Origin: an uncultured Fodinibius sp. | GTDB taxonomy: Bacteria; Bacteroidota; Rhodothermia; Balneolales; Balneolaceae | Reading direction: 5' to 3' | DNA: 64,000 nt | NCBI GenBank assembly: GCA_913057775.1 | Contig: CAJXOG010000003.1 | Coordinates: 62,001-126,000 of the forward strand | Part shown: positions 1-64,000 of the stretch, in pieces | Position numbering within the stretch: the stretch's first letter is position 1 | How the letters are laid out: every line of letters starts with the position of its first letter | Position numbers and translations under genes: made by a program | Notes under the pieces: model-generated | Seen by the model: only the letters and a program-made list of their open reading frames with translations | What the model was told of the DNA's origin: nothing | Database searches by the model: none

Positions 1-132
1 ATCTTTGGATGGGGCAAAAATAAGCTGACAGTTTTCACATTGATAATAATCCGAAGCGTAATGCTCGGAGGTATCCTCATAAAAATGCTTAACGTTTGAG
101 CTATCACAGAGGATGCAGGATTCGGGAATCAC
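1..132 (-). CDS. Partial CDS (N-terminus; continues past window edge): probable class I SAM methyltransferase with N-terminal Zn-binding Cys motif
   Basis: Reverse strand from GTG at 132 reads VIPESCILCDSSNVKHFYEDTSEHYASDYYQCENCQLIFAPSKD; CxxC...CxxC pattern typical of the N-terminus of such methyltransferases. Not in ORF track because truncated. Confidence 0.5.
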   Translation of the reverse strand, partial: MIPESCILCDSSNVKHFYEDTSEHYASDYYQCENCQLIFAPSKD

Positions 133-311
133 GAAACAAAAGTCAGTTAAAAGGGGTGGTTATAATGCCAAAGGTAAAAAATCAAATGGACTTCTTTTAC
201 AGGAATTAGACGAGGTATAAGAAAAGTAGAACAGAAGTAGAATCAAAGTTGGCATGAGCTTCCAGACCTCGTATTTTTAATTAAATTATCGGGAAAGAAA
301 ATCTTAGTACA

Positions 312-1811
312 GTGAAAATAACGATATCCAATTTATACGATGACCTTTCTAAGAGTATCGCCCATCTAAAAGAGGATAAGTCTACTATTCAGGGGGCAAG
401 ATCAATAGTTGAGAACGCCCTTGATCGCGATGAGCCGATGTATGGAATTAATACCGGTTTTGGGGCACTGGCCAATAAGCGGGTAGGGGGTAAAGAGTTA
501 AAGCAGCTTCAACGTAATCTCATTTTGTCGCACTCCGTTGGGGTGGGTGAACTTATCCCAAAAGATATTTCGAGACTAATGCTGCAGTTGAAAATTCACG
601 CATTGGGATTGGGAAATTCAGGGATATCTGAGGAGACCTTCGACCGGTTGATCTATTTCTCTGATCATGATTTGATTCCCGCCATGCCTGAAAAAGGGAG
701 TGTGGGGGCTTCAGGTGATCTGGCTCCGCTGGCACATATGTCACTTCCGTTGCTGGGTTATGGATTATTTTGGAATGAGGAAGGTACCGATACTATTCCT
801 GCTGAAAAGGCATTAGATGAGCATGATTTAGAACCTCTTGACCTGCAACCTAAAGATGGCTTATCGTTGATCAATGGTACACAGCAGATGGGAGCGTATG
901 GAGCTTATGTACTCGAAAAATCTCTCAGTTTGTTGAAGGCCGCTGATCTGGTTGCAGCGATGAGCCTGGAGGCGCTACAGGGAAGTATCAAGCCATTTGA
1001 TGAGCGCATTCACGAAATTCGTCCCTATAACGGGCAACAAGAAGTGGCTCGGAATGTACGAGAGCTTTTAGTTGAAAGTGAGATTTTGGAGTCGCACCGC
1101 GATTGCGGAAAAGTACAGGACCCGTACTGCCTGCGATGCGTGCCACAGGTGCACGGAGCCAGTCGGGATGGATTGGAATATTCTCGCAAGACCGTAGAAA
1201 CTGAACTCAACTCGGTAACCGATAATCCGCTGGTATTTGAAAATGGAGATATTATCAGTGGCGGGAATTTTCATGGGCAGCCGTTGGCACTGGCGCTTGA
1301 TCACGCCAAGATTGCGCTGGCAGAACTGGCCAGTATTTCTGAGCGACGAACATACTTGTTGCTAGAAGGTCATGATGGGTTGCCGGAGCTGTTGATGGAA
1401 GAGACAGGCATCAATTCCGGGTTTATGATTCCGCAATATACTTCGGCGTCGCTGGTATCAGAAAACAAAGTGCTTTGTCATCCTTCTTCGGTGGATTCTA
1501 TTCCCACCAGCTTGGGGCAGGAAGACCACGTGAGTATGGGCAGTATAAGCGCGTTGAAGCTGCTGGAAGTGTATCAAAATGTGGAACAGGTGCTGGCAAT
1601 TGAGTTGTTTACGGCCGCGCAGGCGCTGGACTTTCGCAAGCCGTTAAAGCCGGGGCGCGGAGTAGAAATTGCCCATGAATTTGTCCGCGATGCCATTCCT
1701 CATGCCGAGGAAGATCATTATTTTAAGGACGATATTAGCAAGGCGGTAGAGCTGTTACAGAGCCGCAGTATGGTTGAGGAAGTAGAAAGACAATTAGTAA
1801 AGTTGAAGTGA
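312..1811 (+). CDS. hutH: Histidine ammonia-lyase
   Basis: MIO-forming ASG in GSVGASGDLAPLAHMSL; full-length ~500 aa HAL/PAL family. Confidence 0.96.
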   Translation: MKITISNLYDDLSKSIAHLKEDKSTIQGARSIVENALDRDEPMYGINTGFGALANKRVGGKELKQLQRNLILSHSVGVGELIPKDISRLMLQLKIHALGLGNSGISEETFDRLIYFSDHDLIPAMPEKGSVGASGDLAPLAHMSLPLLGYGLFWNEEGTDTIPAEKALDEHDLEPLDLQPKDGLSLINGTQQMGAYGAYVLEKSLSLLKAADLVAAMSLEALQGSIKPFDERIHEIRPYNGQQEVARNVRELLVESEILESHRDCGKVQDPYCLRCVPQVHGASRDGLEYSRKTVETELNSVTDNPLVFENGDIISGGNFHGQPLALALDHAKIALAELASISERRTYLLLEGHDGLPELLMEETGINSGFMIPQYTSASLVSENKVLCHPSSVDSIPTSLGQEDHVSMGSISALKLLEVYQNVEQVLAIELFTAAQALDFRKPLKPGRGVEIAHEFVRDAIPHAEEDHYFKDDISKAVELLQSRSMVEEVERQLVKLK

Positions 1812-1822
1812 TTTTTTAAGAT

Positions 1823-2932
1823 ATGTCCCTTGCAAAAAGTGTTTTGACTATCGTTTTTACCAGCTTTGTACTGGTAAATTGCCCCACGTCGCCTCAATTT
1901 GAAACACAGAATGGCAAAGAATTAGCAACAATAGGAGTCCCCGAATTTGGTGGTCATTTGTTTTGGCCAGCAGATGATGAAATGTTCTTTGTGGGTGGTT
2001 CTGGTTTTTATGCGATTAATCCTTCATCGAAAGAAATCAACGAGATATTAAATTCGGAAAAAATTCCTACCAGTTCTCTCCTAAATGGCAGAAATATTGT
2101 ATACGCTACAGTTGTACTATTAGAGGATAAGTACAAGATTTATTATCTGACAGATGAGCGAGAAACCGGATTTAGATTTAATAGGGGAAGTTTATATGAG
2201 TTAGAAGAGGGAAAAGAGCCGCAGAAGATTATTGCAAATATTACACATGCCAAAGTTTCAAATGATGGTTTGCGTGTTGCCTATGTTCGGTCCGGAGAGA
2301 AACGGCTGAATGATTCGCTTTTTGTTTATGATATTGAATCGAAAGAGTCAAAATATGTGAGAAAGGCTTTGCCGTTAACGTTTTCTGCAGATAATAATAT
2401 GTTACTTGTTGATGCTCCAGAAGAACAATTTCAGTTAAGTACAATAGATTTAGTAACCGGCGAAACCACTTCACTAAATTTTGACAATAAATACCTATAT
2501 CAACAAAAAGAGTTAGCAATTTCTTGGAATGCGAAATTTCCGATTATTGCCTTTGCAGAAGACAGAGAACAGTTCGGAGAAGATGGCAGTGCTTTAAAAA
2601 AGTGGGATGGTGAATCCGAAACAATAGAAAAAATTTGGGGCTTGCCTGAAAAGGAATCATTTAGTTTAAGCTTACCTATTGCGTGGTCGATGGATCGAAG
2701 TATGATTGCCAAGTGGACAAATCGTTGCTATGAAGGGTTAATTGGCAACTGTGCAAAACGGAGATTTACTTTGCATGTTATTCAGAATGCTTCGGGTTTA
2801 TCGGAAGCTGTCGCGAAGACAGCTGTTAGTGGAGCTTCTTTGGCCTTTTCCCCAGATGGATCAAAGCTTGCCTATACGACATCAAACTCATCTGCAGGTG
2901 AAATGAAGTTATATTTAATAAATACTAATTAA
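1823..2932 (+). CDS. Hypothetical secreted protein, TolB/WD40-like beta-propeller repeats
   Basis: N-terminal signal-like sequence with a Cys; repeated 'SNDGLRVAYVRSGE' and 'SPDGSKLAYTTSNS' motifs. Confidence 0.6.
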   Translation: MSLAKSVLTIVFTSFVLVNCPTSPQFETQNGKELATIGVPEFGGHLFWPADDEMFFVGGSGFYAINPSSKEINEILNSEKIPTSSLLNGRNIVYATVVLLEDKYKIYYLTDERETGFRFNRGSLYELEEGKEPQKIIANITHAKVSNDGLRVAYVRSGEKRLNDSLFVYDIESKESKYVRKALPLTFSADNNMLLVDAPEEQFQLSTIDLVTGETTSLNFDNKYLYQQKELAISWNAKFPIIAFAEDREQFGEDGSALKKWDGESETIEKIWGLPEKESFSLSLPIAWSMDRSMIAKWTNRCYEGLIGNCAKRRFTLHVIQNASGLSEAVAKTAVSGASLAFSPDGSKLAYTTSNSSAGEMKLYLINTN

Positions 2933-2946
2933 GCGTTTCTTTTATA

Positions 2947-4173
2947 ATGCCAATACTTAAAAACATCGGATTTTTAGCAACGTGCAAAGATGAAGGGGAG
3001 CAGGGGGAGATCCATCCGATAAAAAATGCGGCCATTGCTTGGCAAAATGATACTATTTCGTGGGTAGGTTCGGAATCTGACCTGCCTTCAGAATATAATA
3101 ATGAAGAAGCATTTGATGCCGATGGAAAATTGGTGATTCCCGGTCTCATTGATTGCCACACGCATCTGGCATTTGGGGGATGGCGTTCTGATGAGTTTGC
3201 GATGCGCGTGCAGGGCAAAAGCTATCTCGAAATTGCTAAAGCAGGCGGTGGAATTCTGTCGACCGTTAAAGAGACACGTAAGGCCAGTGAAGATGAGCTT
3301 TATGAAAAGGCATTTGGGTTTTTGAAAGAAATGGCCAAGCTTGGAGTTACCACGGTTGAGTGTAAAAGTGGTTATGGGTTGTCGTTGGAAGATGAGATGA
3401 AAACGCTGCGCGTATATCAACGATTGGCCGAAGATCAGCCGATGCATATTATCTCTACCTTTTTGGGGGCGCATACTATACCCCCGGAATATAAAGATAA
3501 TCGGCAAGCGTACATCGATTTGGTGATTGAAGAAATGATTCCGAGAGTAGCCGAGAAAGAGTTGGCTGAATTTTGTGATATTTTCGCCGAAGACTCGGCT
3601 TTTACGATTGAAGAGTCGCGACGAATTCTAACGACTGCAAAAGCAGCGGGGTTAACGCCCAAGCTGCACGCTGATCAGCTTACTTCTTGTGGTGGAGCTG
3701 AATTGGCCGCGGAGATGGAGGCGGCCAGCGCGGATCACCTTGAAAAAATTTCGGATAAAGGAATCGAGGCTATGGCAAAAGCGGGTGTTGTAGGCGTGAC
3801 GCTACCGCTGGCTTCGCTATATACACAGGAGGAACCACTCAACTGCCGAAAGCTGGTGGATGGAGGTGTTGAAGTAGCTGTGGCTACAGATTTTAATCCG
3901 GGTTCGGCACCGAGCTACGATCTGCCGCTGGCAATGATGTTAACCTGCAACCAGGGACGATTAACGCCTGCCGAGGTATTGAAGGGAGCGTCCATATATG
4001 CAGCCAAGGCAATTAAACGGGATCTCAAGCTGGGTTCCATCGAAAAGGGGAAATTAGCCGACTTTGCTATTATTGATGCGCCGGACCCAAATTTTTGGAT
4101 GTATCATTACAAAGGAGGACAGTGTTTGAGAAACTTTAAAAAGGGACGAAAACTATATGAAAAATCCTCATAA
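2947..4173 (+). CDS. hutI: Imidazolonepropionase
   Basis: Amidohydrolase motifs VIPGLIDCHTHLAFGGWR and ATDFNPGSAPS; next to hutH. Confidence 0.95.
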   Translation: MPILKNIGFLATCKDEGEQGEIHPIKNAAIAWQNDTISWVGSESDLPSEYNNEEAFDADGKLVIPGLIDCHTHLAFGGWRSDEFAMRVQGKSYLEIAKAGGGILSTVKETRKASEDELYEKAFGFLKEMAKLGVTTVECKSGYGLSLEDEMKTLRVYQRLAEDQPMHIISTFLGAHTIPPEYKDNRQAYIDLVIEEMIPRVAEKELAEFCDIFAEDSAFTIEESRRILTTAKAAGLTPKLHADQLTSCGGAELAAEMEAASADHLEKISDKGIEAMAKAGVVGVTLPLASLYTQEEPLNCRKLVDGGVEVAVATDFNPGSAPSYDLPLAMMLTCNQGRLTPAEVLKGASIYAAKAIKRDLKLGSIEKGKLADFAIIDAPDPNFWMYHYKGGQCLRNFKKGRKLYEKSS

Positions 4174-4268
4174 AATATAGGGTTTCCCCTACATGGTTTT
4201 TGGAACCACATACGTCTTTGAGTTGTAGAAATACATCATGCCACAACAACCTTAAAAGGGAGGATATT

Positions 4269-4667
4269 ATGACACCAAAGACAATGAAAAAAATGAAGAA
4301 TGCTGTTGCGTGGTTTGAAATCCCCGCCAAGAAATTAAGCAGAGCAAAAAAATTCTATGAGTCTATCTTTGATATCAAGATGGAAGATATGGAGATGGAT
4401 AATGATCTAAAGATGACCATGTTCCCGGTTGAGGCAGGAGGAGTGGGTGGAGCGATCTGTGAACACAGGGAATTCTATAAACCTAGCCATGAGGGATCTT
4501 TGGTTTACATCAGCGCCAACCCTGATCTGCAGAAAGTGCTGGATAAGGTTGAACGAAATGGGGGCAAGATCATCCAGAAAAAGACGATCATAACCGATGA
4601 GTATGGTTATATGGCTATTATCGAGGATACGGAAGGCAATCGCATAGCCCTGCATTCTGAGCATTAA
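4269..4667 (+). CDS. VOC family (glyoxalase-like) protein
   Basis: AWFEIPAKKLSRAKKFYESIF...DTEGNRIALHS pattern. ATG at 4269 follows a GGGAGG-like RBS; ORF track start at 4200 looks too early. Confidence 0.8.
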   Translation: MTPKTMKKMKNAVAWFEIPAKKLSRAKKFYESIFDIKMEDMEMDNDLKMTMFPVEAGGVGGAICEHREFYKPSHEGSLVYISANPDLQKVLDKVERNGGKIIQKKTIITDEYGYMAIIEDTEGNRIALHSEH

Positions 4668-4694
4668 TTAATAACGGGAATGGCTGATATTGGG

Positions 4695-4729
4695 AAAATG
4701 CTGTCAACAAAATGTTGATAGCATTTTTT
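4695..4729 (+). terminator. Rho-independent terminator after VOC gene
   Basis: AAAATGCTgTCAACA aaa TGTTGAtAGCATTTTTT hairpin plus T-tract. Confidence 0.75.
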
Positions 4730-4787
4730 GTTAAAGAAATAGTATCGTTAGTATTAACGAACTCATTAGCAAACAAGTACGATTGTT

Positions 4788-5867
4788 GTGGTTGCTACGA
4801 TACTCTTTTTTATTGCCGGACTTTTATTACTTATTGGCGGAGCCGAACTGTTGGTCCGTGGTGCATCTGCGCTGGCTGGTCGCTTGGGCATGACCCCACT
4901 CGTTATTGGGCTAACGGTGGTCGCTTTTGGTACCAGTGCTCCGGAACTTGCTATTAGTTTGCAGTCGGGAATTGCCGGAGAAGATGCTCTGCTGCTAGGC
5001 AATGTAATTGGCAGCAATATTTTTAACGTGCTGTTTATTTTGGGTATTTCAGCCATGCTTGCCCCATTAATTGTCTCCAAAAATCTAATTAAGCTTGATG
5101 TCCCACTGATGATTGGAGCTTCAATCCTGCTTTATTTTTTCGCCTGGGATGGGACAATAAGCCGAATTGAAGGGGGGATTCTGTTTGTTTTGTTATTGAC
5201 ATATATTGGATTTTTGATTTACGATGCCCGAAAACAACACAATGCCCAATCAAAAGACGAAAGTACTCAATCCGCCGAATCAAAAAGTCGCTATTGGGTT
5301 TGGGATGCAGCATTTGTTATTGCCGGTTTTGTCCTCTTAGTAATTGGAGCCCGATGGTTGGTTGACGGGGCCGTAAATTTTGCTGAATATCTGGGAGTTA
5401 GCAGCCTTATAATTGGATTAACCATCGTTGCTGCAGGGACTTCTCTGCCCGAGGTTGCTACGTCGATATTAGCAAGTATAAAAGGAGAACGCGATTTAGC
5501 TGTTGGAAATATCGTCGGCAGCAATTTATTTAATATCATGTGCATTATTGGTTTAACAGCCATCATACTACCCGGTGGCATTGTGGTACAGCCGGGGGTA
5601 GTGGGATTTGATATCCCTGTGATGATTGCAGCATCAATTGTTTGTTTGCCCATTTTTATTACGGATAGTTTGATCAGCCGTTGGGAGGGGATCTTCTTCT
5701 TGGGATACTATATTGCTTTTACAGTATATTTGATTTTAACAGCTACCGAACATCATTTGTTGCCCTATTTTAATACTGCTATGGGATGGTTTGTACTGCC
5801 CATGACATTAATGACGGGGCTTTTTATGTTGGTTAGAGAATGGAAAAACGGAACAAGGAATATTTAA
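4788..5867 (+). CDS. Calcium/sodium antiporter (CaCA family, YrbG-like)
   Basis: Duplicated motifs VVAFGTSAPELAIS...GNVIGSNIFNVLFILG and IVAAGTSLPEVATS...GNIVGSNLFNIMCIIG. Confidence 0.93.
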   Translation: MVATILFFIAGLLLLIGGAELLVRGASALAGRLGMTPLVIGLTVVAFGTSAPELAISLQSGIAGEDALLLGNVIGSNIFNVLFILGISAMLAPLIVSKNLIKLDVPLMIGASILLYFFAWDGTISRIEGGILFVLLLTYIGFLIYDARKQHNAQSKDESTQSAESKSRYWVWDAAFVIAGFVLLVIGARWLVDGAVNFAEYLGVSSLIIGLTIVAAGTSLPEVATSILASIKGERDLAVGNIVGSNLFNIMCIIGLTAIILPGGIVVQPGVVGFDIPVMIAASIVCLPIFITDSLISRWEGIFFLGYYIAFTVYLILTATEHHLLPYFNTAMGWFVLPMTLMTGLFMLVREWKNGTRNI

Positions 5868-5868
5868 A

Positions 5869-6807
5869 ATGTCGTTATTAAAAGAAGTATCTATAGATAT
5901 CCCTAAAACAGTAGATAACGATCCGCGAATTGGTCAACTTATTGAATCTAATCTCGGAAAGAATGATACTCCCCGGGCAGTAATTATTGGTTTTCCGTCG
6001 GATAAAGGGGTAACCATCAATGGAGGGCGTGCTGGTGCTGCTGATGCTCCCGAGGCTATTCGTAAGCAGTTATATAAAATGACCCCGAACCCTGAAACCC
6101 ATGATGCCTTCGTAGATGTGATAGGCAATATGCGGGATGTAGGGGATATAAATATTCATTATGAGGTGGAAGAGGATCAGCAAAATTTGGGTAAGGTGAT
6201 AGCCGGTTTTTTAGAGGAGGGAATAATTCCCATTATTCTTGGCGGCGGACACGAAACGGCTTTGGGACATTTTTTGGGATATGCAGAAGCGGAATTGAAA
6301 ACGGCAATCTTTAATTTAGATGCTCACACCGATGTTCGTCCGCTAAAAAAGGGACAAGCACATTCCGGGTCGCCTTTCCGGCAGGTTATAGAACATGAAA
6401 GGGAATGTGGTGAAATGTATTTGGTGGCGGGATTGCAGCCTCAATCTGTAGCACAATCTCATCTGCATTATATAAAAGAGAGCGGTGGTGAATATCTATT
6501 AAGAGATGAAACCAATATCACCTCAATTTCGGGATTATTTCATCAACACGAGAGTGAAAGACTCATGGTAACGTTTGATATGGATGCCGTTGATCAATCA
6601 CAGGCGCCGGGCGTGAGTGCTCCCTGTGTAAATGGTTTGCCTTCCGATTTGTGGCTGACGGCTGCATACCTGGCCGGACGAAACGAACAGGTCACCTCAT
6701 TTGATTTGTCAGAAGTTAATCCGCGCCACGACCGCGATAACCAAACGGCAAAGCTGGCTGCGGTGACGATCTGGAATTTTTTGTTGGGGTTAAGTGAGCG
6801 GAAGTAG
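5869..6807 (+). CDS. hutG: Formimidoylglutamase (arginase/agmatinase family)
   Basis: GGGHE, NLDAHTDVRP, TFDMDAVDQS metal-binding motifs; hut context. Confidence 0.88.
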   Translation: MSLLKEVSIDIPKTVDNDPRIGQLIESNLGKNDTPRAVIIGFPSDKGVTINGGRAGAADAPEAIRKQLYKMTPNPETHDAFVDVIGNMRDVGDINIHYEVEEDQQNLGKVIAGFLEEGIIPIILGGGHETALGHFLGYAEAELKTAIFNLDAHTDVRPLKKGQAHSGSPFRQVIEHERECGEMYLVAGLQPQSVAQSHLHYIKESGGEYLLRDETNITSISGLFHQHESERLMVTFDMDAVDQSQAPGVSAPCVNGLPSDLWLTAAYLAGRNEQVTSFDLSEVNPRHDRDNQTAKLAAVTIWNFLLGLSERK

Positions 6808-7004
6808 GACAGGGGATTTCTGTTATTGATCTGATTTATATGGACTGGATTAGAACGTAAAGACCTATCAAAGCAATAAAATATACCTCGGTACTATTCT
6901 AATTAGTTTCTTATTCGGATTAATTAAATGATCATGGAACCTTTGCTTGTGGTTATATGGTTAGTGCTGCATTATTAGGCAATACATAAGCAAAAAAGAT
7001 TTCT

Positions 7005-7457
7005 ATGTATATATTGCAGCAAGAGCAGGTATTGGAAACTTCGGCGGATGAGCTTTGGAAGTTTATATCCAAACCGGCAAATCTAAATGAGATTACGCCC
7101 CCAGAGCTTGACTTTACGATTATCAGTGAGGTGCCGGAGAAAATGTATAATGGGTTGCTGGTTGAGTATGATGTTAAGCTGCCATTGTTGGGGCACTCAG
7201 AATGGATTACTGAAATCAAGCATATTATCCCCGGAAAAGAGTTCGTCGATGAGCAGCGGATAGGTCCGTACCGGTTCTGGTATCACTATCATAAAATTGA
7301 AGAGGCAGAATCGGGAGTAAGGATGATTGATCAAGTAAATTACGTACCGCCTTACGGAGTACTGGGTAAAATTGTAAATAAGTTACTGATTAGGAATAAG
7401 CTGCACGATATCTTTGAATATCGAAAGCAGGTTCTCCATCAGCGGTATAACAATTGA
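7005..7457 (+). CDS. SRPBCC family (START-like) protein
   Basis: QEQVLETSADELWKFISKPANLNEITPPELDF typical SRPBCC N-terminus. Confidence 0.8.
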   Translation: MYILQQEQVLETSADELWKFISKPANLNEITPPELDFTIISEVPEKMYNGLLVEYDVKLPLLGHSEWITEIKHIIPGKEFVDEQRIGPYRFWYHYHKIEEAESGVRMIDQVNYVPPYGVLGKIVNKLLIRNKLHDIFEYRKQVLHQRYNN

Positions 7458-7485
7458 ACCCCAAACTGTGAAAGAAGTAAGTGTC

Positions 7486-7539
7486 ATCCCGAACTTGGTT
7501 CGGGATCTGTAACGATAGATGCTGAAGCAAGTTCAGCAT
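7486..7539. repeat. REP-like intergenic double-hairpin repeat
   Basis: ATCCCGAAC ttg GTTCGGGAT (7486-7506) and ATGCTGAA gcaag TTCAGCAT (7519-7539). Confidence 0.75.
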
Positions 7540-7549
7540 GGCATTGTGG

Positions 7550-8704
7550 CTAAGGCCTAATTTTAATATCAATTTTTTCCGTGGGATCTTGCTCTTGGTT
7601 TCGGATAGCGAGCTGCTGAATTACATTATTGGACAACTCGACAAACTTTTGAGCTGATTTCGTTTCCATATCTCCCAGTACAATAGGCTTGCCCTCGTCA
7701 CTGCTCTCACGCACTTTCTGTTCCAGGGGGATTTCGCCCAGGAAGTTGGTTCCCATGCGCTCAGCTAGATTGCGAACCCCATGTTTGCCAAAGATATAGT
7801 ATTTCTTATCCGGCATATCTTCGGGGATGAAATAGGCCATATTTTCAACCATGCCTAATACCGGGACATTCACTTTCTTGAACATAGCCACTCCTTTTCG
7901 GGCATCATCAAGGGCCACATCCTGTGGCGTAGAAACGATAACAGCACCGGTCAGCGGAACGGTTTGTACCAACGTCAGCTGGATATCGCCCGTTCCGGGA
8001 GGAAGGTCTAATACCATATAGTCGAGTTCGCCCCATTCCACTTCATTCATAAATTGTTTGACCGCACTTGTTACCATGGGCCCGCGCCAGATCATAGCCT
8101 GATCGGGGTCAACGAGCATTCCCATAGATAGAAAGCGGACGCCGTATTTTTCTTTGGGGATAAGTTGTTTTTGAGTCGTAATATTGGGTCGTCCGTGAGC
8201 ATCCATCATCGTAGGAATACTGGGACCATAGATATCTGTATCCAAGAGTCCAACTTTGGCGCCCGTACGGGCCAATCCACAAGCGAGATTAACGGCTACG
8301 GTAGATTTTCCTACTCCACCCTTGCCAGAAGCAACTGCGATAATATTCTTAACGCTCGAAAGGACTTCCTCATTCTCATCTTCTTGCTGCTCTTTTTTCT
8401 TTCGATGACCTTGCCCCGGGAATTCGCCCTTATCTTCGTTATTTCGGAATTTTGAAATATTTACGGCCGTCGTTATATCAAGGACGGCATCTTCATCCAC
8501 GAATTTGCGAATCGCATCTTCACACATATCCTTAAGCTTGGATTCCAGCTCGGGATCCTTGTCCGGAAGATCAATCGTGAAGGTGATGAACGAATCCTGA
8601 ACAATAAGATCTTCGATCATATCAAGGGTGACCAGATCTTTGTCCATCTCAGGATGCATCACATGGGTAAGTGCCGTACGTACTTGTTGCTTGTTAATGG
8701 CCAT
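7550..8704 (-). CDS. apbC: Mrp/NBP35-family Fe-S carrier P-loop ATPase with N-terminal MIP18/DUF59 domain
   Basis: VASGKGGVGKSTVAVNLA deviant Walker A; N-terminal DUF59-like region. Confidence 0.93.
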   Translation of the reverse strand: MAINKQQVRTALTHVMHPEMDKDLVTLDMIEDLIVQDSFITFTIDLPDKDPELESKLKDMCEDAIRKFVDEDAVLDITTAVNISKFRNNEDKGEFPGQGHRKKKEQQEDENEEVLSSVKNIIAVASGKGGVGKSTVAVNLACGLARTGAKVGLLDTDIYGPSIPTMMDAHGRPNITTQKQLIPKEKYGVRFLSMGMLVDPDQAMIWRGPMVTSAVKQFMNEVEWGELDYMVLDLPPGTGDIQLTLVQTVPLTGAVIVSTPQDVALDDARKGVAMFKKVNVPVLGMVENMAYFIPEDMPDKKYYIFGKHGVRNLAERMGTNFLGEIPLEQKVRESSDEGKPIVLGDMETKSAQKFVELSNNVIQQLAIRNQEQDPTEKIDIKIRP

Positions 8705-9011
8705 TGAGTAAAAGGTGTTCTGTTGCAGCTAAATTTTACAGTCTTGAAAGATAAGGATTTCTTCCCGGATGCTAAACGATTATTGCTGACAAAGAATTCA
8801 GTGCAATTGCCAGATTTACTGTCATGGAAGTTAAATTATACTATTCTGCGAGTGATTTTATGCTTACGGTTTAGATAGCCAAAAATGGAGCGGCAAAATC
8901 ATTCTCAATTCTATAGTTAAATCCGTATTTTGGGCGACTGGAAATTCATATGATGTTAAATATAATGATGTTATTCTGTACGAGTGTGGAATGACATTAA
9001 AAGCAAAGTAA

Positions 9012-10109
9012 TTGATGTTAAAACGAACGCCCTTTTACGACCTTCATGAACAAGCCGGAGCTAAGCTTATCAACTTTGGCGGATTTGAGATGCCCGTGCA
9101 GTACGACAGTATCCGCAAAGAACACAACGCCGTGCGCGAAAATGTGGGGATGTTTGACGTATCACATATGGGCGAATTTTATGTGACAGGCGATGAGGCG
9201 ATGGATTTAATTCAACACGTAACCATAAACGATGCCTCAAAATTGGTGCCCGGCAAGGCACAGTACTCTGCGATGTGCTATAAAGATGGCGGCATTGTTG
9301 ATGATCTTTTGGTGTATATGCTTGGAGAGAAGGAGTATATTTTGGTAGTGAATGCTTCCAATATCGAGAAAGATTTTGAGTGGATTGCCGAGAACAATTC
9401 GTTTGATGCGGAGCTGACTAATCTGTCTGATGATACGTGTTTGTTGGCAGTTCAGGGACCAAAATCCGTAGAAACGCTGCAAAAGCTTACGGACACCGAC
9501 CTTTCGGCTATAAAGTTCTATACCTTCGAAGTGGGCACTTTGGCCGGTTATGATAATGTGACGCTGTCGGCGACTGGTTATACTGGGGAAAAGGGATTCG
9601 AGCTTTATTTTAATAAAGATCACGTTGATCCTGAAGCTATCTGGAATGCCATTATGGAAGCGGGCGAAGAGTTCGGGATTGAGTCCTGCGGGCTCGGAGC
9701 TCGGGATACGCTTCGTCTGGAAAAGGGATTTGCGCTTTACGGCAATGATATTACAAAAGGTACGCATCCGCTTGAAGCACGTATGGGTTGGCTTACCAAG
9801 TTGGATAAAGGTGATTTTGTTGGTCGCGATGCGCTTCTCAAGGCAAAGGAAGAAGGACTTTCACGAAAACTGGTTGGCCTTACTATTGATGATAAGCGAT
9901 CTATTCCGCGAAAGGGTTATACTATTTTTGATGAGGAGGATAATGAGATAGGCTTCGTAACTAGCGGTTCTCGTTCTATCACGCTGGGCACTAACATTGC
10001 TATGGGGTATGTGGATATTAACTACACTGATGAGGGATCATCGGTTTTTGTAGAGATCCGAAACAAAAAAGCCGAGGCTACAGTAACAAAGCCACCGTTT
10101 GTAAAATAA
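9012..10109 (+). CDS. gcvT: Glycine cleavage system aminomethyltransferase T
   Basis: [10 protein letters not shown]-like motif ([15 protein letters not shown]), [25 protein letters not shown]. Confidence 0.96.
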
Positions 10110-10184
10110 AAAGTGGTTGCAGAAGGGAATAGTTACTAATATATCAACTGGGAAAAACAGAGACTACGACATTATTTATAGGAT

Positions 10185-10916
10185 ATGATAAATCAAATTG
10201 ATGTATTTTCATCGGCCCACTCTTTTAAGGAAGAGGATATTCGCGACAAAGCAGTGGTGATGATTGATGTACTGCGGGCCAGCTCAACGATGGTTACGGC
10301 ATTGCAAAATGGTGCGAAGGGCGTTATTGCGGTTGAAGATATGGATGAAGCCAGCAAGATTTCGCATAATCTGGATGCGGAAAGCTTTTTAATGAGTGGT
10401 GAAAAAAACGGCGTTACCATTGAAGGATATGATTTGGGAAATTCCCCATTGGAACATACCAGGGAAGTAGTAAATGGCAAGACGATCATCCTCAACACCA
10501 CGAATGGCACAAAAGCAATACGGCGGTGCAGTTTGGCTGACCAAATTATTGTAGGTTCTTTTTTAAATCTGAATGCCATTGTTGAATATTTGCAGAGTCT
10601 TGATGAAGAAGTGCTGCTGGTGTGTGCTGGGTGGCGTGGCCGACTTTCACTGGAGGATATTCTTTGTGCCGGGAATATTATTTACGAACTTTGTGGAGGG
10701 AATTTACCAAATGAGGCCAGAGACGGAGCAAAAGTTGCTTTTGGTCTTTATGAAAAATTTAGGGATGATATAGAAAATAGCATCAAATCATCGAATTACG
10801 CGGTACGCCTCAAGGATATTGTAAGCAAAGAGGACCTTGAGTATTGTTGTCAACGCAGTATTACGGATATTTTACCGGCACTTAATGAAGGAATCATTAC
10901 AGATATAAATGGCTAA
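10185..10916 (+). CDS. comB: 2-phosphosulfolactate phosphatase family protein
   Basis: VVMIDVLRASSTMVTAL and LNTTNGTKAI motifs of ComB family. Confidence 0.85.
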   Translation: MINQIDVFSSAHSFKEEDIRDKAVVMIDVLRASSTMVTALQNGAKGVIAVEDMDEASKISHNLDAESFLMSGEKNGVTIEGYDLGNSPLEHTREVVNGKTIILNTTNGTKAIRRCSLADQIIVGSFLNLNAIVEYLQSLDEEVLLVCAGWRGRLSLEDILCAGNIIYELCGGNLPNEARDGAKVAFGLYEKFRDDIENSIKSSNYAVRLKDIVSKEDLEYCCQRSITDILPALNEGIITDING

Positions 10917-13455
10917 AAAAAGTAGTTCAGATAGTTTTTTGGGAGGCCTTTCGGAATCCCGGAAAATGGAAATACTGGGGATTTTGGTGATGGCCGTCGG
11001 CGGCCTGCTTGGGTTTAGTATAGTTACGTACAACCCGGCGGATTATACCCTGATCCAATCGCTATCGACCGATAGTTTGTTTGCGCTGGATCAAGGTCCG
11101 GCTCTCCGCATCCAAAATGGATTAGGCGTTATTGGAGCTTATTTAGCCCACTTCTTTGTCCACCTGCTTTTTGGATATATGAGTATCATCATGCCGCTTA
11201 TTATCGTAGGATACGGCTGGTTTGTTTTTAGAAATCGGGATGTTGGCCTAATGCTGTGGCCTACGGCTTATGGCATCTGGAGCATGGTATTGTTATCGAC
11301 TATTTTGGGATGGCTGAACACTAATTATGAATGGGTTGAGTCGGTATGGAATGGTTCGGCGGGATATTATATGGCTCGTATCCTGCAAAATATTACAGGG
11401 ATTGGCTCTATTATTATTCTGTCGGTATTGCTGCTAACAACTTTCCTGGCACTGCTTGATCGCGACCTTCAGCATACCGTAGAACGTGTGAAGGATTGGA
11501 TTGAGAATGTCAAGCAATCATATGCGGATTGGAAAGAGCGCCGACGCCAGAAAAAAGAGAAAAAAAGAAAGCAAAAGCAGGAGGAAGCCGAGCAAAAAGA
11601 GATTGAAAAGCAGCGTCAGGCCGAGCAGCAGATGCGTGAAAATGCTCAACAATCAGAAAAAAAGCAGACTAAGACCCAAACAGAAACGAAGGCCGAACCT
11701 GAAGAAGAGGAGCCTGGATCCCGTTCAATTGATGATATTGTAGAGGAATCGCAGAAGCGCGATCGAGAGCGAATGCGACAGGAAAAAGAAGAAGTGCAAT
11801 CACTTGATCAGCGTCCCCGTGCCGATATTGAAAAGAAGAAGATTGCGGAGGATGAAGAAGACGATGTTGATATTTCGGTGTACGTGGGCGAAGGCGATGA
11901 GCAGGCTGATGAGAAAGAGCTGGATAAACAGAATAAGGATAAAGCCAAGGAAGTTCCCAAGGTTCGCTATAAGTTCCCGACTATAGATCTGCTGGATTCA
12001 CCTCCCAATGAAGGAAACGAAGTTGACCTTGAGGAGATCAAGGAGAATAAGCGCATTATTCTCGATAAGCTGAAGCGCCATAATATTGAAATTCGTAGCA
12101 TTAATGCGATTGTTGGTCCCACAGTTACGCTTTATGAACTTGATCCTGCACCGGATGTCAAAATCAGTAAAATTGAAAGTTATGCCAACGACCTGAAGAT
12201 GGCTACAGCGGCGAAGGGACTGCGTATTATGGCCCCCATTCCTGGCCGATCTGCTGTAGGAATTGAGGTGCCAAATGGATCGCGCGAAACAGTCTTTATC
12301 AAGTCGGTGATTAACACTAAGAAATTTGTAGAAAGTGATTTTGAGCTGCCGGTGGCATTTGGTAAAACCATCGAAAACGAAGTGTTTATGGTGGATCTGA
12401 CCAAGATGCCGCACTTGCTTATTGCAGGGGCCACGGGATCGGGTAAAACGGTAGGTATCAATACGATTATTACGTGTCTGCTGTATAAATGCCATCCCGA
12501 TGATTTAAAATTCGTGATGATTGATCCCAAGAAGATCGAGTTGTCATTGTTTCAGAAAATTGAAAAACACTTTTTAGCTACGCTGCCGGGCGCAGAAGAA
12601 CCTATTATTACGGATACCTCTGCAGCGAAGGAAACGCTTGAAAGTCTAACCAAAGAGATGGACGAGCGCTACGACTTGCTCAAGGATGGTATGGTCCGTG
12701 ATATTCGTTCTTATAACGAAAAGTTTGACAACGGTGATCTCGATGAAGACGAAGGGCACCGTCATCTGCCTTATATCGTGGTGCTTATAGATGAGTTGGC
12801 TGATTTGATGATGACAGCCGGGAAAGATATTGAGGAGCCGATTGCCCGATTGGCTCAGCTGGCTCGTGCGGTAGGTATTCACTTGGTAGTGGCAACACAG
12901 CGTCCATCGGTGAATGTGGTTACGGGTACGATTAAAGCCAACTTTCCCGCACGTATTGCGTACCAGGTGGCCTCAAAGGTTGATTCAAGAACGATCCTTG
13001 ATACAGGTGGGGCCGATCAGCTTATTGGTCGCGGTGATATGTTGTTTACCAACGGCGGCGGCATGACCCGAATCCAGAATGCTTTTGTATCGACTGAAGA
13101 GGTGGAAGAGATTACTGATTTCATTGGAAATCAGCGGGGATACAATAATAAATACGAATTGCCTGTTTTAGAAGATGAAACCTCATCAAGTGGTGACATT
13201 CCTGATCCACTGGAGGACATTGATGAGCTTTTTGAAGCGGCTGCCAAAGTTATTGTGTTGCACCAGCAGGGATCGGTATCGCTGCTGCAGCGTAAACTTA
13301 AGATCGGCTATAATCGTGCCGGACGAATTGTTGACCAGCTGTATAATGCCGGTGTGGTTGGCCCTTACCAGGGCAGTACGGCGCGCGATGTGTTAGTTGA
13401 CGATGAAGAAGAATTAGAAGAATTATTAGATGATCTTGAAGAATTTGAGCGATAG
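10909..13455 (+). CDS. ftsK: DNA translocase FtsK/SpoIIIE
   Basis: N-terminal TM segments, charged linker, HLLIAGATGSGKTVGIN Walker A, VLIDELADLMM, C-terminal gamma/winged-helix region. Confidence 0.96.
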   Translation: MAKKSSSDSFLGGLSESRKMEILGILVMAVGGLLGFSIVTYNPADYTLIQSLSTDSLFALDQGPALRIQNGLGVIGAYLAHFFVHLLFGYMSIIMPLIIVGYGWFVFRNRDVGLMLWPTAYGIWSMVLLSTILGWLNTNYEWVESVWNGSAGYYMARILQNITGIGSIIILSVLLLTTFLALLDRDLQHTVERVKDWIENVKQSYADWKERRRQKKEKKRKQKQEEAEQKEIEKQRQAEQQMRENAQQSEKKQTKTQTETKAEPEEEEPGSRSIDDIVEESQKRDRERMRQEKEEVQSLDQRPRADIEKKKIAEDEEDDVDISVYVGEGDEQADEKELDKQNKDKAKEVPKVRYKFPTIDLLDSPPNEGNEVDLEEIKENKRIILDKLKRHNIEIRSINAIVGPTVTLYELDPAPDVKISKIESYANDLKMATAAKGLRIMAPIPGRSAVGIEVPNGSRETVFIKSVINTKKFVESDFELPVAFGKTIENEVFMVDLTKMPHLLIAGATGSGKTVGINTIITCLLYKCHPDDLKFVMIDPKKIELSLFQKIEKHFLATLPGAEEPIITDTSAAKETLESLTKEMDERYDLLKDGMVRDIRSYNEKFDNGDLDEDEGHRHLPYIVVLIDELADLMMTAGKDIEEPIARLAQLARAVGIHLVVATQRPSVNVVTGTIKANFPARIAYQVASKVDSRTILDTGGADQLIGRGDMLFTNGGGMTRIQNAFVSTEEVEEITDFIGNQRGYNNKYELPVLEDETSSSGDIPDPLEDIDELFEAAAKVIVLHQQGSVSLLQRKLKIGYNRAGRIVDQLYNAGVVGPYQGSTARDVLVDDEEELEELLDDLEEFER

Positions 13456-14065
13456 TTTAAATGTAGTTCTCATAGTAATAATTATTGGCTTGGGGTTGCC
13501 TTCGTTGGCTCTGGGACAGCAGTCCTATTTTTCAGACTTAAAACAGATATTTGAAGAGGGATCTGTTTTAAAGGCTGATTTTTATCATCAAACCGTAGAC
13601 TCTTACACTCAGGATACGGTTTCCAGCAGTGGACGTATTTGGGTTGGAGGTCAAAAGTATAGGGTCGAGGCCGATAATAAATCTGTTGTTGTGGATGGAG
13701 AAACATCTATGGTATATGACGATGATAGAAATCGGGTTATCATTAGCAAATACGAGCCGGAAGATGACGACTTCGCACCTTCGCGAATCTTGAATGGAGT
13801 TGATTCTACATTTACGGTGCAGACTCAGGAAAAGCGAGAAGGTGATATATATATTTTGTTGTCTTCGGATGATCCTTTTGCGATCTATAAAGAAGTTGAA
13901 ATCTTTCTTTCAAATAGTCTGGTACCCCAAAAGATTGAAGCAGTGGATCCGGCCGATAATGTAATTACCACTACCTTTTCTGGCGGTGAATTTATGGAGC
14001 CGGAGGAAGGAATGTTTATCCTTAGCTATCCCGAGAGCGCCGAAAAAGTTGACATGCGAAACTAA
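13430..14065 (+). CDS. lolA: Outer membrane lipoprotein carrier protein LolA-like
   Basis: Signal peptide plus LolA-like fold sequence; overlaps the ftsK 3' end by 26 nt. Confidence 0.75.
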   Translation: MILKNLSDSLNVVLIVIIIGLGLPSLALGQQSYFSDLKQIFEEGSVLKADFYHQTVDSYTQDTVSSSGRIWVGGQKYRVEADNKSVVVDGETSMVYDDDRNRVIISKYEPEDDDFAPSRILNGVDSTFTVQTQEKREGDIYILLSSDDPFAIYKEVEIFLSNSLVPQKIEAVDPADNVITTTFSGGEFMEPEEGMFILSYPESAEKVDMRN

Positions 14066-14082
14066 CATATTGTTAGAGATTA

Positions 14083-15114
14083 ATGTATAAAAAAATAATT
14101 AAGATTGGGCTTGCATTATCGCTGGGAGCCCTTTTTCTGTGGTTGGCATTTCGCAATGTACGGCTGCAAGAAGTGTGGGAATATTCAAAGAATATCCAGT
14201 TTGGCTGGTTGTTTCCCTTCGCGATTACAGCCCTGTTTAGTCATATTTTTAGAGCCGAACGCTGGCGCCTTTTTATTGAACAGGACAAGCAAGATCTTGA
14301 CCGCATCACTTTGATTTCAGGGGTATTGGTTGGATACATGATGAACCTCGTTGGTCCGCGCTTTGGGGAGGTTTCCCGTCCGGTATATGTAGGCAAAAAG
14401 GAGGGGTTAAGCAGTTCCAAATTAATGGGCACAATTGTATTAGAGCGAGTAATTGACGTTGCGGTAATGGCATTTCTTATGGTGGTGGTTTCGGTGTATG
14501 TTATTGCCGATCTGAATTTACTGCGACAGATTTTTGGAGATGAAACCATTAATTTTCTCACGAATGAGTCGAGCTTGCTAACCTATTTGTGGGTGGCGTT
14601 TTTGCTGGCAGCTGTTATTGGCATTGGGTACTTGTTAATAAAGTTTGTAGTCTATCTCGGTTCAAGATTTGAAGTTCTTCGAAGGTGGATTTTTAAGGCT
14701 AAAAGGGCCTATATCATGTTTAGAAATGGACTTTTGGCAGCACGCGATGTAGAACGGTGGTGGTTGTTTATTATTTATACCGTTTTAATCTGGTTGTGCT
14801 ACACTTTGATGACTTATATTCCATTCTGGATGTTTGATATGCAAGAGGCGTATAATCTGGATATGCTGGATGCACTCGTGATTACCGTAATTTCTGCCAT
14901 CGGAATTGCTATTCCGTCGCCCGGTGGATTGGGAACCTATCACTATTTTGTAAAACAGTCACTACTGGTATTATTTGCCGTACCCGCAGTTACCGGTATC
15001 GCTTATGCAACGGTTACCCATGGAGTGATGGTGTTATTTGTTTCAAGTATAACGCCCATATTTTTATTCATTGATAAGCTTCGATCGACCAAGGCGGGTG
15101 AGCCGGTTGTTTGA
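14083..15114 (+). CDS. Lysylphosphatidylglycerol synthase TM region / flippase-like (UPF0104) membrane protein
   Basis: Multi-TM protein with NLVGPRFGEVSRPVYVGKKEGLSSSKLMGTIVLERVIDV, typical of family. Confidence 0.85.
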   Translation: MYKKIIKIGLALSLGALFLWLAFRNVRLQEVWEYSKNIQFGWLFPFAITALFSHIFRAERWRLFIEQDKQDLDRITLISGVLVGYMMNLVGPRFGEVSRPVYVGKKEGLSSSKLMGTIVLERVIDVAVMAFLMVVVSVYVIADLNLLRQIFGDETINFLTNESSLLTYLWVAFLLAAVIGIGYLLIKFVVYLGSRFEVLRRWIFKAKRAYIMFRNGLLAARDVERWWLFIIYTVLIWLCYTLMTYIPFWMFDMQEAYNLDMLDALVITVISAIGIAIPSPGGLGTYHYFVKQSLLVLFAVPAVTGIAYATVTHGVMVLFVSSITPIFLFIDKLRSTKAGEPVV

Positions 15115-15297
15115 ATTTATCCCAAGGATTTTTTTGCTACATGTTAGGCCTTGTTGCAATTCGCTCCTTCTTTTTTCGTTATTCGAAACAGACGAACCCA
15201 AACCGGGTATAAAATTGTCTTAATTGAGACATTAATCGTTGCTAAAAAATTAGTACCTTTAACACTGATTTTAGAGCACCATAGCAGTAAAATTTAT

Positions 15298-17013
15298 ATG
15301 AAAGGGATATCAGCAATAGCATTTATTATCGTATCAGTTTTGGCAGCTAATCCCATAGCTGCTCAACAGCAACAGGATGCTGAATCGTCGATGTTGCCGG
15401 AGATTGATCCACAAGACATTGAAATACGCAGTCAGTTCCAAGCCCGATTCCCAGGGTTACGCCGACAACCTATTTTGGGATTTGACCCCAATCCGCGGGT
15501 ATATCAAATCGATCCCAATCGGACACCCTTCATGGAAACACCTGAGCAGGTTGTCGCCAATCTTCCGGTAAGTCAGCTGTCTCGTCCCGAACCACCGGCC
15601 TATATGGCTTTTCCTTATTCTTCAACACAGAACGTATTTAGTCGGTTTGGCTTTGGAAGCTATGTAAGTCCTGAGGCTCATTTTTGGGGTTTGAAGCGTC
15701 TGAATAACAAGAGTTACATCGGCGGAGATTTTGATTATTCTTCATCAGATGGACACCTGGATAATCAAAACAGTAGCTTTCGCTTTTTTGATGCCAATGC
15801 AGAATACGCAACGAAGTTAAGCGAAAAAAGTCAGCTGTCATTAAACGGGGGATTCAAAACCAGTTTTAACAATATGTTTGATCTGCCCGCGACTACTATC
15901 CCGGGCGATGCTCGAAAAGAGTATAGTGGCATTAATCTGGGAACCGAATTCCGACATTTCAAAAATACCATTACCGGCTGGAAAGCTGATGCTAATATTC
16001 GTTATTACAATATTGATCTGAAAAATGCGGATGCCTTGACTGGGAAGAGTGAAGAGCGGGTGTATAACGTTTCTTTAGCTAAACGGTGGGCTGGTGGAAA
16101 TACCGACGAAACGTTTACTTTAAAAGCGGGTGCCAAGGGTGGAAATTATGAAAATGCTATTGCTCAGGATTCCTGGCTGACCGCTCAGGGTGGCGTGGTG
16201 TATGAGCGCCAGTTTAATTATGCTACCGATATTAAGGTAGATGCCAGTGTCTATTATGCACAAAATAATGTGGATGATGATAACATATACATAGGTCCGG
16301 AGGTAACGGTAGAGCACCCGCTGCTGGATATACTCTCATTAAAAGTTACGGCCGGGGCTCAACCATATATGAAAACACTGGAGCAGCGACACACAGAGAA
16401 TCGATTTTTGACGGTGGAAAATACGCTCCAGCACTCCTATCGTATGTACGGAAAAGGAGAAGCCAGTGTAGAATATACTGATGAGGGTGAGTTTAGCTTT
16501 GGATTTCAATACGAGGATATGTCGGACTATCCTATTTTCCTGCGTTCCGATAACGGGCAAACGGATGGAAATGGGAATCCCCTATATGAATTTTATGAAA
16601 TGCAGTATCGGGATGCTTATAAAGTATCAGCCTATGCGAGTGTAGTGCATCAGATTATTCCCGAGAAATTGCAAGTGAACGGGAAGGTCTATTTACGGTC
16701 GCCTAAACTTAAAGGGGGCGGACGTATTCCGTTTGAGGAAAAAATAGGAGTAAACTCTGGCCTAACAGTGCAGCCTTTTGATGGAATTACTTTCGAAGGG
16801 TGGGCTGATTATGTAGGTTCACGAAGAACCTTTCAAGCGAATGAAAAGCTGGATAGCTTTATATTGCTTGGGGGTCAGCTGGATGTGCAAGTTACAGAAC
16901 GATTTGGAGCCTATATAAAATTGGTGAACATCTTAAATCAGGATTACGAGGTTTGGCAAGGGTATAATGAGCGACCGTTTCAGGCGTATGGCGGGGTAAC
17001 AGTAAAATTATAA
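15298..17013 (+). CDS. TonB-dependent receptor-like outer membrane beta-barrel protein
   Basis: Signal peptide from ATG 15298; C-terminal KLVNILNQDYEVWQGYNERPFQAYGGVTVKL typical of TonB receptor barrels; no clear plug domain. Confidence 0.7.
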   Translation: MKGISAIAFIIVSVLAANPIAAQQQQDAESSMLPEIDPQDIEIRSQFQARFPGLRRQPILGFDPNPRVYQIDPNRTPFMETPEQVVANLPVSQLSRPEPPAYMAFPYSSTQNVFSRFGFGSYVSPEAHFWGLKRLNNKSYIGGDFDYSSSDGHLDNQNSSFRFFDANAEYATKLSEKSQLSLNGGFKTSFNNMFDLPATTIPGDARKEYSGINLGTEFRHFKNTITGWKADANIRYYNIDLKNADALTGKSEERVYNVSLAKRWAGGNTDETFTLKAGAKGGNYENAIAQDSWLTAQGGVVYERQFNYATDIKVDASVYYAQNNVDDDNIYIGPEVTVEHPLLDILSLKVTAGAQPYMKTLEQRHTENRFLTVENTLQHSYRMYGKGEASVEYTDEGEFSFGFQYEDMSDYPIFLRSDNGQTDGNGNPLYEFYEMQYRDAYKVSAYASVVHQIIPEKLQVNGKVYLRSPKLKGGGRIPFEEKIGVNSGLTVQPFDGITFEGWADYVGSRRTFQANEKLDSFILLGGQLDVQVTERFGAYIKLVNILNQDYEVWQGYNERPFQAYGGVTVKL

Positions 17014-17018
17014 TTGCG

Positions 17019-17222
17019 ATGGATAAAGAGTTTATCAAAGCTTTTTCTGAGGTTATACGTGAAGAGATAGCCCGGAAAAATGATGTATGTCTCGAAGGCG
17101 TTGGCCGATTCGAATTTGAACATCAAAAACAATTTCAAAAACAGTATGACAGCGGCCGGGTTGTGATGATGCCGCCCAAGGATACCATCACTTTTATTCC
17201 GGAAAATGAACTGGGGATATGA
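17019..17222 (+). CDS. Small HU/IHF-like (HU-CCDC81-type) protein
   Basis: 67 aa, HU-like N-terminal pattern (FIKAFSEVIREEIARKNDVCLEGVGRFEFEHQ); 4-nt overlap with following HU-SPOR gene. Confidence 0.6.
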   Translation: MDKEFIKAFSEVIREEIARKNDVCLEGVGRFEFEHQKQFQKQYDSGRVVMMPPKDTITFIPENELGI

Positions 17223-18373
17223 TTATCGATAAGGAACAACTGATATCACTTCTTGAAGAAAAATCGGGACTTGAGCGCGAACAGGTTGAGACGCAGCTTT
17301 CAGAGCTGATAAATCGAATACAAAAAGCTGCTGAAGAGAACAAGGCTTTTGAGGTGGAAGGGTTTGGTACTTTTAGTATGGAAGGGGGAAGTTTACAGTT
17401 TGAACCCGGGGATATTCTTGAGACGGAGATTAACAACAAGTATGCGGGAATGAAACCCATCGAGCTTATTGGAGCGTTTAAAGAGCCCGAAAGTGATAAG
17501 GAAATTCCCGAAGTGGATATGACCGAGCCTGAGCTTGGTGATGTAGATACAGAGAATAAGTGGGCTTTTGATTCTGATGTTACCGAAGGAGAGCAAAAAG
17601 AACAAGAAGGCGAAACGATTGAGTCGGAGCCAGAGCTGGATGACGAAGAGCCTGAACCGGAGAAGGTTACGGAGTCAGAAGAGCTAGAAGAGGATCAGAA
17701 AGAGGCAGAAGAAGTTTTTGATGCCGTTTTTGGGACCACAGGTACAGAGCCGGAAGAAACGGAAACCCAAAAAGCTTCGGAGGCCAGTGAGCCTGCTGCA
17801 GAAATTGAAAAAGAAGAGCCGGGAGATCCTATTGGAACCATTATAGTTGCAGTAGTAGTGGTATTGGTTGTAGGGGTTGGCGGATGGCTGGTTTATGATT
17901 TCGGTTTTTCTGGAACAAGCAGTACTGAAGTGCCAACGACTTCTCCCCAAACCACAGAGACGGTGGACCCTGCTGATGACAATACGCAATCAGAGGAACA
18001 GTCTGGTCAAGACCAAGAGGCTGTGGAACCTGAGCAGTCGTCAGCAGTATCAACAGGTGAAGAAGATACTGGCAAGCAACTGGCCACTCAGCAGCAAGAT
18101 CGTTATGGATTGATGGGGCAACCCAATCAAGATATTGCCAATGGTTATACCATTGTGGTACATTCTCTGCGTGATCACCAGCAAGCAGACCAAAATCGTC
18201 AGCAATTACAGGAGGCCGGCTATCGTGCTTTGATAAGTCAGGCTCAAGTTGAGGGAACAACCTATTATCGTGTGGGTATTGGCCAGTTTGAGACGGTCAG
18301 TAATGCACAAAAGGCGATAGGTGATATCCCGGAGCGATACCGAGATAATAATTTCATAAAAAGAATTCAATAA
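17219..18373 (+). CDS. HU-like domain / acidic linker / single TM / SPOR domain protein
   Basis: HU-like region (ELINRIQKAAEENKAFEVEGFGTFSMEGG), Glu-rich linker, TM IGTIIVAVVVVLVVGVGGWLVYDF, C-terminal SPOR (GYTIVVHSLRDHQQADQNRQQLQEAGYRALISQAQVEGTTYYRVGIGQF). Confidence 0.8.
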   Translation: MIIDKEQLISLLEEKSGLEREQVETQLSELINRIQKAAEENKAFEVEGFGTFSMEGGSLQFEPGDILETEINNKYAGMKPIELIGAFKEPESDKEIPEVDMTEPELGDVDTENKWAFDSDVTEGEQKEQEGETIESEPELDDEEPEPEKVTESEELEEDQKEAEEVFDAVFGTTGTEPEETETQKASEASEPAAEIEKEEPGDPIGTIIVAVVVVLVVGVGGWLVYDFGFSGTSSTEVPTTSPQTTETVDPADDNTQSEEQSGQDQEAVEPEQSSAVSTGEEDTGKQLATQQQDRYGLMGQPNQDIANGYTIVVHSLRDHQQADQNRQQLQEAGYRALISQAQVEGTTYYRVGIGQFETVSNAQKAIGDIPERYRDNNFIKRIQ

Positions 18374-18396
18374 CAGACTCGTAACTATATAAAATT

Positions 18397-19131
18397 ATGC
18401 AAGCGTTATTCTTTTTTATTGTACAAGTGCAGACTGATACCGCAGCCGCTGATACATTAAGTATGGCTGCAGAACAAGAACAAATGTCGATGTTAGAACT
18501 GCTGGCTGAAGGCGGCGTACTGATGATCCCGTTGTTTATCCTGTCGATAGTAGCCATATATGTTATTGCCGAACGCTGGCGCTCGTTAAATAATGCGCAA
18601 ATTGAAATCGATGGTTTCTTGCGAACCGTTGAAAGCATGTTAAAAGATGGTGATCGTCAGCGTGCACTCACTTACTGCGATGGCATAGATAAACCTTTGG
18701 CGCGCATCCTTAAGGCGGGTATTCGAAGATTGGGACGTCCCATAAGAGATATTGAGGATGCCATTGGTAATGCCGGTAAAAAAGAGATTTATCATCTGGA
18801 AAAACGGATGAATTGGCTGGCTACGATAGCGGGTGTTGCTCCATTGGTAGGATTCACGGGAACGGTCACTGGTATGATTGAAGCTTTTATGGACATACAG
18901 TCGCTGCAGGGAAATGTAAATCCAAGTGTATTGGCCGGCGGTATTTGGGAGGCCTTAATTACAACGGCAACGGGATTGATCGTAGGTATTATTGCCTATG
19001 GATTTTATAACTTCTTGTTGGGTAAAATCAATCGCATGGTTCATGAGCTGGAAAATGCATCAGCAGACTTTATCGACTTGCTGCAGGCACCATCAAACAA
19101 GAAAGAAAAAGAGCGTGAGAAGGTAGGATAA
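18397..19131 (+). CDS. exbB: MotA/TolQ/ExbB proton channel family protein
   Basis: LATIAGVAPLVGFTGTVTGMIEAF...GGIWEALITTATGLIVGIIAY. Confidence 0.93.
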   Translation: MQALFFFIVQVQTDTAAADTLSMAAEQEQMSMLELLAEGGVLMIPLFILSIVAIYVIAERWRSLNNAQIEIDGFLRTVESMLKDGDRQRALTYCDGIDKPLARILKAGIRRLGRPIRDIEDAIGNAGKKEIYHLEKRMNWLATIAGVAPLVGFTGTVTGMIEAFMDIQSLQGNVNPSVLAGGIWEALITTATGLIVGIIAYGFYNFLLGKINRMVHELENASADFIDLLQAPSNKKEKEREKVG

Positions 19132-19541
19132 TGGACTTTAGAAAAGATGATGACCGAATGGAGCCTTTGACGCTGTTTTCACAGTCGTCACTGACAGATA
19201 TTGTATTGTTGCTCCTGATTTTCTTCCTGTTGACCTCGTCGTTTGTTACCAACTTTGGAATTAAGGTGGATATCCCCAAAGCAGAAACCGGTGCACAGAC
19301 AGAGGCACAGTTAATTACCGTTGCTGTAACCAAGGATGGACAATTTTTTGTTGATGGAGAGCCCACCAGCAGCGGCATGCTGGCCTCGGCACTGCGTAAA
19401 GCCAGAGGAAACAAATCGCAGGCTACACTTGTTTTGAGAGCAGATAAGGATGCAATTATAGATAATGCGGTGCGCGTAATGAACATTGCCAAGGCGCTGG
19501 ACTTACGAATTGTGATGGCAACAGAACAGGCATCCCGGTAA
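19131..19541 (+). CDS. exbD: ExbD/TolR family biopolymer transport protein
   Basis: N-terminal TM SLTDIVLLLLIFFLLTSSFV; LVLRADKDAIIDNAVRVMNIAKALDLRIVMAT. Confidence 0.93.
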   Translation: MDFRKDDDRMEPLTLFSQSSLTDIVLLLLIFFLLTSSFVTNFGIKVDIPKAETGAQTEAQLITVAVTKDGQFFVDGEPTSSGMLASALRKARGNKSQATLVLRADKDAIIDNAVRVMNIAKALDLRIVMATEQASR

Positions 19542-19556
19542 TACAGAAACACGTTT

Positions 19557-20381
19557 ATGGAGCAACCTGTATTCAATAACGAAGAAGATCGTTTTGCCCT
19601 TGCTGTAACGGGGGGAGTACACGTAGCTCTGGTTATCGTTTTTTTGCTGTATACCTTTTCTATTGAGTCGAATGTACGCCCATCTTTTATTGAGGTAGAA
19701 TTTGGGGAGTTCCAAACCGGAACGCCTGCAGAATATGCAGAGCAGCAAGCAGAGCAGGTAGCAACACGTCCTAATCCTTCTGAGACAGAACCTGATAACC
19801 CGGAACCCGAAGAGCCTGAACCGGTTGAAGAACAACAAGAGTCTACAGAGGAAACTACAAAACCGGTAGATGCACCCGACCAAACCGAAGAAATTGAGGA
19901 AGAGCCGATTGAAACACCGGAAACGGATAAAGTAGATCCACAGGAAGACACCGAAACAGACGAGCCTAAAGATGTAACTATTCCGCCAAAAACGGAGGAA
20001 GACGAAGTACAGCAAGAGGGCGCTGAAACCAGCGGCGATGAGCAGGGGAATACCGGAGAACTTAATGCCGATCAGGGGACGGGGAATGAGCAAGAGAAAT
20101 CGGCACCGTACGAACTCAACTGGGAGGGTGATATAGAACGAAATCCCATGGTGCAGCCCTTACCCGATAATACGACCGACGCCGAAGCAACTATTACTAT
20201 TCGATTTGAGGTAAAGCCGGATGGTTCTATCGGACGGATTGTGCCGCTCAAAAAAATGAATCCGGAATTAGAACGAGAAGTAATGCGAACCCTTCGCAGT
20301 TGGCGTTTTTCCCAACTTCCTTCAGGAGTACCTCAGCAGTCGCAATGGGGTACGATTACCTTCCGCTTTGTATTAGAATAA
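19557..20381 (+). CDS. tonB: TonB/TolA-like energy transducer
   Basis: N-terminal TM, Pro/Glu-rich linker, TonB C-terminal-like domain; follows exbB-exbD. Confidence 0.85.
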   Translation: MEQPVFNNEEDRFALAVTGGVHVALVIVFLLYTFSIESNVRPSFIEVEFGEFQTGTPAEYAEQQAEQVATRPNPSETEPDNPEPEEPEPVEEQQESTEETTKPVDAPDQTEEIEEEPIETPETDKVDPQEDTETDEPKDVTIPPKTEEDEVQQEGAETSGDEQGNTGELNADQGTGNEQEKSAPYELNWEGDIERNPMVQPLPDNTTDAEATITIRFEVKPDGSIGRIVPLKKMNPELEREVMRTLRSWRFSQLPSGVPQQSQWGTITFRFVLE

Positions 20382-20517
20382 GCAGTTTTTTTAGCATTAC
20401 GTTGGAGTATTGAGCTAAGATCATGCTTTTAGAAAATAGATCCCTGTAAGCATTAAAACAATTAATAGATTGAACGGGTACAGTTTGATTTTATTCAGTT
20501 CGGATTATTAGACGATT

Positions 20518-22212
20518 ATGAAATTTTTTACTTCGCAAATAAGCTACTTCCTCTCCAGCCGCAACACCAAGGTAAATATTAAGCGACTTCTGCGATTTTT
20601 GGGAGCACTTTCGGCCTTGATTGTTGCGTACAGCATAATTTTTCATTTCATCATGCTGTATGAGGGACAGCAGCATAGCTGGGTAACAGGATTTTATTGG
20701 ACGCTTACGGTTATGTCCACACTTGGATTTGGGGATATCACCTTTACCAGCGATCTGGGTAGAGCATTTTCCGTTATTGTGTTGTTATCAGGTATGGTTT
20801 CGCTTTTGATACTACTGCCGTTTACCTTTATAGAATTTTTCTATGCTCCCTGGCTCGAAGCACAATCGAAAGCAAGAGCTCCCCGTGAATTGCCTGAGGA
20901 CACTAAAAACCATGTGATCATCACACATCTCGATCCCATAACAAAATCGCTGATCGAGAAGCTGGATCAATATAATTATGAATATGTTTTATTGGTTACT
21001 GATTTACCCAAGGCTCTAGAGTTATACGATGAAGGGTACCGGGTGGTGTTTGGGGATTTGGATGATCCTGAGACCTATAAGCGCCTCCGCGTAGAAAATG
21101 CTGCCATGGTGGTTTCTATTGGCACTGATATGGTTAATTCTAATATCAGTAATACGGTTCGGGAACTGGATGAGGGAGTGACGATCGTGACCACGGCGAA
21201 CTCTGCTGATTCTGTGGACCTGCTGAAAATGGCCGGTGCAGATCATGTTATTCAGCTGGGACAAATGATGGGTAAATCCCTCTCGCGAAGAACCATAAGC
21301 CAAGACTCACGTGTGCATGTTGTAGGACGTTTTGAAGAGCTGGTGATAGCGGAAGCCACTGCAGATGGCACACCATTGGTTGGCAAAACAATAGCCGACA
21401 GTAAATTACGAGAGGAGTTGAATATCAATGTGGTTGGTATTTGGGAGCGTGGTAAATTTATCAAGCCTACGCCAAACACAGTGATCCATAAAGAAAGCGT
21501 ATTGCTTTTGGCGGGTTCGGTAGATCAGCTCCGAAGTTATGATGAGTATATGGCAATCTATGGATCCAATGATAAACCTGTCATCATTGTAGGAGCTGGA
21601 CGAGTGGGACGTGGTACGGCTGAAGCATTTGAAGAGCGGGGAATGGATTATCGGGTTATTGAAAAAAATCCTGACCGTATTCGTGAGAATGAAAAATATA
21701 TTTTAGGAGGGGGCGAAGATATTGAAATTCTGAAAAAAGCAGGAATAGATGAGGCTCCGTGTATTATTATGACGACTCACGATGACGACATGAATGTCTA
21801 TCTTACAATTTATGCCCGTCGCTTGCGGCCCGATATTCAAATTATTAGTCGGGCTACCCTGCAGCGCAATGTTTCAACATTGCACAGAGCCGGAGCTGAT
21901 TTTGTAATGTCTTACGCAACAATGGGAGCAAATGTAATATTTAATATCCTTGAGCGTAACGATGTTGTTATGATAGCAGAGGGGCTAAATGTATTTAACT
22001 TGGATACACCAAAGTCATTAGTTGGCAAAACCCTGGTAGAATCCAATATTAGAAAAGATACCGGATGCAGTGTGTTATCCATCAAGCAGAATGGACAACA
22101 GAAAATTAATCCTCATCCAGATACAAAACTAACCCCCGATAGCGGGTTAGTTTTAATTGGAAATGTAGAACAAGAGAGCCAGTTTATGAATCTTTATTTT
22201 GAAGAACGATAA
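20518..22212 (+). CDS. Potassium channel with TrkA-N/TrkA-C (RCK) domains
   Basis: Pore TLTVMSTLGFGDITF; PVIIVGAGRVGRGTAEAFEERGMDYRVIEKN Rossmann motif. Confidence 0.9.
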   Translation: MKFFTSQISYFLSSRNTKVNIKRLLRFLGALSALIVAYSIIFHFIMLYEGQQHSWVTGFYWTLTVMSTLGFGDITFTSDLGRAFSVIVLLSGMVSLLILLPFTFIEFFYAPWLEAQSKARAPRELPEDTKNHVIITHLDPITKSLIEKLDQYNYEYVLLVTDLPKALELYDEGYRVVFGDLDDPETYKRLRVENAAMVVSIGTDMVNSNISNTVRELDEGVTIVTTANSADSVDLLKMAGADHVIQLGQMMGKSLSRRTISQDSRVHVVGRFEELVIAEATADGTPLVGKTIADSKLREELNINVVGIWERGKFIKPTPNTVIHKESVLLLAGSVDQLRSYDEYMAIYGSNDKPVIIVGAGRVGRGTAEAFEERGMDYRVIEKNPDRIRENEKYILGGGEDIEILKKAGIDEAPCIIMTTHDDDMNVYLTIYARRLRPDIQIISRATLQRNVSTLHRAGADFVMSYATMGANVIFNILERNDVVMIAEGLNVFNLDTPKSLVGKTLVESNIRKDTGCSVLSIKQNGQQKINPHPDTKLTPDSGLVLIGNVEQESQFMNLYFEER

Positions 22213-22312
22213 GTAATAAGCCACCTAATAGTACCCATGTATAAAAAGAGCATGGATTTTTGGCCAAAAATTCTAAGGGTCCTTCCCAAACTGATATTTA
22301 TCCTATAAAATG

Positions 22313-22340
22313 AAACCCTTTCATTTCAATAAAAGGGTTT
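22313..22340. terminator. Probable bidirectional terminator between K+ channel and convergent HTH gene
   Basis: AAACCCTTT ... AAAGGGTTT stem with flanking A/T tracts. Confidence 0.65.
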
Positions 22341-22407
22341 AAATTTTTCAATCCTTTTTTTAACAAGTAAAATACTAACCGTAATTCGTACGCAGTCCTT
22401 TTTTTGC

Positions 22408-22596
22408 TTACGAACGGGTTTCTTGTAGTTCCTCAATGGCTTTGATAAGTGGATCGACACTGCCTCTTTTAAGACGATTGTTTACAGCTTGAGGGGTGAT
22501 GTCAAGATGTTTAGCAATCATTTTTTGAGTGATATCAGCATCGATCATCATTTTCATGACCTCCTTCTCAGCCTCATTGCGTTTTCTATTCTGCAT
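22408..22596 (-). CDS. Small helix-turn-helix DNA-binding protein
   Basis: 62 aa; ITQKMIAKHLDITPQAVNNRLKRG HTH; divergent to CI-like gene. Confidence 0.7.
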   Translation of the reverse strand: MQNRKRNEAEKEVMKMMIDADITQKMIAKHLDITPQAVNNRLKRGSVDPLIKAIEELQETRS

Positions 22597-22644
22597 TTGT
22601 TTTCGGTTTAAAAGTTGTTTATTTATAAATTGAAAATTTGTTTA

Positions 22645-22678
22645 TTCACATAATGTGAACTTATAAAATGTAGACATT
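22645..22678. promoter_or_regulatory. Two palindromic candidate operators in the divergent HTH/CI-like intergenic region
   Basis: TTCACAT-A-ATGTGAA (22645-22659) and AATGT-AG-ACATT (22667-22678), 8 nt before the GTG start at 22687. Confidence 0.6.
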
Positions 22679-22686
22679 AATACAAA

Positions 22687-23301
22687 GTGAATACAATATT
22701 AGAACGTATTAAAGAGGCGTATCATTTAGAGACTGACGCAGAAGTTGCAGATTTTTTAGATATCAATCCCAGTACCCTAAGCATGCAAAAGAACAGGGGA
22801 AGGTTAGATCTCAAGAGAATAATTGAAAGATGCAGTGACTTAAATAAAAATTGGTTGCTGGATGGTAAAGGTGAAAAAAGAGTTGTAGATGCAGCTAATG
22901 GTCAAACATTTATTCCTGTTTATACATCCCTGGATATAAAAAATATGAGGCCGGATTTTAATGCTAGTCCAAAGGCTGGGAATATCTATACCAATATTTC
23001 AAATAAAATTGATGGGTTTCCGGACTCTAACAGCTTAATAGGATATGTAAGCTCGGGTAATGGAATGGCGCCAACAGTAAAAGAAAACGACATCGCAGTT
23101 ATTAACCTCGAAGGGGAGCCCACCGATGATGCAATATTTCTTATCGCTTCATCTCAGGAAGCTTGGTTACAGCGTCTGCAAAAGGAAGAAGATAAGGTAG
23201 TTGCCCAATCCGAGAATGGAAAGGATAGTCCCATCGAAATTAGCGTAAGTGAAACCCACCACTGTATTGGGAAATTGATTTGGATATTGCGGAGGGTGTA
23301 G
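22687..23301 (+). CDS. Phage CI-type repressor with S24 (LexA-like) domain, apparently lacking catalytic residues
   Basis: N-terminal CI-type HTH (DAEVADFLDINPSTLSMQKNRGRLDLKRIIERCSDLNKNWLL); C-terminal VSSGNGMAPTVKENDIAVI...EAWLQRLQK aligns by eye to LexA VSGMSM...DGD...TVKRLKK. Confidence 0.8.
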   Translation: MNTILERIKEAYHLETDAEVADFLDINPSTLSMQKNRGRLDLKRIIERCSDLNKNWLLDGKGEKRVVDAANGQTFIPVYTSLDIKNMRPDFNASPKAGNIYTNISNKIDGFPDSNSLIGYVSSGNGMAPTVKENDIAVINLEGEPTDDAIFLIASSQEAWLQRLQKEEDKVVAQSENGKDSPIEISVSETHHCIGKLIWILRRV

Positions 23302-23452
23302 GAATATCTTAAGTTGATAAAAATAATGGGTCAGGGAATAGTAGTTTCAGAAAAGTTCCCAGACTTCTAAAAGGGCACATCTTTAGGCAAGAACTAAACT
23401 GAAGCTTTGGATATCTTGTGTAGTTAAAAATCTAAAAATAGCCCTGATTTCT

Positions 23453-24769
23453 ATGAAATTACCTTTTCATGCTCTTTTGTTTTTTGTTGCGACATTAGTT
23501 GTTGGTTGCAGCGACAATTCGACTAATGTTGGTGATCCGGGAGATACTATTGATATACCTGTAGCATTCGAATGCGTTGATGGATTATCAAATGATAGGT
23601 ATGAATGCAATAACATTGATTTGGTAGCTACTGTATCACCCGAGAATTTGTTGGCCGAACCGTTGGATGATGGACAGGCTTTAAATGATATCTGGGGATG
23701 GACAGATCCGGAAACGGGTACCGAATATGCATTGGTAGGGCTCGTCGGCGGCGTTGCATTTGTCGATCTTTCGACCCCATCTGAACCGCAGGTTGTTGGA
23801 AAATTGGAGGAGCCCGAATCTGTTTCGGGTACATCCGGTAAAACAAGTAGACGTGCTGAGTTAATGCATGAAGAAAAATCCTCATGGCGCGATTTCAAGG
23901 TGTATCAAAATCACTTGTATGTAGTAAGTGATGCTCAGCCCCACGGCATGCAGGTTTTTGATTTAACTCGGCTCAGAGGAGTAGAAGATCCACCTGTGAC
24001 GTTTCAAGAAGATTATCATTACGATAATTTTGAAAATGCCCATAACATTGCCATTAATGAAGGAACGGGGTATGCATATGTAGGTGGTTCAGACACTTAT
24101 GGAGGAGGATTGCATATCATTGACCTCCAGAGTCCACTCGATCCTCAGTTTGCTGGATTCCACAGCGACAGCACCGTTGGTTTCGATTCAACGGGATATG
24201 TACATGATACACAGTGTGTAGTGTATGATGGCCCTGATGCTGATTATCAGGGGGACGAAATTTGCATGAATTCCAGCGAAACCCATTTGGTGATAGCTAA
24301 CGTAACCGACAAAGAGCATACTGAGACCATTGCAAAATCATCCTATGAAAATAATGGGTATGCTCATCAAGGATGGTTAACAGAAGACCACCGTTACTTT
24401 TTACTCGATGATGAATTTGATGAGGCACAGAACGGAATTAATACACAAACGTACATCTGGGATGTGCAGGATCTTGATAATCCTGAGTTGATTGGAGTAC
24501 ATGAAGCAAATACACCGTCCATCGATCACAATCAGTATATCAAGGGCAACTACACCTACCAGGCCAATTATACGGCGGGACTTCGCATATTAAGTCTCGA
24601 TAATATCGGAGATGGAGAGCTCGAGGAAGTAGCCTACTTTGATACGTTTACTGATAATGATAATCGATCTTTTGATGGTGCCTGGAGTAACTATCCATTT
24701 TTTGAAAGTGGGATAGTTATTGTTAGTGATGTTACAAATGGTTTGTTTATACTTCGTCCCACGTTATAA
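23453..24769 (+). CDS. Choice-of-anchor B family / LVIVD-repeat secreted lipoprotein
   Basis: Lipobox-like VVGCSD; LVIVD-like repeats (GLVGGVAFVDLSTPSEPQVVGKL, GLHIIDLQSPLDPQFAGFH). Confidence 0.8.
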   Translation: MKLPFHALLFFVATLVVGCSDNSTNVGDPGDTIDIPVAFECVDGLSNDRYECNNIDLVATVSPENLLAEPLDDGQALNDIWGWTDPETGTEYALVGLVGGVAFVDLSTPSEPQVVGKLEEPESVSGTSGKTSRRAELMHEEKSSWRDFKVYQNHLYVVSDAQPHGMQVFDLTRLRGVEDPPVTFQEDYHYDNFENAHNIAINEGTGYAYVGGSDTYGGGLHIIDLQSPLDPQFAGFHSDSTVGFDSTGYVHDTQCVVYDGPDADYQGDEICMNSSETHLVIANVTDKEHTETIAKSSYENNGYAHQGWLTEDHRYFLLDDEFDEAQNGINTQTYIWDVQDLDNPELIGVHEANTPSIDHNQYIKGNYTYQANYTAGLRILSLDNIGDGELEEVAYFDTFTDNDNRSFDGAWSNYPFFESGIVIVSDVTNGLFILRPTL

Positions 24770-24793
24770 CTGATTAATTAAAAGCATCATATT

Positions 24794-25402
24794 GTGAATA
24801 GTACTAACACCTTTACCCTCATTGTTATAAGTGTATTTCTCCTTGGTACTTCAGTTGGTTTTGCACAGCCTGATACACTGAGTAAAGAGAATCAGATAAA
24901 AGCTGCTGTTAGTCCTGCACCTGATGGAATGAAAGAAGGGGCCAAGGTTTTAGGCTACAATGATGATGGGGAGCTGACTACCTTGCGTAAGGGATCAAAC
25001 CAGCTAATTTGTATTGCAGATGATCCCCGACAGGATAATTTTCATGTTTCATGCTATCACAAGGCTTTAGAGCCATTTATGAAAAGAGGACGAGAACTAA
25101 AAGCCAAGGGGTTGTCACGAGAGAAAGTGGATAGTATACGCCACAAGGAAATTAAAGAGGAAAAAATTGAGTTGCCCCGAAAACCGATGGCACTGTATTC
25201 ACTGACAGGTTCAAAAGATGGATTTGATTACAAAACTGGGATGGTTAAAAACGCCTCCCCGCTTTATGTGATTTACATTCCGTATGCTACTGAAGAGTCC
25301 ACCGGATTATCCAAGAAACCGGCAAGCAAGGGAGCACCCTGGATTATGGAACCGGGCACCCCGTGGGCACATATTATGGTGATGACGGGTCGAGGTATGT
25401 AG
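24794..25402 (+). CDS. Hypothetical secreted protein
   Basis: Signal peptide (GTSVGFAQP); intact 202-aa ORF with no recognisable domain. Confidence 0.6.
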   Translation: MNSTNTFTLIVISVFLLGTSVGFAQPDTLSKENQIKAAVSPAPDGMKEGAKVLGYNDDGELTTLRKGSNQLICIADDPRQDNFHVSCYHKALEPFMKRGRELKAKGLSREKVDSIRHKEIKEEKIELPRKPMALYSLTGSKDGFDYKTGMVKNASPLYVIYIPYATEESTGLSKKPASKGAPWIMEPGTPWAHIMVMTGRGM

Positions 25403-25582
25403 AAGTGGTTTACTCTTAAAAAGAACGTCTCATCTTTTGCAAGGTTAAACTAATTTAGGCCTATTATAAAATAATTAGATAATCTTAAAGTGGTTGACTT
25501 TTAAAACTCATATCGTAACTATTAGGGTGTTCTAGAGAGTAGACAAAGAGTAAAAAATCAAGTTTTAGGTAAGTAGGCTAAT

Positions 25583-26332
25583 ATGGGTCAGTGGTTCACA
25601 CGGATTGCTACTTCTACGATATTTGTGCTTTCGTGCTTTTTTCTTTTCGGAGGTACAGATTATGATCCCGAACCGTTAACATATGAAGTGAAGCCGGGAG
25701 ATACCCTCTACGGAATTGCCGCAGAGTTTGGTAATTTTATGTGGTGGGTTGAAATCTATGAGGCGAATGAAGAGAAGATCGAAAATCCCAATTTGATCTT
25801 TCCCGGCCAAGAGTTACAGATTCCCTCCTTTGTTGTTCAAGCTTTTAAAGTCCCAGTAACGATGGATGAGGTTGATCGTGTGTTGTCAATGGACAAGAAA
25901 TTTGGGCATCAGGAAAAAGAGGCGAAGAATGAAAAGAAGCTTAAAAAGTTCCGAAAAGCCTTTGATAAATTAGTTGAGAAAAAAGAAAGAGAGAAGAAAG
26001 AATCTGAAGTCGATGATTATGAGGGACTGGGATTAGGCGGTTTAATACTGGATGAAACCCGCAGCAAAATGGGCAGCAATTTCTATTCTGTATTCTACAA
26101 GCACTGGGAGGATCCCAAGAACGCACAGAATTTTACGATTACCGTTTCGGAACAGCCCATGCCCTCTCGGGGAACGATGGTACAGGTTGAAATTGATAAC
26201 CAGCTTGTTTTCAAGAATCGCTTGGAGCCGCGCTATTATAAAACAGAACAGGCGGCTAAGCAGGCAGTAAAGATTTGCCAGCGCAGACTCCAGCGAATCG
26301 CAGCAACACAAAATGAAATGGCAGGCTATTAA
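25583..26332 (+). CDS. csgE: Curli assembly protein CsgE fused to N-terminal LysM domain
   Basis: LysM: YEVKPGDTLYGIAAEFGNFMWWVEIYEANEEKIENPNLIFPGQELQIP; CsgE-like: GGLILDETRSKMGSNFYSVFYKHWEDPKNAQNFTITVSEQPMPSRGTMVQVEIDNQLVFKNRL. Confidence 0.88.
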   Translation: MGQWFTRIATSTIFVLSCFFLFGGTDYDPEPLTYEVKPGDTLYGIAAEFGNFMWWVEIYEANEEKIENPNLIFPGQELQIPSFVVQAFKVPVTMDEVDRVLSMDKKFGHQEKEAKNEKKLKKFRKAFDKLVEKKEREKKESEVDDYEGLGLGGLILDETRSKMGSNFYSVFYKHWEDPKNAQNFTITVSEQPMPSRGTMVQVEIDNQLVFKNRLEPRYYKTEQAAKQAVKICQRRLQRIAATQNEMAGY

Positions 26333-26334
26333 TC

Positions 26335-26796
26335 ATGAAAAGATTAGTTACTACATTTTTCACAACAGCTATGCTGGCCGGCTTGATGCTGATGTCTCCC
26401 GGGCAGGCAGAAGCTCAGGACTTTGTTTATCAGCCGAAGAATCCTGCGTTTGGGGGATCATACGCCAACTACAGCTGGATGATGAACTCGGCAAACCAGC
26501 AGAATAAATTCCAGAGTAGCGGTGGTGGTTTCAGCAGAGATCCGCTGGCGAATTTTGAGCAGTCATTACAGCGCCAGGTATTGTCGCAGCTAACCCGACA
26601 AATTATTGGCGATCGCTTTGGTGAAGGAAATATTGATTTAAACGAGCGAAGTAACTTTGAATTTGGAGAGTTTAATATAAGCATTAATCCCGGACCGGAC
26701 GGGGTCAGTATCAATATCCAGAATATACTGTCCGGGGAATCGACGACCGTAACCATACCGTCGGGCTTTGGCGGAGGAAGTTTTGGAGGAAATTAA
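26335..26796 (+). CDS. csgF: Curli assembly protein CsgF
   Basis: Signal peptide then QDFVYQPKNPAFGGSYANYSWMMNSANQQNKF, CsgF hallmark. Confidence 0.93.
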   Translation: MKRLVTTFFTTAMLAGLMLMSPGQAEAQDFVYQPKNPAFGGSYANYSWMMNSANQQNKFQSSGGGFSRDPLANFEQSLQRQVLSQLTRQIIGDRFGEGNIDLNERSNFEFGEFNISINPGPDGVSINIQNILSGESTTVTIPSGFGGGSFGGN

Positions 26797-26847
26797 GGTG
26801 AAATTATTAACACGAGCAGCATTGAAAATGGAATTGCAGGAAGACTT

Positions 26848-27014
26848 TAGGAGCTGAATCAAATAAAGAAGGCAGCACCAGGGATCTTCTCCAACCGAAA
26901 GGTTCGGAGAAGGGAGGACCTCTGATGCCGCCCATTGAAGAACATTAATAATTTCTAATATAAGCATAAGTTTATGCTTCTTCAATGGCAGGCCTTCTGT
27001 ACTGTTGGCTCCTA
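26848..27014 (+). ncRNA. Candidate structured RNA (branched, GNRA tetraloop) between csgF and csgA
   Basis: Closing stem TAGGAGCTGA/TTGGCTCCTA; arm with CTTCTCC-AACC-GAAA-GGTT-c-GGAGAAG; arm CCATTGAAGAA/TTCTTCAATGG with inner AAGCATAA-GT-TTATGCTT. No T-tract after the GAAA hairpin. Confidence 0.45.
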
Positions 27015-27042
27015 TGTGATTCGGACATAAGCTCCCGGATCC

Positions 27043-27061
27043 TATTCCGATAATCGGAATA
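27043..27061. promoter_or_regulatory. Perfect palindrome upstream of csgA (candidate operator)
   Basis: TATTCCGAT-A-ATCGGAATA, 59 nt before the csgA ATG. Confidence 0.5.
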
Positions 27062-27120
27062 ATTAACAAGTTGGCTTGAACATTCAATTAATCTGAATAA
27101 AAACATAGGGGTAACCTATT

Positions 27121-27897
27121 ATGAAGAAGCTAACAACACTACTTTTTGTTCTGGTATTCGCCAGTTCTATGGCGTTTGCTCAGAGTAATGATGCAGATGT
27201 GGACCAGGATGGTGACAACCAAGACGCTACGGTAACGCAGATGCAGAATCAAAACTCTGCTACAGTCGACCAGATGACAGATAATGCTGGACCTCAGGAA
27301 GCTACTGTCTATCAGGATGGCTTTTCCAATGTCGCTACAATTAGCCAAAGTCAGACTGGTGGTGGAAATAATGACCCAAAAAGTGTTGCTAAGATAGAGC
27401 AGCTTGGTAACAATAATTGGGCCAAACAAAGTGAATCTGCTGGTAGCTATAATAGTAATCAACATGCATATTCTCGGCAAGATGGTAACCGAAACTGGTC
27501 TAGCCAGACTGCAGTAAGTGGATATAATATAGATATGGATGTTCTCCAAGTTGGCAATAATAATGATGCCAAGCAGACTGCAAATGGTGCATATAATTCT
27601 GCTGATATAACATCATTGGGGAATGGTAATTATGCTGAGCAGTCTGTAACAAACTCAAGTTATGCCACAATCTACCAGGATGGTAGTAGTAACTATGCAT
27701 TTCAGGATTTAAATGATGGGTCATATACAAGTCCATCTGTTAATGCAGATATCGAGCAGTTAGGTAACAATAACTGGGCTTCTCAAACTCAAACTGGTGA
27801 AGGTTTGACTGCAACTACCAAACAATTCTCAAGTGGTAACTGGGCTGACATTGATCAGTCTGGCTATAATTCAACTGCTACTGTAACACAAAACTAA
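27121..27897 (+). CDS. csgA: Major curlin-like amyloid subunit (paralogue 1)
   Basis: Signal peptide plus repeats such as IEQLGNNNWAKQ, VLQVGNNNDAKQ, IYQDGSSNYAFQ. Confidence 0.88.
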   Translation: MKKLTTLLFVLVFASSMAFAQSNDADVDQDGDNQDATVTQMQNQNSATVDQMTDNAGPQEATVYQDGFSNVATISQSQTGGGNNDPKSVAKIEQLGNNNWAKQSESAGSYNSNQHAYSRQDGNRNWSSQTAVSGYNIDMDVLQVGNNNDAKQTANGAYNSADITSLGNGNYAEQSVTNSSYATIYQDGSSNYAFQDLNDGSYTSPSVNADIEQLGNNNWASQTQTGEGLTATTKQFSSGNWADIDQSGYNSTATVTQN

Positions 27898-27904
27898 ATT
27901 AAAT

Positions 27905-27937
27905 AAAAGGGACGCTAGCTAAAAGGTGTCCCTTTTT
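27905..27937 (+). terminator. Rho-independent terminator between the two curlin genes
   Basis: AAAAGGGAC...GTCCCTTTTT. Confidence 0.75.
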
Positions 27938-27982
27938 AACTACCTAATACTGAATTATTTCCAATTTAAAACTCATAATATT

Positions 27983-28768
27983 ATGAAGAAGCTAACAACA
28001 CTACTTTTTGTTCTGGTGTTTGCCAGTTCGATGGCATTTGCGCAGAACAACGACGCAGATGTCGATCAGACTGGGAATAATCTTGATGCTGAGGTGTCAC
28101 AATTGCAGAATCAGAACTCTGCAGATGTGGATCAGGCGTCAGAACAGGATGCTATCTCTTTGGAATCTTCTGTTTACCAAGATGGCTTTTCCAATAGTGC
28201 TACCATTAGTCAAGATCAAGATGGTGAAGCAACTGTAAAATCAAGTTCTGCTAATATTGAACAGATTGGCAACAATAACTGGGCTTCGCAGTCGCAAGCA
28301 ATGTTCCAGAATAATAGTAACCATGACCATAGCGTGCGACAGGATGGAAACCGAAACTGGTCTAATCAATCAAGCACTTCAGGATACAGCGTAGATTTTG
28401 ATGTGCTACAGGTTGGTAACAACAATGATGCAGAGCAGGTTGGTAATAGTGCATCGGCTTCTGGTGCCGAAATTACTTCGCTAGGTAATGGCAACGTTGC
28501 TGAACAAACTATGGCAAACCTAAAGAATGACGCTACCATTTACCAAGATGGTAGTGGAAACTATGCCGCTCAAGATCAAACTGGTCCTACTGGCTTTATG
28601 GGTAATGGAAATACCGCTGATATTGAACAGTTGGGTAACAACAACTGGGCAAACCAAATGCAAGATGGTAATAACTTAAATGCTACTATTAATCAGTATT
28701 CCAGTGGTAACTGGGCTGATGTAAGCCAGACTGGTTTTGGTTCTACTGCAACTGTAACACAAAACTAA
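27983..28768 (+). CDS. Major curlin-like amyloid subunit (paralogue 2)
   Basis: Start at ATG 27983 (ORF track start 27926 lies inside the terminator); N-terminus MKKLTTLLFVLVFASSMAFAQ identical to paralogue 1; curlin repeats. Confidence 0.88.
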   Translation: MKKLTTLLFVLVFASSMAFAQNNDADVDQTGNNLDAEVSQLQNQNSADVDQASEQDAISLESSVYQDGFSNSATISQDQDGEATVKSSSANIEQIGNNNWASQSQAMFQNNSNHDHSVRQDGNRNWSNQSSTSGYSVDFDVLQVGNNNDAEQVGNSASASGAEITSLGNGNVAEQTMANLKNDATIYQDGSGNYAAQDQTGPTGFMGNGNTADIEQLGNNNWANQMQDGNNLNATINQYSSGNWADVSQTGFGSTATVTQN

Positions 28769-28790
28769 AATAAGCAGCACGTAATTTTCG

Positions 28791-28829
28791 ACCGGAGAGG
28801 ATGGAAGACTCCTCTCCCGGTTTTCTTTT
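28791..28829 (+). terminator. Rho-independent terminator after second curlin gene
   Basis: ACCGGAGAGGA tggaagac TCCTCTCCCGGTTTTCTTTT. Confidence 0.8.
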
Positions 28830-28878
28830 AGCAATCAAGCATTTTTAAATAAACAGTAATTTTACTTAATAGTTTTTA

Positions 28879-30249
28879 ATGCATAGGAAAGCGGTCACAA
28901 TCTGCAGCATACTTTTAGCGGCATTCATGCTTGGTTCCTGTACGTCAGCCCTGCATCCGCTGGAAACTGAGCGGGTAAAACCCGGTATTCAAAGCAAGGT
29001 ACATGAGGAATTAACGAATATGCCGGAACCCCAAAGCAAAGTAGTAGCGGCCGTGTATCGGTTTCGGGATCAAACCGGCCAATATAAGCCTTCGAACCGG
29101 GGGGCCAGCTGGTCGACGGCCGTAACGCAGGGAGCAACGTCCATACTTATTAAATCGATGGAGGATTCGGGCTGGTTTACGCCCATCGAACGAGCGGGCG
29201 TTTCAAATCTGCTTAACGAGCGACAGATTATACAGAAGACGCGACAGCAAAATAATCAAAGTGGAAAGTTACCGCCTATGTTGTTTGCCGGCATTATTCT
29301 GGAAGGCGGCATTATCGGCTATGATACGAACGTAATTACCGGAGGCGGGGGGGCTCGTCTGCTCGGTACCGGTGCTTCGGGACAGTATCGCAAGGATCAG
29401 GTTACGATTTACCTTCGGGCCGTTTCCACTAAAACAGGTAAAGTGCTTGAAACCGTGCATACAACCAAGTCTATTATATCGCAGGAGCTGCAAAGTGGCG
29501 CGTTTCGCTACATTGATACCAATCGCCTGCTCGAGGCTGAAGCCGGATTTACCTACAATGAACCCCCGGTCATGGCCGTAACTGAAGCCATTGATGAAGC
29601 GGTGAAATTGCTGGTTATTAATGGTGAAAAGCAGGGAATTTGGAGTGCCCGGGACACGACCAAATTTAACCAGTATGTTAATAAATTTGAGCAGAAAAAA
29701 GAGTGGGAGCAGCGGGCACAGACCGATTATTTTGGATTGAACAGTAATGAAAAATTTCGATCGGGTTTAGATATCTCTGCAAACGTTATATTTGGCAGTC
29801 ATATAGGCAGTTATCCTTCTGCAAACGACGAGATAGGGGGATCGTTAAAGGCTGAATACTTTTTAAGTCGACAGCTTTCATTAAAAGGAAATGTAGAACG
29901 GTCGAGGGTGGGTGCACAAAAGGCGTTTTCAAAACCTTATACTGCTTTTGATTTAACAGTAAATGGATACTTTACACCTGGCTCAAAGCTTTCTCCATTT
30001 GTGGGATTAGGAGCAGGAAATATTACTTATGATCGAAAACCCCGATTTTCGAACAGGGGATATTTTCCGACAGTGACGGCCGAAGCGGGATTGGATTACC
30101 GCATATCAGAACGGATTGGTGTCCATGTCGGTTTTAACTACCGCTATTTGATTGAGGATGGGCTTGATGGAATAAGCAGGGGTACGATACATGATCAAAA
30201 GTGGAATGTAAGTACCGGCGTAAGTTATTCACCGAAGTTTTTTCAATAA
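28879..30249 (+). CDS. csgG: Curli secretion channel CsgG with C-terminal beta-barrel-like extension
   Basis: Lipobox LGSC; VVAAVYRFRDQTGQYKPSNRGASWSTAVTQGATSILIKSMEDSGWFTPIERAGVSNLLNERQII; additional C-terminal ~165 aa OMP-like region. Confidence 0.93.
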   Translation: MHRKAVTICSILLAAFMLGSCTSALHPLETERVKPGIQSKVHEELTNMPEPQSKVVAAVYRFRDQTGQYKPSNRGASWSTAVTQGATSILIKSMEDSGWFTPIERAGVSNLLNERQIIQKTRQQNNQSGKLPPMLFAGIILEGGIIGYDTNVITGGGGARLLGTGASGQYRKDQVTIYLRAVSTKTGKVLETVHTTKSIISQELQSGAFRYIDTNRLLEAEAGFTYNEPPVMAVTEAIDEAVKLLVINGEKQGIWSARDTTKFNQYVNKFEQKKEWEQRAQTDYFGLNSNEKFRSGLDISANVIFGSHIGSYPSANDEIGGSLKAEYFLSRQLSLKGNVERSRVGAQKAFSKPYTAFDLTVNGYFTPGSKLSPFVGLGAGNITYDRKPRFSNRGYFPTVTAEAGLDYRISERIGVHVGFNYRYLIEDGLDGISRGTIHDQKWNVSTGVSYSPKFFQ

Positions 30250-30321
30250 TATTCATAAGATAGAATTTGGCAAATAATATTGAGTAATATGAATAGGTAT
30301 TAAAATTAACAGAGGCTCGCT

Positions 30322-30885
30322 ATGAAGTTACATAAGTTATGGTTTTTAGTTTTTGTGTTGTTGTTTTTGGCATTTGGAACAGTCGTTGCTCAAGAGATAG
30401 AAGGGCCGATAGATACTGATGATATTAATAATCCCGGTATCGATTATAATGAAGCTCAGAAAAGCTTTGGGATTATGCAGTTTCTAACATCTACTGTGGA
30501 GAGCCCGAGTGACGTATCTGAGAATACCAACAATGTGGCTATCATTGAGCAGGTAGGTAGCAACAACAAAGCTTATCTTGATCAGAAGGGTAGCAATATT
30601 TACGGAGCAATTATTCAGCGTGGTTCAGGAAATACGGCAGATCTGTGGCAGCAAGGAAGCAATTTGCAATCTGTGATTAATATGCAGGGCAATAATAACT
30701 TCCTGAAGTTTGATCAAACTGCGAGCAATCGCAATGCTTGGTTAAAAATTGATGGTAACATGATGGAATATGATGCCAAACAAACAAATACCGGCTTTAC
30801 GCTTACTCCTAAAAGTTCTACCCAACCGGTTTTAGAGATTTCAAGTAATACTCAAACAATACCGCTTATCATCAGCAATAACTAA
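30322..30885 (+). CDS. Minor curlin-like protein (CsgB-like candidate)
   Basis: Signal peptide; IEQVGSNNKAYLDQKGSNIYGAIIQRGSGNTADLWQQGSN curlin-type repeats. Confidence 0.75.
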   Translation: MKLHKLWFLVFVLLFLAFGTVVAQEIEGPIDTDDINNPGIDYNEAQKSFGIMQFLTSTVESPSDVSENTNNVAIIEQVGSNNKAYLDQKGSNIYGAIIQRGSGNTADLWQQGSNLQSVINMQGNNNFLKFDQTASNRNAWLKIDGNMMEYDAKQTNTGFTLTPKSSTQPVLEISSNTQTIPLIISNN

Positions 30886-30916
30886 ATAACAAAGACTTAT
30901 TATAGATAGCACTTTT

Positions 30917-31555
30917 ATGAATATTAAGTATTCGATTGTCGCTTTACTTTGTTTGGTGGTCCTATGGGGCTGCTCTAAAGAAACGATAACCCCCGAAACC
31001 TTTGGCAATATTAATGGACAGGTATTGAACAGTGAAACGGAGGAAGGGATTGGCAGCGTAAATATTACTACTTCTCCGGCCACAAACTCAATAATAACGA
31101 ATCAGGACGGTAGTTTTAGTCTTAATGAAGTTACCACTGGTAACTACAATATAACGGCAAGTAAGTCTGATTATGAGTCATCGACAGTGAGTGTAAATGT
31201 CCGTGAAGGTAAAACGGCAACAGCACAGATTTTTCTTGATCCCGAAGATGGAAACGGGGAGAAAAATTTAACAGCCGAAGTTACTGCTTGGAATCAGAGA
31301 ACTGTTAACCAGGATACCACCGACAGTGATAGCACGTTTGCTGATGTGGAATACCAAGTAACGAATAACAGTGATGATATCGATATAGATGAGTACGAAG
31401 TGTATTTCGATATTTATACTACCGGAGAAACCTATTCCAGGGAGGAAGCTGATACGGCTCTTGCATCCGGTGAAAGAAATATTGGGGAATTTTCAAAATA
31501 TGTTCACCAAACCACAATAGATTCTGTAGTGGTAAGCGGTACATACGTAGACTAA
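30917..31555 (+). CDS. Lipoprotein with carboxypeptidase-regulatory-like domain
   Basis: Lipobox LWGCS; INGQVLNSETEEGIGSVNITTSPATNSIITNQDGSFSLNEVTTGNYNITASKSDYES. Confidence 0.75.
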   Translation: MNIKYSIVALLCLVVLWGCSKETITPETFGNINGQVLNSETEEGIGSVNITTSPATNSIITNQDGSFSLNEVTTGNYNITASKSDYESSTVSVNVREGKTATAQIFLDPEDGNGEKNLTAEVTAWNQRTVNQDTTDSDSTFADVEYQVTNNSDDIDIDEYEVYFDIYTTGETYSREEADTALASGERNIGEFSKYVHQTTIDSVVVSGTYVD

Positions 31556-31612
31556 GAAGCTGGGTTATTTCTATTTAGTTACGATAAGTAATGGCCATGT
31601 TATTTCTGAGAT

Positions 31613-32620
31613 ATGAAAAACCCACGACAAAAATATCCGTTCTATAGAATTGTTTCTCTTGTTATACTGGTAGCACTGGTGTTTTTGGTAAGGCATGATT
31701 TGAACCGAACCATTAATCCTCTTCCTTTCTCTTCTTCTACGGAATCACAGCAGATAACTCCACCCGATATAAATTTATTTTCTCCGGACATTGCTTTTTC
31801 TAATGATGGTATATTAAACGATTTAGATTATACCGATAAGCCAACGGTTCCAATATATCAATCTCCGAAAATTTTTGAGCCGAATATTCAAAAGAATCTT
31901 TATTTCTCGGGCATAAAGGTTAAAAAGATAAAGCTTAAGAAACCGGAGAAAAGCGACAAGGAATCCAATCTGGTTCAACAAAAACAATCCGATACGGATA
32001 TATTTCTTGATCTGCCTGAATTTGCTAATAACGTTGGTTTCAACTGGGTAGCCAATAATCAAAGGGTAGCAACAAGTTTCAATGTAAAACAGCAAAATCA
32101 TCTTAAGCTATTACCGAGTATTGCTCAAATAAAGAATAATATGGATTATACCGACCTTGGGCAGAATAATGAGTTTGATGATCAAATTGTAGGTGGTTTT
32201 GGAAACAAGCGAAACGTAACTCATATTGGGAATTTCAATTATACGAATCATATCCTCTACAATACTTTCTATTCTGATTTTCTCGTCCGCTCGATAGGAG
32301 ATTACAATACGAGTATTCAGAATGTTTTTAATGCATATAATGCCCGCCTGGATGTAATTCAGAACGGTTCAAATAATAGGGTAAGACAAGATGTTTATTC
32401 AAGAACCGCTTTTGGCACTTTTAAAAGTACTGTAAACGAGGTTCGCCAGATTGGGAGCTATAATTTGTTTAGCTCACAACAGGTAGGAATATCTAATACT
32501 ATCGAGGCTATACAACTTGGTAATTTTAATAATGTTGACATTACTCAAGAAGGCAATAATAACTCTGCGGAAGTACGTCAGTCTGGTACGGGAAATACTG
32601 TGACAATTGAACAGAACTAA
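31613..32620 (+). CDS. Atypical curlin-repeat protein with long non-repeat N-terminal region
   Basis: N-terminal TM; C-terminal repeats LDVIQNGSNNRV, VRQIGSYNLF, IQLGNFNNVDITQEGNNNSAEVRQSGTGNTVTIEQN. Confidence 0.75.
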   Translation: MKNPRQKYPFYRIVSLVILVALVFLVRHDLNRTINPLPFSSSTESQQITPPDINLFSPDIAFSNDGILNDLDYTDKPTVPIYQSPKIFEPNIQKNLYFSGIKVKKIKLKKPEKSDKESNLVQQKQSDTDIFLDLPEFANNVGFNWVANNQRVATSFNVKQQNHLKLLPSIAQIKNNMDYTDLGQNNEFDDQIVGGFGNKRNVTHIGNFNYTNHILYNTFYSDFLVRSIGDYNTSIQNVFNAYNARLDVIQNGSNNRVRQDVYSRTAFGTFKSTVNEVRQIGSYNLFSSQQVGISNTIEAIQLGNFNNVDITQEGNNNSAEVRQSGTGNTVTIEQN

Positions 32621-32679
32621 AGCAAATAAGAGGAACCCAGCATTATAAGCCCCTCGAAAAAATTTCTGCTGTTGCTATA

Positions 32680-33642
32680 TTAATTAAAAGAAAGTCTCAC
32701 TGTTCCACCAGAGGTACGGGCCGTCACCTTTGGTCCGCCGCCATTCAGTTTGCCATCCACTTCGTTATTTTCCATTTCACCTGAAAAGTTATTGAATGTT
32801 CCATGCACAAAAGTACCCTTTAGCTGTAAGTCTACTCCTATATTGTTAGGGATGGAAAGATCTACATTGCCTCCGCTGGTTTTAAGATCAACAAATTGAT
32901 CTATTGTATTAAGATTGGCGGTTATACTACCCCCACTTGTTGCTGCCTTAATGCTTCCACTGATATCTGAAAGTTTTATATGTCCACCGCTGGTTTTAGC
33001 TTGCAGCGTTCCGGCAACGGTGTTGGCGCTAATGTGTCCACCGCTTGTTCGTACATCAAGATCACCTTCCATATTTAAAAGATCAATATGTCCGCCTGAG
33101 GTTTTGGCTTCAATTTTTCCTTTTAAGTTTTCCAGATTTAGATGGCCTCCACTAGTGGCAATCGTTTGATCTCCTTCAAGATTCTTTGCCTCAATATGAC
33201 CGCCGCTTGTTTTGAGGTCAGTACTCATCTCCTTTGGGGCAAATACGACAAATGAAATAGAAGTCCGATCGTTATTCCATGACGACCAGCTGTTTCTTCC
33301 TTTATGCTTAGCAATGGCATTGACAGAATTCCCGGATTGGGAAATATCAATCTCCCATTTATCAAGGTTAGTATCACTTGGAGTAAGGTTTTCCCCATCC
33401 TTGCGGACGTACATCTCAATATAAACTGTGTTGGAGTTTGAACCCTCAACGGTAATATGTCCGCCGGAGGTACGAACCTGAAGTTCTCCGGGAGTATTAA
33501 TATTAAATTCTTCTGTGCGGTACGGATTATCTTGGTCGAGTGATCCTGGGTTGGCTGAAACACTCATAAAAAGAAGGCTGAAAATGAGTGAAAATGTCAG
33601 GGCAAGCAAAACCTTGGTTATGTATATCTTTCGGCTAGTCAT
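32680..33642 (-). CDS. DUF4097-like adhesin-type beta-strand repeat protein
   Basis: Nine TSGG[HSNT] repeats (e.g. RTSGGHITVEG, LKTSGGHIEAKN, AKTSGGHIDLLN). Confidence 0.8.
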   Translation of the reverse strand: MTSRKIYITKVLLALTFSLIFSLLFMSVSANPGSLDQDNPYRTEEFNINTPGELQVRTSGGHITVEGSNSNTVYIEMYVRKDGENLTPSDTNLDKWEIDISQSGNSVNAIAKHKGRNSWSSWNNDRTSISFVVFAPKEMSTDLKTSGGHIEAKNLEGDQTIATSGGHLNLENLKGKIEAKTSGGHIDLLNMEGDLDVRTSGGHISANTVAGTLQAKTSGGHIKLSDISGSIKAATSGGSITANLNTIDQFVDLKTSGGNVDLSIPNNIGVDLQLKGTFVHGTFNNFSGEMENNEVDGKLNGGGPKVTARTSGGTVRLSFN

Positions 33643-33806
33643 AAGTTCTCCTCGTTTTATTAATGAAATTACAGCTTTGCTGTACGCAAATAATTCAAAA
33701 AGTGTTACACATATTGTTGAATTGGTAAAAGGTTTGCAGGTAGGAGAGCTGCTATCAATTCATTATTTTCAGACAGCCAAGAAATAGGATAAAATGAAAG
33801 TTAGTT

Positions 33807-34658
33807 ATGAAGTTACCATTTGTACTTGCCAAGCGATTTGTGGCGGGAGAATCATTTGATCAGGCGGAGCCCAAAGTTAAAGCACTAAATGATAAGGATA
33901 TAAAAATAACTCTCGACCTGCTGGGCGAAAACGTAGAAGACCGGCAAACAGCAGATGAGACGGTCGAGAACTATATTCGGCTTCTGAATAATATCGATGA
34001 TTCGGAATTGGACAGTACAATATCAATTAAGCTTACCATGATGGGGCTGGATATCGACCGCAATTACTGCAGAGATAACCTGTTCAGATTGCTGGATGTT
34101 GCCCGTGAGAACGATCAGTTTGTCCGTATTGACATGGAAGGGTCCGATTATACCCAAGAGACCATCGACCTGTTTACGGAAGCCTTTCAAGAATATGGCA
34201 AGCACCTAGGCATTGTGATTCAAGCCTATCTGCATCGTACTAAAGAAGACATCGACCAGCTGGCCGAAATTGGTGCCGATGTACGACTTTGCAAGGGGGC
34301 GTACAAAGAGCCCAAAGATATTGCCCTGCAAAATATGGATGACATCAGAGAGGCGTTTAAGGAATATGCTGAGGTGTTATTGGAAAAGACTCCTTATCCT
34401 CGTATCGCCACGCATGATAATGAGTTGATAAACTGGACCAAAGAGTATACCCGGGAAAATGATATAGGTAAATCCCGGTTTGAGTTTCAGATGCTTTATG
34501 GATTGCGCCAGGAAACGATGGAAGAGTTTGCCGCCAATGGTTACAATGCACGAATTTACGTACCCTTTGGTACCATGTGGTTCCCCTATTTTAAGCGTCG
34601 CCTGATGGAGCGGAAAGAAAATATTTGGTTTGTTCTTTCGACCTTATTCCAGAAATAA
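33807..34658 (+). CDS. Proline dehydrogenase
   Basis: VRIDMEGSDYTQETIDLF, VRLCKGAYKEP, FQMLYGLRQE and YVPFGTMWFPYFKRRLMER motifs. Confidence 0.92.
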   Translation: MKLPFVLAKRFVAGESFDQAEPKVKALNDKDIKITLDLLGENVEDRQTADETVENYIRLLNNIDDSELDSTISIKLTMMGLDIDRNYCRDNLFRLLDVARENDQFVRIDMEGSDYTQETIDLFTEAFQEYGKHLGIVIQAYLHRTKEDIDQLAEIGADVRLCKGAYKEPKDIALQNMDDIREAFKEYAEVLLEKTPYPRIATHDNELINWTKEYTRENDIGKSRFEFQMLYGLRQETMEEFAANGYNARIYVPFGTMWFPYFKRRLMERKENIWFVLSTLFQK

Positions 34659-34659
34659 T

Positions 34660-35034
34660 ATGGGGATATCACCCGAAGTTCATCGCTATATAATTGCTGG
34701 CCTGTTTTTAATAACAGGAACACTTCATTTTCTGAAGCCTAAATTTTTCACCGGCATTATGCCGGATTATATCCCCTATCACCTTGCAATGGTGTATATT
34801 AGTGGGGCAGCAGAGATAGTTGGTGGATTAGGAATTCTCTTTGAAAATACGCAATCATGGGCGGGCTGGGGACTTATTCTGCTGCTGATTGCGGTATTCC
34901 CTGCCAATATCAACATGACGGTGGAATCAATTCAGAAATCGGGATATACTTCATTATTTAGCATGGCAACCATCGCTCGGTTGCCACTACAATTTGCACT
35001 TATTTATTGGATATACTGGGCGTGTCTCAAGTAG
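34660..35034 (+). CDS. DoxX-like family membrane protein
   Basis: Four-TM DoxX pattern GTLHFLKPKFFTGIMPDYIPYHLAMVYISGAAEIVGGLGI; ATG at 34660. Confidence 0.8.
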   Translation: MGISPEVHRYIIAGLFLITGTLHFLKPKFFTGIMPDYIPYHLAMVYISGAAEIVGGLGILFENTQSWAGWGLILLLIAVFPANINMTVESIQKSGYTSLFSMATIARLPLQFALIYWIYWACLK

Positions 35035-35106
35035 AAGTTAAAATCGAGTAGTAAAATAAGGGAAAACTTCTCGCTTATTGCTTCTTACAATTTCATATTT
35101 TATCCC

Positions 35107-37254
35107 ATGTTATATTCTAAAGGCCTCACCAAAATTATACTTCCAATTCTAATCGGTATTGGCCTACTTTTCATTCCACTAATTGGGGATTTTCACATCG
35201 AGTCTGCCCTACTTGTTTCTTTAGTGGGGTGTTTCTGGGGCGGAATTCAGGCAAGTAAACAATCAACAGAAAGAGATTTTTATGTTGCTCTCAGAATTAT
35301 AGGCTATTTGTATTTAGTTGGTTTCCCATTGCTTTTAAATGCCATGGTTACGGGCTGTTTCAGCATTCACGGGTTGGCATTCTGGCTGCTATTTCCCCTG
35401 CCCAGCGTCTTCTTTGGATATGCTATCGGTCGTCTGGCCCGCAGTCTAACATTATCATATGCCAAGACGATAACGGTTGGAATTCTGATATTTGTAGGAG
35501 TTGGTATGCTGTTGATTGAACTGCTGTTCTATCCCCAGGTCTACTTTTTTAATCATGTATGGGGCGGGTGGCCGGGCCCCATTTATGATGAGGTTGTCAG
35601 AGTAAATGGAGCAGCTGTCTTTTTCCGAATGTTGACATTGTTGTGGGCCACTCTTCTCTGGCACATTCCAGTTTTGTATAAAGATCGGTATATGAAATGG
35701 ATTGTGGGATTTTCGGCGGTTGCCATTTTGATTAGCTACACACAGCTGACCGAGTTTGGTGTTAACTCCCCGCGATCTTATTTGCAAAAGGTCTTGGGAG
35801 GACATCAGTCCACCGAGCACTTTGAGTTGTATTATAATGAGCGTCTTTACAGTGAATATGAAATCGATTTACTGGCGAAAGAGCATGAGTTTTACTTTGA
35901 TCAGATTTCCAGTCAGCTTGAATTGTCTGAGAGAGACACAGCGAATAAAATTGAAAGCTATTTATACGGGCATCCCTGGCAGAAGAAGCAGCTGGTGGGC
36001 GCAAAGTTTACCAGTTATGTGCCGGTGTGGCTGGAGCAGGATCAGCTTCATATTGCCAAAGAGCAAGTTGCCAGCAGCCTTAAACATGAGCTGGTGCATG
36101 TGATGTCCAAACAGTTTGGTAATTGGTTTAATGCCAGCTGGTGCATAGGTCTTATTGAGGGTATGGCCGTAGCAATAGACGGGGGCTCTTCCTCGACGTC
36201 AACGATTCATCAAATGGTGGTATCCGAAAAGCCATATCCTTCGGCAAAAGAACTGGAAAGAGCGTTTTCGTTTTGGGGGTTTTACGGCGGACGTTCGGGA
36301 GCAAATTATACCACCAGCGGTTCGTTTGTGCGCTTTTTGATGCAAAACTATCCTATAGAAGATTTAAAGGAAGCTTATCGGACTGGAAATGTACAACAAG
36401 CATATCAAACGGATTGGCAAATATTGGCAAAAGAATGGCATGCAGTGCTGGATACGGTTGAGGTAGATTCTATAGATCAACGGGTTGCCCGCCGTATTTT
36501 TAGGATGCAATCGCTGTTTGAGAAAGAGTGTCCGCACGTAGTTTCTGACTTTGCTGCTGCGCATGATAATTATCGTTTTTCTTTGGCAAATCGGGATACT
36601 GCACAGGCATTACAATTTTTAGATCGGGCGTTGGTGGAAGCGGATAGCGCAGAACCGATAAAAACAGAATGGAGCTATCGTAATTTGGTAACGGGTAATT
36701 CTGAAAAAGTACGTCAAGCAGCCACACTCAGTGATACCACCGTAGATTTGCAGCTTCTGTATGCAGATGCATTTGCCATGACTGATAACTGGGAGGAGGC
36801 GGAGAGGCATCGTTCGAAAGGAGAGAAGTTATTTGAAGAAAATCCGGATTCGCTGTTAAAATCGGCTTTGGAAACACGCAGTGATCGTCGCCAGTGGCAG
36901 ATTTATCGACAGATGACCTATGACAATATGTTACCTGATTCTGCTACTTTTGGTGAGACGTTACCCCGGACTAAGGTTCGAACTATACGTAAGGTAATTG
37001 AACAGGAGCGGTGGGATAAGATGAAACGGTATGCAGATCAGCTATTAGAGAATTCATTGCAGCAAAAATATTTTGATGACTATCAGCTGCTAATTCATCA
37101 CTTGGCTTTTCAAGATAAAATCAATTTATCTGAACAGCTTATGGAACAGTTAAATGAATTGCCACTGCGAAATCGCTATCGGGAGCGATTACAACAAGAG
37201 GGGAATTGGATGCAGTTTTTGAAAACCGAAAAAGCTGTTGGAAACTATGACTAA
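35107..37254 (+). CDS. Polytopic membrane protein with putative gluzincin metalloprotease domain
   Basis: N-terminal multi-TM region; LKHELVHVMSKQFGNWFNASWCIGLIEGMA (HExxH-X19-E). Confidence 0.65.
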   Translation: MLYSKGLTKIILPILIGIGLLFIPLIGDFHIESALLVSLVGCFWGGIQASKQSTERDFYVALRIIGYLYLVGFPLLLNAMVTGCFSIHGLAFWLLFPLPSVFFGYAIGRLARSLTLSYAKTITVGILIFVGVGMLLIELLFYPQVYFFNHVWGGWPGPIYDEVVRVNGAAVFFRMLTLLWATLLWHIPVLYKDRYMKWIVGFSAVAILISYTQLTEFGVNSPRSYLQKVLGGHQSTEHFELYYNERLYSEYEIDLLAKEHEFYFDQISSQLELSERDTANKIESYLYGHPWQKKQLVGAKFTSYVPVWLEQDQLHIAKEQVASSLKHELVHVMSKQFGNWFNASWCIGLIEGMAVAIDGGSSSTSTIHQMVVSEKPYPSAKELERAFSFWGFYGGRSGANYTTSGSFVRFLMQNYPIEDLKEAYRTGNVQQAYQTDWQILAKEWHAVLDTVEVDSIDQRVARRIFRMQSLFEKECPHVVSDFAAAHDNYRFSLANRDTAQALQFLDRALVEADSAEPIKTEWSYRNLVTGNSEKVRQAATLSDTTVDLQLLYADAFAMTDNWEEAERHRSKGEKLFEENPDSLLKSALETRSDRRQWQIYRQMTYDNMLPDSATFGETLPRTKVRTIRKVIEQERWDKMKRYADQLLENSLQQKYFDDYQLLIHHLAFQDKINLSEQLMEQLNELPLRNRYRERLQQEGNWMQFLKTEKAVGNYD

Positions 37255-37302
37255 AACTTTACTAATTTGGCACAAACGAAAACATCCGAAAAAGATAAAG
37301 CA

Positions 37303-37731
37303 ATGAGAACAATAATAGTGGCAAGTATTTTCCTGTGTATGGCTTCATTAACATTTGCACAGGCCGCTGATTCGGCAGAAGAACAAAAGCCGAAAACGTT
37401 TAAAATGGAGCAGGGAGATACGACCTATGTAATGCAAAAGTATTTCATGGTGTTTTTAAAGTCGGGACCTGCCCGAAGCCAGACTAAAGAAGAGGCTGAG
37501 AAAATTCAGAAAAAGCATTTGGCGTATCTGCAAAAGATGGCTGAGGAAGGGAATACAAGTATAACCGGTCCGATGGGTGATGCCGGTGAAATTCGCGGAA
37601 TTGTCATTTATAATACCGCCACTGCTGAACAAGCCCGAATGCTGGCAGAAGGAGATCCGGCGGTAAAGGCCGGTCGCTTGGTAGTTGAGGTTCATCCTTG
37701 GTGGGCGGCCAAGGGATCAAAGCTAAAATAA
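37303..37731 (+). CDS. YCII-related domain protein with signal peptide
   Basis: MRTIIVASIFLCMASLTFAQA signal; YFMVFLKSGPARSQTKEEAEKIQKKHLAYLQKMAEEG...GPM...AEGDPAVKAGRLVVEVHPWW. Confidence 0.75.
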   Translation: MRTIIVASIFLCMASLTFAQAADSAEEQKPKTFKMEQGDTTYVMQKYFMVFLKSGPARSQTKEEAEKIQKKHLAYLQKMAEEGNTSITGPMGDAGEIRGIVIYNTATAEQARMLAEGDPAVKAGRLVVEVHPWWAAKGSKLK

Positions 37732-37740
37732 GAGTAGTTT

Positions 37741-38301
37741 ATGATGAGAGAATATACGCTGTCATTTTTGGAAGCTAATATTTATTCCCTATTAGTATAC
37801 GTGCCAATTATTGCCGGATATTTTGTGCCTTACGGATTATTATATGGATGGACGGCATTTGGGACGAATATCTTGCAAGCGCTTGATAATCCGCTAATAT
37901 TTTTAGCAATCATATTTATTGGAATTGCAGTGCATGAATTTATTCATGGAATAAGCTGGTGGTGGATGGATGATATTCCGTGGGAGAAAATTCATTTTGG
38001 ATTTAAGTGGGCGGTTTTGACACCTTATGTGCACTGTCCGGAGCCCATAGAAGTAAGCAATTATCGTTGGGGCGTAGCTATGCCCGGCATTGTATTGGGT
38101 ATTTTGCCCTATTTGATCGCATTGATATCACATAATGGCTGGTTGCTGGCATTTGGATTATTCTTTACCCTTACTGCCAGCGGAGACATTCTAATTCTGT
38201 GGTTATTGCGTAATGTCAGGGGCGGTAAAAAAGTACAAGATCATCCCGATTTAGTCGGTTGTCGCGTAGTTGATGAAAATTTAAATGTTACCACACCATG
38301 A
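37741..38301 (+). CDS. DUF3267-like integral membrane zincin
   Basis: [13 protein letters not shown] within TM segment; downstream [11 protein letters not shown]. Confidence 0.75.
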
Positions 38302-38966
38302 GTGAAGTAAAATTTGTTGATCATTCAGATTACCAACAATATCCTGTCGAGGAGATGCGGGAGCGAGCTCGCTCGTTTTATGAAGACATGAAACGGCGTC
38401 GGACGGTGCGTGAATTTTCGGATCGAGAGGTGCCGAGAGAAATCATTGAAGATTGTATTCGGGCAGCGGGAAGAGCTCCCAACGGAGCTAATAAACAGCC
38501 CTGGCACTTTGCGGTGGTGAACGACTCAAAGGTAAAGAAACAAATCCGTGAAGCGGCTGAAGAAGAGGAACGGGAGTTTTACGAACGCCGGGCTACCGAT
38601 GAGTGGCTGCAGGCATTAGCCCCACTGGGTACCGATGCCGATAAACCTTTTCTGGAAGAGGCTCCTTATCTTATTGCTATTTTTTCTCAGAGTTATGGGA
38701 TTAACGAGGAGGGCGAAAAGGAGACACATTATTATGTGAAGGAATCGGTTGGGATTGCGACCGGGATGTTAATTACAGCTATTCACAAAGCGGGTCTGGT
38801 TTCGCTTACCCACACCCCAAGTCCGATGGGATTCTTGAACCAGATATTAAATCGTCCGGAAAATGAAAGGCCGTTTTTACTGTTGGTGGTCGGGTATCCC
38901 AAAGAGGATGTAAAAGTGCCGGATATAACCAAAAAATCGTTGAATGAGATTGCGAGTTTTCATTGA
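38298..38966 (+). CDS. Nitroreductase family protein
   Basis: [41 protein letters not shown]. Confidence 0.92.
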
Positions 38967-39092
38967 CTGAGGTAATAATGGGTAGAACCTTTTTAAGCAC
39001 TGATTTTAATAAAATAAGAATTAAAAATATATTGGTATGTGGAATTCCAGATTGCTCCAAAATAGTTTTCAACGGTATTAAAATTTAAATCA

Positions 39093-40595
39093 TTGTCTGA
39101 AGTTAATAATCCTCTTTTAGAGCGGTATAGGTTGGCATTGGATGGGGCTGATATTTGTATTTGGGACTGGATGGATATCGATAAAAAAGAGCAGTGGTGG
39201 TCGCCTGAATTTTATAATACACTGGGATACGAAGAGGAAGAGATTGAGGCCAATATTGATAATTTCAAGTCTTTGCTCCATCCTGATGATGTAGAAATAG
39301 TATTTGGGGCTATGAATGATCATTTAAATACCGGGGTCCCAATATCTTTAGAATACCGATTGCAGACCAAATCCGGAGAATACAAGTGGTTTCAGGGTTC
39401 GGCCAAGGCTACTTTTGATGATGGCGGCAACCCCACTCGCATGGCAGGAAGCATTATTGACATTGATAGTCGCAAAGATACGGATCTAAAATTAGAAAAA
39501 GATCATAACCTATTGCGTACTATTATTGATAACATTCCGGCCTGTGTTTATGTAAAAGATCTGGATGGACGCAAGGTACTGGCGAATCGTTCAGAGTATG
39601 AATTATGGGGCTTTGGCAGAGAGGAACAGATCTTGGGAAAGAGGGATGCTGATTTAAGCAGGGAGGGGATTGCAGTACTTTCGGAAAATGAAGACCGAGA
39701 GGTTCTGGAAACGGGTGAGCCAATAATCGATAAGGATGCCTACACCGAGATTGACGGCAAGGAATATGTTCTACTGGTTTCTAAGATCCCTTTGAAAGAT
39801 AGCAATGAAAACATAGTGGGACTGGTTGGTATTAGTAATGATATTACCGAGCGCAAAAAAATGGAGAATAAACTGCGCGAACGGAATCAGCAGCTTAAGA
39901 AGCTCAACAATATGACGAATAAAATTTATTCGGTTGTTGGTCACGATCTTAAGACTCCGTTGTCATCTATTTTGGGGTTATCTGACTTGTTGCTTAGTGA
40001 CATAGATTCCGAGGATGACTTAAAAGAAAACCTGGGTATTATCCGGCAATCGGCGCTAAAGATGTCAGACTTGTTAGGTGATCTGCTGAACTGGGCGCGT
40101 ATTCAAACCGATGATTTATCCCTGAATAAAACGAAGTTTTCAATTTTCGAAACGGTACAGGATACTATTGATTTGCTTACCATTACGGCCGAGCAGAAGG
40201 GTATTAGCCTAGAGTTTAAAAATGGGGATTCATTTCAGGTGTATGCAGATAAGCAATTAATTGCTACGGTTATCCGAAACTTCATTTCTAATGCACTCAA
40301 GTTTTCTGATGAGGGAGATACTGTAGAAGTGAGGTTGCGTCGTGATGAGAATTATTGGCACTTGTCAGTTGAAGATGAGGGGATGGGGATGTCTGAGAAA
40401 AACATACAGCGGCTTTTTCATAATCGTAAGCATCCTCAAAAAGAGGGCACCCAAAACGAAAAGGGCAGCGGTATTGGATTACGGCTATGCAAGGAACTGG
40501 CTGAGCGGCACGGTGGACAAATATCTGTTGAAAGTGAACTTGGAAAAGGCTCTATATTTACTTTAGCTATCCCCGCTAACCAGGATCCGGAGTAG
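39093..40595 (+). CDS. PAS-domain sensor histidine kinase
   Basis: PAS/PAC repeats (LVGISNDITERKKME), H-box VVGHDLKTPLSSILGLSDLLL, ATPase GSGIGLRLCKELAERHGGQISVES; TTG start. Confidence 0.92.
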   Translation: MSEVNNPLLERYRLALDGADICIWDWMDIDKKEQWWSPEFYNTLGYEEEEIEANIDNFKSLLHPDDVEIVFGAMNDHLNTGVPISLEYRLQTKSGEYKWFQGSAKATFDDGGNPTRMAGSIIDIDSRKDTDLKLEKDHNLLRTIIDNIPACVYVKDLDGRKVLANRSEYELWGFGREEQILGKRDADLSREGIAVLSENEDREVLETGEPIIDKDAYTEIDGKEYVLLVSKIPLKDSNENIVGLVGISNDITERKKMENKLRERNQQLKKLNNMTNKIYSVVGHDLKTPLSSILGLSDLLLSDIDSEDDLKENLGIIRQSALKMSDLLGDLLNWARIQTDDLSLNKTKFSIFETVQDTIDLLTITAEQKGISLEFKNGDSFQVYADKQLIATVIRNFISNALKFSDEGDTVEVRLRRDENYWHLSVEDEGMGMSEKNIQRLFHNRKHPQKEGTQNEKGSGIGLRLCKELAERHGGQISVESELGKGSIFTLAIPANQDPE

Positions 40596-40599
40596 GTAA

Positions 40600-41733
40600 T
40601 CAGGAAAAGCGATCTGCCAGCCGGTTAATAAGGTATCCGCTTTCTTCAAGTGCCTGTGAAGCAAACTTGCCAAAGAAGTCGGTAACGGACTCAAATTCCT
40701 TTATAAAGCCTTTTTTGTCATCATTTTTGACCATTTTAGCCAGTTTGTTATTGTGCTCAATAAATTTGAGCAGCAATTCGCGACGTTTCTCATTAGCAAA
40801 AACGATATCCGCATAAAGTTCAGCACTCTGAGCAAAAATACGGCCTGTCATCATCAGCTCGGCGCGGTAGATGGGCGAAGAGTAATCCAGTATATCCTGT
40901 GGTTTTAGGTCGTAGGTTTTCATAAACGAGCCATGAAGCAGAGCCACGAAGTGACGAAGCCCCTGTACCATATGCATTACATGATCATGTTTCTCGGGGT
41001 CAGCCTTTACTAAACGCATGCCCCAGAGTTTAGACTGTTCCACAACCCATTGTGAACTTTCATTGTCACGCACCGGACATACGACCATCAGCTGCTTGGA
41101 AAGGTTATCTACATCTGGACCATGCATGGGATGTAATCCTAAAACAGGTCCGTCGTGGGCTTCTTTCATTGCCTCAATAGGATCGGTTTTATTACTGGTA
41201 AAATCTGCCAGAATAGTTTCTGAGGTTAGTTTGGGCGCCAATCGTTTAATAACGTTTACCGTTACATTAATGGGGACAGCAACGATAGCAAGATCAAGTT
41301 TGGGGGCAATCTCCTCGAGTTCGTGCCAATTATGCTTGTCGATTTTATAAACATGATGGCCGGTTTGCTCGATAATACGAGCGTAAAGACTCCCCATGCC
41401 GCCTTTTGCTCCGACGATAAGAATGTGTTTTGATTCTTCGGTAGCACGAGGAAACTTGTTAGAAGATTGGCTTGCTCGAGACGAGGCCATAATCATCCGC
41501 AAAAAATCCTCGGCCCAGTCGGGATCAAGGTCATGTTGAGCAGCCATTTGACGAAATTTGTCCGTCTTTTCATCTTCGCGTTTAGGAGCGAAAATGGGCA
41601 ACTGATTTTTAATTTTTTTGTCGATGACTTCGTGCACAATCTCCCTTCGTTCGGCTAAAAGTTCGAGGAGTTTGGAATCAATTTCATCAATGCGATTACG
41701 TTGTGGCCCGAGTTTCTTTTCTTTTGGAGTCAT
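40600..41733 (-). CDS. tyrA: Chorismate mutase/prephenate dehydrogenase (T-protein type)
   Basis: N-terminal chorismate mutase RNRIDEIDSKLLELLAERREIV; ILIVGAKGGMGSLYARIIEQTGHHV; GLHPMHGPD. Confidence 0.88.
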   Translation of the reverse strand: MTPKEKKLGPQRNRIDEIDSKLLELLAERREIVHEVIDKKIKNQLPIFAPKREDEKTDKFRQMAAQHDLDPDWAEDFLRMIMASSRASQSSNKFPRATEESKHILIVGAKGGMGSLYARIIEQTGHHVYKIDKHNWHELEEIAPKLDLAIVAVPINVTVNVIKRLAPKLTSETILADFTSNKTDPIEAMKEAHDGPVLGLHPMHGPDVDNLSKQLMVVCPVRDNESSQWVVEQSKLWGMRLVKADPEKHDHVMHMVQGLRHFVALLHGSFMKTYDLKPQDILDYSSPIYRAELMMTGRIFAQSAELYADIVFANEKRRELLLKFIEHNNKLAKMVKNDDKKGFIKEFESVTDFFGKFASQALEESGYLINRLADRFS

Positions 41734-41993
41734 AAACTATTGATCTGAAAACTACAATATTCCACTGGAATTATTTCGGCAGCTAAAGCTGGCTAAAATA
41801 CAAATTTATTGACCGTGAAATAAATTTATCAATCGATTTAACAACGAGTTGTGGATTGGAAATTAAATGGAAGCTTTGCTGTCAATTCCCCGAAAAATAT
41901 GGGATTTTAACAGAATGATTCAGCGTTATTTTCGTTTTATTACAATGTGAATAGAAATTCCTCTAAAAGGTTTAAAAGGTTATTTAATACTAT

Positions 41994-44045
41994 ATGTCCC
42001 ATTTTGATTTACAATCTCCCTGGCCGCCCGCCGGAGATCAGCCCGAAGCTATTGAACAGTTGGTAGAGGGTGTTGAAAACGGCGATAAGTATCAGACGTT
42101 GCTTGGAATTACCGGTTCCGGAAAAACGCGCACTATATCGGGCGTAATTGATGAAGTGGAGCGTCCTACATTGGTGATGAGTCATAATAAAACACTGGCC
42201 GCTCAGCTGTATCGCGAGCTCAGTGACTTTTTTCCAGATAATCGCGTTGAATTTTTCATCTCCTATTATGATTACTATCAGCCGGAGGCGTACCTTTCTT
42301 CGCAAGATAAATATATTGAAAAGGATCTGTCAATTAACGATGAGATTCAGCGGCTTCGACTCCGGGCCACCAGCTCACTACTTTCTGGCCGACGAGATGT
42401 GATCATCGTCTCTTCGGTGAGTTGCATATACGGTATTGGCTCACCTTCTGAATATGAAAAGCTTATTATCAATCTGGAGGCCGGTACCGAAGTCCCGCGA
42501 AATAAGTTACTGTATGACCTGGTGGACTTGCACTATACACGGAACGATCGCGAATTTGAGCGTGGAACATTCCGGGTGCGTGGTGATGTCGTGGATTTAT
42601 ATCCGGCTTATGCGGAGCATGGGTTGCGCATCTCGTTCTGGGGTGATGAAATCGAAAAAATGGAAATTGTGGATCCGGAAAGCGGAGATGTGTTGGATAC
42701 CGTAGAGGAGTTTCGAATTTATCCTGCATCGCACTATGTAACGACTGAAGATCGACTTCAGGAAGCCATCGAGCAAATTCGTGATGAGCTACACTGGCGT
42801 GTTGGAACTCTTAACGATGAGGGAAAACATCTTGAAGCTAAACGACTGGAACAGCGTACGCTGTTTGACATAGAGATGATGCAAGAGATTGGATACTGTT
42901 CTGGTATTGAAAACTACTCCCGTTACCTGAGTAATCGTAAGCCGGGTGAACGTCCATACTGCTTGTTCGATTATTTCCCGGATGATTTTCTACTGGTTGT
43001 GGATGAGAGTCACCAGACGGTACCGCAAATTTCAGCGATGTACGGTGGCGACCGTTCTCGAAAAGTTGACCTCGTAGAACACGGCTTTCGATTGCCCTCG
43101 GCTATGGATAATCGTCCCCTGACGTTTGAGGAGTGGGAAGAGGTTACCAATCAGGCCATTTTTGTGAGCGCTACCCCCAGTGATTATGAACTTGAAAAGA
43201 GTGGCGGTGTGGTTGTAGAACAGATTGTGCGTCCCACTGGGCTGATGGAGCCGGAAATTGAAGTGCGCCCCGTTGATAATCAGATTGACGACCTGCTTGA
43301 GCAAATTCAGGAACGGGTTGCCAAGGGAGATCGGGTACTTTGTATTACGCTGACAAAACGACTCAGTGAGGAGCTCAGTGAGTACTTGAAGGGTGTGGGC
43401 ATATCAGCTGCATATATGCACAGTGAACTCAATGCGATGGAGCGTGTGGAAGTATTGTTCAAGTTTCGTCGCGGCGACTTTGATGTGCTCGTTGGAATTA
43501 ACCTGTTGCGTGAGGGAATAGATATTCCCGAGCTTAGCCTGGTGGCTATTTTGGATGCAGACAAAGAAGGATTCCTGCGTTCAGAGACCTCGCTGTTTCA
43601 GATCATTGGCCGTGCCGCCCGAAATGTGGAAGGAAAAGCCATTCTGTATGCCAATAAAATCACCAACAGTATGCAGACCGTAATTGATGAGACTGAGCGA
43701 CGTCGTAAGATCCAAAAAGAGTATAACGAAGAGCACGGCATTACGCCGAAAACCATCGAGAAAGAACTCAAACCGCTCGTAGATCCTGCCTTAATTTCGA
43801 ACAAAGATTTTGATCTCGATGATAAAGACAGCGACGGTGAAGATCCGCTTGAGGTCGTGAAAGTGGCCGATGAAGGCATCAAGTACAAGGCGAATCCGGC
43901 GATGAACGAAGTAACTTTTGATGACAAAGAAGAATTCTTGGAGTATCTTCGGGAATCGATGTATACGGCTGCGCAAAATATGGAGTTCGAGGAGGCGGCC
44001 CGTATTCGTGATCAAATTGAACAGCTGGAAAACGAGTTAGATTAA
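41994..44045 (+). CDS. uvrB: UvrABC excision nuclease subunit B
   Basis: LLGITGSGKTRTISGVI; SYYDYYQPEAYLSSQDKYIEKDLSIN; C-terminal UVR motif. Confidence 0.98.
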   Translation: MSHFDLQSPWPPAGDQPEAIEQLVEGVENGDKYQTLLGITGSGKTRTISGVIDEVERPTLVMSHNKTLAAQLYRELSDFFPDNRVEFFISYYDYYQPEAYLSSQDKYIEKDLSINDEIQRLRLRATSSLLSGRRDVIIVSSVSCIYGIGSPSEYEKLIINLEAGTEVPRNKLLYDLVDLHYTRNDREFERGTFRVRGDVVDLYPAYAEHGLRISFWGDEIEKMEIVDPESGDVLDTVEEFRIYPASHYVTTEDRLQEAIEQIRDELHWRVGTLNDEGKHLEAKRLEQRTLFDIEMMQEIGYCSGIENYSRYLSNRKPGERPYCLFDYFPDDFLLVVDESHQTVPQISAMYGGDRSRKVDLVEHGFRLPSAMDNRPLTFEEWEEVTNQAIFVSATPSDYELEKSGGVVVEQIVRPTGLMEPEIEVRPVDNQIDDLLEQIQERVAKGDRVLCITLTKRLSEELSEYLKGVGISAAYMHSELNAMERVEVLFKFRRGDFDVLVGINLLREGIDIPELSLVAILDADKEGFLRSETSLFQIIGRAARNVEGKAILYANKITNSMQTVIDETERRRKIQKEYNEEHGITPKTIEKELKPLVDPALISNKDFDLDDKDSDGEDPLEVVKVADEGIKYKANPAMNEVTFDDKEEFLEYLRESMYTAAQNMEFEEAARIRDQIEQLENELD

Positions 44046-44093
44046 ATTATTAGCGTGGGCATTGATTCCCACGCCAGTAACCAATAACCAAAG

Positions 44094-44660
44094 ATGAGTA
44101 CTTTAGCATATCTCAAAAGTTTTTTTAAGGATAAAGACGTGGCTTCGGTGACGCCCACATCACGATTTTGCGTGCGCACCGTCTGTAAACCTATCGATTT
44201 TTCACAAGATATTACTATTGTTGAATATGGTGCGGGTGCGGGTGTATTTTCACACTACCTGCTTGATCATATGACGCCCAATTCACAGCTTCATCTCTTT
44301 GAAACCAATGAGATCTTGTTTAAGAAACTACAGCAGATCGACGATCCCCGGACCATGTTTTACGATCAGAGTGTAGAACATGTAACCGAGCTATTGCCCG
44401 AGAATATCATTGGACAAGTCGATTTTATTATTTCCGGTATTCCTTTTTCCTTTTTGGATGCGGAAGTCAAATCTTCCGTTATCGATCAAAGTTATAAGCT
44501 GTTGCGCGATGGCGGGGAGTTTTTGGCCTACCAAACATCGGGACATCTGGAAGATCCACTGCGGAAAACCTTTGGAAACGTAAAAACCTCTTGGGAATGG
44601 CGTAATATCCCGCCGATGACAGTATATGAGGCGGTAAAAGAAATAGATCATACAGGATAA
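44094..44660 (+). CDS. rRNA-adenine/phospholipid methyltransferase-like protein
   Basis: ITIVEYGAGAGVFSHYLL SAM-binding motif; VDFIISGIPFSFLD. Confidence 0.75.
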   Translation: MSTLAYLKSFFKDKDVASVTPTSRFCVRTVCKPIDFSQDITIVEYGAGAGVFSHYLLDHMTPNSQLHLFETNEILFKKLQQIDDPRTMFYDQSVEHVTELLPENIIGQVDFIISGIPFSFLDAEVKSSVIDQSYKLLRDGGEFLAYQTSGHLEDPLRKTFGNVKTSWEWRNIPPMTVYEAVKEIDHTG

Positions 44661-44693
44661 GTTGGCAAGATCGGTTCATTTAGGATCAAACAA

Positions 44694-44720
44694 AGATTTC
44701 TCCCGCAAGTCGAAATGACA
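44694..44720. repeat. Fragment of a dispersed intergenic repeat
   Basis: AGATTTCTCCCGCAAGTCGAAATGACA resembles dispersed repeats recalled from Bacteroidota-like genomes; only one copy seen here. Confidence 0.4.
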
Positions 44721-44826
44721 AAAACTTGATATTAAAACTATGTGTGATCTCGATCGTAGTGTAAGATCGCTATTTACAGATAGCAGAATGTTTTGGCCAA
44801 ATATCCCTATTAAAAATTACATAAAG

Positions 44827-44865
44827 AAAGCCATTCTATCCACAAAATTGAGATAGAATGGCTTT
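44827..44865. terminator. Bidirectional terminator between convergent methyltransferase gene and rplS operon
   Basis: Perfect 14-bp stem AAAGCCATTCTATC / GATAGAATGGCTTT. Confidence 0.85.
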
Positions 44866-44928
44866 AAATTTTTAATCTGATGATCTGCAGATCAGACCAG
44901 TATAATCAACGCGAAAGTCGAAGAAAGT

Positions 44929-45363
44929 TTATTCTTCTTCGTCAGCGTTCTGAGCCTCTTCTTTGGCAGCAGATTTTTCTTCTGCTTCACGATTCAGCTC
45001 ACGAACCTCATCGCGGTTCTGACCTTTCTCTTTAATACGGGCAGATTTTCCTTGTCTGTCGCGCAGATAATAGAGCTTGGAACGTTTAATATCCCCTTGT
45101 CGCTTCAGCTCAATTTTAGCAATAAAAGGAGAATAAAGCGGAAAAATACGCTCAACTCCAATATTTCCTGCGGAAACTTTACGCACCATAAAAGTCTGGT
45201 TGGCACCACTTCCACGTCGAGAGATTACGAGTCCCTCAAACTTCTGAATTCGCTCCTTGTCACCTTCGCGAACGCGATAGTGAACAACAACGGTATCGCC
45301 GGTTTTAAACTCGGGATACTCATCGTCAATTAATGTCTGTTCTGCTAATTTTAACTTATCCAT
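44929..45363 (-). CDS. rplS: 50S ribosomal protein L19
   Basis: [62 protein letters not shown]; acidic C-terminal tail. Confidence 0.97.
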
Positions 45364-45375
45364 AATGTTACCTTA

Positions 45376-46074
45376 CTACTGTTCGTTTCGAAATTTCTTG
45401 TAAATATCCGGACGTACTTTTTTTGTACGCTCAAGCGACTGTTGATGTCGCCATTCCTTCACTTTTTGATGATCACCTGACCGTAGCACTTTCGGAACCT
45501 TTATCCCCTTAAATTCAGCGGGACGCGTATAAACGGGTCCTTCCAGCAAGTTCTCATTTTGGAAAGAGTCCGTCAGAGCACTTTCGGAATCGCCTAAAAC
45601 GCCGGGTAAAACTCGTACGATGGAATCAACCATCACAAGGGCCGGCAGTTCGCCGCCCGAAAGTACATAATCGCCAATGCTGTATGTCTTGGTGATTAAT
45701 GAATCTATTACACGCTGATCGACACCTTTATAGTGACCGCAAAGAAAAATGAGATTTTGATCAGTCGACAGCCTGTTGGCGTCTTCCTGCTCAAACGGGG
45801 TCCCGTTTGGAGCCGTAAAAATAATCTCATCGTAATCCCGCTGGCTTTGCAGGTGCTCAATGCAAGAAAAAATCGGCTGTGGTGTTAACACCATGCCGGC
45901 ACCTCCGCCATAAGGATAATCGTCTACCTTGTTATGCTTGTCTTCGGTATAGTCACGCAGATCATGGGTGTGGATTTCAACCAACCCCTCATCTTGAGCG
46001 TTGCCCACAATACTATGTTTCAGAGGGCTCTCCAAGAGTTGTGGAACGGCCGATATGATATCAATGCGCATCAT
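45376..46074 (-). CDS. trmD: tRNA (guanine-N1)-methyltransferase
   Basis: VDDYPYGGGAGMVLTPQPIF; IGDYVLSGGELPALVMVDSIVRVLPGVLG. Confidence 0.97.
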   Translation of the reverse strand: MMRIDIISAVPQLLESPLKHSIVGNAQDEGLVEIHTHDLRDYTEDKHNKVDDYPYGGGAGMVLTPQPIFSCIEHLQSQRDYDEIIFTAPNGTPFEQEDANRLSTDQNLIFLCGHYKGVDQRVIDSLITKTYSIGDYVLSGGELPALVMVDSIVRVLPGVLGDSESALTDSFQNENLLEGPVYTRPAEFKGIKVPKVLRSGDHQKVKEWRHQQSLERTKKVRPDIYKKFRNEQ

Positions 46075-46075
46075 G

Positions 46076-46654
46076 CTATATGCCTTTCAGTTGTTCCAGA
46101 TTTGTGCATTGAATTTGTTTTGCCTCCTCATCAATATCGGCAACATACTCATCCACAAGGGGGATGAGTAACTGCTCTTGTTTGTCTGTGACTACCTGAA
46201 GTATCGGATGTGCCGGGTTTTCCAGCATTTCTTCTACCTCACCAATGGATTGTCCATCACTTACTATTGCAAAGGATGTTAGATCCAGTGGCAGATTATC
46301 CGTATCAAGCAGAGATTCAACGATTTCGCGATCGGCAAAGACCGAAGAGTTTTTCAAGTTCTCGGCCTGCGTGCGATCCGTTACGTGTTCAAATTTTACA
46401 AAGAACGAGAGCCGGTTATTTTTTTCTTGCACCCGAACCGACTCAATACGAGCGGGGACTAAATCCCCTCTGGCCGTTTCAATACGAACCAGATCAAGAG
46501 CATCAAAAAGTGTTGGCGCGTAAATATCGGGAACAATCAATACTTCTCCCTGTACGCCGTGTGATCGAGAAATATACCCGATCTTTTCATACTGGTTTTC
46601 AATTGGTTCCAGCATAGCTTCTCTGGTAGACACCACTTTTGAAGTATGGTCCAC
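46076..46654 (-). CDS. rimM: 16S rRNA processing protein RimM
   Basis: YISRSHGVQGEVLIVPD; position in rpsP-rimM-trmD-rplS order. Start may be internal. Confidence 0.92.
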   Translation of the reverse strand: MDHTSKVVSTREAMLEPIENQYEKIGYISRSHGVQGEVLIVPDIYAPTLFDALDLVRIETARGDLVPARIESVRVQEKNNRLSFFVKFEHVTDRTQAENLKNSSVFADREIVESLLDTDNLPLDLTSFAIVSDGQSIGEVEEMLENPAHPILQVVTDKQEQLLIPLVDEYVADIDEEAKQIQCTNLEQLKGI

Positions 46655-46666
46655 CGATTTAGCTCA

Positions 46667-47578
46667 TTAACTATTCTCTTTCTTGTCGTCCAAAGCACGC
46701 TGAACGGTTACCCGATCTTCGTCTTCAGGAACAAAGCCTTCAAGCTCATCAAGAGGGGTATTTTCAATATGTTCGATAGCCTCTTTGGCTAACATATCAG
46801 TAGATACTTCCGCTTCGGACTCTTCCTCTTCGTCCGTAGTGTCTTCCGTATCTTCGTCTTCCTCCTCTTCGTCATCAGAAGCTTCAACCTCTTCTTCTTC
46901 GGTATCTCCTTCCTTGGCTTCGGCTTCTTCTTCAGCAGATTCGTCGTCAGACTCTTCTTCCTGAGCTTCAGCTTCGACCTCTTCAGTTTCCTCTTCTTTC
47001 ACTTCTTCATCGGCCGATTCTTCTTTTGCCTCAACCTCTTGCTGATCTTCCTCTTCAGCTACTTCTGCTTCTTCCTCAGCCTCGGCTGCTGCTTCCTTCT
47101 CTTCATCATCATCTTCTTCAGAGGCAAGTGCTTCCTGCTTGGCTTTTTCTTTGGCAGCTTCTTCAGCTTTCTTCTTAAGCTGTTTCTGGAATTCCTTTTC
47201 CTCGGCTTCCAAGAGTGCCTGCTGACGTTCTTTGCGCGTCGGAACTTCTTTTTCCTTTTCCTCGCGACGTTCACGCCATTCGGCAAGAGCTTCTTCAATT
47301 TCTTCTTCCGACTTGCCCCAGCGAATCAGATGCATCTCGTACATGATCCCTTCATCCTTGAAAATAGAACGAACGGTATCGGTGGGCTGAGCTCCCTGCT
47401 TTAACCAGTGAAGAGCACGCTCACGATTTAAATCAAGCTGATTTTTAGGAGTTACGTTATCAAAACGACCTAAGTCTTCAATAATACGACCATCTCTGGG
47501 TTTGCGGTTATCCGCAACGACAATGTGATGGATCGGTCGCTTTTTTCGACCTCTACGTTGTAATCTTATTCTTAACAA
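46667..47578 (-). CDS. rpsP: 30S ribosomal protein S16 with ~200-aa acidic C-terminal extension
   Basis: MLRIRLQRRGRKKRPIHHIVVADNRKPRDGRIIEDLGRFDN canonical S16 N-terminus; long Glu/Asp/Ala-rich tail. Confidence 0.95.
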   Translation of the reverse strand: MLRIRLQRRGRKKRPIHHIVVADNRKPRDGRIIEDLGRFDNVTPKNQLDLNRERALHWLKQGAQPTDTVRSIFKDEGIMYEMHLIRWGKSEEEIEEALAEWRERREEKEKEVPTRKERQQALLEAEEKEFQKQLKKKAEEAAKEKAKQEALASEEDDDEEKEAAAEAEEEAEVAEEEDQQEVEAKEESADEEVKEEETEEVEAEAQEEESDDESAEEEAEAKEGDTEEEEVEASDDEEEEDEDTEDTTDEEEESEAEVSTDMLAKEAIEHIENTPLDELEGFVPEDEDRVTVQRALDDKKENS

Positions 47579-47704
47579 TGGATTATCTTCTTAGTTATAA
47601 TTTTAAATTTTCATCGATTTCTAATAGAGGATATTGTCGGAATCTTGCGCAATATATTTTATGTAAAGATGCCGGACTGGGCTAAACAGTTGGCATCAAT
47701 GGTG

Positions 47705-49060
47705 TTAACCAAATGGTAAATCTCCTTTCATACCCTTCATGCCTTGCATTAGTTTGCCCATCTTGCCCATGCCGGAGAACGACTTCATCATTTTCTTCAT
47801 CTGCTCAAACTGCTTCAGCAGATCGTTGATATCCGAAACACGTGTCCCGGAACCTTTTGCGATACGTCGTTTTCGTGTGGCATTTAAGATATCCGGATTG
47901 TGCTTTTCTTCCGGAGTCATTGAGCAAATAATTGCTTCAATTGGCTTGAAGGAATCTTCATCAATTTCTTTGTCAGATTCTTGCAGGGCTTTACCGGCTC
48001 CCGGAATCATACCAACGAGATCCGAAATATCACCCATGCTTTTCACTTGCTGCAGCTGCTGATAAAAGTCGTCGAGATCAAACTCATCAGACTTAATCTT
48101 CTTCTGCAGTTTTTGTGCTTCTTCTTCATCAAATTCTTTCTGTGCTTTCTCCACGAGTGAAACCACATCACCCATCCCGAGAATACGCTTCGACATTCGC
48201 TCGGGATAAAATGGAGCAAGAGCATCCAGCTTTTCGCCGGTGCTTACAAACTTGATCGGTTTTTGGACCACCTTCTTAATTGAAAGGGCCGCCCCGCCGC
48301 GGGTATCACCGTCAAGCTTGGTTAATACTACGCCATCATAATTGATGACCTCGTTAAATTCTTTTGCCGTATTTACAGCATCTTGTCCCGTCATGGAATC
48401 AACAATGAACAGTGTTTCATGTGGCTCAACAGCTTCTTTAATCTCAGCCACTTCGTTCATCATCTTCTCATCAACGTGCATGCGCCCGGCCGTATCAATA
48501 ATAACAGTATCAAGTGCCAGGCTTTTGGCCATTGAAACAGCCTCTTTGGCAGCACGAACAGCATCTTTCTGGTCAATCGAATAGACGGGAACATCAATCT
48601 GATTCGCTAGCGTCTTAAGCTGATTAATTGCAGCCGGACGATAAACGTCGGCTGCTGCTAAAATAGGATTACGATTATTTTCCTGTTTTAAGTAACGAGC
48701 CAGCTTAGCGCTAAAGGTAGTCTTACCAGAGCCTTGGAGCCCGGCAATCAAAATAACTGTGGGCGGCGTGTGTGCAACAGAGATATCCACACGCTCTTGA
48801 CCTAAAATATTAGTCAGCTCATCGTGTACAATTTTGGTAAACTGCTGACCCGGATTTACAGCCGTAAGCACGTCTTCACCCATTGCGCGCTCTTTTACCT
48901 TGTTCGTGAACTCTTTTGCAACTTCATAGTTCACATCGGCATCGAGCAGGGCGCGACGTATTTCTCTCACCGTCTCCGCAATGTTAACGTCGGTGATCTT
49001 AGCTTCGCCTTTCAGCTTCTGAAAGGCGCTATCTAATTTTGATGAGAGATCTTGAAACAT
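47705..49060 (-). CDS. ffh: Signal recognition particle protein Ffh
   Basis: IAGLQGSGKTTFSAKLA, VIIDTAGRMHVDE, GDTRGGAALS; C-terminal M domain. Confidence 0.98.
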   Translation of the reverse strand: MFQDLSSKLDSAFQKLKGEAKITDVNIAETVREIRRALLDADVNYEVAKEFTNKVKERAMGEDVLTAVNPGQQFTKIVHDELTNILGQERVDISVAHTPPTVILIAGLQGSGKTTFSAKLARYLKQENNRNPILAAADVYRPAAINQLKTLANQIDVPVYSIDQKDAVRAAKEAVSMAKSLALDTVIIDTAGRMHVDEKMMNEVAEIKEAVEPHETLFIVDSMTGQDAVNTAKEFNEVINYDGVVLTKLDGDTRGGAALSIKKVVQKPIKFVSTGEKLDALAPFYPERMSKRILGMGDVVSLVEKAQKEFDEEEAQKLQKKIKSDEFDLDDFYQQLQQVKSMGDISDLVGMIPGAGKALQESDKEIDEDSFKPIEAIICSMTPEEKHNPDILNATRKRRIAKGSGTRVSDINDLLKQFEQMKKMMKSFSGMGKMGKLMQGMKGMKGDLPFG

Positions 49061-49384
49061 GTGTTACTAACTATCTAATCTTTAAAGCTATTTGTGTATT
49101 CCCGAATACAGCATGGGAATAAGAGTCCCGCAAAATAAGGACATTTTTCTGTGTTATCAACAGAATTATTAGAATTAAAATGAGTTGTTTCTCGGGGTAA
49201 AATCAATAGGTTAGATTTCCCAATTCATAAAAATTTATGGCTTATCGAGGAGTACATAAGGATTGAGTTATGCTCTTACTCTGTGACATACAAAAGTTCT
49301 TACTTGGGAACAAAGATATTTAATCCTTCTATAAACAAATTAAGTGCTTAATACTTAATAAGAGGGATGAGAAGATCTTAGACT

Positions 49385-49768
49385 ATGATTTTGTTCAACA
49401 GAATGTTAGAAAGTAAGATAATAGTAGTTCTATATCTTGGGATAGGACTGGCATTAACATCTTGTGCAAGTACCAAACCTCCCTTGCAGGAACTGGCGCA
49501 AACTGAGGCAGTTATAAACCAAGCAGACCAAGTGGGAGCTGAAGAGTATGCACCACTTGAGATCCGTCAAGCCCGGAAAAAGTTGCAACGAGCTAGAGAA
49601 CTTGAAGCAGAAGAAAAGTATGATGAAGCAAAACGAATTGCTGTTCGTGCGGAAGTAGATGCAGAGCTGGCAGAAGCGAAAGCACTCTCTGAAAAAGCAC
49701 AGAATGCTGTTCATCAGCTTAGAGAAAGCATAAGAATATTGAAAGAAGAAATTGAACGAAAACAATAG
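49385..49768 (+). CDS. DUF4398-like lipoprotein
   Basis: Lipobox LTSCAS; AEEYAPLEIRQARKKLQRARELEAEEKYDEAKRIAVRAEVDAELAEAKA. Confidence 0.8.
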   Translation: MILFNRMLESKIIVVLYLGIGLALTSCASTKPPLQELAQTEAVINQADQVGAEEYAPLEIRQARKKLQRARELEAEEKYDEAKRIAVRAEVDAELAEAKALSEKAQNAVHQLRESIRILKEEIERKQ

Positions 49769-49772
49769 GAGA

Positions 49773-50660
49773 ATGATTACTCATTTTTTCAAGCTAAATG
49801 CGTGTTTTATTCTTTCAGTATTTATAATGCTCGGCTGTGGTGGTCCTCCTGAAGATAATCCACTACTCAAGGAAGCAATAAACCATTTTCATGAAGCTGA
49901 AAATGATTCCACAATTGTTATGAATGCTCCGGTAGCTCTAAAAGAGGCTGAGGAAGCTCTACAAGAGAGTGAGCGATTGTGGGAAGAAAAAGCTGATAAA
50001 GAACTGGTAGACCATCATGCATATATTGCTAAACAGAAAGTAGCCATTGCCCGTGAGACAGCGGAATTGAATGCGGCTCAAGATGAAGTAGAACGCGCTG
50101 AAAGCCAGCGTCAACAAGTCTTGATTGGGGCAAGGAAAGCAGAGGCAATTGCTGCTGAAAAACGGGCTGAAGAGGCATTGTCACAGGCAGAAAAAGAGCG
50201 CCGTGAGGCTGAAAAAGCTAGGAAACGGGCTGAAGAGTTGGCCGAGCGTGTTAATAAACTTGAAGCTGAGCGAACCGAACGAGGGCTGGTGTTAACTTTG
50301 GGCGATGTGCTTTTTGATTTTGACAAAGCTACTCTGAAGTCGGGCGGGGAGCGAGCAGTGGAGAAACTTGCGCAATTTATGGAGGAGTATCCGAATCGTA
50401 ATGTTATGATTGAAGGCTTTACAGATACGGTGGGTCCGGCTAATTATAATGAGAAACTTTCCCGTCAAAGAGCTAATTCTGTCCGACAGGCTTTGTTAAA
50501 TAAAGGTATTAGTTCCTCCCGCATACAGATTCGGGGATATGGCGAAAAATATCCTGTAGCCTCGAATAATACTGAAGCAGGCAGACAACAAAATCGACGG
50601 GTTGAGGTAATTATCTCCGATAGCGAAGGAGATATTGATGAACGTGCTAAAGCAAATTAA
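49773..50660 (+). CDS. OmpA-family lipoprotein with DUF4398-like coiled-coil N-terminal region
   Basis: Lipobox MLGCGG; OmpA: VMIEGFTDTVGPANYNEKLSRQRANSVRQALLNKGISSSRIQIRGYGEKYPVASNNTEAGRQQNRRVEVII. Confidence 0.9.
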   Translation: MITHFFKLNACFILSVFIMLGCGGPPEDNPLLKEAINHFHEAENDSTIVMNAPVALKEAEEALQESERLWEEKADKELVDHHAYIAKQKVAIARETAELNAAQDEVERAESQRQQVLIGARKAEAIAAEKRAEEALSQAEKERREAEKARKRAEELAERVNKLEAERTERGLVLTLGDVLFDFDKATLKSGGERAVEKLAQFMEEYPNRNVMIEGFTDTVGPANYNEKLSRQRANSVRQALLNKGISSSRIQIRGYGEKYPVASNNTEAGRQQNRRVEVIISDSEGDIDERAKAN

Positions 50661-50866
50661 AAGCTGTTTTTCAATAAGTTCCCTATCTTATATATATGCC
50701 TGTATATTTTTTTGTTAAAGAGTTCTATTACAAATTGTGATTAAAACTGTTTGAGCTGTTATTTAGGAGGTTTTGCAGATCTCTTTTGGAATGACAGTTT
50801 TTATATTTCTTTTATTATCTTCCCACAGAAATCTATTGAATTCTAAGAAATTGAGGATCGCAACTT

Positions 50867-51712
50867 ATGGCTGACAAACAAGGATATGGACTGCTTAAGG
50901 GAAAGAAGGGATTGATTTTTGGTGCACTGGATGAGCGCAGTATAGCGTGGAGAATCGCTTTAGCGTGTAAACGAGAGGGGGCTGAATTCTCATTATCCAA
51001 TGCTCCGGTAGCTTTACGTTTTGGAGATCTGGATGAGCTATCCGAAGAAACAGGAGCAGAGGTTTTTCCCTGTGATGTGACCAACGAAGATGAAATCGAA
51101 GAGCTGATGCAGAACGTAAAAGAGGAGCACGGCCAAATTGACTTTATGCTTCATGCTATTGGGATGTCGCCCAATGTGCGCAAAAAACAAGACTATAAAG
51201 AGTTGAACTACCAGTGGATGCAGCAGACGATGGATATTTCGGCTATTTCGCTGCATAAAGTGATCCGATATGCCGATGAGGCCGACATCTTGGCTGATGG
51301 CGGAAGCATTGTGGCGCTTTCTTACATTGGAGCCCATCGTATTTTTTCTAAGTACAGTGATATGAACGATGCCAAAGCACTGCTTGAGAGTATCGCCCGA
51401 AACTATGGAAGTCGTCTGGCTGACCGCGGGATCCGTGTCAATACGGTTTCACAGGCTCCTACCAAAACTTCTGCAGGGAAAGGTATCAAGGGATTTGACG
51501 GCATGTATACTTTTGCTGATAAAATTGCGCCTATGGGTAATCCTACCGCTGATGAATGTGCGGACTATTGCGTGACACTTTTTTCTGATCTAACGCGTAA
51601 AGTAACAATGCAGAATCTCTATCACGACGGTGGTTTTGTTACGTCTGGTATCAACGAAGAGATGATTAACGATCTGGCAAAAATGTATGCCGAGGATGAA
51701 GGCGATGAGTAA
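50867..51712 (+). CDS. fabI: Enoyl-[acyl-carrier-protein] reductase
   Basis: FGALDERSIAWRIALACKREGAEFSLS; DFMLHAIGMSPN; RGIRVNTVSQAPTKTSAGKGIKGFD. Confidence 0.92.
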   Translation: MADKQGYGLLKGKKGLIFGALDERSIAWRIALACKREGAEFSLSNAPVALRFGDLDELSEETGAEVFPCDVTNEDEIEELMQNVKEEHGQIDFMLHAIGMSPNVRKKQDYKELNYQWMQQTMDISAISLHKVIRYADEADILADGGSIVALSYIGAHRIFSKYSDMNDAKALLESIARNYGSRLADRGIRVNTVSQAPTKTSAGKGIKGFDGMYTFADKIAPMGNPTADECADYCVTLFSDLTRKVTMQNLYHDGGFVTSGINEEMINDLAKMYAEDEGDE

Positions 51713-51742
51713 TTATTAATTGCTTTCGAAATATTTCTTGAG

Positions 51743-51771
51743 ATGCCCGGCACTTTCAAAGTGCCGGGCAT
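51743..51771 (+). terminator. Strong terminator-type hairpin after fabI
   Basis: Perfect 14-bp inverted repeat ATGCCCGGCACTTT-c-AAAGTGCCGGGCAT. Confidence 0.75.
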
Positions 51772-51875
51772 TTATGTTTTAGGGAATATTGTTAAAAAGA
51801 TGTATCCGGATTTTAATCTTTCTGTGAAAACCAGTTACTTACCAACGGTTTTAATTCCCAATAAATAATAGACCG

Positions 51876-54344
51876 ATGAAGCGACTCTCAGTTTTACTAT
51901 TCGCATTTCTATTTATTACGACAAGTGGATTTTCCCAGGATCTGCCTTCCATCAATGAAAAAACACAGGGGCTCGAAAAAGAGGAGGGGTATTTTACCTA
52001 TTACTGGGATAATGCTACGGGAAAAATATGGCTGGAAATCGACAAGTTTGATACGGAGTTTTTATATGTTAATTCGCTTACGGCAGGAGTTGGCTCTAAC
52101 GATATTGGGCTTGATCGCAATCAGCTGGGTGATGATCGGATTGTTACCTTTGAGAGACGTGGGCCCAAGGTGTTGATGGTGCAGCCGAACTATTCTTATC
52201 GGGCGATAACGGATAATCCCAAAGAAAAGCAGTCGGTTCGAGATGCCTTTGCTAAATCGGTGTTGTGGGGATTTGAAATTGCAGCCCAAAATGAAGGTGC
52301 GGTTCTTGTTGATGCTACGGATTTTCTTATTCGCGATGCCCACGGGATTAGTGAGCGACTAGAACAGAGCGATGAAGGTAGTTTTAGTATTGATAAAAGT
52401 CGTTCGGCGCTGTATCGTGAGGCGACCATGAACTTTCCGAAGAATACAGAATTTGAGGCAACGCTGACGTTTACGGGCAGTAATCCCGGTGGACAAGTTC
52501 GTTCGGTGACTCCAACATCGGATGTGATCACGGTTCGACAGCATCACTCTTTTGTAGAGTTGCCGGATGATGATTTTGAGCCTCGACGATTTGATCCGCG
52601 CGCAGGATATTTTGGCATTAGGTACCAGGATTACAGTACCCCCATTGGAGAGCCTATCAAGAAACGATTTATTACCAAGCACCGCCTGAAGAAGAAGTAT
52701 CCGGATTCAGCGATGAGTGAGCCGGTAGAGCCGATTGTCTATTATCTGGATCCGGGAACACCGGAACCGGTTCGCGGTGCGTTACTCGATGGCGCCCGCT
52801 GGTGGAATGAAGCTTTTGAAGCAGCCGGATATAAGGATGCATTTCGCGTAGAAGTGCTACCCGACAGTGCTCATCCGATGGACGTTCGTTATAATATGAT
52901 CAACTGGGTGCATCGCTCAACGCGCGGATGGTCATACGGAACGTCGGTGGTAGATCCCCGTACGGGAGAAATAATTAAAGGTCATGTTCTGCTGGGGTCG
53001 CTTCGCGTGCGACAGGATTATCTGATTGCCGAGGGATTATTATCCCCATACAAGGATGGCCAAACATTCGACGAAGATAATCAGATGCTGGATATGGCGC
53101 TGGCACGTATTCGTCAGCTTTCAGCGCACGAAATTGGTCACACGTTGGGTATTGCTCATAATTTTGCGGCCAGCACTAACGACCGCTCCTCAGTCATGGA
53201 TTATCCCGCTCCCAAGGTAAATATCACTCAAGATAGTACGCTGGATTTGTCAAACGCTTACGATACCGGTATCGGCGAATGGGATAAGGTGGCAGTAAAA
53301 TATGGGTATAAGGATGTATCCGGTTTGCCCGATGAAGAAACTGCATTAAATAGTGTTATTGAAGAGGCTATTGACGAGGGATTGTTATATATCTCGGATG
53401 CGGATGCACGTCCGGCCGGTGGCGCTCACCCCAAAGCACATCTTTGGGACAACGGCGAAAATGCGGTGGATCAGCTCCACCATATAATGGATGTGCGGGA
53501 GATTGCGCTGCAGAACTTTTCGGAGTCGAATATTCCAAAAGGTACACCTATGGCGGAGCTCGAAGATGCGCTGGTACCGATTTATCTGTATCACCGATAT
53601 CAAATTGATGGTACAGTTAAGTTAATTGGCGGACAGAATTATAGTTATAACCTTCGCGGAGATGATCAGGCTGGCCCTGAGTCCGTGCCGGACTCCACAC
53701 AGCGAGTGGCCTTGGATGCTATGCTCAAAACGCTATCCGCCGAACAGCTGACAATGCCCGAGCGCATTCTGGAGCTGATACCCCCGCGTCCCATTGGCTA
53801 CTATGATTCTCGCGAACTATTTAACAGTCATACTGATCCTACGTTTGATCCTATCGGTGCGGCCGAAACAGCAGCGGCAATGTCAGCTAAACTATTATTT
53901 AATACCGAACGGGCAGCAAGGTTAGTTAGTGCTGAGGCTCGTGACTCGACAAATTTAGGTCTCGGTGATTTGTTGGATTCTGTAATCAATCATACCTGGA
54001 AACAGCCTATTGAGAATGGATATGAAGGGGCTGTACAGAATACCATTAATCATGTGGTATTATATCAGGTGATGAATTTGGCGGCGGATGAAAATGCTTC
54101 TTCCCAAGTTCGTGCAGTGACAAACTTTAAGCTTGAGGCTTTGCGTGAATGGATGCGGAACGAGGCAGAGAACCGAGCGGAAAAAGAGCAGCGTATTGCT
54201 TCATTGTTATACGGCTACCGAACACTACAGCAATTTAAGGATAAGGGGGAGATGTTTATGCCAACAAAGCCCTTAAGTCCACCACCGGGTTCTCCTATCG
54301 GCAATGATATGGGAATATTTATGCAATGCAGTTATCATAGATGA
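51876..54344 (+). CDS. Secreted zinc-dependent metalloprotease (DUF4953/DUF5117-like)
   Basis: Signal peptide; SAHEIGHTLGIAHNFAAS (HExxHxxGxxH) and SSVMDYPAP Met-turn. Confidence 0.88.
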   Translation: MKRLSVLLFAFLFITTSGFSQDLPSINEKTQGLEKEEGYFTYYWDNATGKIWLEIDKFDTEFLYVNSLTAGVGSNDIGLDRNQLGDDRIVTFERRGPKVLMVQPNYSYRAITDNPKEKQSVRDAFAKSVLWGFEIAAQNEGAVLVDATDFLIRDAHGISERLEQSDEGSFSIDKSRSALYREATMNFPKNTEFEATLTFTGSNPGGQVRSVTPTSDVITVRQHHSFVELPDDDFEPRRFDPRAGYFGIRYQDYSTPIGEPIKKRFITKHRLKKKYPDSAMSEPVEPIVYYLDPGTPEPVRGALLDGARWWNEAFEAAGYKDAFRVEVLPDSAHPMDVRYNMINWVHRSTRGWSYGTSVVDPRTGEIIKGHVLLGSLRVRQDYLIAEGLLSPYKDGQTFDEDNQMLDMALARIRQLSAHEIGHTLGIAHNFAASTNDRSSVMDYPAPKVNITQDSTLDLSNAYDTGIGEWDKVAVKYGYKDVSGLPDEETALNSVIEEAIDEGLLYISDADARPAGGAHPKAHLWDNGENAVDQLHHIMDVREIALQNFSESNIPKGTPMAELEDALVPIYLYHRYQIDGTVKLIGGQNYSYNLRGDDQAGPESVPDSTQRVALDAMLKTLSAEQLTMPERILELIPPRPIGYYDSRELFNSHTDPTFDPIGAAETAAAMSAKLLFNTERAARLVSAEARDSTNLGLGDLLDSVINHTWKQPIENGYEGAVQNTINHVVLYQVMNLAADENASSQVRAVTNFKLEALREWMRNEAENRAEKEQRIASLLYGYRTLQQFKDKGEMFMPTKPLSPPPGSPIGNDMGIFMQCSYHR

Positions 54345-54940
54345 TTGAACCAAATGAGTTACTCAACGCCTATGCCAACGGAATTTTCCCGATGGCTGAT
54401 TCGCGGGATGATGAGGATGCTAAATGGTATACTTCAAGTCGACGCGGAATAATACCGATAGATAACTTTCATGTTTCTTCCAATGTGCGGCGGATCATTC
54501 GTAATAAGCATTACCATATTAAGTTTGATTACAACTTTCGTCAGGTTATGGAAGCATGCGCCGATCGCGATTCCACATGGATATCGCATGAGATTATTGA
54601 GTCGTACTCTCGTTTGCATGAGTTGGGATATGCGCATTCGGTAAGTATATATAATAAAAAATGGGAGCTTGTTGGAGGTCAGTACGGTGTTTCATTGGGA
54701 GCAGCCTTTTTTGGAGAGTCGCTTTTCGGCTGGGCAAAGGAAGCATCAAAGGTGGCCCTGTTTTGGACGCATCAGGCGCTGCAAAAGGGTGGCTTTGAGC
54801 TCTGGGATACACAGTTTTGGACGGAGCACTTGGCTCAGTTTGGATGCATCGAAATTCCGGCCGAGGAGTATGAGAAGCGGCTAAGATCTGCGCTTGAAAA
54901 GGAAGCTGATTTTGAGCCTGTAGAAACAAAAATCAAATAA
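54341..54940 (+). CDS. aat: Leucyl/phenylalanyl-tRNA--protein transferase
   Basis: LLNAYANGIFPMADSRDDEDAKWYTSSRRGIIPI; GGQYGVSLGAAFFGESLF; TQFWTEHLAQFG. Confidence 0.92.
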   Translation: MIEPNELLNAYANGIFPMADSRDDEDAKWYTSSRRGIIPIDNFHVSSNVRRIIRNKHYHIKFDYNFRQVMEACADRDSTWISHEIIESYSRLHELGYAHSVSIYNKKWELVGGQYGVSLGAAFFGESLFGWAKEASKVALFWTHQALQKGGFELWDTQFWTEHLAQFGCIEIPAEEYEKRLRSALEKEADFEPVETKIK

Positions 54941-54973
54941 AAATCCTCAGGGATTTAGATATTCTGAGGATTT
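54941..54973. terminator. Bidirectional terminator between convergent aat and dxs
   Basis: AAATCCTCAG ... CTGAGGATTT. Confidence 0.75.
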
Positions 54974-54995
54974 CAACACGTGGTTAGACTAAAAA

Positions 54996-56918
54996 TTAAG
55001 CTTTCAAAGATGCAGCTTCATGAACTTCACGGATTTTCTTTTTAATGCCTTCCGGATCGAGTCCTACTTCATGGTGAAGTTCTTCCTGGGTGCCGTGTTC
55101 AACGATACGGTCCGGAACGCCCATAATAGTAGTAGGAATATGGTGAGGTTTGTCAGCTAAGTATTCGGTTACAGCACTTCCGAATCCGCCCAACTTAGTA
55201 CCATCTTCGACGGTGATAATGCGTTCGTAAGTGTGACAGATTTCGTCAATGAGATCGGTATCGAGTGGTTTGGCAAAACGCATATTAAAATGCCCCACTT
55301 TTATGCCTTCTTCAGCCAAGTCATCAGCGGCTTCCATCACGTAGTTGCCAAACGGTCCAAAACTCAAGATTGCAATTTCGTCGCCGTCGCGGAGTTTCTC
55401 TCCTTTTCCAATTTCCATAGATTTGAAGCCTTCGGGGTAATCCATGCCGGTTGCGCGTCCACGTGGATAGCGAATAGACCAAGCACATTCATCATATTTT
55501 GATGCGGTGTACATCATATCACGGAGCTCTTCCTCATTCATCGGCGAAGAAACAATCATATTTGGTACGCTTCGCAGGTACGAAATGTCATACAATCCAT
55601 GATGTGTAGGTCCGTCGGCGCCAACTAATCCTGCTCGATCAATGCAAAAGACAACCGGTAACTTTTGAATAGCCACATCGTGAATTACCTGGTCATAGGC
55701 ACGTTGGAGGAAGGTAGAATAAATAGCAGCAAACGCTTTTTTGCCTTCTGTTGCCAATCCCGCTGCAAAGGTAATGGAGTGCTGCTCCGCTATACCCACG
55801 TCAAAAGCACGATCGGGATATTTATTCATCAGCGGCCATAAGCTCGATCCACTGGGCATGGCGGGAGTAATGCCTACGATATCCTCGTCTTCATCAGCAA
55901 GTTCAACGATCGCTTCACCAAAAACGTGCTGGTATTTTTGGGGTTTGGGTTCGGTGTCGGGATCAAGCTGCTTGCCGGTAATTTTATCAAATGGGCTGCT
56001 TTGGGCATGCCATTTGGTTTGCTCGCGTTCGGCGGGAGCAAATCCTTTTCCTTTTACCGTGACGGCATGTAAGAGTTTAGGGCCGGGAATGTCTTTGAGA
56101 TCTTCGAGGTGACGTCGCATGGCATCTACGTTATGCCCGTCAACGGGACCATAGTACTTAAAACCTAAGGCTTGAAATAATCCGCCCGGTGTAATGGCTG
56201 TGGTTACGGCCTTTTCGAGTCGTGATGCGACTTTGCGCATTTTTTCACCGGCAGACTTGAAATGACCGAGCATATCATAAATTTCATCACGCAGCTTGTT
56301 AAACGTTTTACTGGTCGTAATATCGGTCAAATATTCTTTGAGAGCCCCGACATTGGGATCAATAGACATATTGTTGTCATTAAGGATAACCAGAATATCG
56401 GAATTCATAGCTCCGGCATTATTAAGGCCTTCAAAAGCGAGTCCGGCAGTCATTGCTCCGTCACCGGTTATAGTCACTACTTTATTGTCACTCTGATCAA
56501 GATCACGAGCAACAGCCATTCCCAATCCGCCCGAAATTGATGTACTGGAGTGTCCTACCCCAAAAGTATCGTATTCACTTTCGCTGCGCTTGGGAAATCC
56601 TGAAAGTCCTTCGTATTTTCGATTGGTGTGAAAGTTATCGCGCCGGCCTGTTAAAATTTTGTGGCCATATGCCTGATGTCCCACATCCCAAACCAAGCGA
56701 TCTTTGGGCGTATCATACACATAATGGAGAGCCACTGTCATTTCTACTACGCCCAGACTGGCCCCAAAATGTCCGCCGTGAATGGAGACAATATCAATAA
56801 TAAAATCCCGAAGCTCATCACATACATCTACAAGCTGTTCGGGATCCAGTTTCTTTAGGTCATCAGGCGAATTAATTTCTGCTAAAAGAGGACCAGGAGT
56901 TACTTTTTCAAATTCCAT
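54996..56918 (-). CDS. dxs: 1-deoxy-D-xylulose-5-phosphate synthase
   Basis: HGGHFGASLGVVEMTVALHYVYDTPKDRLVWDVGHQAYGHKILTGRRD; VGIAEQHSITFAAGLATEG. Confidence 0.97.
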   Translation of the reverse strand: MEFEKVTPGPLLAEINSPDDLKKLDPEQLVDVCDELRDFIIDIVSIHGGHFGASLGVVEMTVALHYVYDTPKDRLVWDVGHQAYGHKILTGRRDNFHTNRKYEGLSGFPKRSESEYDTFGVGHSSTSISGGLGMAVARDLDQSDNKVVTITGDGAMTAGLAFEGLNNAGAMNSDILVILNDNNMSIDPNVGALKEYLTDITTSKTFNKLRDEIYDMLGHFKSAGEKMRKVASRLEKAVTTAITPGGLFQALGFKYYGPVDGHNVDAMRRHLEDLKDIPGPKLLHAVTVKGKGFAPAEREQTKWHAQSSPFDKITGKQLDPDTEPKPQKYQHVFGEAIVELADEDEDIVGITPAMPSGSSLWPLMNKYPDRAFDVGIAEQHSITFAAGLATEGKKAFAAIYSTFLQRAYDQVIHDVAIQKLPVVFCIDRAGLVGADGPTHHGLYDISYLRSVPNMIVSSPMNEEELRDMMYTASKYDECAWSIRYPRGRATGMDYPEGFKSMEIGKGEKLRDGDEIAILSFGPFGNYVMEAADDLAEEGIKVGHFNMRFAKPLDTDLIDEICHTYERIITVEDGTKLGGFGSAVTEYLADKPHHIPTTIMGVPDRIVEHGTQEELHHEVGLDPEGIKKKIREVHEAASLKA

Positions 56919-56924
56919 ACTTGG

Positions 56925-57143
56925 TTATTCTTTTTCGTTATCATCGTTATGTTGATCCGCTACTTTCTTGATGCGAAGCTCTGCTTCTTCAAGGGTTTCT
57001 GTGCAAATTTTAGAAAGTTTGATGCCTTCTTCGTAGAGATCAATGGATTTTTCCAGTGAGATAGATTCGTCTTCAAGTTGATTAACGATGTCTTCCAGTC
57101 TTTGTAAAGCCTCTTCGAAGCTTGGTCGTTCCTTTTTGGACAT
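56925..57143 (-). CDS. xseB: Exodeoxyribonuclease VII small subunit
   Basis: PSFEEALQRLEDIVNQLEDESISLEKSIDLYEEGIKLSKIC. Confidence 0.93.
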   Translation of the reverse strand: MSKKERPSFEEALQRLEDIVNQLEDESISLEKSIDLYEEGIKLSKICTETLEEAELRIKKVADQHNDDNEKE

Positions 57144-57252
57144 AAAAATTGCTTAAAAATAAATATATACTTCTCTAAACCATATAAATAAAAAGTTTTA
57201 GGAGTCAGATTCCAACTCTTTTTCTTGTATGAAAGAAGGTTCTTAAAACAGT

Positions 57253-59664
57253 TTACTGCTTATAGATGTTTCTTCCATTGGAATAAAATTGCATCGCCCC
57301 CTCCAAGCTGGTAAATGATAAGGAAGGAATATACTGATGTAATCGGTTGGAGGCCTGTCGATGCGGGTGTCCGAACCGGTTGCTTTTTGCCAACGAGACA
57401 ATACCGATCTGAGGGGTTGCCGATTGCAAGAATAATGCACCGGAACTGGTTTTACTGCCGTGATGGCCAACTTTAAGGAAATCAGTGTCTATCATTTTAG
57501 GATAGCGTTTCAAGAGGTTTTCTTCCTGCCGGTGTTCTGCATCACCCATGAAAAGGAATTCCGTATCTCCATAAATTAGTTCTATAACCAGCGATCGATT
57601 ATTAACATTTGATTGAGAAACAGATTCTTGTGGGCCATAAACAAACATTTGCATAGCAGGGTCAATAAATATTTTATCACCGGCCTTAAGAGGTTTGATG
57701 GGGATATTATTATCAAAAGCTTTTTTGTTGTATGCTTTATAAAGCTGTGAATTATAATCGGTTCCCGAATTGTAAATTGTGTCCACTGGAACGGAATCAA
57801 TAATTTCGAGAATGCCCCCAATATGGTCTGCATGGGGATGCGAGAGAAATACGGCATCCAGTTTATCAATCCCCTGCTCTTTTATATGGGGTACGATAAT
57901 ATACTTTGCACTATTGTAATCGGGTTGCCAGCGGCCAACATCAATCAAAAAATGTTTGTTACCCGGAGTAGTGACGAGTGCCGCATCACCTTGTCCCACA
58001 TCAAAAAACGTGAGTTTTAGTGTAGCAGGAGAAAGTTTTTCAAGAAGCCGGTTTCCCTGATGAAGGCAGGCGACCAGTAAAAGAAAAGCTAAAAACTTCC
58101 ACCGAAGTTTGGGAATGGGGAGGGAGGCAATTAAAAAGATGATGGCAATCCAGATGCCGAAAAATAGCAGGCTGTCAACGTGAACTTGAACCCAGCTCCA
58201 AGGTAGGTTTGCTGCAAATTCGACAAGGCGGTGTAACCACTGCAGGAAAATATCGACGGGATAATTCAGTGTTTGAGCAAAACCTGAGGCAAAAGGGGTT
58301 ATTAAAAGTAAGGCCAGTCCAAAAGGTACGGCGATTCCCAGAAAGGGAATGACAAAGGCATTGGCCAGAGGTCCTACGAGAGAAAATTCCCCAAAGTAAT
58401 AGGCAAGGAGTGGAAAGAGACCAATTTGAACAATAAATGAAATAATGATGATCATGATAGGCTTTCCGTACCAGCGGAAGCGAATCCAAGCGGGCAGCCA
58501 GCGCTGAATAACGGGAGCGGTTAACAGAATTATGTAAACGGCTCCAAACGAGAGCTGAAATCCTATGGAAAAGAGATCTGATGGGTTAATTATAAGGATG
58601 ATGAGAGCGGCAACAGCAGTGAGATTCTTGGAGTCTCGGACTTTATGAAATAGCTTGCCATAAGCCAAAAGTATTCCTACCAGCGAAGCCCTGGTTACCG
58701 ATGGAGAAAAATCCGTGAGCCCGGCGTATATGAATAATGTGATAATAAGCAGTGTAATCCCTATTTGCTTTCCATATCTGAGTGTCCAGAAGAATGGGAT
58801 GACCAGCCAAAACGGAAACAGTAAAAACCCTACATGCAACCCCGATACTGCCATGATATGGGAGAGTCCGGCTCGCGAAAAAGAGATCTTCTGTTCTCGT
58901 GCCAGCTCATTTTTGTATCCGATTAAAAGGGCTTTGGCCAGCGAGGAGGTTTGTTTACTAAAGTTGGAATCGATGGCATTGAGGACATTTTTTCTGAAAT
59001 AGCTCCACCGCCAAATATTATGGATAGGTGTTATTGAGATGATTTTCTGGACACCCACTTGGCTGTAAATACCTTGAGAGGCAAGATACTGTTTGTAGTC
59101 AAACTGGGAGGGATTCCGCTTTTCTTCAAGGGGATATACGGTGGCCTCGAATGTAATCTTGTTGCCCAGCTTTAAGTCGGTAGGTATATCTTGGTCAGCG
59201 GGATCGAGCACAGCGCGTAACTTAAATGATTGATCCCAAATAAGATCACCGGGAAAAATGGAGGTATCTATCTCTACATCAACCTGAAATTTGCCGGTAC
59301 TTGTTTGCTTAATCTGCTGGATACTTCCGCTAAATGTAAGTTCTTCCCAGGTGTAGGTATTAATAACGTGGGCCTCTTCGGGGAGATCACGATAATCCCA
59401 GAAAGAATACCAGGTACCACCAAAACTGATGATAATTCCTAAATAAGACAGGATAACAGTCGTATAAACCCGGCTATTAAAGGATTTGCGATAGATACTT
59501 TCTGTTATCAGATATAAGATGGAAGTGCATCCGAAAATAAATATCCAGACTGATAGTGCAGTATCAAGCTGATAGTCAATAATAATACCCGCTGCCAGCA
59601 ACAATACTATTCTGACTGCAGGATAGGATGCGAAAGGGAATTGATATGTTTGATGAATGCTCAC
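57253..59664 (-). CDS. comEC: ComEC/Rec2 family DNA internalization protein
   Basis: Competence domain (LSHIMAVSGLHVGFLLFP) plus MBL-fold (FDVGQGDAALV, LSHPHADHIGGI, KVGHHGS). Confidence 0.95.
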   Translation of the reverse strand: MSIHQTYQFPFASYPAVRIVLLLAAGIIIDYQLDTALSVWIFIFGCTSILYLITESIYRKSFNSRVYTTVILSYLGIIISFGGTWYSFWDYRDLPEEAHVINTYTWEELTFSGSIQQIKQTSTGKFQVDVEIDTSIFPGDLIWDQSFKLRAVLDPADQDIPTDLKLGNKITFEATVYPLEEKRNPSQFDYKQYLASQGIYSQVGVQKIISITPIHNIWRWSYFRKNVLNAIDSNFSKQTSSLAKALLIGYKNELAREQKISFSRAGLSHIMAVSGLHVGFLLFPFWLVIPFFWTLRYGKQIGITLLIITLFIYAGLTDFSPSVTRASLVGILLAYGKLFHKVRDSKNLTAVAALIILIINPSDLFSIGFQLSFGAVYIILLTAPVIQRWLPAWIRFRWYGKPIMIIIISFIVQIGLFPLLAYYFGEFSLVGPLANAFVIPFLGIAVPFGLALLLITPFASGFAQTLNYPVDIFLQWLHRLVEFAANLPWSWVQVHVDSLLFFGIWIAIIFLIASLPIPKLRWKFLAFLLLVACLHQGNRLLEKLSPATLKLTFFDVGQGDAALVTTPGNKHFLIDVGRWQPDYNSAKYIIVPHIKEQGIDKLDAVFLSHPHADHIGGILEIIDSVPVDTIYNSGTDYNSQLYKAYNKKAFDNNIPIKPLKAGDKIFIDPAMQMFVYGPQESVSQSNVNNRSLVIELIYGDTEFLFMGDAEHRQEENLLKRYPKMIDTDFLKVGHHGSKTSSGALFLQSATPQIGIVSLAKSNRFGHPHRQASNRLHQYIPSLSFTSLEGAMQFYSNGRNIYKQ

Positions 59665-59798
59665 ATTAGTATGACCGTTAGGCAGGCTAAACCTTACAGC
59701 TATTAAATGTTGTTATAACTGATTGGGCAACTTTGAAATAAGGTTTGCGGTGCTTATAATTTTGAAACCGTGAAATAATAACTAAAGGATATATTGAT

Positions 59799-60842
59799 AT
59801 GGGATTAGGGAGAAAGCTTATTGGTCTTTTGGCCGTATTGGTTGTAGTAGGATGCACACAATCTGATGCACAGCAGGAACAGCAACAGAAGAAGGATTGG
59901 GCATTGGCATTGCACGGTGGTGCGGGTGCTATTTCTGAAGATCGTCCCGATTCGGTTAAGCAAGCTTACTTTGATGATTTGGATGAAGCCCTGACTATCG
60001 GGGAAGATATTTTATCCAATGGTGGATCAGCAGAGGATGCAGTTGAAAAGGTTATTAACTATTTGGAGGATAATCCCCGATTTAATGCCGGGAAGGGTGC
60101 TGTATTTACCCATGATGGTGAGCACGAGCTGGATGCCGCATTTATGGTCGGGAATACGCGTGAAGCCGGAACGGTGACAGGCGTTAAAACGGTAAAAAAT
60201 CCTATTACGCTTGCCCGAAAGGTGATGGAGACCTCTGAACATGTGATGTTTGCTACGGAAGGAGCCGAAAGATATGCAGATAAGGTAGGTGTTGAACGGG
60301 TAGATCAAGATTATTTTTATACGGAATCCCGATATAAAGCTTTACAGCGGGCCTTGGAACGAGAAAAGGAAGAAGATAACAAGCAGTCGAGTCTTATTCC
60401 TGAAGAAGATAAAACGGCACTGTATGCCGATGGAGACAAATTTGGTACAGTTGGTTGTGTAGCGGTTGATAAAGATGGACAAATTGTCGCCGGGACATCT
60501 ACAGGCGGTATGACAAACAAGAAGTTTGGTCGCGTTGGCGATGTGCCCATTATTGGGAGCGGTACCTATGCCAGCGATCTAGTGGCTGTTTCAATGACGG
60601 GATGGGGTGAAAAAATCATGCGCGCTGTGTCGGGACATACGGTAAGCGCCTACATGAAATACAAGCCGGCATCGTTAGAGGAGGCCGGGGACTATTTATT
60701 ACAGGATGTCTTGAATCCCGGTGAAGCGGGAATGATTGCGGTAGATAAATATGGCAATATCTACATGAATATGAATACCAATGGAATGTTTCGCGGCAGT
60801 TCGGATTCCGAAGGGAATCGAGAAGTAGCTATTTGGGATTAG
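59799..60842 (+). CDS. Exported isoaspartyl peptidase/L-asparaginase (Ntn-hydrolase)
   Basis: Lipobox-like VVVGCTQ; ALHGGAGAI; GTVGCVAVDKDGQIVAGTSTGGMTNKKFGRVGDVPIIGSGTYA. Confidence 0.92.
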   Translation: MGLGRKLIGLLAVLVVVGCTQSDAQQEQQQKKDWALALHGGAGAISEDRPDSVKQAYFDDLDEALTIGEDILSNGGSAEDAVEKVINYLEDNPRFNAGKGAVFTHDGEHELDAAFMVGNTREAGTVTGVKTVKNPITLARKVMETSEHVMFATEGAERYADKVGVERVDQDYFYTESRYKALQRALEREKEEDNKQSSLIPEEDKTALYADGDKFGTVGCVAVDKDGQIVAGTSTGGMTNKKFGRVGDVPIIGSGTYASDLVAVSMTGWGEKIMRAVSGHTVSAYMKYKPASLEEAGDYLLQDVLNPGEAGMIAVDKYGNIYMNMNTNGMFRGSSDSEGNREVAIWD

Positions 60843-60929
60843 GTTTTCGAAGTGTTGTAAAGTGCCTGGGTGCGGAAGTGTTGAAGTAGTACAACTTTAA
60901 CACTCTAACACTTGGCACTTCAGCATTTA

Positions 60930-61706
60930 TTAAATTCCGTTCTGGAACTCCTCGCGTAACTCCTGGATATAAATTCCGATATCGTTGCGTAGCGTAAATA
61001 GGTGTTCGTGGAAGTAAAAATATTGTTTTTTATTAATGTACGAGCTTCCTTTGAGATCACGTTGTAAAATCATAAGTGCATCGTTAGAACAGTACAGTGC
61101 TTTTTTGGTGTAGGCGATATTGCCGCCCAGAAAATCGCGATCAAATCCAAAGCTGTACCCGCCGGCAATTTTAGCTCCAATTTTTAAAATATTGCCGATA
61201 AACTCATTAAAGTCGGGAGTAATATTATTGGGGCTGATACTTTCGGCCCATTGTAGTACGGCGGCTGCCAGCGTACGAGACGTATTGTATATGTAAAGCG
61301 TATCTATTGAACCCATATTTGACATTGCGAAGTCGTCGCTGAGTGCTTTCCACTCTTCACCGGCATCAAAGTCATCCTCCTCATCCTCGAAGATGAAATC
61401 GTCCTCAAAATCATCAAATAAAAAGTCCTCCCACTCTTCTTCGCCATCGTCGTCATCATCGATCTCTTCGTCATCTTCGCCCGGGAAATAGGCTTCGTCA
61501 ATGAGCAGTTCTTCCTCAATAAAGGCGTCTACAGCATCAAACTCATCTGAACTTTCCTGCAGAAGCTTAAGCCATCGGGGAATATTGCCGGAGTGCTCGG
61601 GAATGATGAACTTTCTCAGGCGGGAACTTTTTCGCTCGATTTCATTCAGGTGAGACTCCCATTGATGCTCATCCCAAATATCATCATTAAAATCGCCGTT
61701 AAACAT
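60930..61706 (-). CDS. Hypothetical protein with Asp/Glu-rich segment
   Basis: Intact 258-aa ORF; acidic stretch FPGEDDEEIDDDDDGEEEWEDFLFDDFEDDFIFEDEEDDFDAG. Confidence 0.6.
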   Translation of the reverse strand: MFNGDFNDDIWDEHQWESHLNEIERKSSRLRKFIIPEHSGNIPRWLKLLQESSDEFDAVDAFIEEELLIDEAYFPGEDDEEIDDDDDGEEEWEDFLFDDFEDDFIFEDEEDDFDAGEEWKALSDDFAMSNMGSIDTLYIYNTSRTLAAAVLQWAESISPNNITPDFNEFIGNILKIGAKIAGGYSFGFDRDFLGGNIAYTKKALYCSNDALMILQRDLKGSSYINKKQYFYFHEHLFTLRNDIGIYIQELREEFQNGI

Positions 61707-61853
61707 ATGATTAAGATTGGGTGATATGGTTTATTGCTTATATCCTCTTAAAAATAAAAAGCTTCTGGAAATTAACGCTTTTCAAATTAAAATTGATATA
61801 ATTTTTTGTTCTTGACGAAAAACTTTTCTTGGTGAAAAGCAAGTTATCTTGTT

Positions 61854-62258
61854 TTATCGAGCATTAAACTTAATCGGAATAGTTATAAACATATCAACGG
61901 TTTCGCCATTGCGTTTGCCCGGTACGAATCTGACGGCATATATGGCTTCACGGGCCGCTTCTTTATAGTTAGGATATTTATCTTGATCGAAGGAAACTTG
62001 TTTTACGTTACCATCGGTGTTGACCAGTATATTGGCCTCCAAAGTAATATTTAATGTTTGTTTTGAGCTATTTGAAGGATAGGTCAACTGCTGATATAGT
62101 GCTTCTAATCCGCCAATAATAGCAGGTGTAGTTTCCGTTACCACTTTCAAATTCTCTTTGGTCACTTCCGGTGCTGGCTTTGCTTTATCAGTGGTACTAC
62201 AGCTAAATAGTAGAATTAAAAACCCAATCAGAAAAATATGGCTGTAGGAGTATGGCAT
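61854..62258 (-). CDS. Lipoprotein with TonB C-terminal-like domain
   Basis: Lipobox LLFSCSTT; ILVNTDGNVKQVSFDQDKYPNYKEAAREAIYAVRFVPGKRNGETVDMFITIPIKF. Confidence 0.75.
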   Translation of the reverse strand: MPYSYSHIFLIGFLILLFSCSTTDKAKPAPEVTKENLKVVTETTPAIIGGLEALYQQLTYPSNSSKQTLNITLEANILVNTDGNVKQVSFDQDKYPNYKEAAREAIYAVRFVPGKRNGETVDMFITIPIKFNAR

Positions 62259-62285
62259 TTGAGCTGAATGCTGTGCTTTAGAATT

Positions 62286-63122
62286 TTAAAGTTGTTGCAA
62301 CACACCGGTGATTACCTTGGTCATGTCTGGTTCTGCTTCGCCGGCAGCTTTTAAGACCTTTTCAATATCGACAGGTTCAAGCGCATCGGGGAAACATTCG
62401 TCAGTTATTACCGAAATGCCGAGCACATCCATCCCCATATGGACGGCAGCAATTACTTCTGGAACAGTACTCATCCCGACGACATCGGCCCCGATATTTC
62501 GAAGAAATCGATATTCGGCCTTTGTTTCCATCGTTGGTCCACTGAGGGCCAGATAAACTCCTTCATGCATTTTGATTCCTTTTTCTAAGGCAACTTTTTC
62601 AGCTACTTTCCGCAGGCTTTCGGTATAGGGATCACTCATATCAGGAAAACGCGGTCCGAGTTCATCATCATTGGGTCCTATTAATGGATTGTCCCCAAAC
62701 ATATTAATATGATCGTTAATCAGCATGATGTCGCCACGGGAATAATTGGGATTCATGCCGCCGCTGGCATTGCTCACAATGAGCGTTTCGGCACCCATAG
62801 CATTAAGCACGCGAGGGGGAAAGGCGATCTCCTGCATGGTGTAGCCTTCGTAATAGTGAAAACGTCCCTGCATGGCCACAACATTTTTTCCGCTTAGAGA
62901 TCCAAAAAGAAGTTTACCGGCATGGCCCTCAACTGTTGAATCAGGAAAGTGTGGTATATCGGAATAGGCAATACTGTCAACAACATCGATCTCATCAGCC
63001 AGACTACCAAGACCGGTTCCGAGGATGATTAAATAATCCGGTTGTTCATCAGTTTGTTTTTTAAGAAAAGAAAGGGCTTCTTCGCGTTTCTTCCGGAACT
63101 TTTTGACGGTTTCTCTTTGCAT
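62286..63122 (-). CDS. Purine-nucleoside phosphorylase
   Basis: ILGTGLGSLADEI; GRFHYYEGY; LIVSNASGGMNP; VYLALSGPTMETKAEYRFLRNIGADVVGMSTVPEVIAA. Confidence 0.95.
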   Translation of the reverse strand: MQRETVKKFRKKREEALSFLKKQTDEQPDYLIILGTGLGSLADEIDVVDSIAYSDIPHFPDSTVEGHAGKLLFGSLSGKNVVAMQGRFHYYEGYTMQEIAFPPRVLNAMGAETLIVSNASGGMNPNYSRGDIMLINDHINMFGDNPLIGPNDDELGPRFPDMSDPYTESLRKVAEKVALEKGIKMHEGVYLALSGPTMETKAEYRFLRNIGADVVGMSTVPEVIAAVHMGMDVLGISVITDECFPDALEPVDIEKVLKAAGEAEPDMTKVITGVLQQL

Positions 63123-63238
63123 AAGTACAGTAAGCTTAATGGTTCAAATAAGTTACAGAAAATATAAAAAGCCTATATAGATAGGAAATCACATTTTGGG
63201 AAAGATATTACTAAGAGTAGTGGCAAATGGGCGGAAAG

Positions 63239-63865
63239 TTAGTCGAGCTCGTCAATTAAATCGTCGATATTTTCACTGCCGGGGGGCATGTTCTGGCCTT
63301 CCTCATCGAGTTGGTTGTCATCTTCATCGAAGAGAGCTTTGCTGCGGCGGTTGGCCTGTTCGCTTAATTTTTCAGAAATTTCATCGTCTTCGGCGGGCAG
63401 ATCAAAAAGATGAGCTTCATCCTTAGAAAATTGTTCCAGTGATTCCTGCGCCATTTCCAGATAGGATCGGATGCCTCCGATAATCTCTTTGCGTCGGTCA
63501 AGCAGCCGGATAATACTCTGCCGTACCTGTTGACGCTGTTGGGTAGCTTCGCGAATAATAGATTCAGCCTCCATTTCAGCTTTTTCAATTTTGTTGCGGG
63601 CATCTTTACGGGCCCCTGTAAGTTTTTGCTCTGCTGACTCTTTCGCCGTTTGCAGTGTTTCGTGAAGGGCCTCTTCAACACGCTCGTAATGCTTGAGCTT
63701 TTCTTCCAGCTCTTCGATGCGCTTTTCGAGCTCACGGTTTTTCGCTACCATGTGTTCCCACTCATTAGACATCAGGTTTAGAAATGCTTGTACTTCGTCT
63801 TTGTCGTAACCACGCAGCGACTTATCAAATTCCTGCTGTTTTATTTCAAGGGCTGTTAATTTCAT
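63239..63865 (-). CDS. DivIVA domain protein
   Basis: MKLTALEIKQQEFDKSLRGYDKDEVQAFLNLMSNEWEHM and coiled-coil body. Confidence 0.92.
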   Translation of the reverse strand: MKLTALEIKQQEFDKSLRGYDKDEVQAFLNLMSNEWEHMVAKNRELEKRIEELEEKLKHYERVEEALHETLQTAKESAEQKLTGARKDARNKIEKAEMEAESIIREATQQRQQVRQSIIRLLDRRKEIIGGIRSYLEMAQESLEQFSKDEAHLFDLPAEDDEISEKLSEQANRRSKALFDEDDNQLDEEGQNMPPGSENIDDLIDELD

Positions 63866-63910
63866 GATATATATAGGCTGTCTGTCAAATAAAGTGGTTA
63901 GTTTAACATG

Positions 63911-64000
63911 CTATTCCCGCAGCATGTTCCGCAGATTATTTTTGTTATTATCGTTAGATTCTGATTCTTCAGATACATTCTCGGAGTCATCAAACTCTAT
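63911..64000 (-). CDS. Partial CDS (C-terminus; continues past window edge)
   Basis: Reverse strand open to window edge: ...IEFDDSENVSEESESNDNNKNNLRNMLRE*. Function not inferable. Confidence 0.4.
   Translation of the reverse strand: MEFDDSENVSEESESNDNNKNNLRNMLRE

Follow-up and report, generated by a model that had tools for sequence, protein, structure and literature searches.

A candidate family of structured leader RNAs preceding curlin subunit genes in the Balneolales

The space between csgF and a csgA-like curlin subunit gene in an uncultured Fodinibius sp. holds a 167-nt element, at positions 26848–27014 of the window (the whole stretch of 64,000 nucleotides that was analyzed), and comparison of related sequences argues strongly that it belongs to a conserved, cis-acting leader RNA of the curlin mRNA. 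In all, 27 copies sharing a four-part fold (P1/P2/P3/P4) were found in 21 Balneolales genomes of families f1, f3, and f5. On balance, the element probably forms the core of a folded 5′ leader, new to Rfam, which would set the translation of curlin through a switch in its closing stem, P1.

Fold and strand of the element

The + strand of 26848–27014 folds with an energy of −61.9 kcal/mol, compared with −41.0 ± 3.9 kcal/mol for 200 dinucleotide shuffles, none of which was as good (z −5.4). The branched structured RNA proposed in the preliminary description has thus held up against shuffled sequence, and covariation in homologues, given below, likewise exceeds that in shuffled and slid controls. 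The − strand has a comparable folding energy (z −6.1), and because the two are nearly equal, homologues and not energy alone were required to decide the strand. Cells with G-U outnumber those with A-C by 22 to 2 in an alignment of seven Fodinibius sequences, which points to an RNA on the + strand, as had been suggested from a GNRA loop; the corresponding cells number 17 and 17 in a 10-sequence alignment.

All pairings named at the outset exist in the sequence, and P1, P3, and P4 had already been seen (Table 1). The first arm (P3) is itself real, but the GGCA/TGCC drawn at its base is not a conserved pairing. Its GGC (26871–26873) belongs to P2 (26867–26873/26992–26998), a helix that had been overlooked and is supported by compensatory changes, and the arm truly starts with GCA/TGC (26875–26877/26926–26928). 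Homologues carry CTGC/GCAG and CTTAC/GTAAG in P3, with different loops. The 5′ strand of P1, TAGGAGCTGA, additionally mimics the csgA ribosome-binding site.

The complete leader of about 270 nt consists of the core, hairpins H3 and H4, and the csgA ribosome-binding site, and hairpins downstream of the core are present in the leaders inspected. Immediately 5′ of P1, many members have a conserved AATTGC..AA.AAT-like stretch (26830–26847 in the window). No match to the Bacteroidota promoter motif TAnnTTTG occurs between the core and the gene upstream of it or inside the leaders; the only one within 80 nt is inside csgF of genome G014. An upstream reading frame (MELQEDFRS*) was rejected as a conserved leader peptide because its start is lost in G017 and it has an in-frame stop in G012.

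Table 1. Features of the leader and its neighboring genes in the window
Feature	Position	Strand	Remarks
csgF, upstream gene	26335–26796	+	PF10614
P1 closing stem, 5′ strand (TAGGAGCTGA)	26848–26857	+	GGAG/CTCC almost invariant; flanking pairs covary (CG/AU, GC/GU)
A-rich, unpaired, conserved P1-P2 linker (ATCAAATAA)	26858–26866	+	CAAATAA-like stretch retained in Fodinibius and G037
P2, 5′ strand (AGAAGGC)	26867–26873	+	AU/GC compensatory changes; paired in 98% of cells
P3 (arm 1): basal GCA..CAGGG; apical CTTCTCC/GGAGAAG and AACC-GAAA-GGTT	26875–26928	+	AU/GC, CG/GC, AU/GC double changes
P4 (arm 2): CCATTGAAGAA/TTCTTCAATGG, apical part variable	26932–26988	+	Basal stem retained, one GC/AU double change; loop unconserved
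P2, 3′ strand (GCCTTCT)	26992–26998	+	Window fold and covariation alignment
P1 closing stem, 3′ strand (TTGGCTCCTA)	27005–27014	+	Window fold and covariation alignment
Proposed anti-Shine-Dalgarno segment (GCTCCTATGT), overlapping P1 3′ strand	27008–27017	+	10 bp with 27103–27112
Hairpin H3 (GATTCGG/CCGGATC)	27018–27041	+	Predicted; hairpin at the same place, with altered sequence, in other members
Hairpin H4 (TATTCCGA/TCGGAATA)	27043–27061	+	Predicted folds of leaders
csgA ribosome-binding region (ACATAGGGGT), proposed partner of the anti-Shine-Dalgarno segment	27103–27112	+	9 nt before ATG
Curlin subunit gene (csgA-like), owner of the leader	27121–27897	+	Curlin_rpt PF07012

Covariation was counted separately for each subgroup because MAFFT misaligns P3 and P4 when applied to all subgroups jointly. 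In the two alignments, each arranged by the model to fit the structure and to that extent biased in its favor, the seven sequences gave 10 pairs with double changes and a covariation of 0.280, compared with 0.172 ± 0.015 for shuffled and 0.04–0.09 for slid partners, and the separate 10 sequences, with a separately built model, gave 12 such pairs and 0.223 versus 0.140. The slide controls and the large changes in P3 (CTCC/GGAG to CTGC/GCAG; AACC/GGTT to GGC/GCC) argue that this covariation is real. All 22 member cores tested folded better than each of their 100 shuffles (median z −5.3).

Homologues and genomic context

A blastn search of the family returned three relatives, including one of another genus (G037) in which the element is not beside csgF and precedes a curlin gene by about 100 nt. 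The covariance model R1, built from these and the window sequence, detected three further Fodinibius members (E ~1e-15), all with the order csgF-RNA-curlin, and a weak match between two curlin genes of G016. Model R2 added G018 (csgG-RNA-curlin) and a second copy in G016, while inspection of the sequence revealed the last of the three G016 copies and, in G037, a tandem pair. Curlin leaders inspected in other genera (G061, G062 with a tandem, G067, G075, and G030) have the same architecture with a very different sequence. Model R3, built from four of them with no Fodinibius type included, added G041, G104, G110, G118 (two copies), G123, G124, and G125, spanning three families of the order. Since R3, blind to the Fodinibius type, also picks up G018 and two of the G016 copies in 231 kb (E ~5e-4), and G014 weakly, the groups are one family. 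The named species matched is Fodinibius roseus (Balneolota, Balneolales); Aliifodinibius is now merged into Fodinibius (PMC9909488).

Outside the order, nothing convincing was found among 395 sampled genomes of the wider phylum, and an exact-pattern scan of 85,462 species returned only members of the Fodinibius type and chance matches. The pattern matches outside Fodinibius (L082, L084, L086, L088–L090, and L092–L095) are mostly in coding sequence and have no model match except for a weak partial one in L084. Weak model matches in G056, G009, and G094 were deemed chance by context or score, as was one in G014 (C6), which sits between convergent genes; a 48-nt partial match in G258 was set aside by score alone.

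The gene following the RNA encodes a curlin subunit in 24 of the 27 copies, and the one preceding it is csgF, csgG, or another curlin gene. The remaining copies lie at a contig end (one of the G118 copies), after csgG without a clear curlin reading frame (G124), and in a context that was not established (G123). Away from curlin genes, the searches gave no convincing copy. Among the 18 genomes of the family with csgF, 15 have the RNA and two others are cut by contig ends; in the last (G068), csgG and curlin are too close together to fit the RNA. Because the upstream gene varies between csgF and csgG, the element is better described as a leader of the curlin mRNA than as an element of csgF. A regulatory leader of the curlin genes, one of the options raised in the preliminary description, is therefore strongly supported; the other two, a stand-alone sRNA and a processing element of csgF, are disfavored. 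The general pattern of riboswitches, a conserved structured leader upstream of one type of gene, is found here. In the same locus of the window, the CsgE homologue (25583–26332) bears an N-terminal LysM domain that E. coli CsgE is not known to have.

A mobile repeat or DNA hairpin of the REP kind that landed in the csg locus would likewise give inverted repeats in an intergenic location. This origin has almost no probability and is refuted by copy number and context: the genome of the window contains one copy, where REP and MITE elements are dispersed, and the copies elsewhere directly precede curlin genes in the proportion given above. The G-U-compatible changes also indicate an RNA.

Copies are multiplied in several loci. 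G016 has three, one before each of its three curlin genes, and two complete copies in tandem precede a single curlin gene at L115 (G062) and at L106 (C3 of G037), an arrangement that resembles tandem riboswitches. A hairpin that resembles a terminator, with its T run (AAAAGGGAC..GTCCCTTTTT), is located 3′ of csgA at about 27903–27935. In both G016 and G062, comparable hairpins occur between the curlin genes, and each RNA-curlin unit may therefore be a separate transcript. These hairpins, and the presence of a large conserved RNA within a biofilm-matrix operon, would also suit an EAR-like element of processive antitermination, acting in cis, in which the RNA modifies RNA polymerase and causes read-through of the terminators between curlin genes. 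Such a role is unlikely, since one copy should then suffice for the three genes of G016, which favors control gene by gene over operon-wide antitermination. The tandems of G037 and G062 also speak against it, and it leaves the complementarity to the ribosome-binding site unaccounted for.

Complementarity to the ribosome-binding site

The segment GCTCCTATGT, most of which is P1 3′ strand, is complementary to the csgA ribosome-binding region ACATAGGGGT over 10 bp. Pairing of the P1 3′ strand with this region has an energy of −15.3 kcal/mol in the window (p 0.0005), and p falls under 0.03 for 8 of the 10 leaders compared with shuffled ribosome-binding regions. The combined p of 6.5e-6 over leaders is merely indicative because the members are related and not independent. 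Non-cognate pairs frequently equal cognate ones in strength, and a general match of GGAG to CTCC thus accounts for part of the signal. With the whole core competing, the best complement is at the 3′ end of P1 in about half of 22 leaders, and the likely mechanism is therefore translational. Both partners are altered in one leader (G037b2), where the site AAGGTGC faces GCACCTT in the P1 3′ strand, slightly inside its end, and G041 has ACAGGA/TCCTGT with the complement at the P1 3′ end. Strong complements lie elsewhere in the core in G030 and G104; the complementarity is weak in G011, G061, G067, and one G118 copy (G118b), and absent in G017. The leader of the latter (L105) retains the RNA fold before a curlin gene that has lost its Shine-Dalgarno sequence (AAAAAAGACACATACTATG).

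The 16S gene was not found in the assembly of the window, and a genome of the same genus was consequently used for the anti-Shine-Dalgarno tail. The tail CACCTCC is retained there, the 16S ending in GGATCACCTCCTTT. Shine-Dalgarno-type sites are few, preceding 7 of 51 genes in the window and 4 of 51 in a stretch used as control. On the + strand between the core and csgA, no intrinsic terminator (GC-rich hairpin with a T run) was found, and attenuation before csgA was rejected.

Confidence in a Shine-Dalgarno switch, judged from the sequences, is moderate. With the core folded and P1 closed, the AGGGG ribosome-binding site would be free. If P1 opened, its 3′ strand would pair with the ribosome-binding region and mask the site, and the intervening hairpins H3 and H4 would loop out. 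The two states are nearly equal in energy in the window (−86.4 versus −85.3, about 1 kcal/mol apart), yet predicted ensembles favor P1, with a probability of 0.97 in the window. A small molecule, a protein, temperature, or another RNA could tip this balance, and a core that is large, conserved, and sometimes tandem would fit a sensor domain. It is conceivable, though doubtful, that the RNA represents a new Balneolales riboswitch class with tandem forms, whose ligand would be a metabolite or second messenger related to the biofilm and whose control over translation of the curlin amyloid would be direct.

Two other explanations bear on the same leaders. In one copy of G118 (G118b, L137), the start site (GGTGACCAACCATG) repeats the segment GGTGACCAACCA of P3, and with one change this is also seen in L130 (G125); such mimicry may reflect a binder common to both sites, or else the two near-palindromic copies may pair with each other. 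A shared site of this kind is what would be expected of an autoregulatory leader whose fold is bound by a curli-related or ribosome-associated protein that blocks translation, but start-site mimicry is not seen in Fodinibius and this form of control is as improbable as antitermination. The second is a passive stabilizer or RNase barrier, by which the curlin mRNA would outlast that of csgE, csgF, and csgG and the conservation of sequence would be incidental. Curlin is required in excess over the export machinery and all copies fold strongly, as a stabilizer would have it, but this function can do without conserved unpaired nucleotides, a particular geometry of the junction, and any match to the ribosome-binding site, and full tandem copies are difficult to account for, which makes it quite improbable. 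The P1 switch acting on translation remains the preferred reading.

Comparison with known regulatory RNAs

Nothing in Rfam 15 reaches the gathering score over the core, and at permissive thresholds only chance matches far below the cut-off (E 0.8–7) were obtained, in agreement with the initial failure to recognize a riboswitch class. A literature search returned no paper joining Balneolaceae with curli and no work on curli regulation in the phylum. Going by sequence, this RNA family, which Rfam lacks, is new, but its general kind, the structured leader RNAs, is known. It is a covariation-supported family tied almost wholly to one type of gene, that of a functional amyloid subunit, and it offers a putative example of control through the Shine-Dalgarno sequence in a lineage in which such sites precede few of the genes examined. 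Were it a riboswitch, its ligand would reveal the signal that commits these halophiles to a curli matrix.

The EAR element is the antitermination RNA of exopolysaccharide (eps) operons in Bacillus. Both RNAs are large, act in cis, and belong to a biofilm-matrix operon, but the Balneolales RNA has no Rfam match, precedes each subunit gene in G016, and is linked to the ribosome-binding site. Elsewhere, c-di-GMP-I and tandem glycine/c-di-GMP-I riboswitches have been reported in association with csgG or curlin-related genes, and share with the present RNA this link to curli (PMC9481103). The Balneolales RNA differs from them in its fold, has no match to the Rfam models for c-di-GMP or glycine, and directly precedes the curlin subunit gene.

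In translational riboswitches such as the add adenine riboswitch, the 3′ strand of P1 doubles as the anti-Shine-Dalgarno sequence. The Balneolales leaders are alike in their 5′ position, their junction closed by P1, and, sometimes, a tandem form. Their P1 3′ strand can likewise pair with the ribosome-binding site, though the anti-Shine-Dalgarno match is clear for about half of them, and they match no class in sequence or in Rfam. In the leaders of ribosomal protein genes, a bound protein blocks translation and a structured leader masks the ribosome-binding site. Such masking by a structured leader is the feature that the two would have in common, whereas the target here is the gene of an extracellular amyloid.
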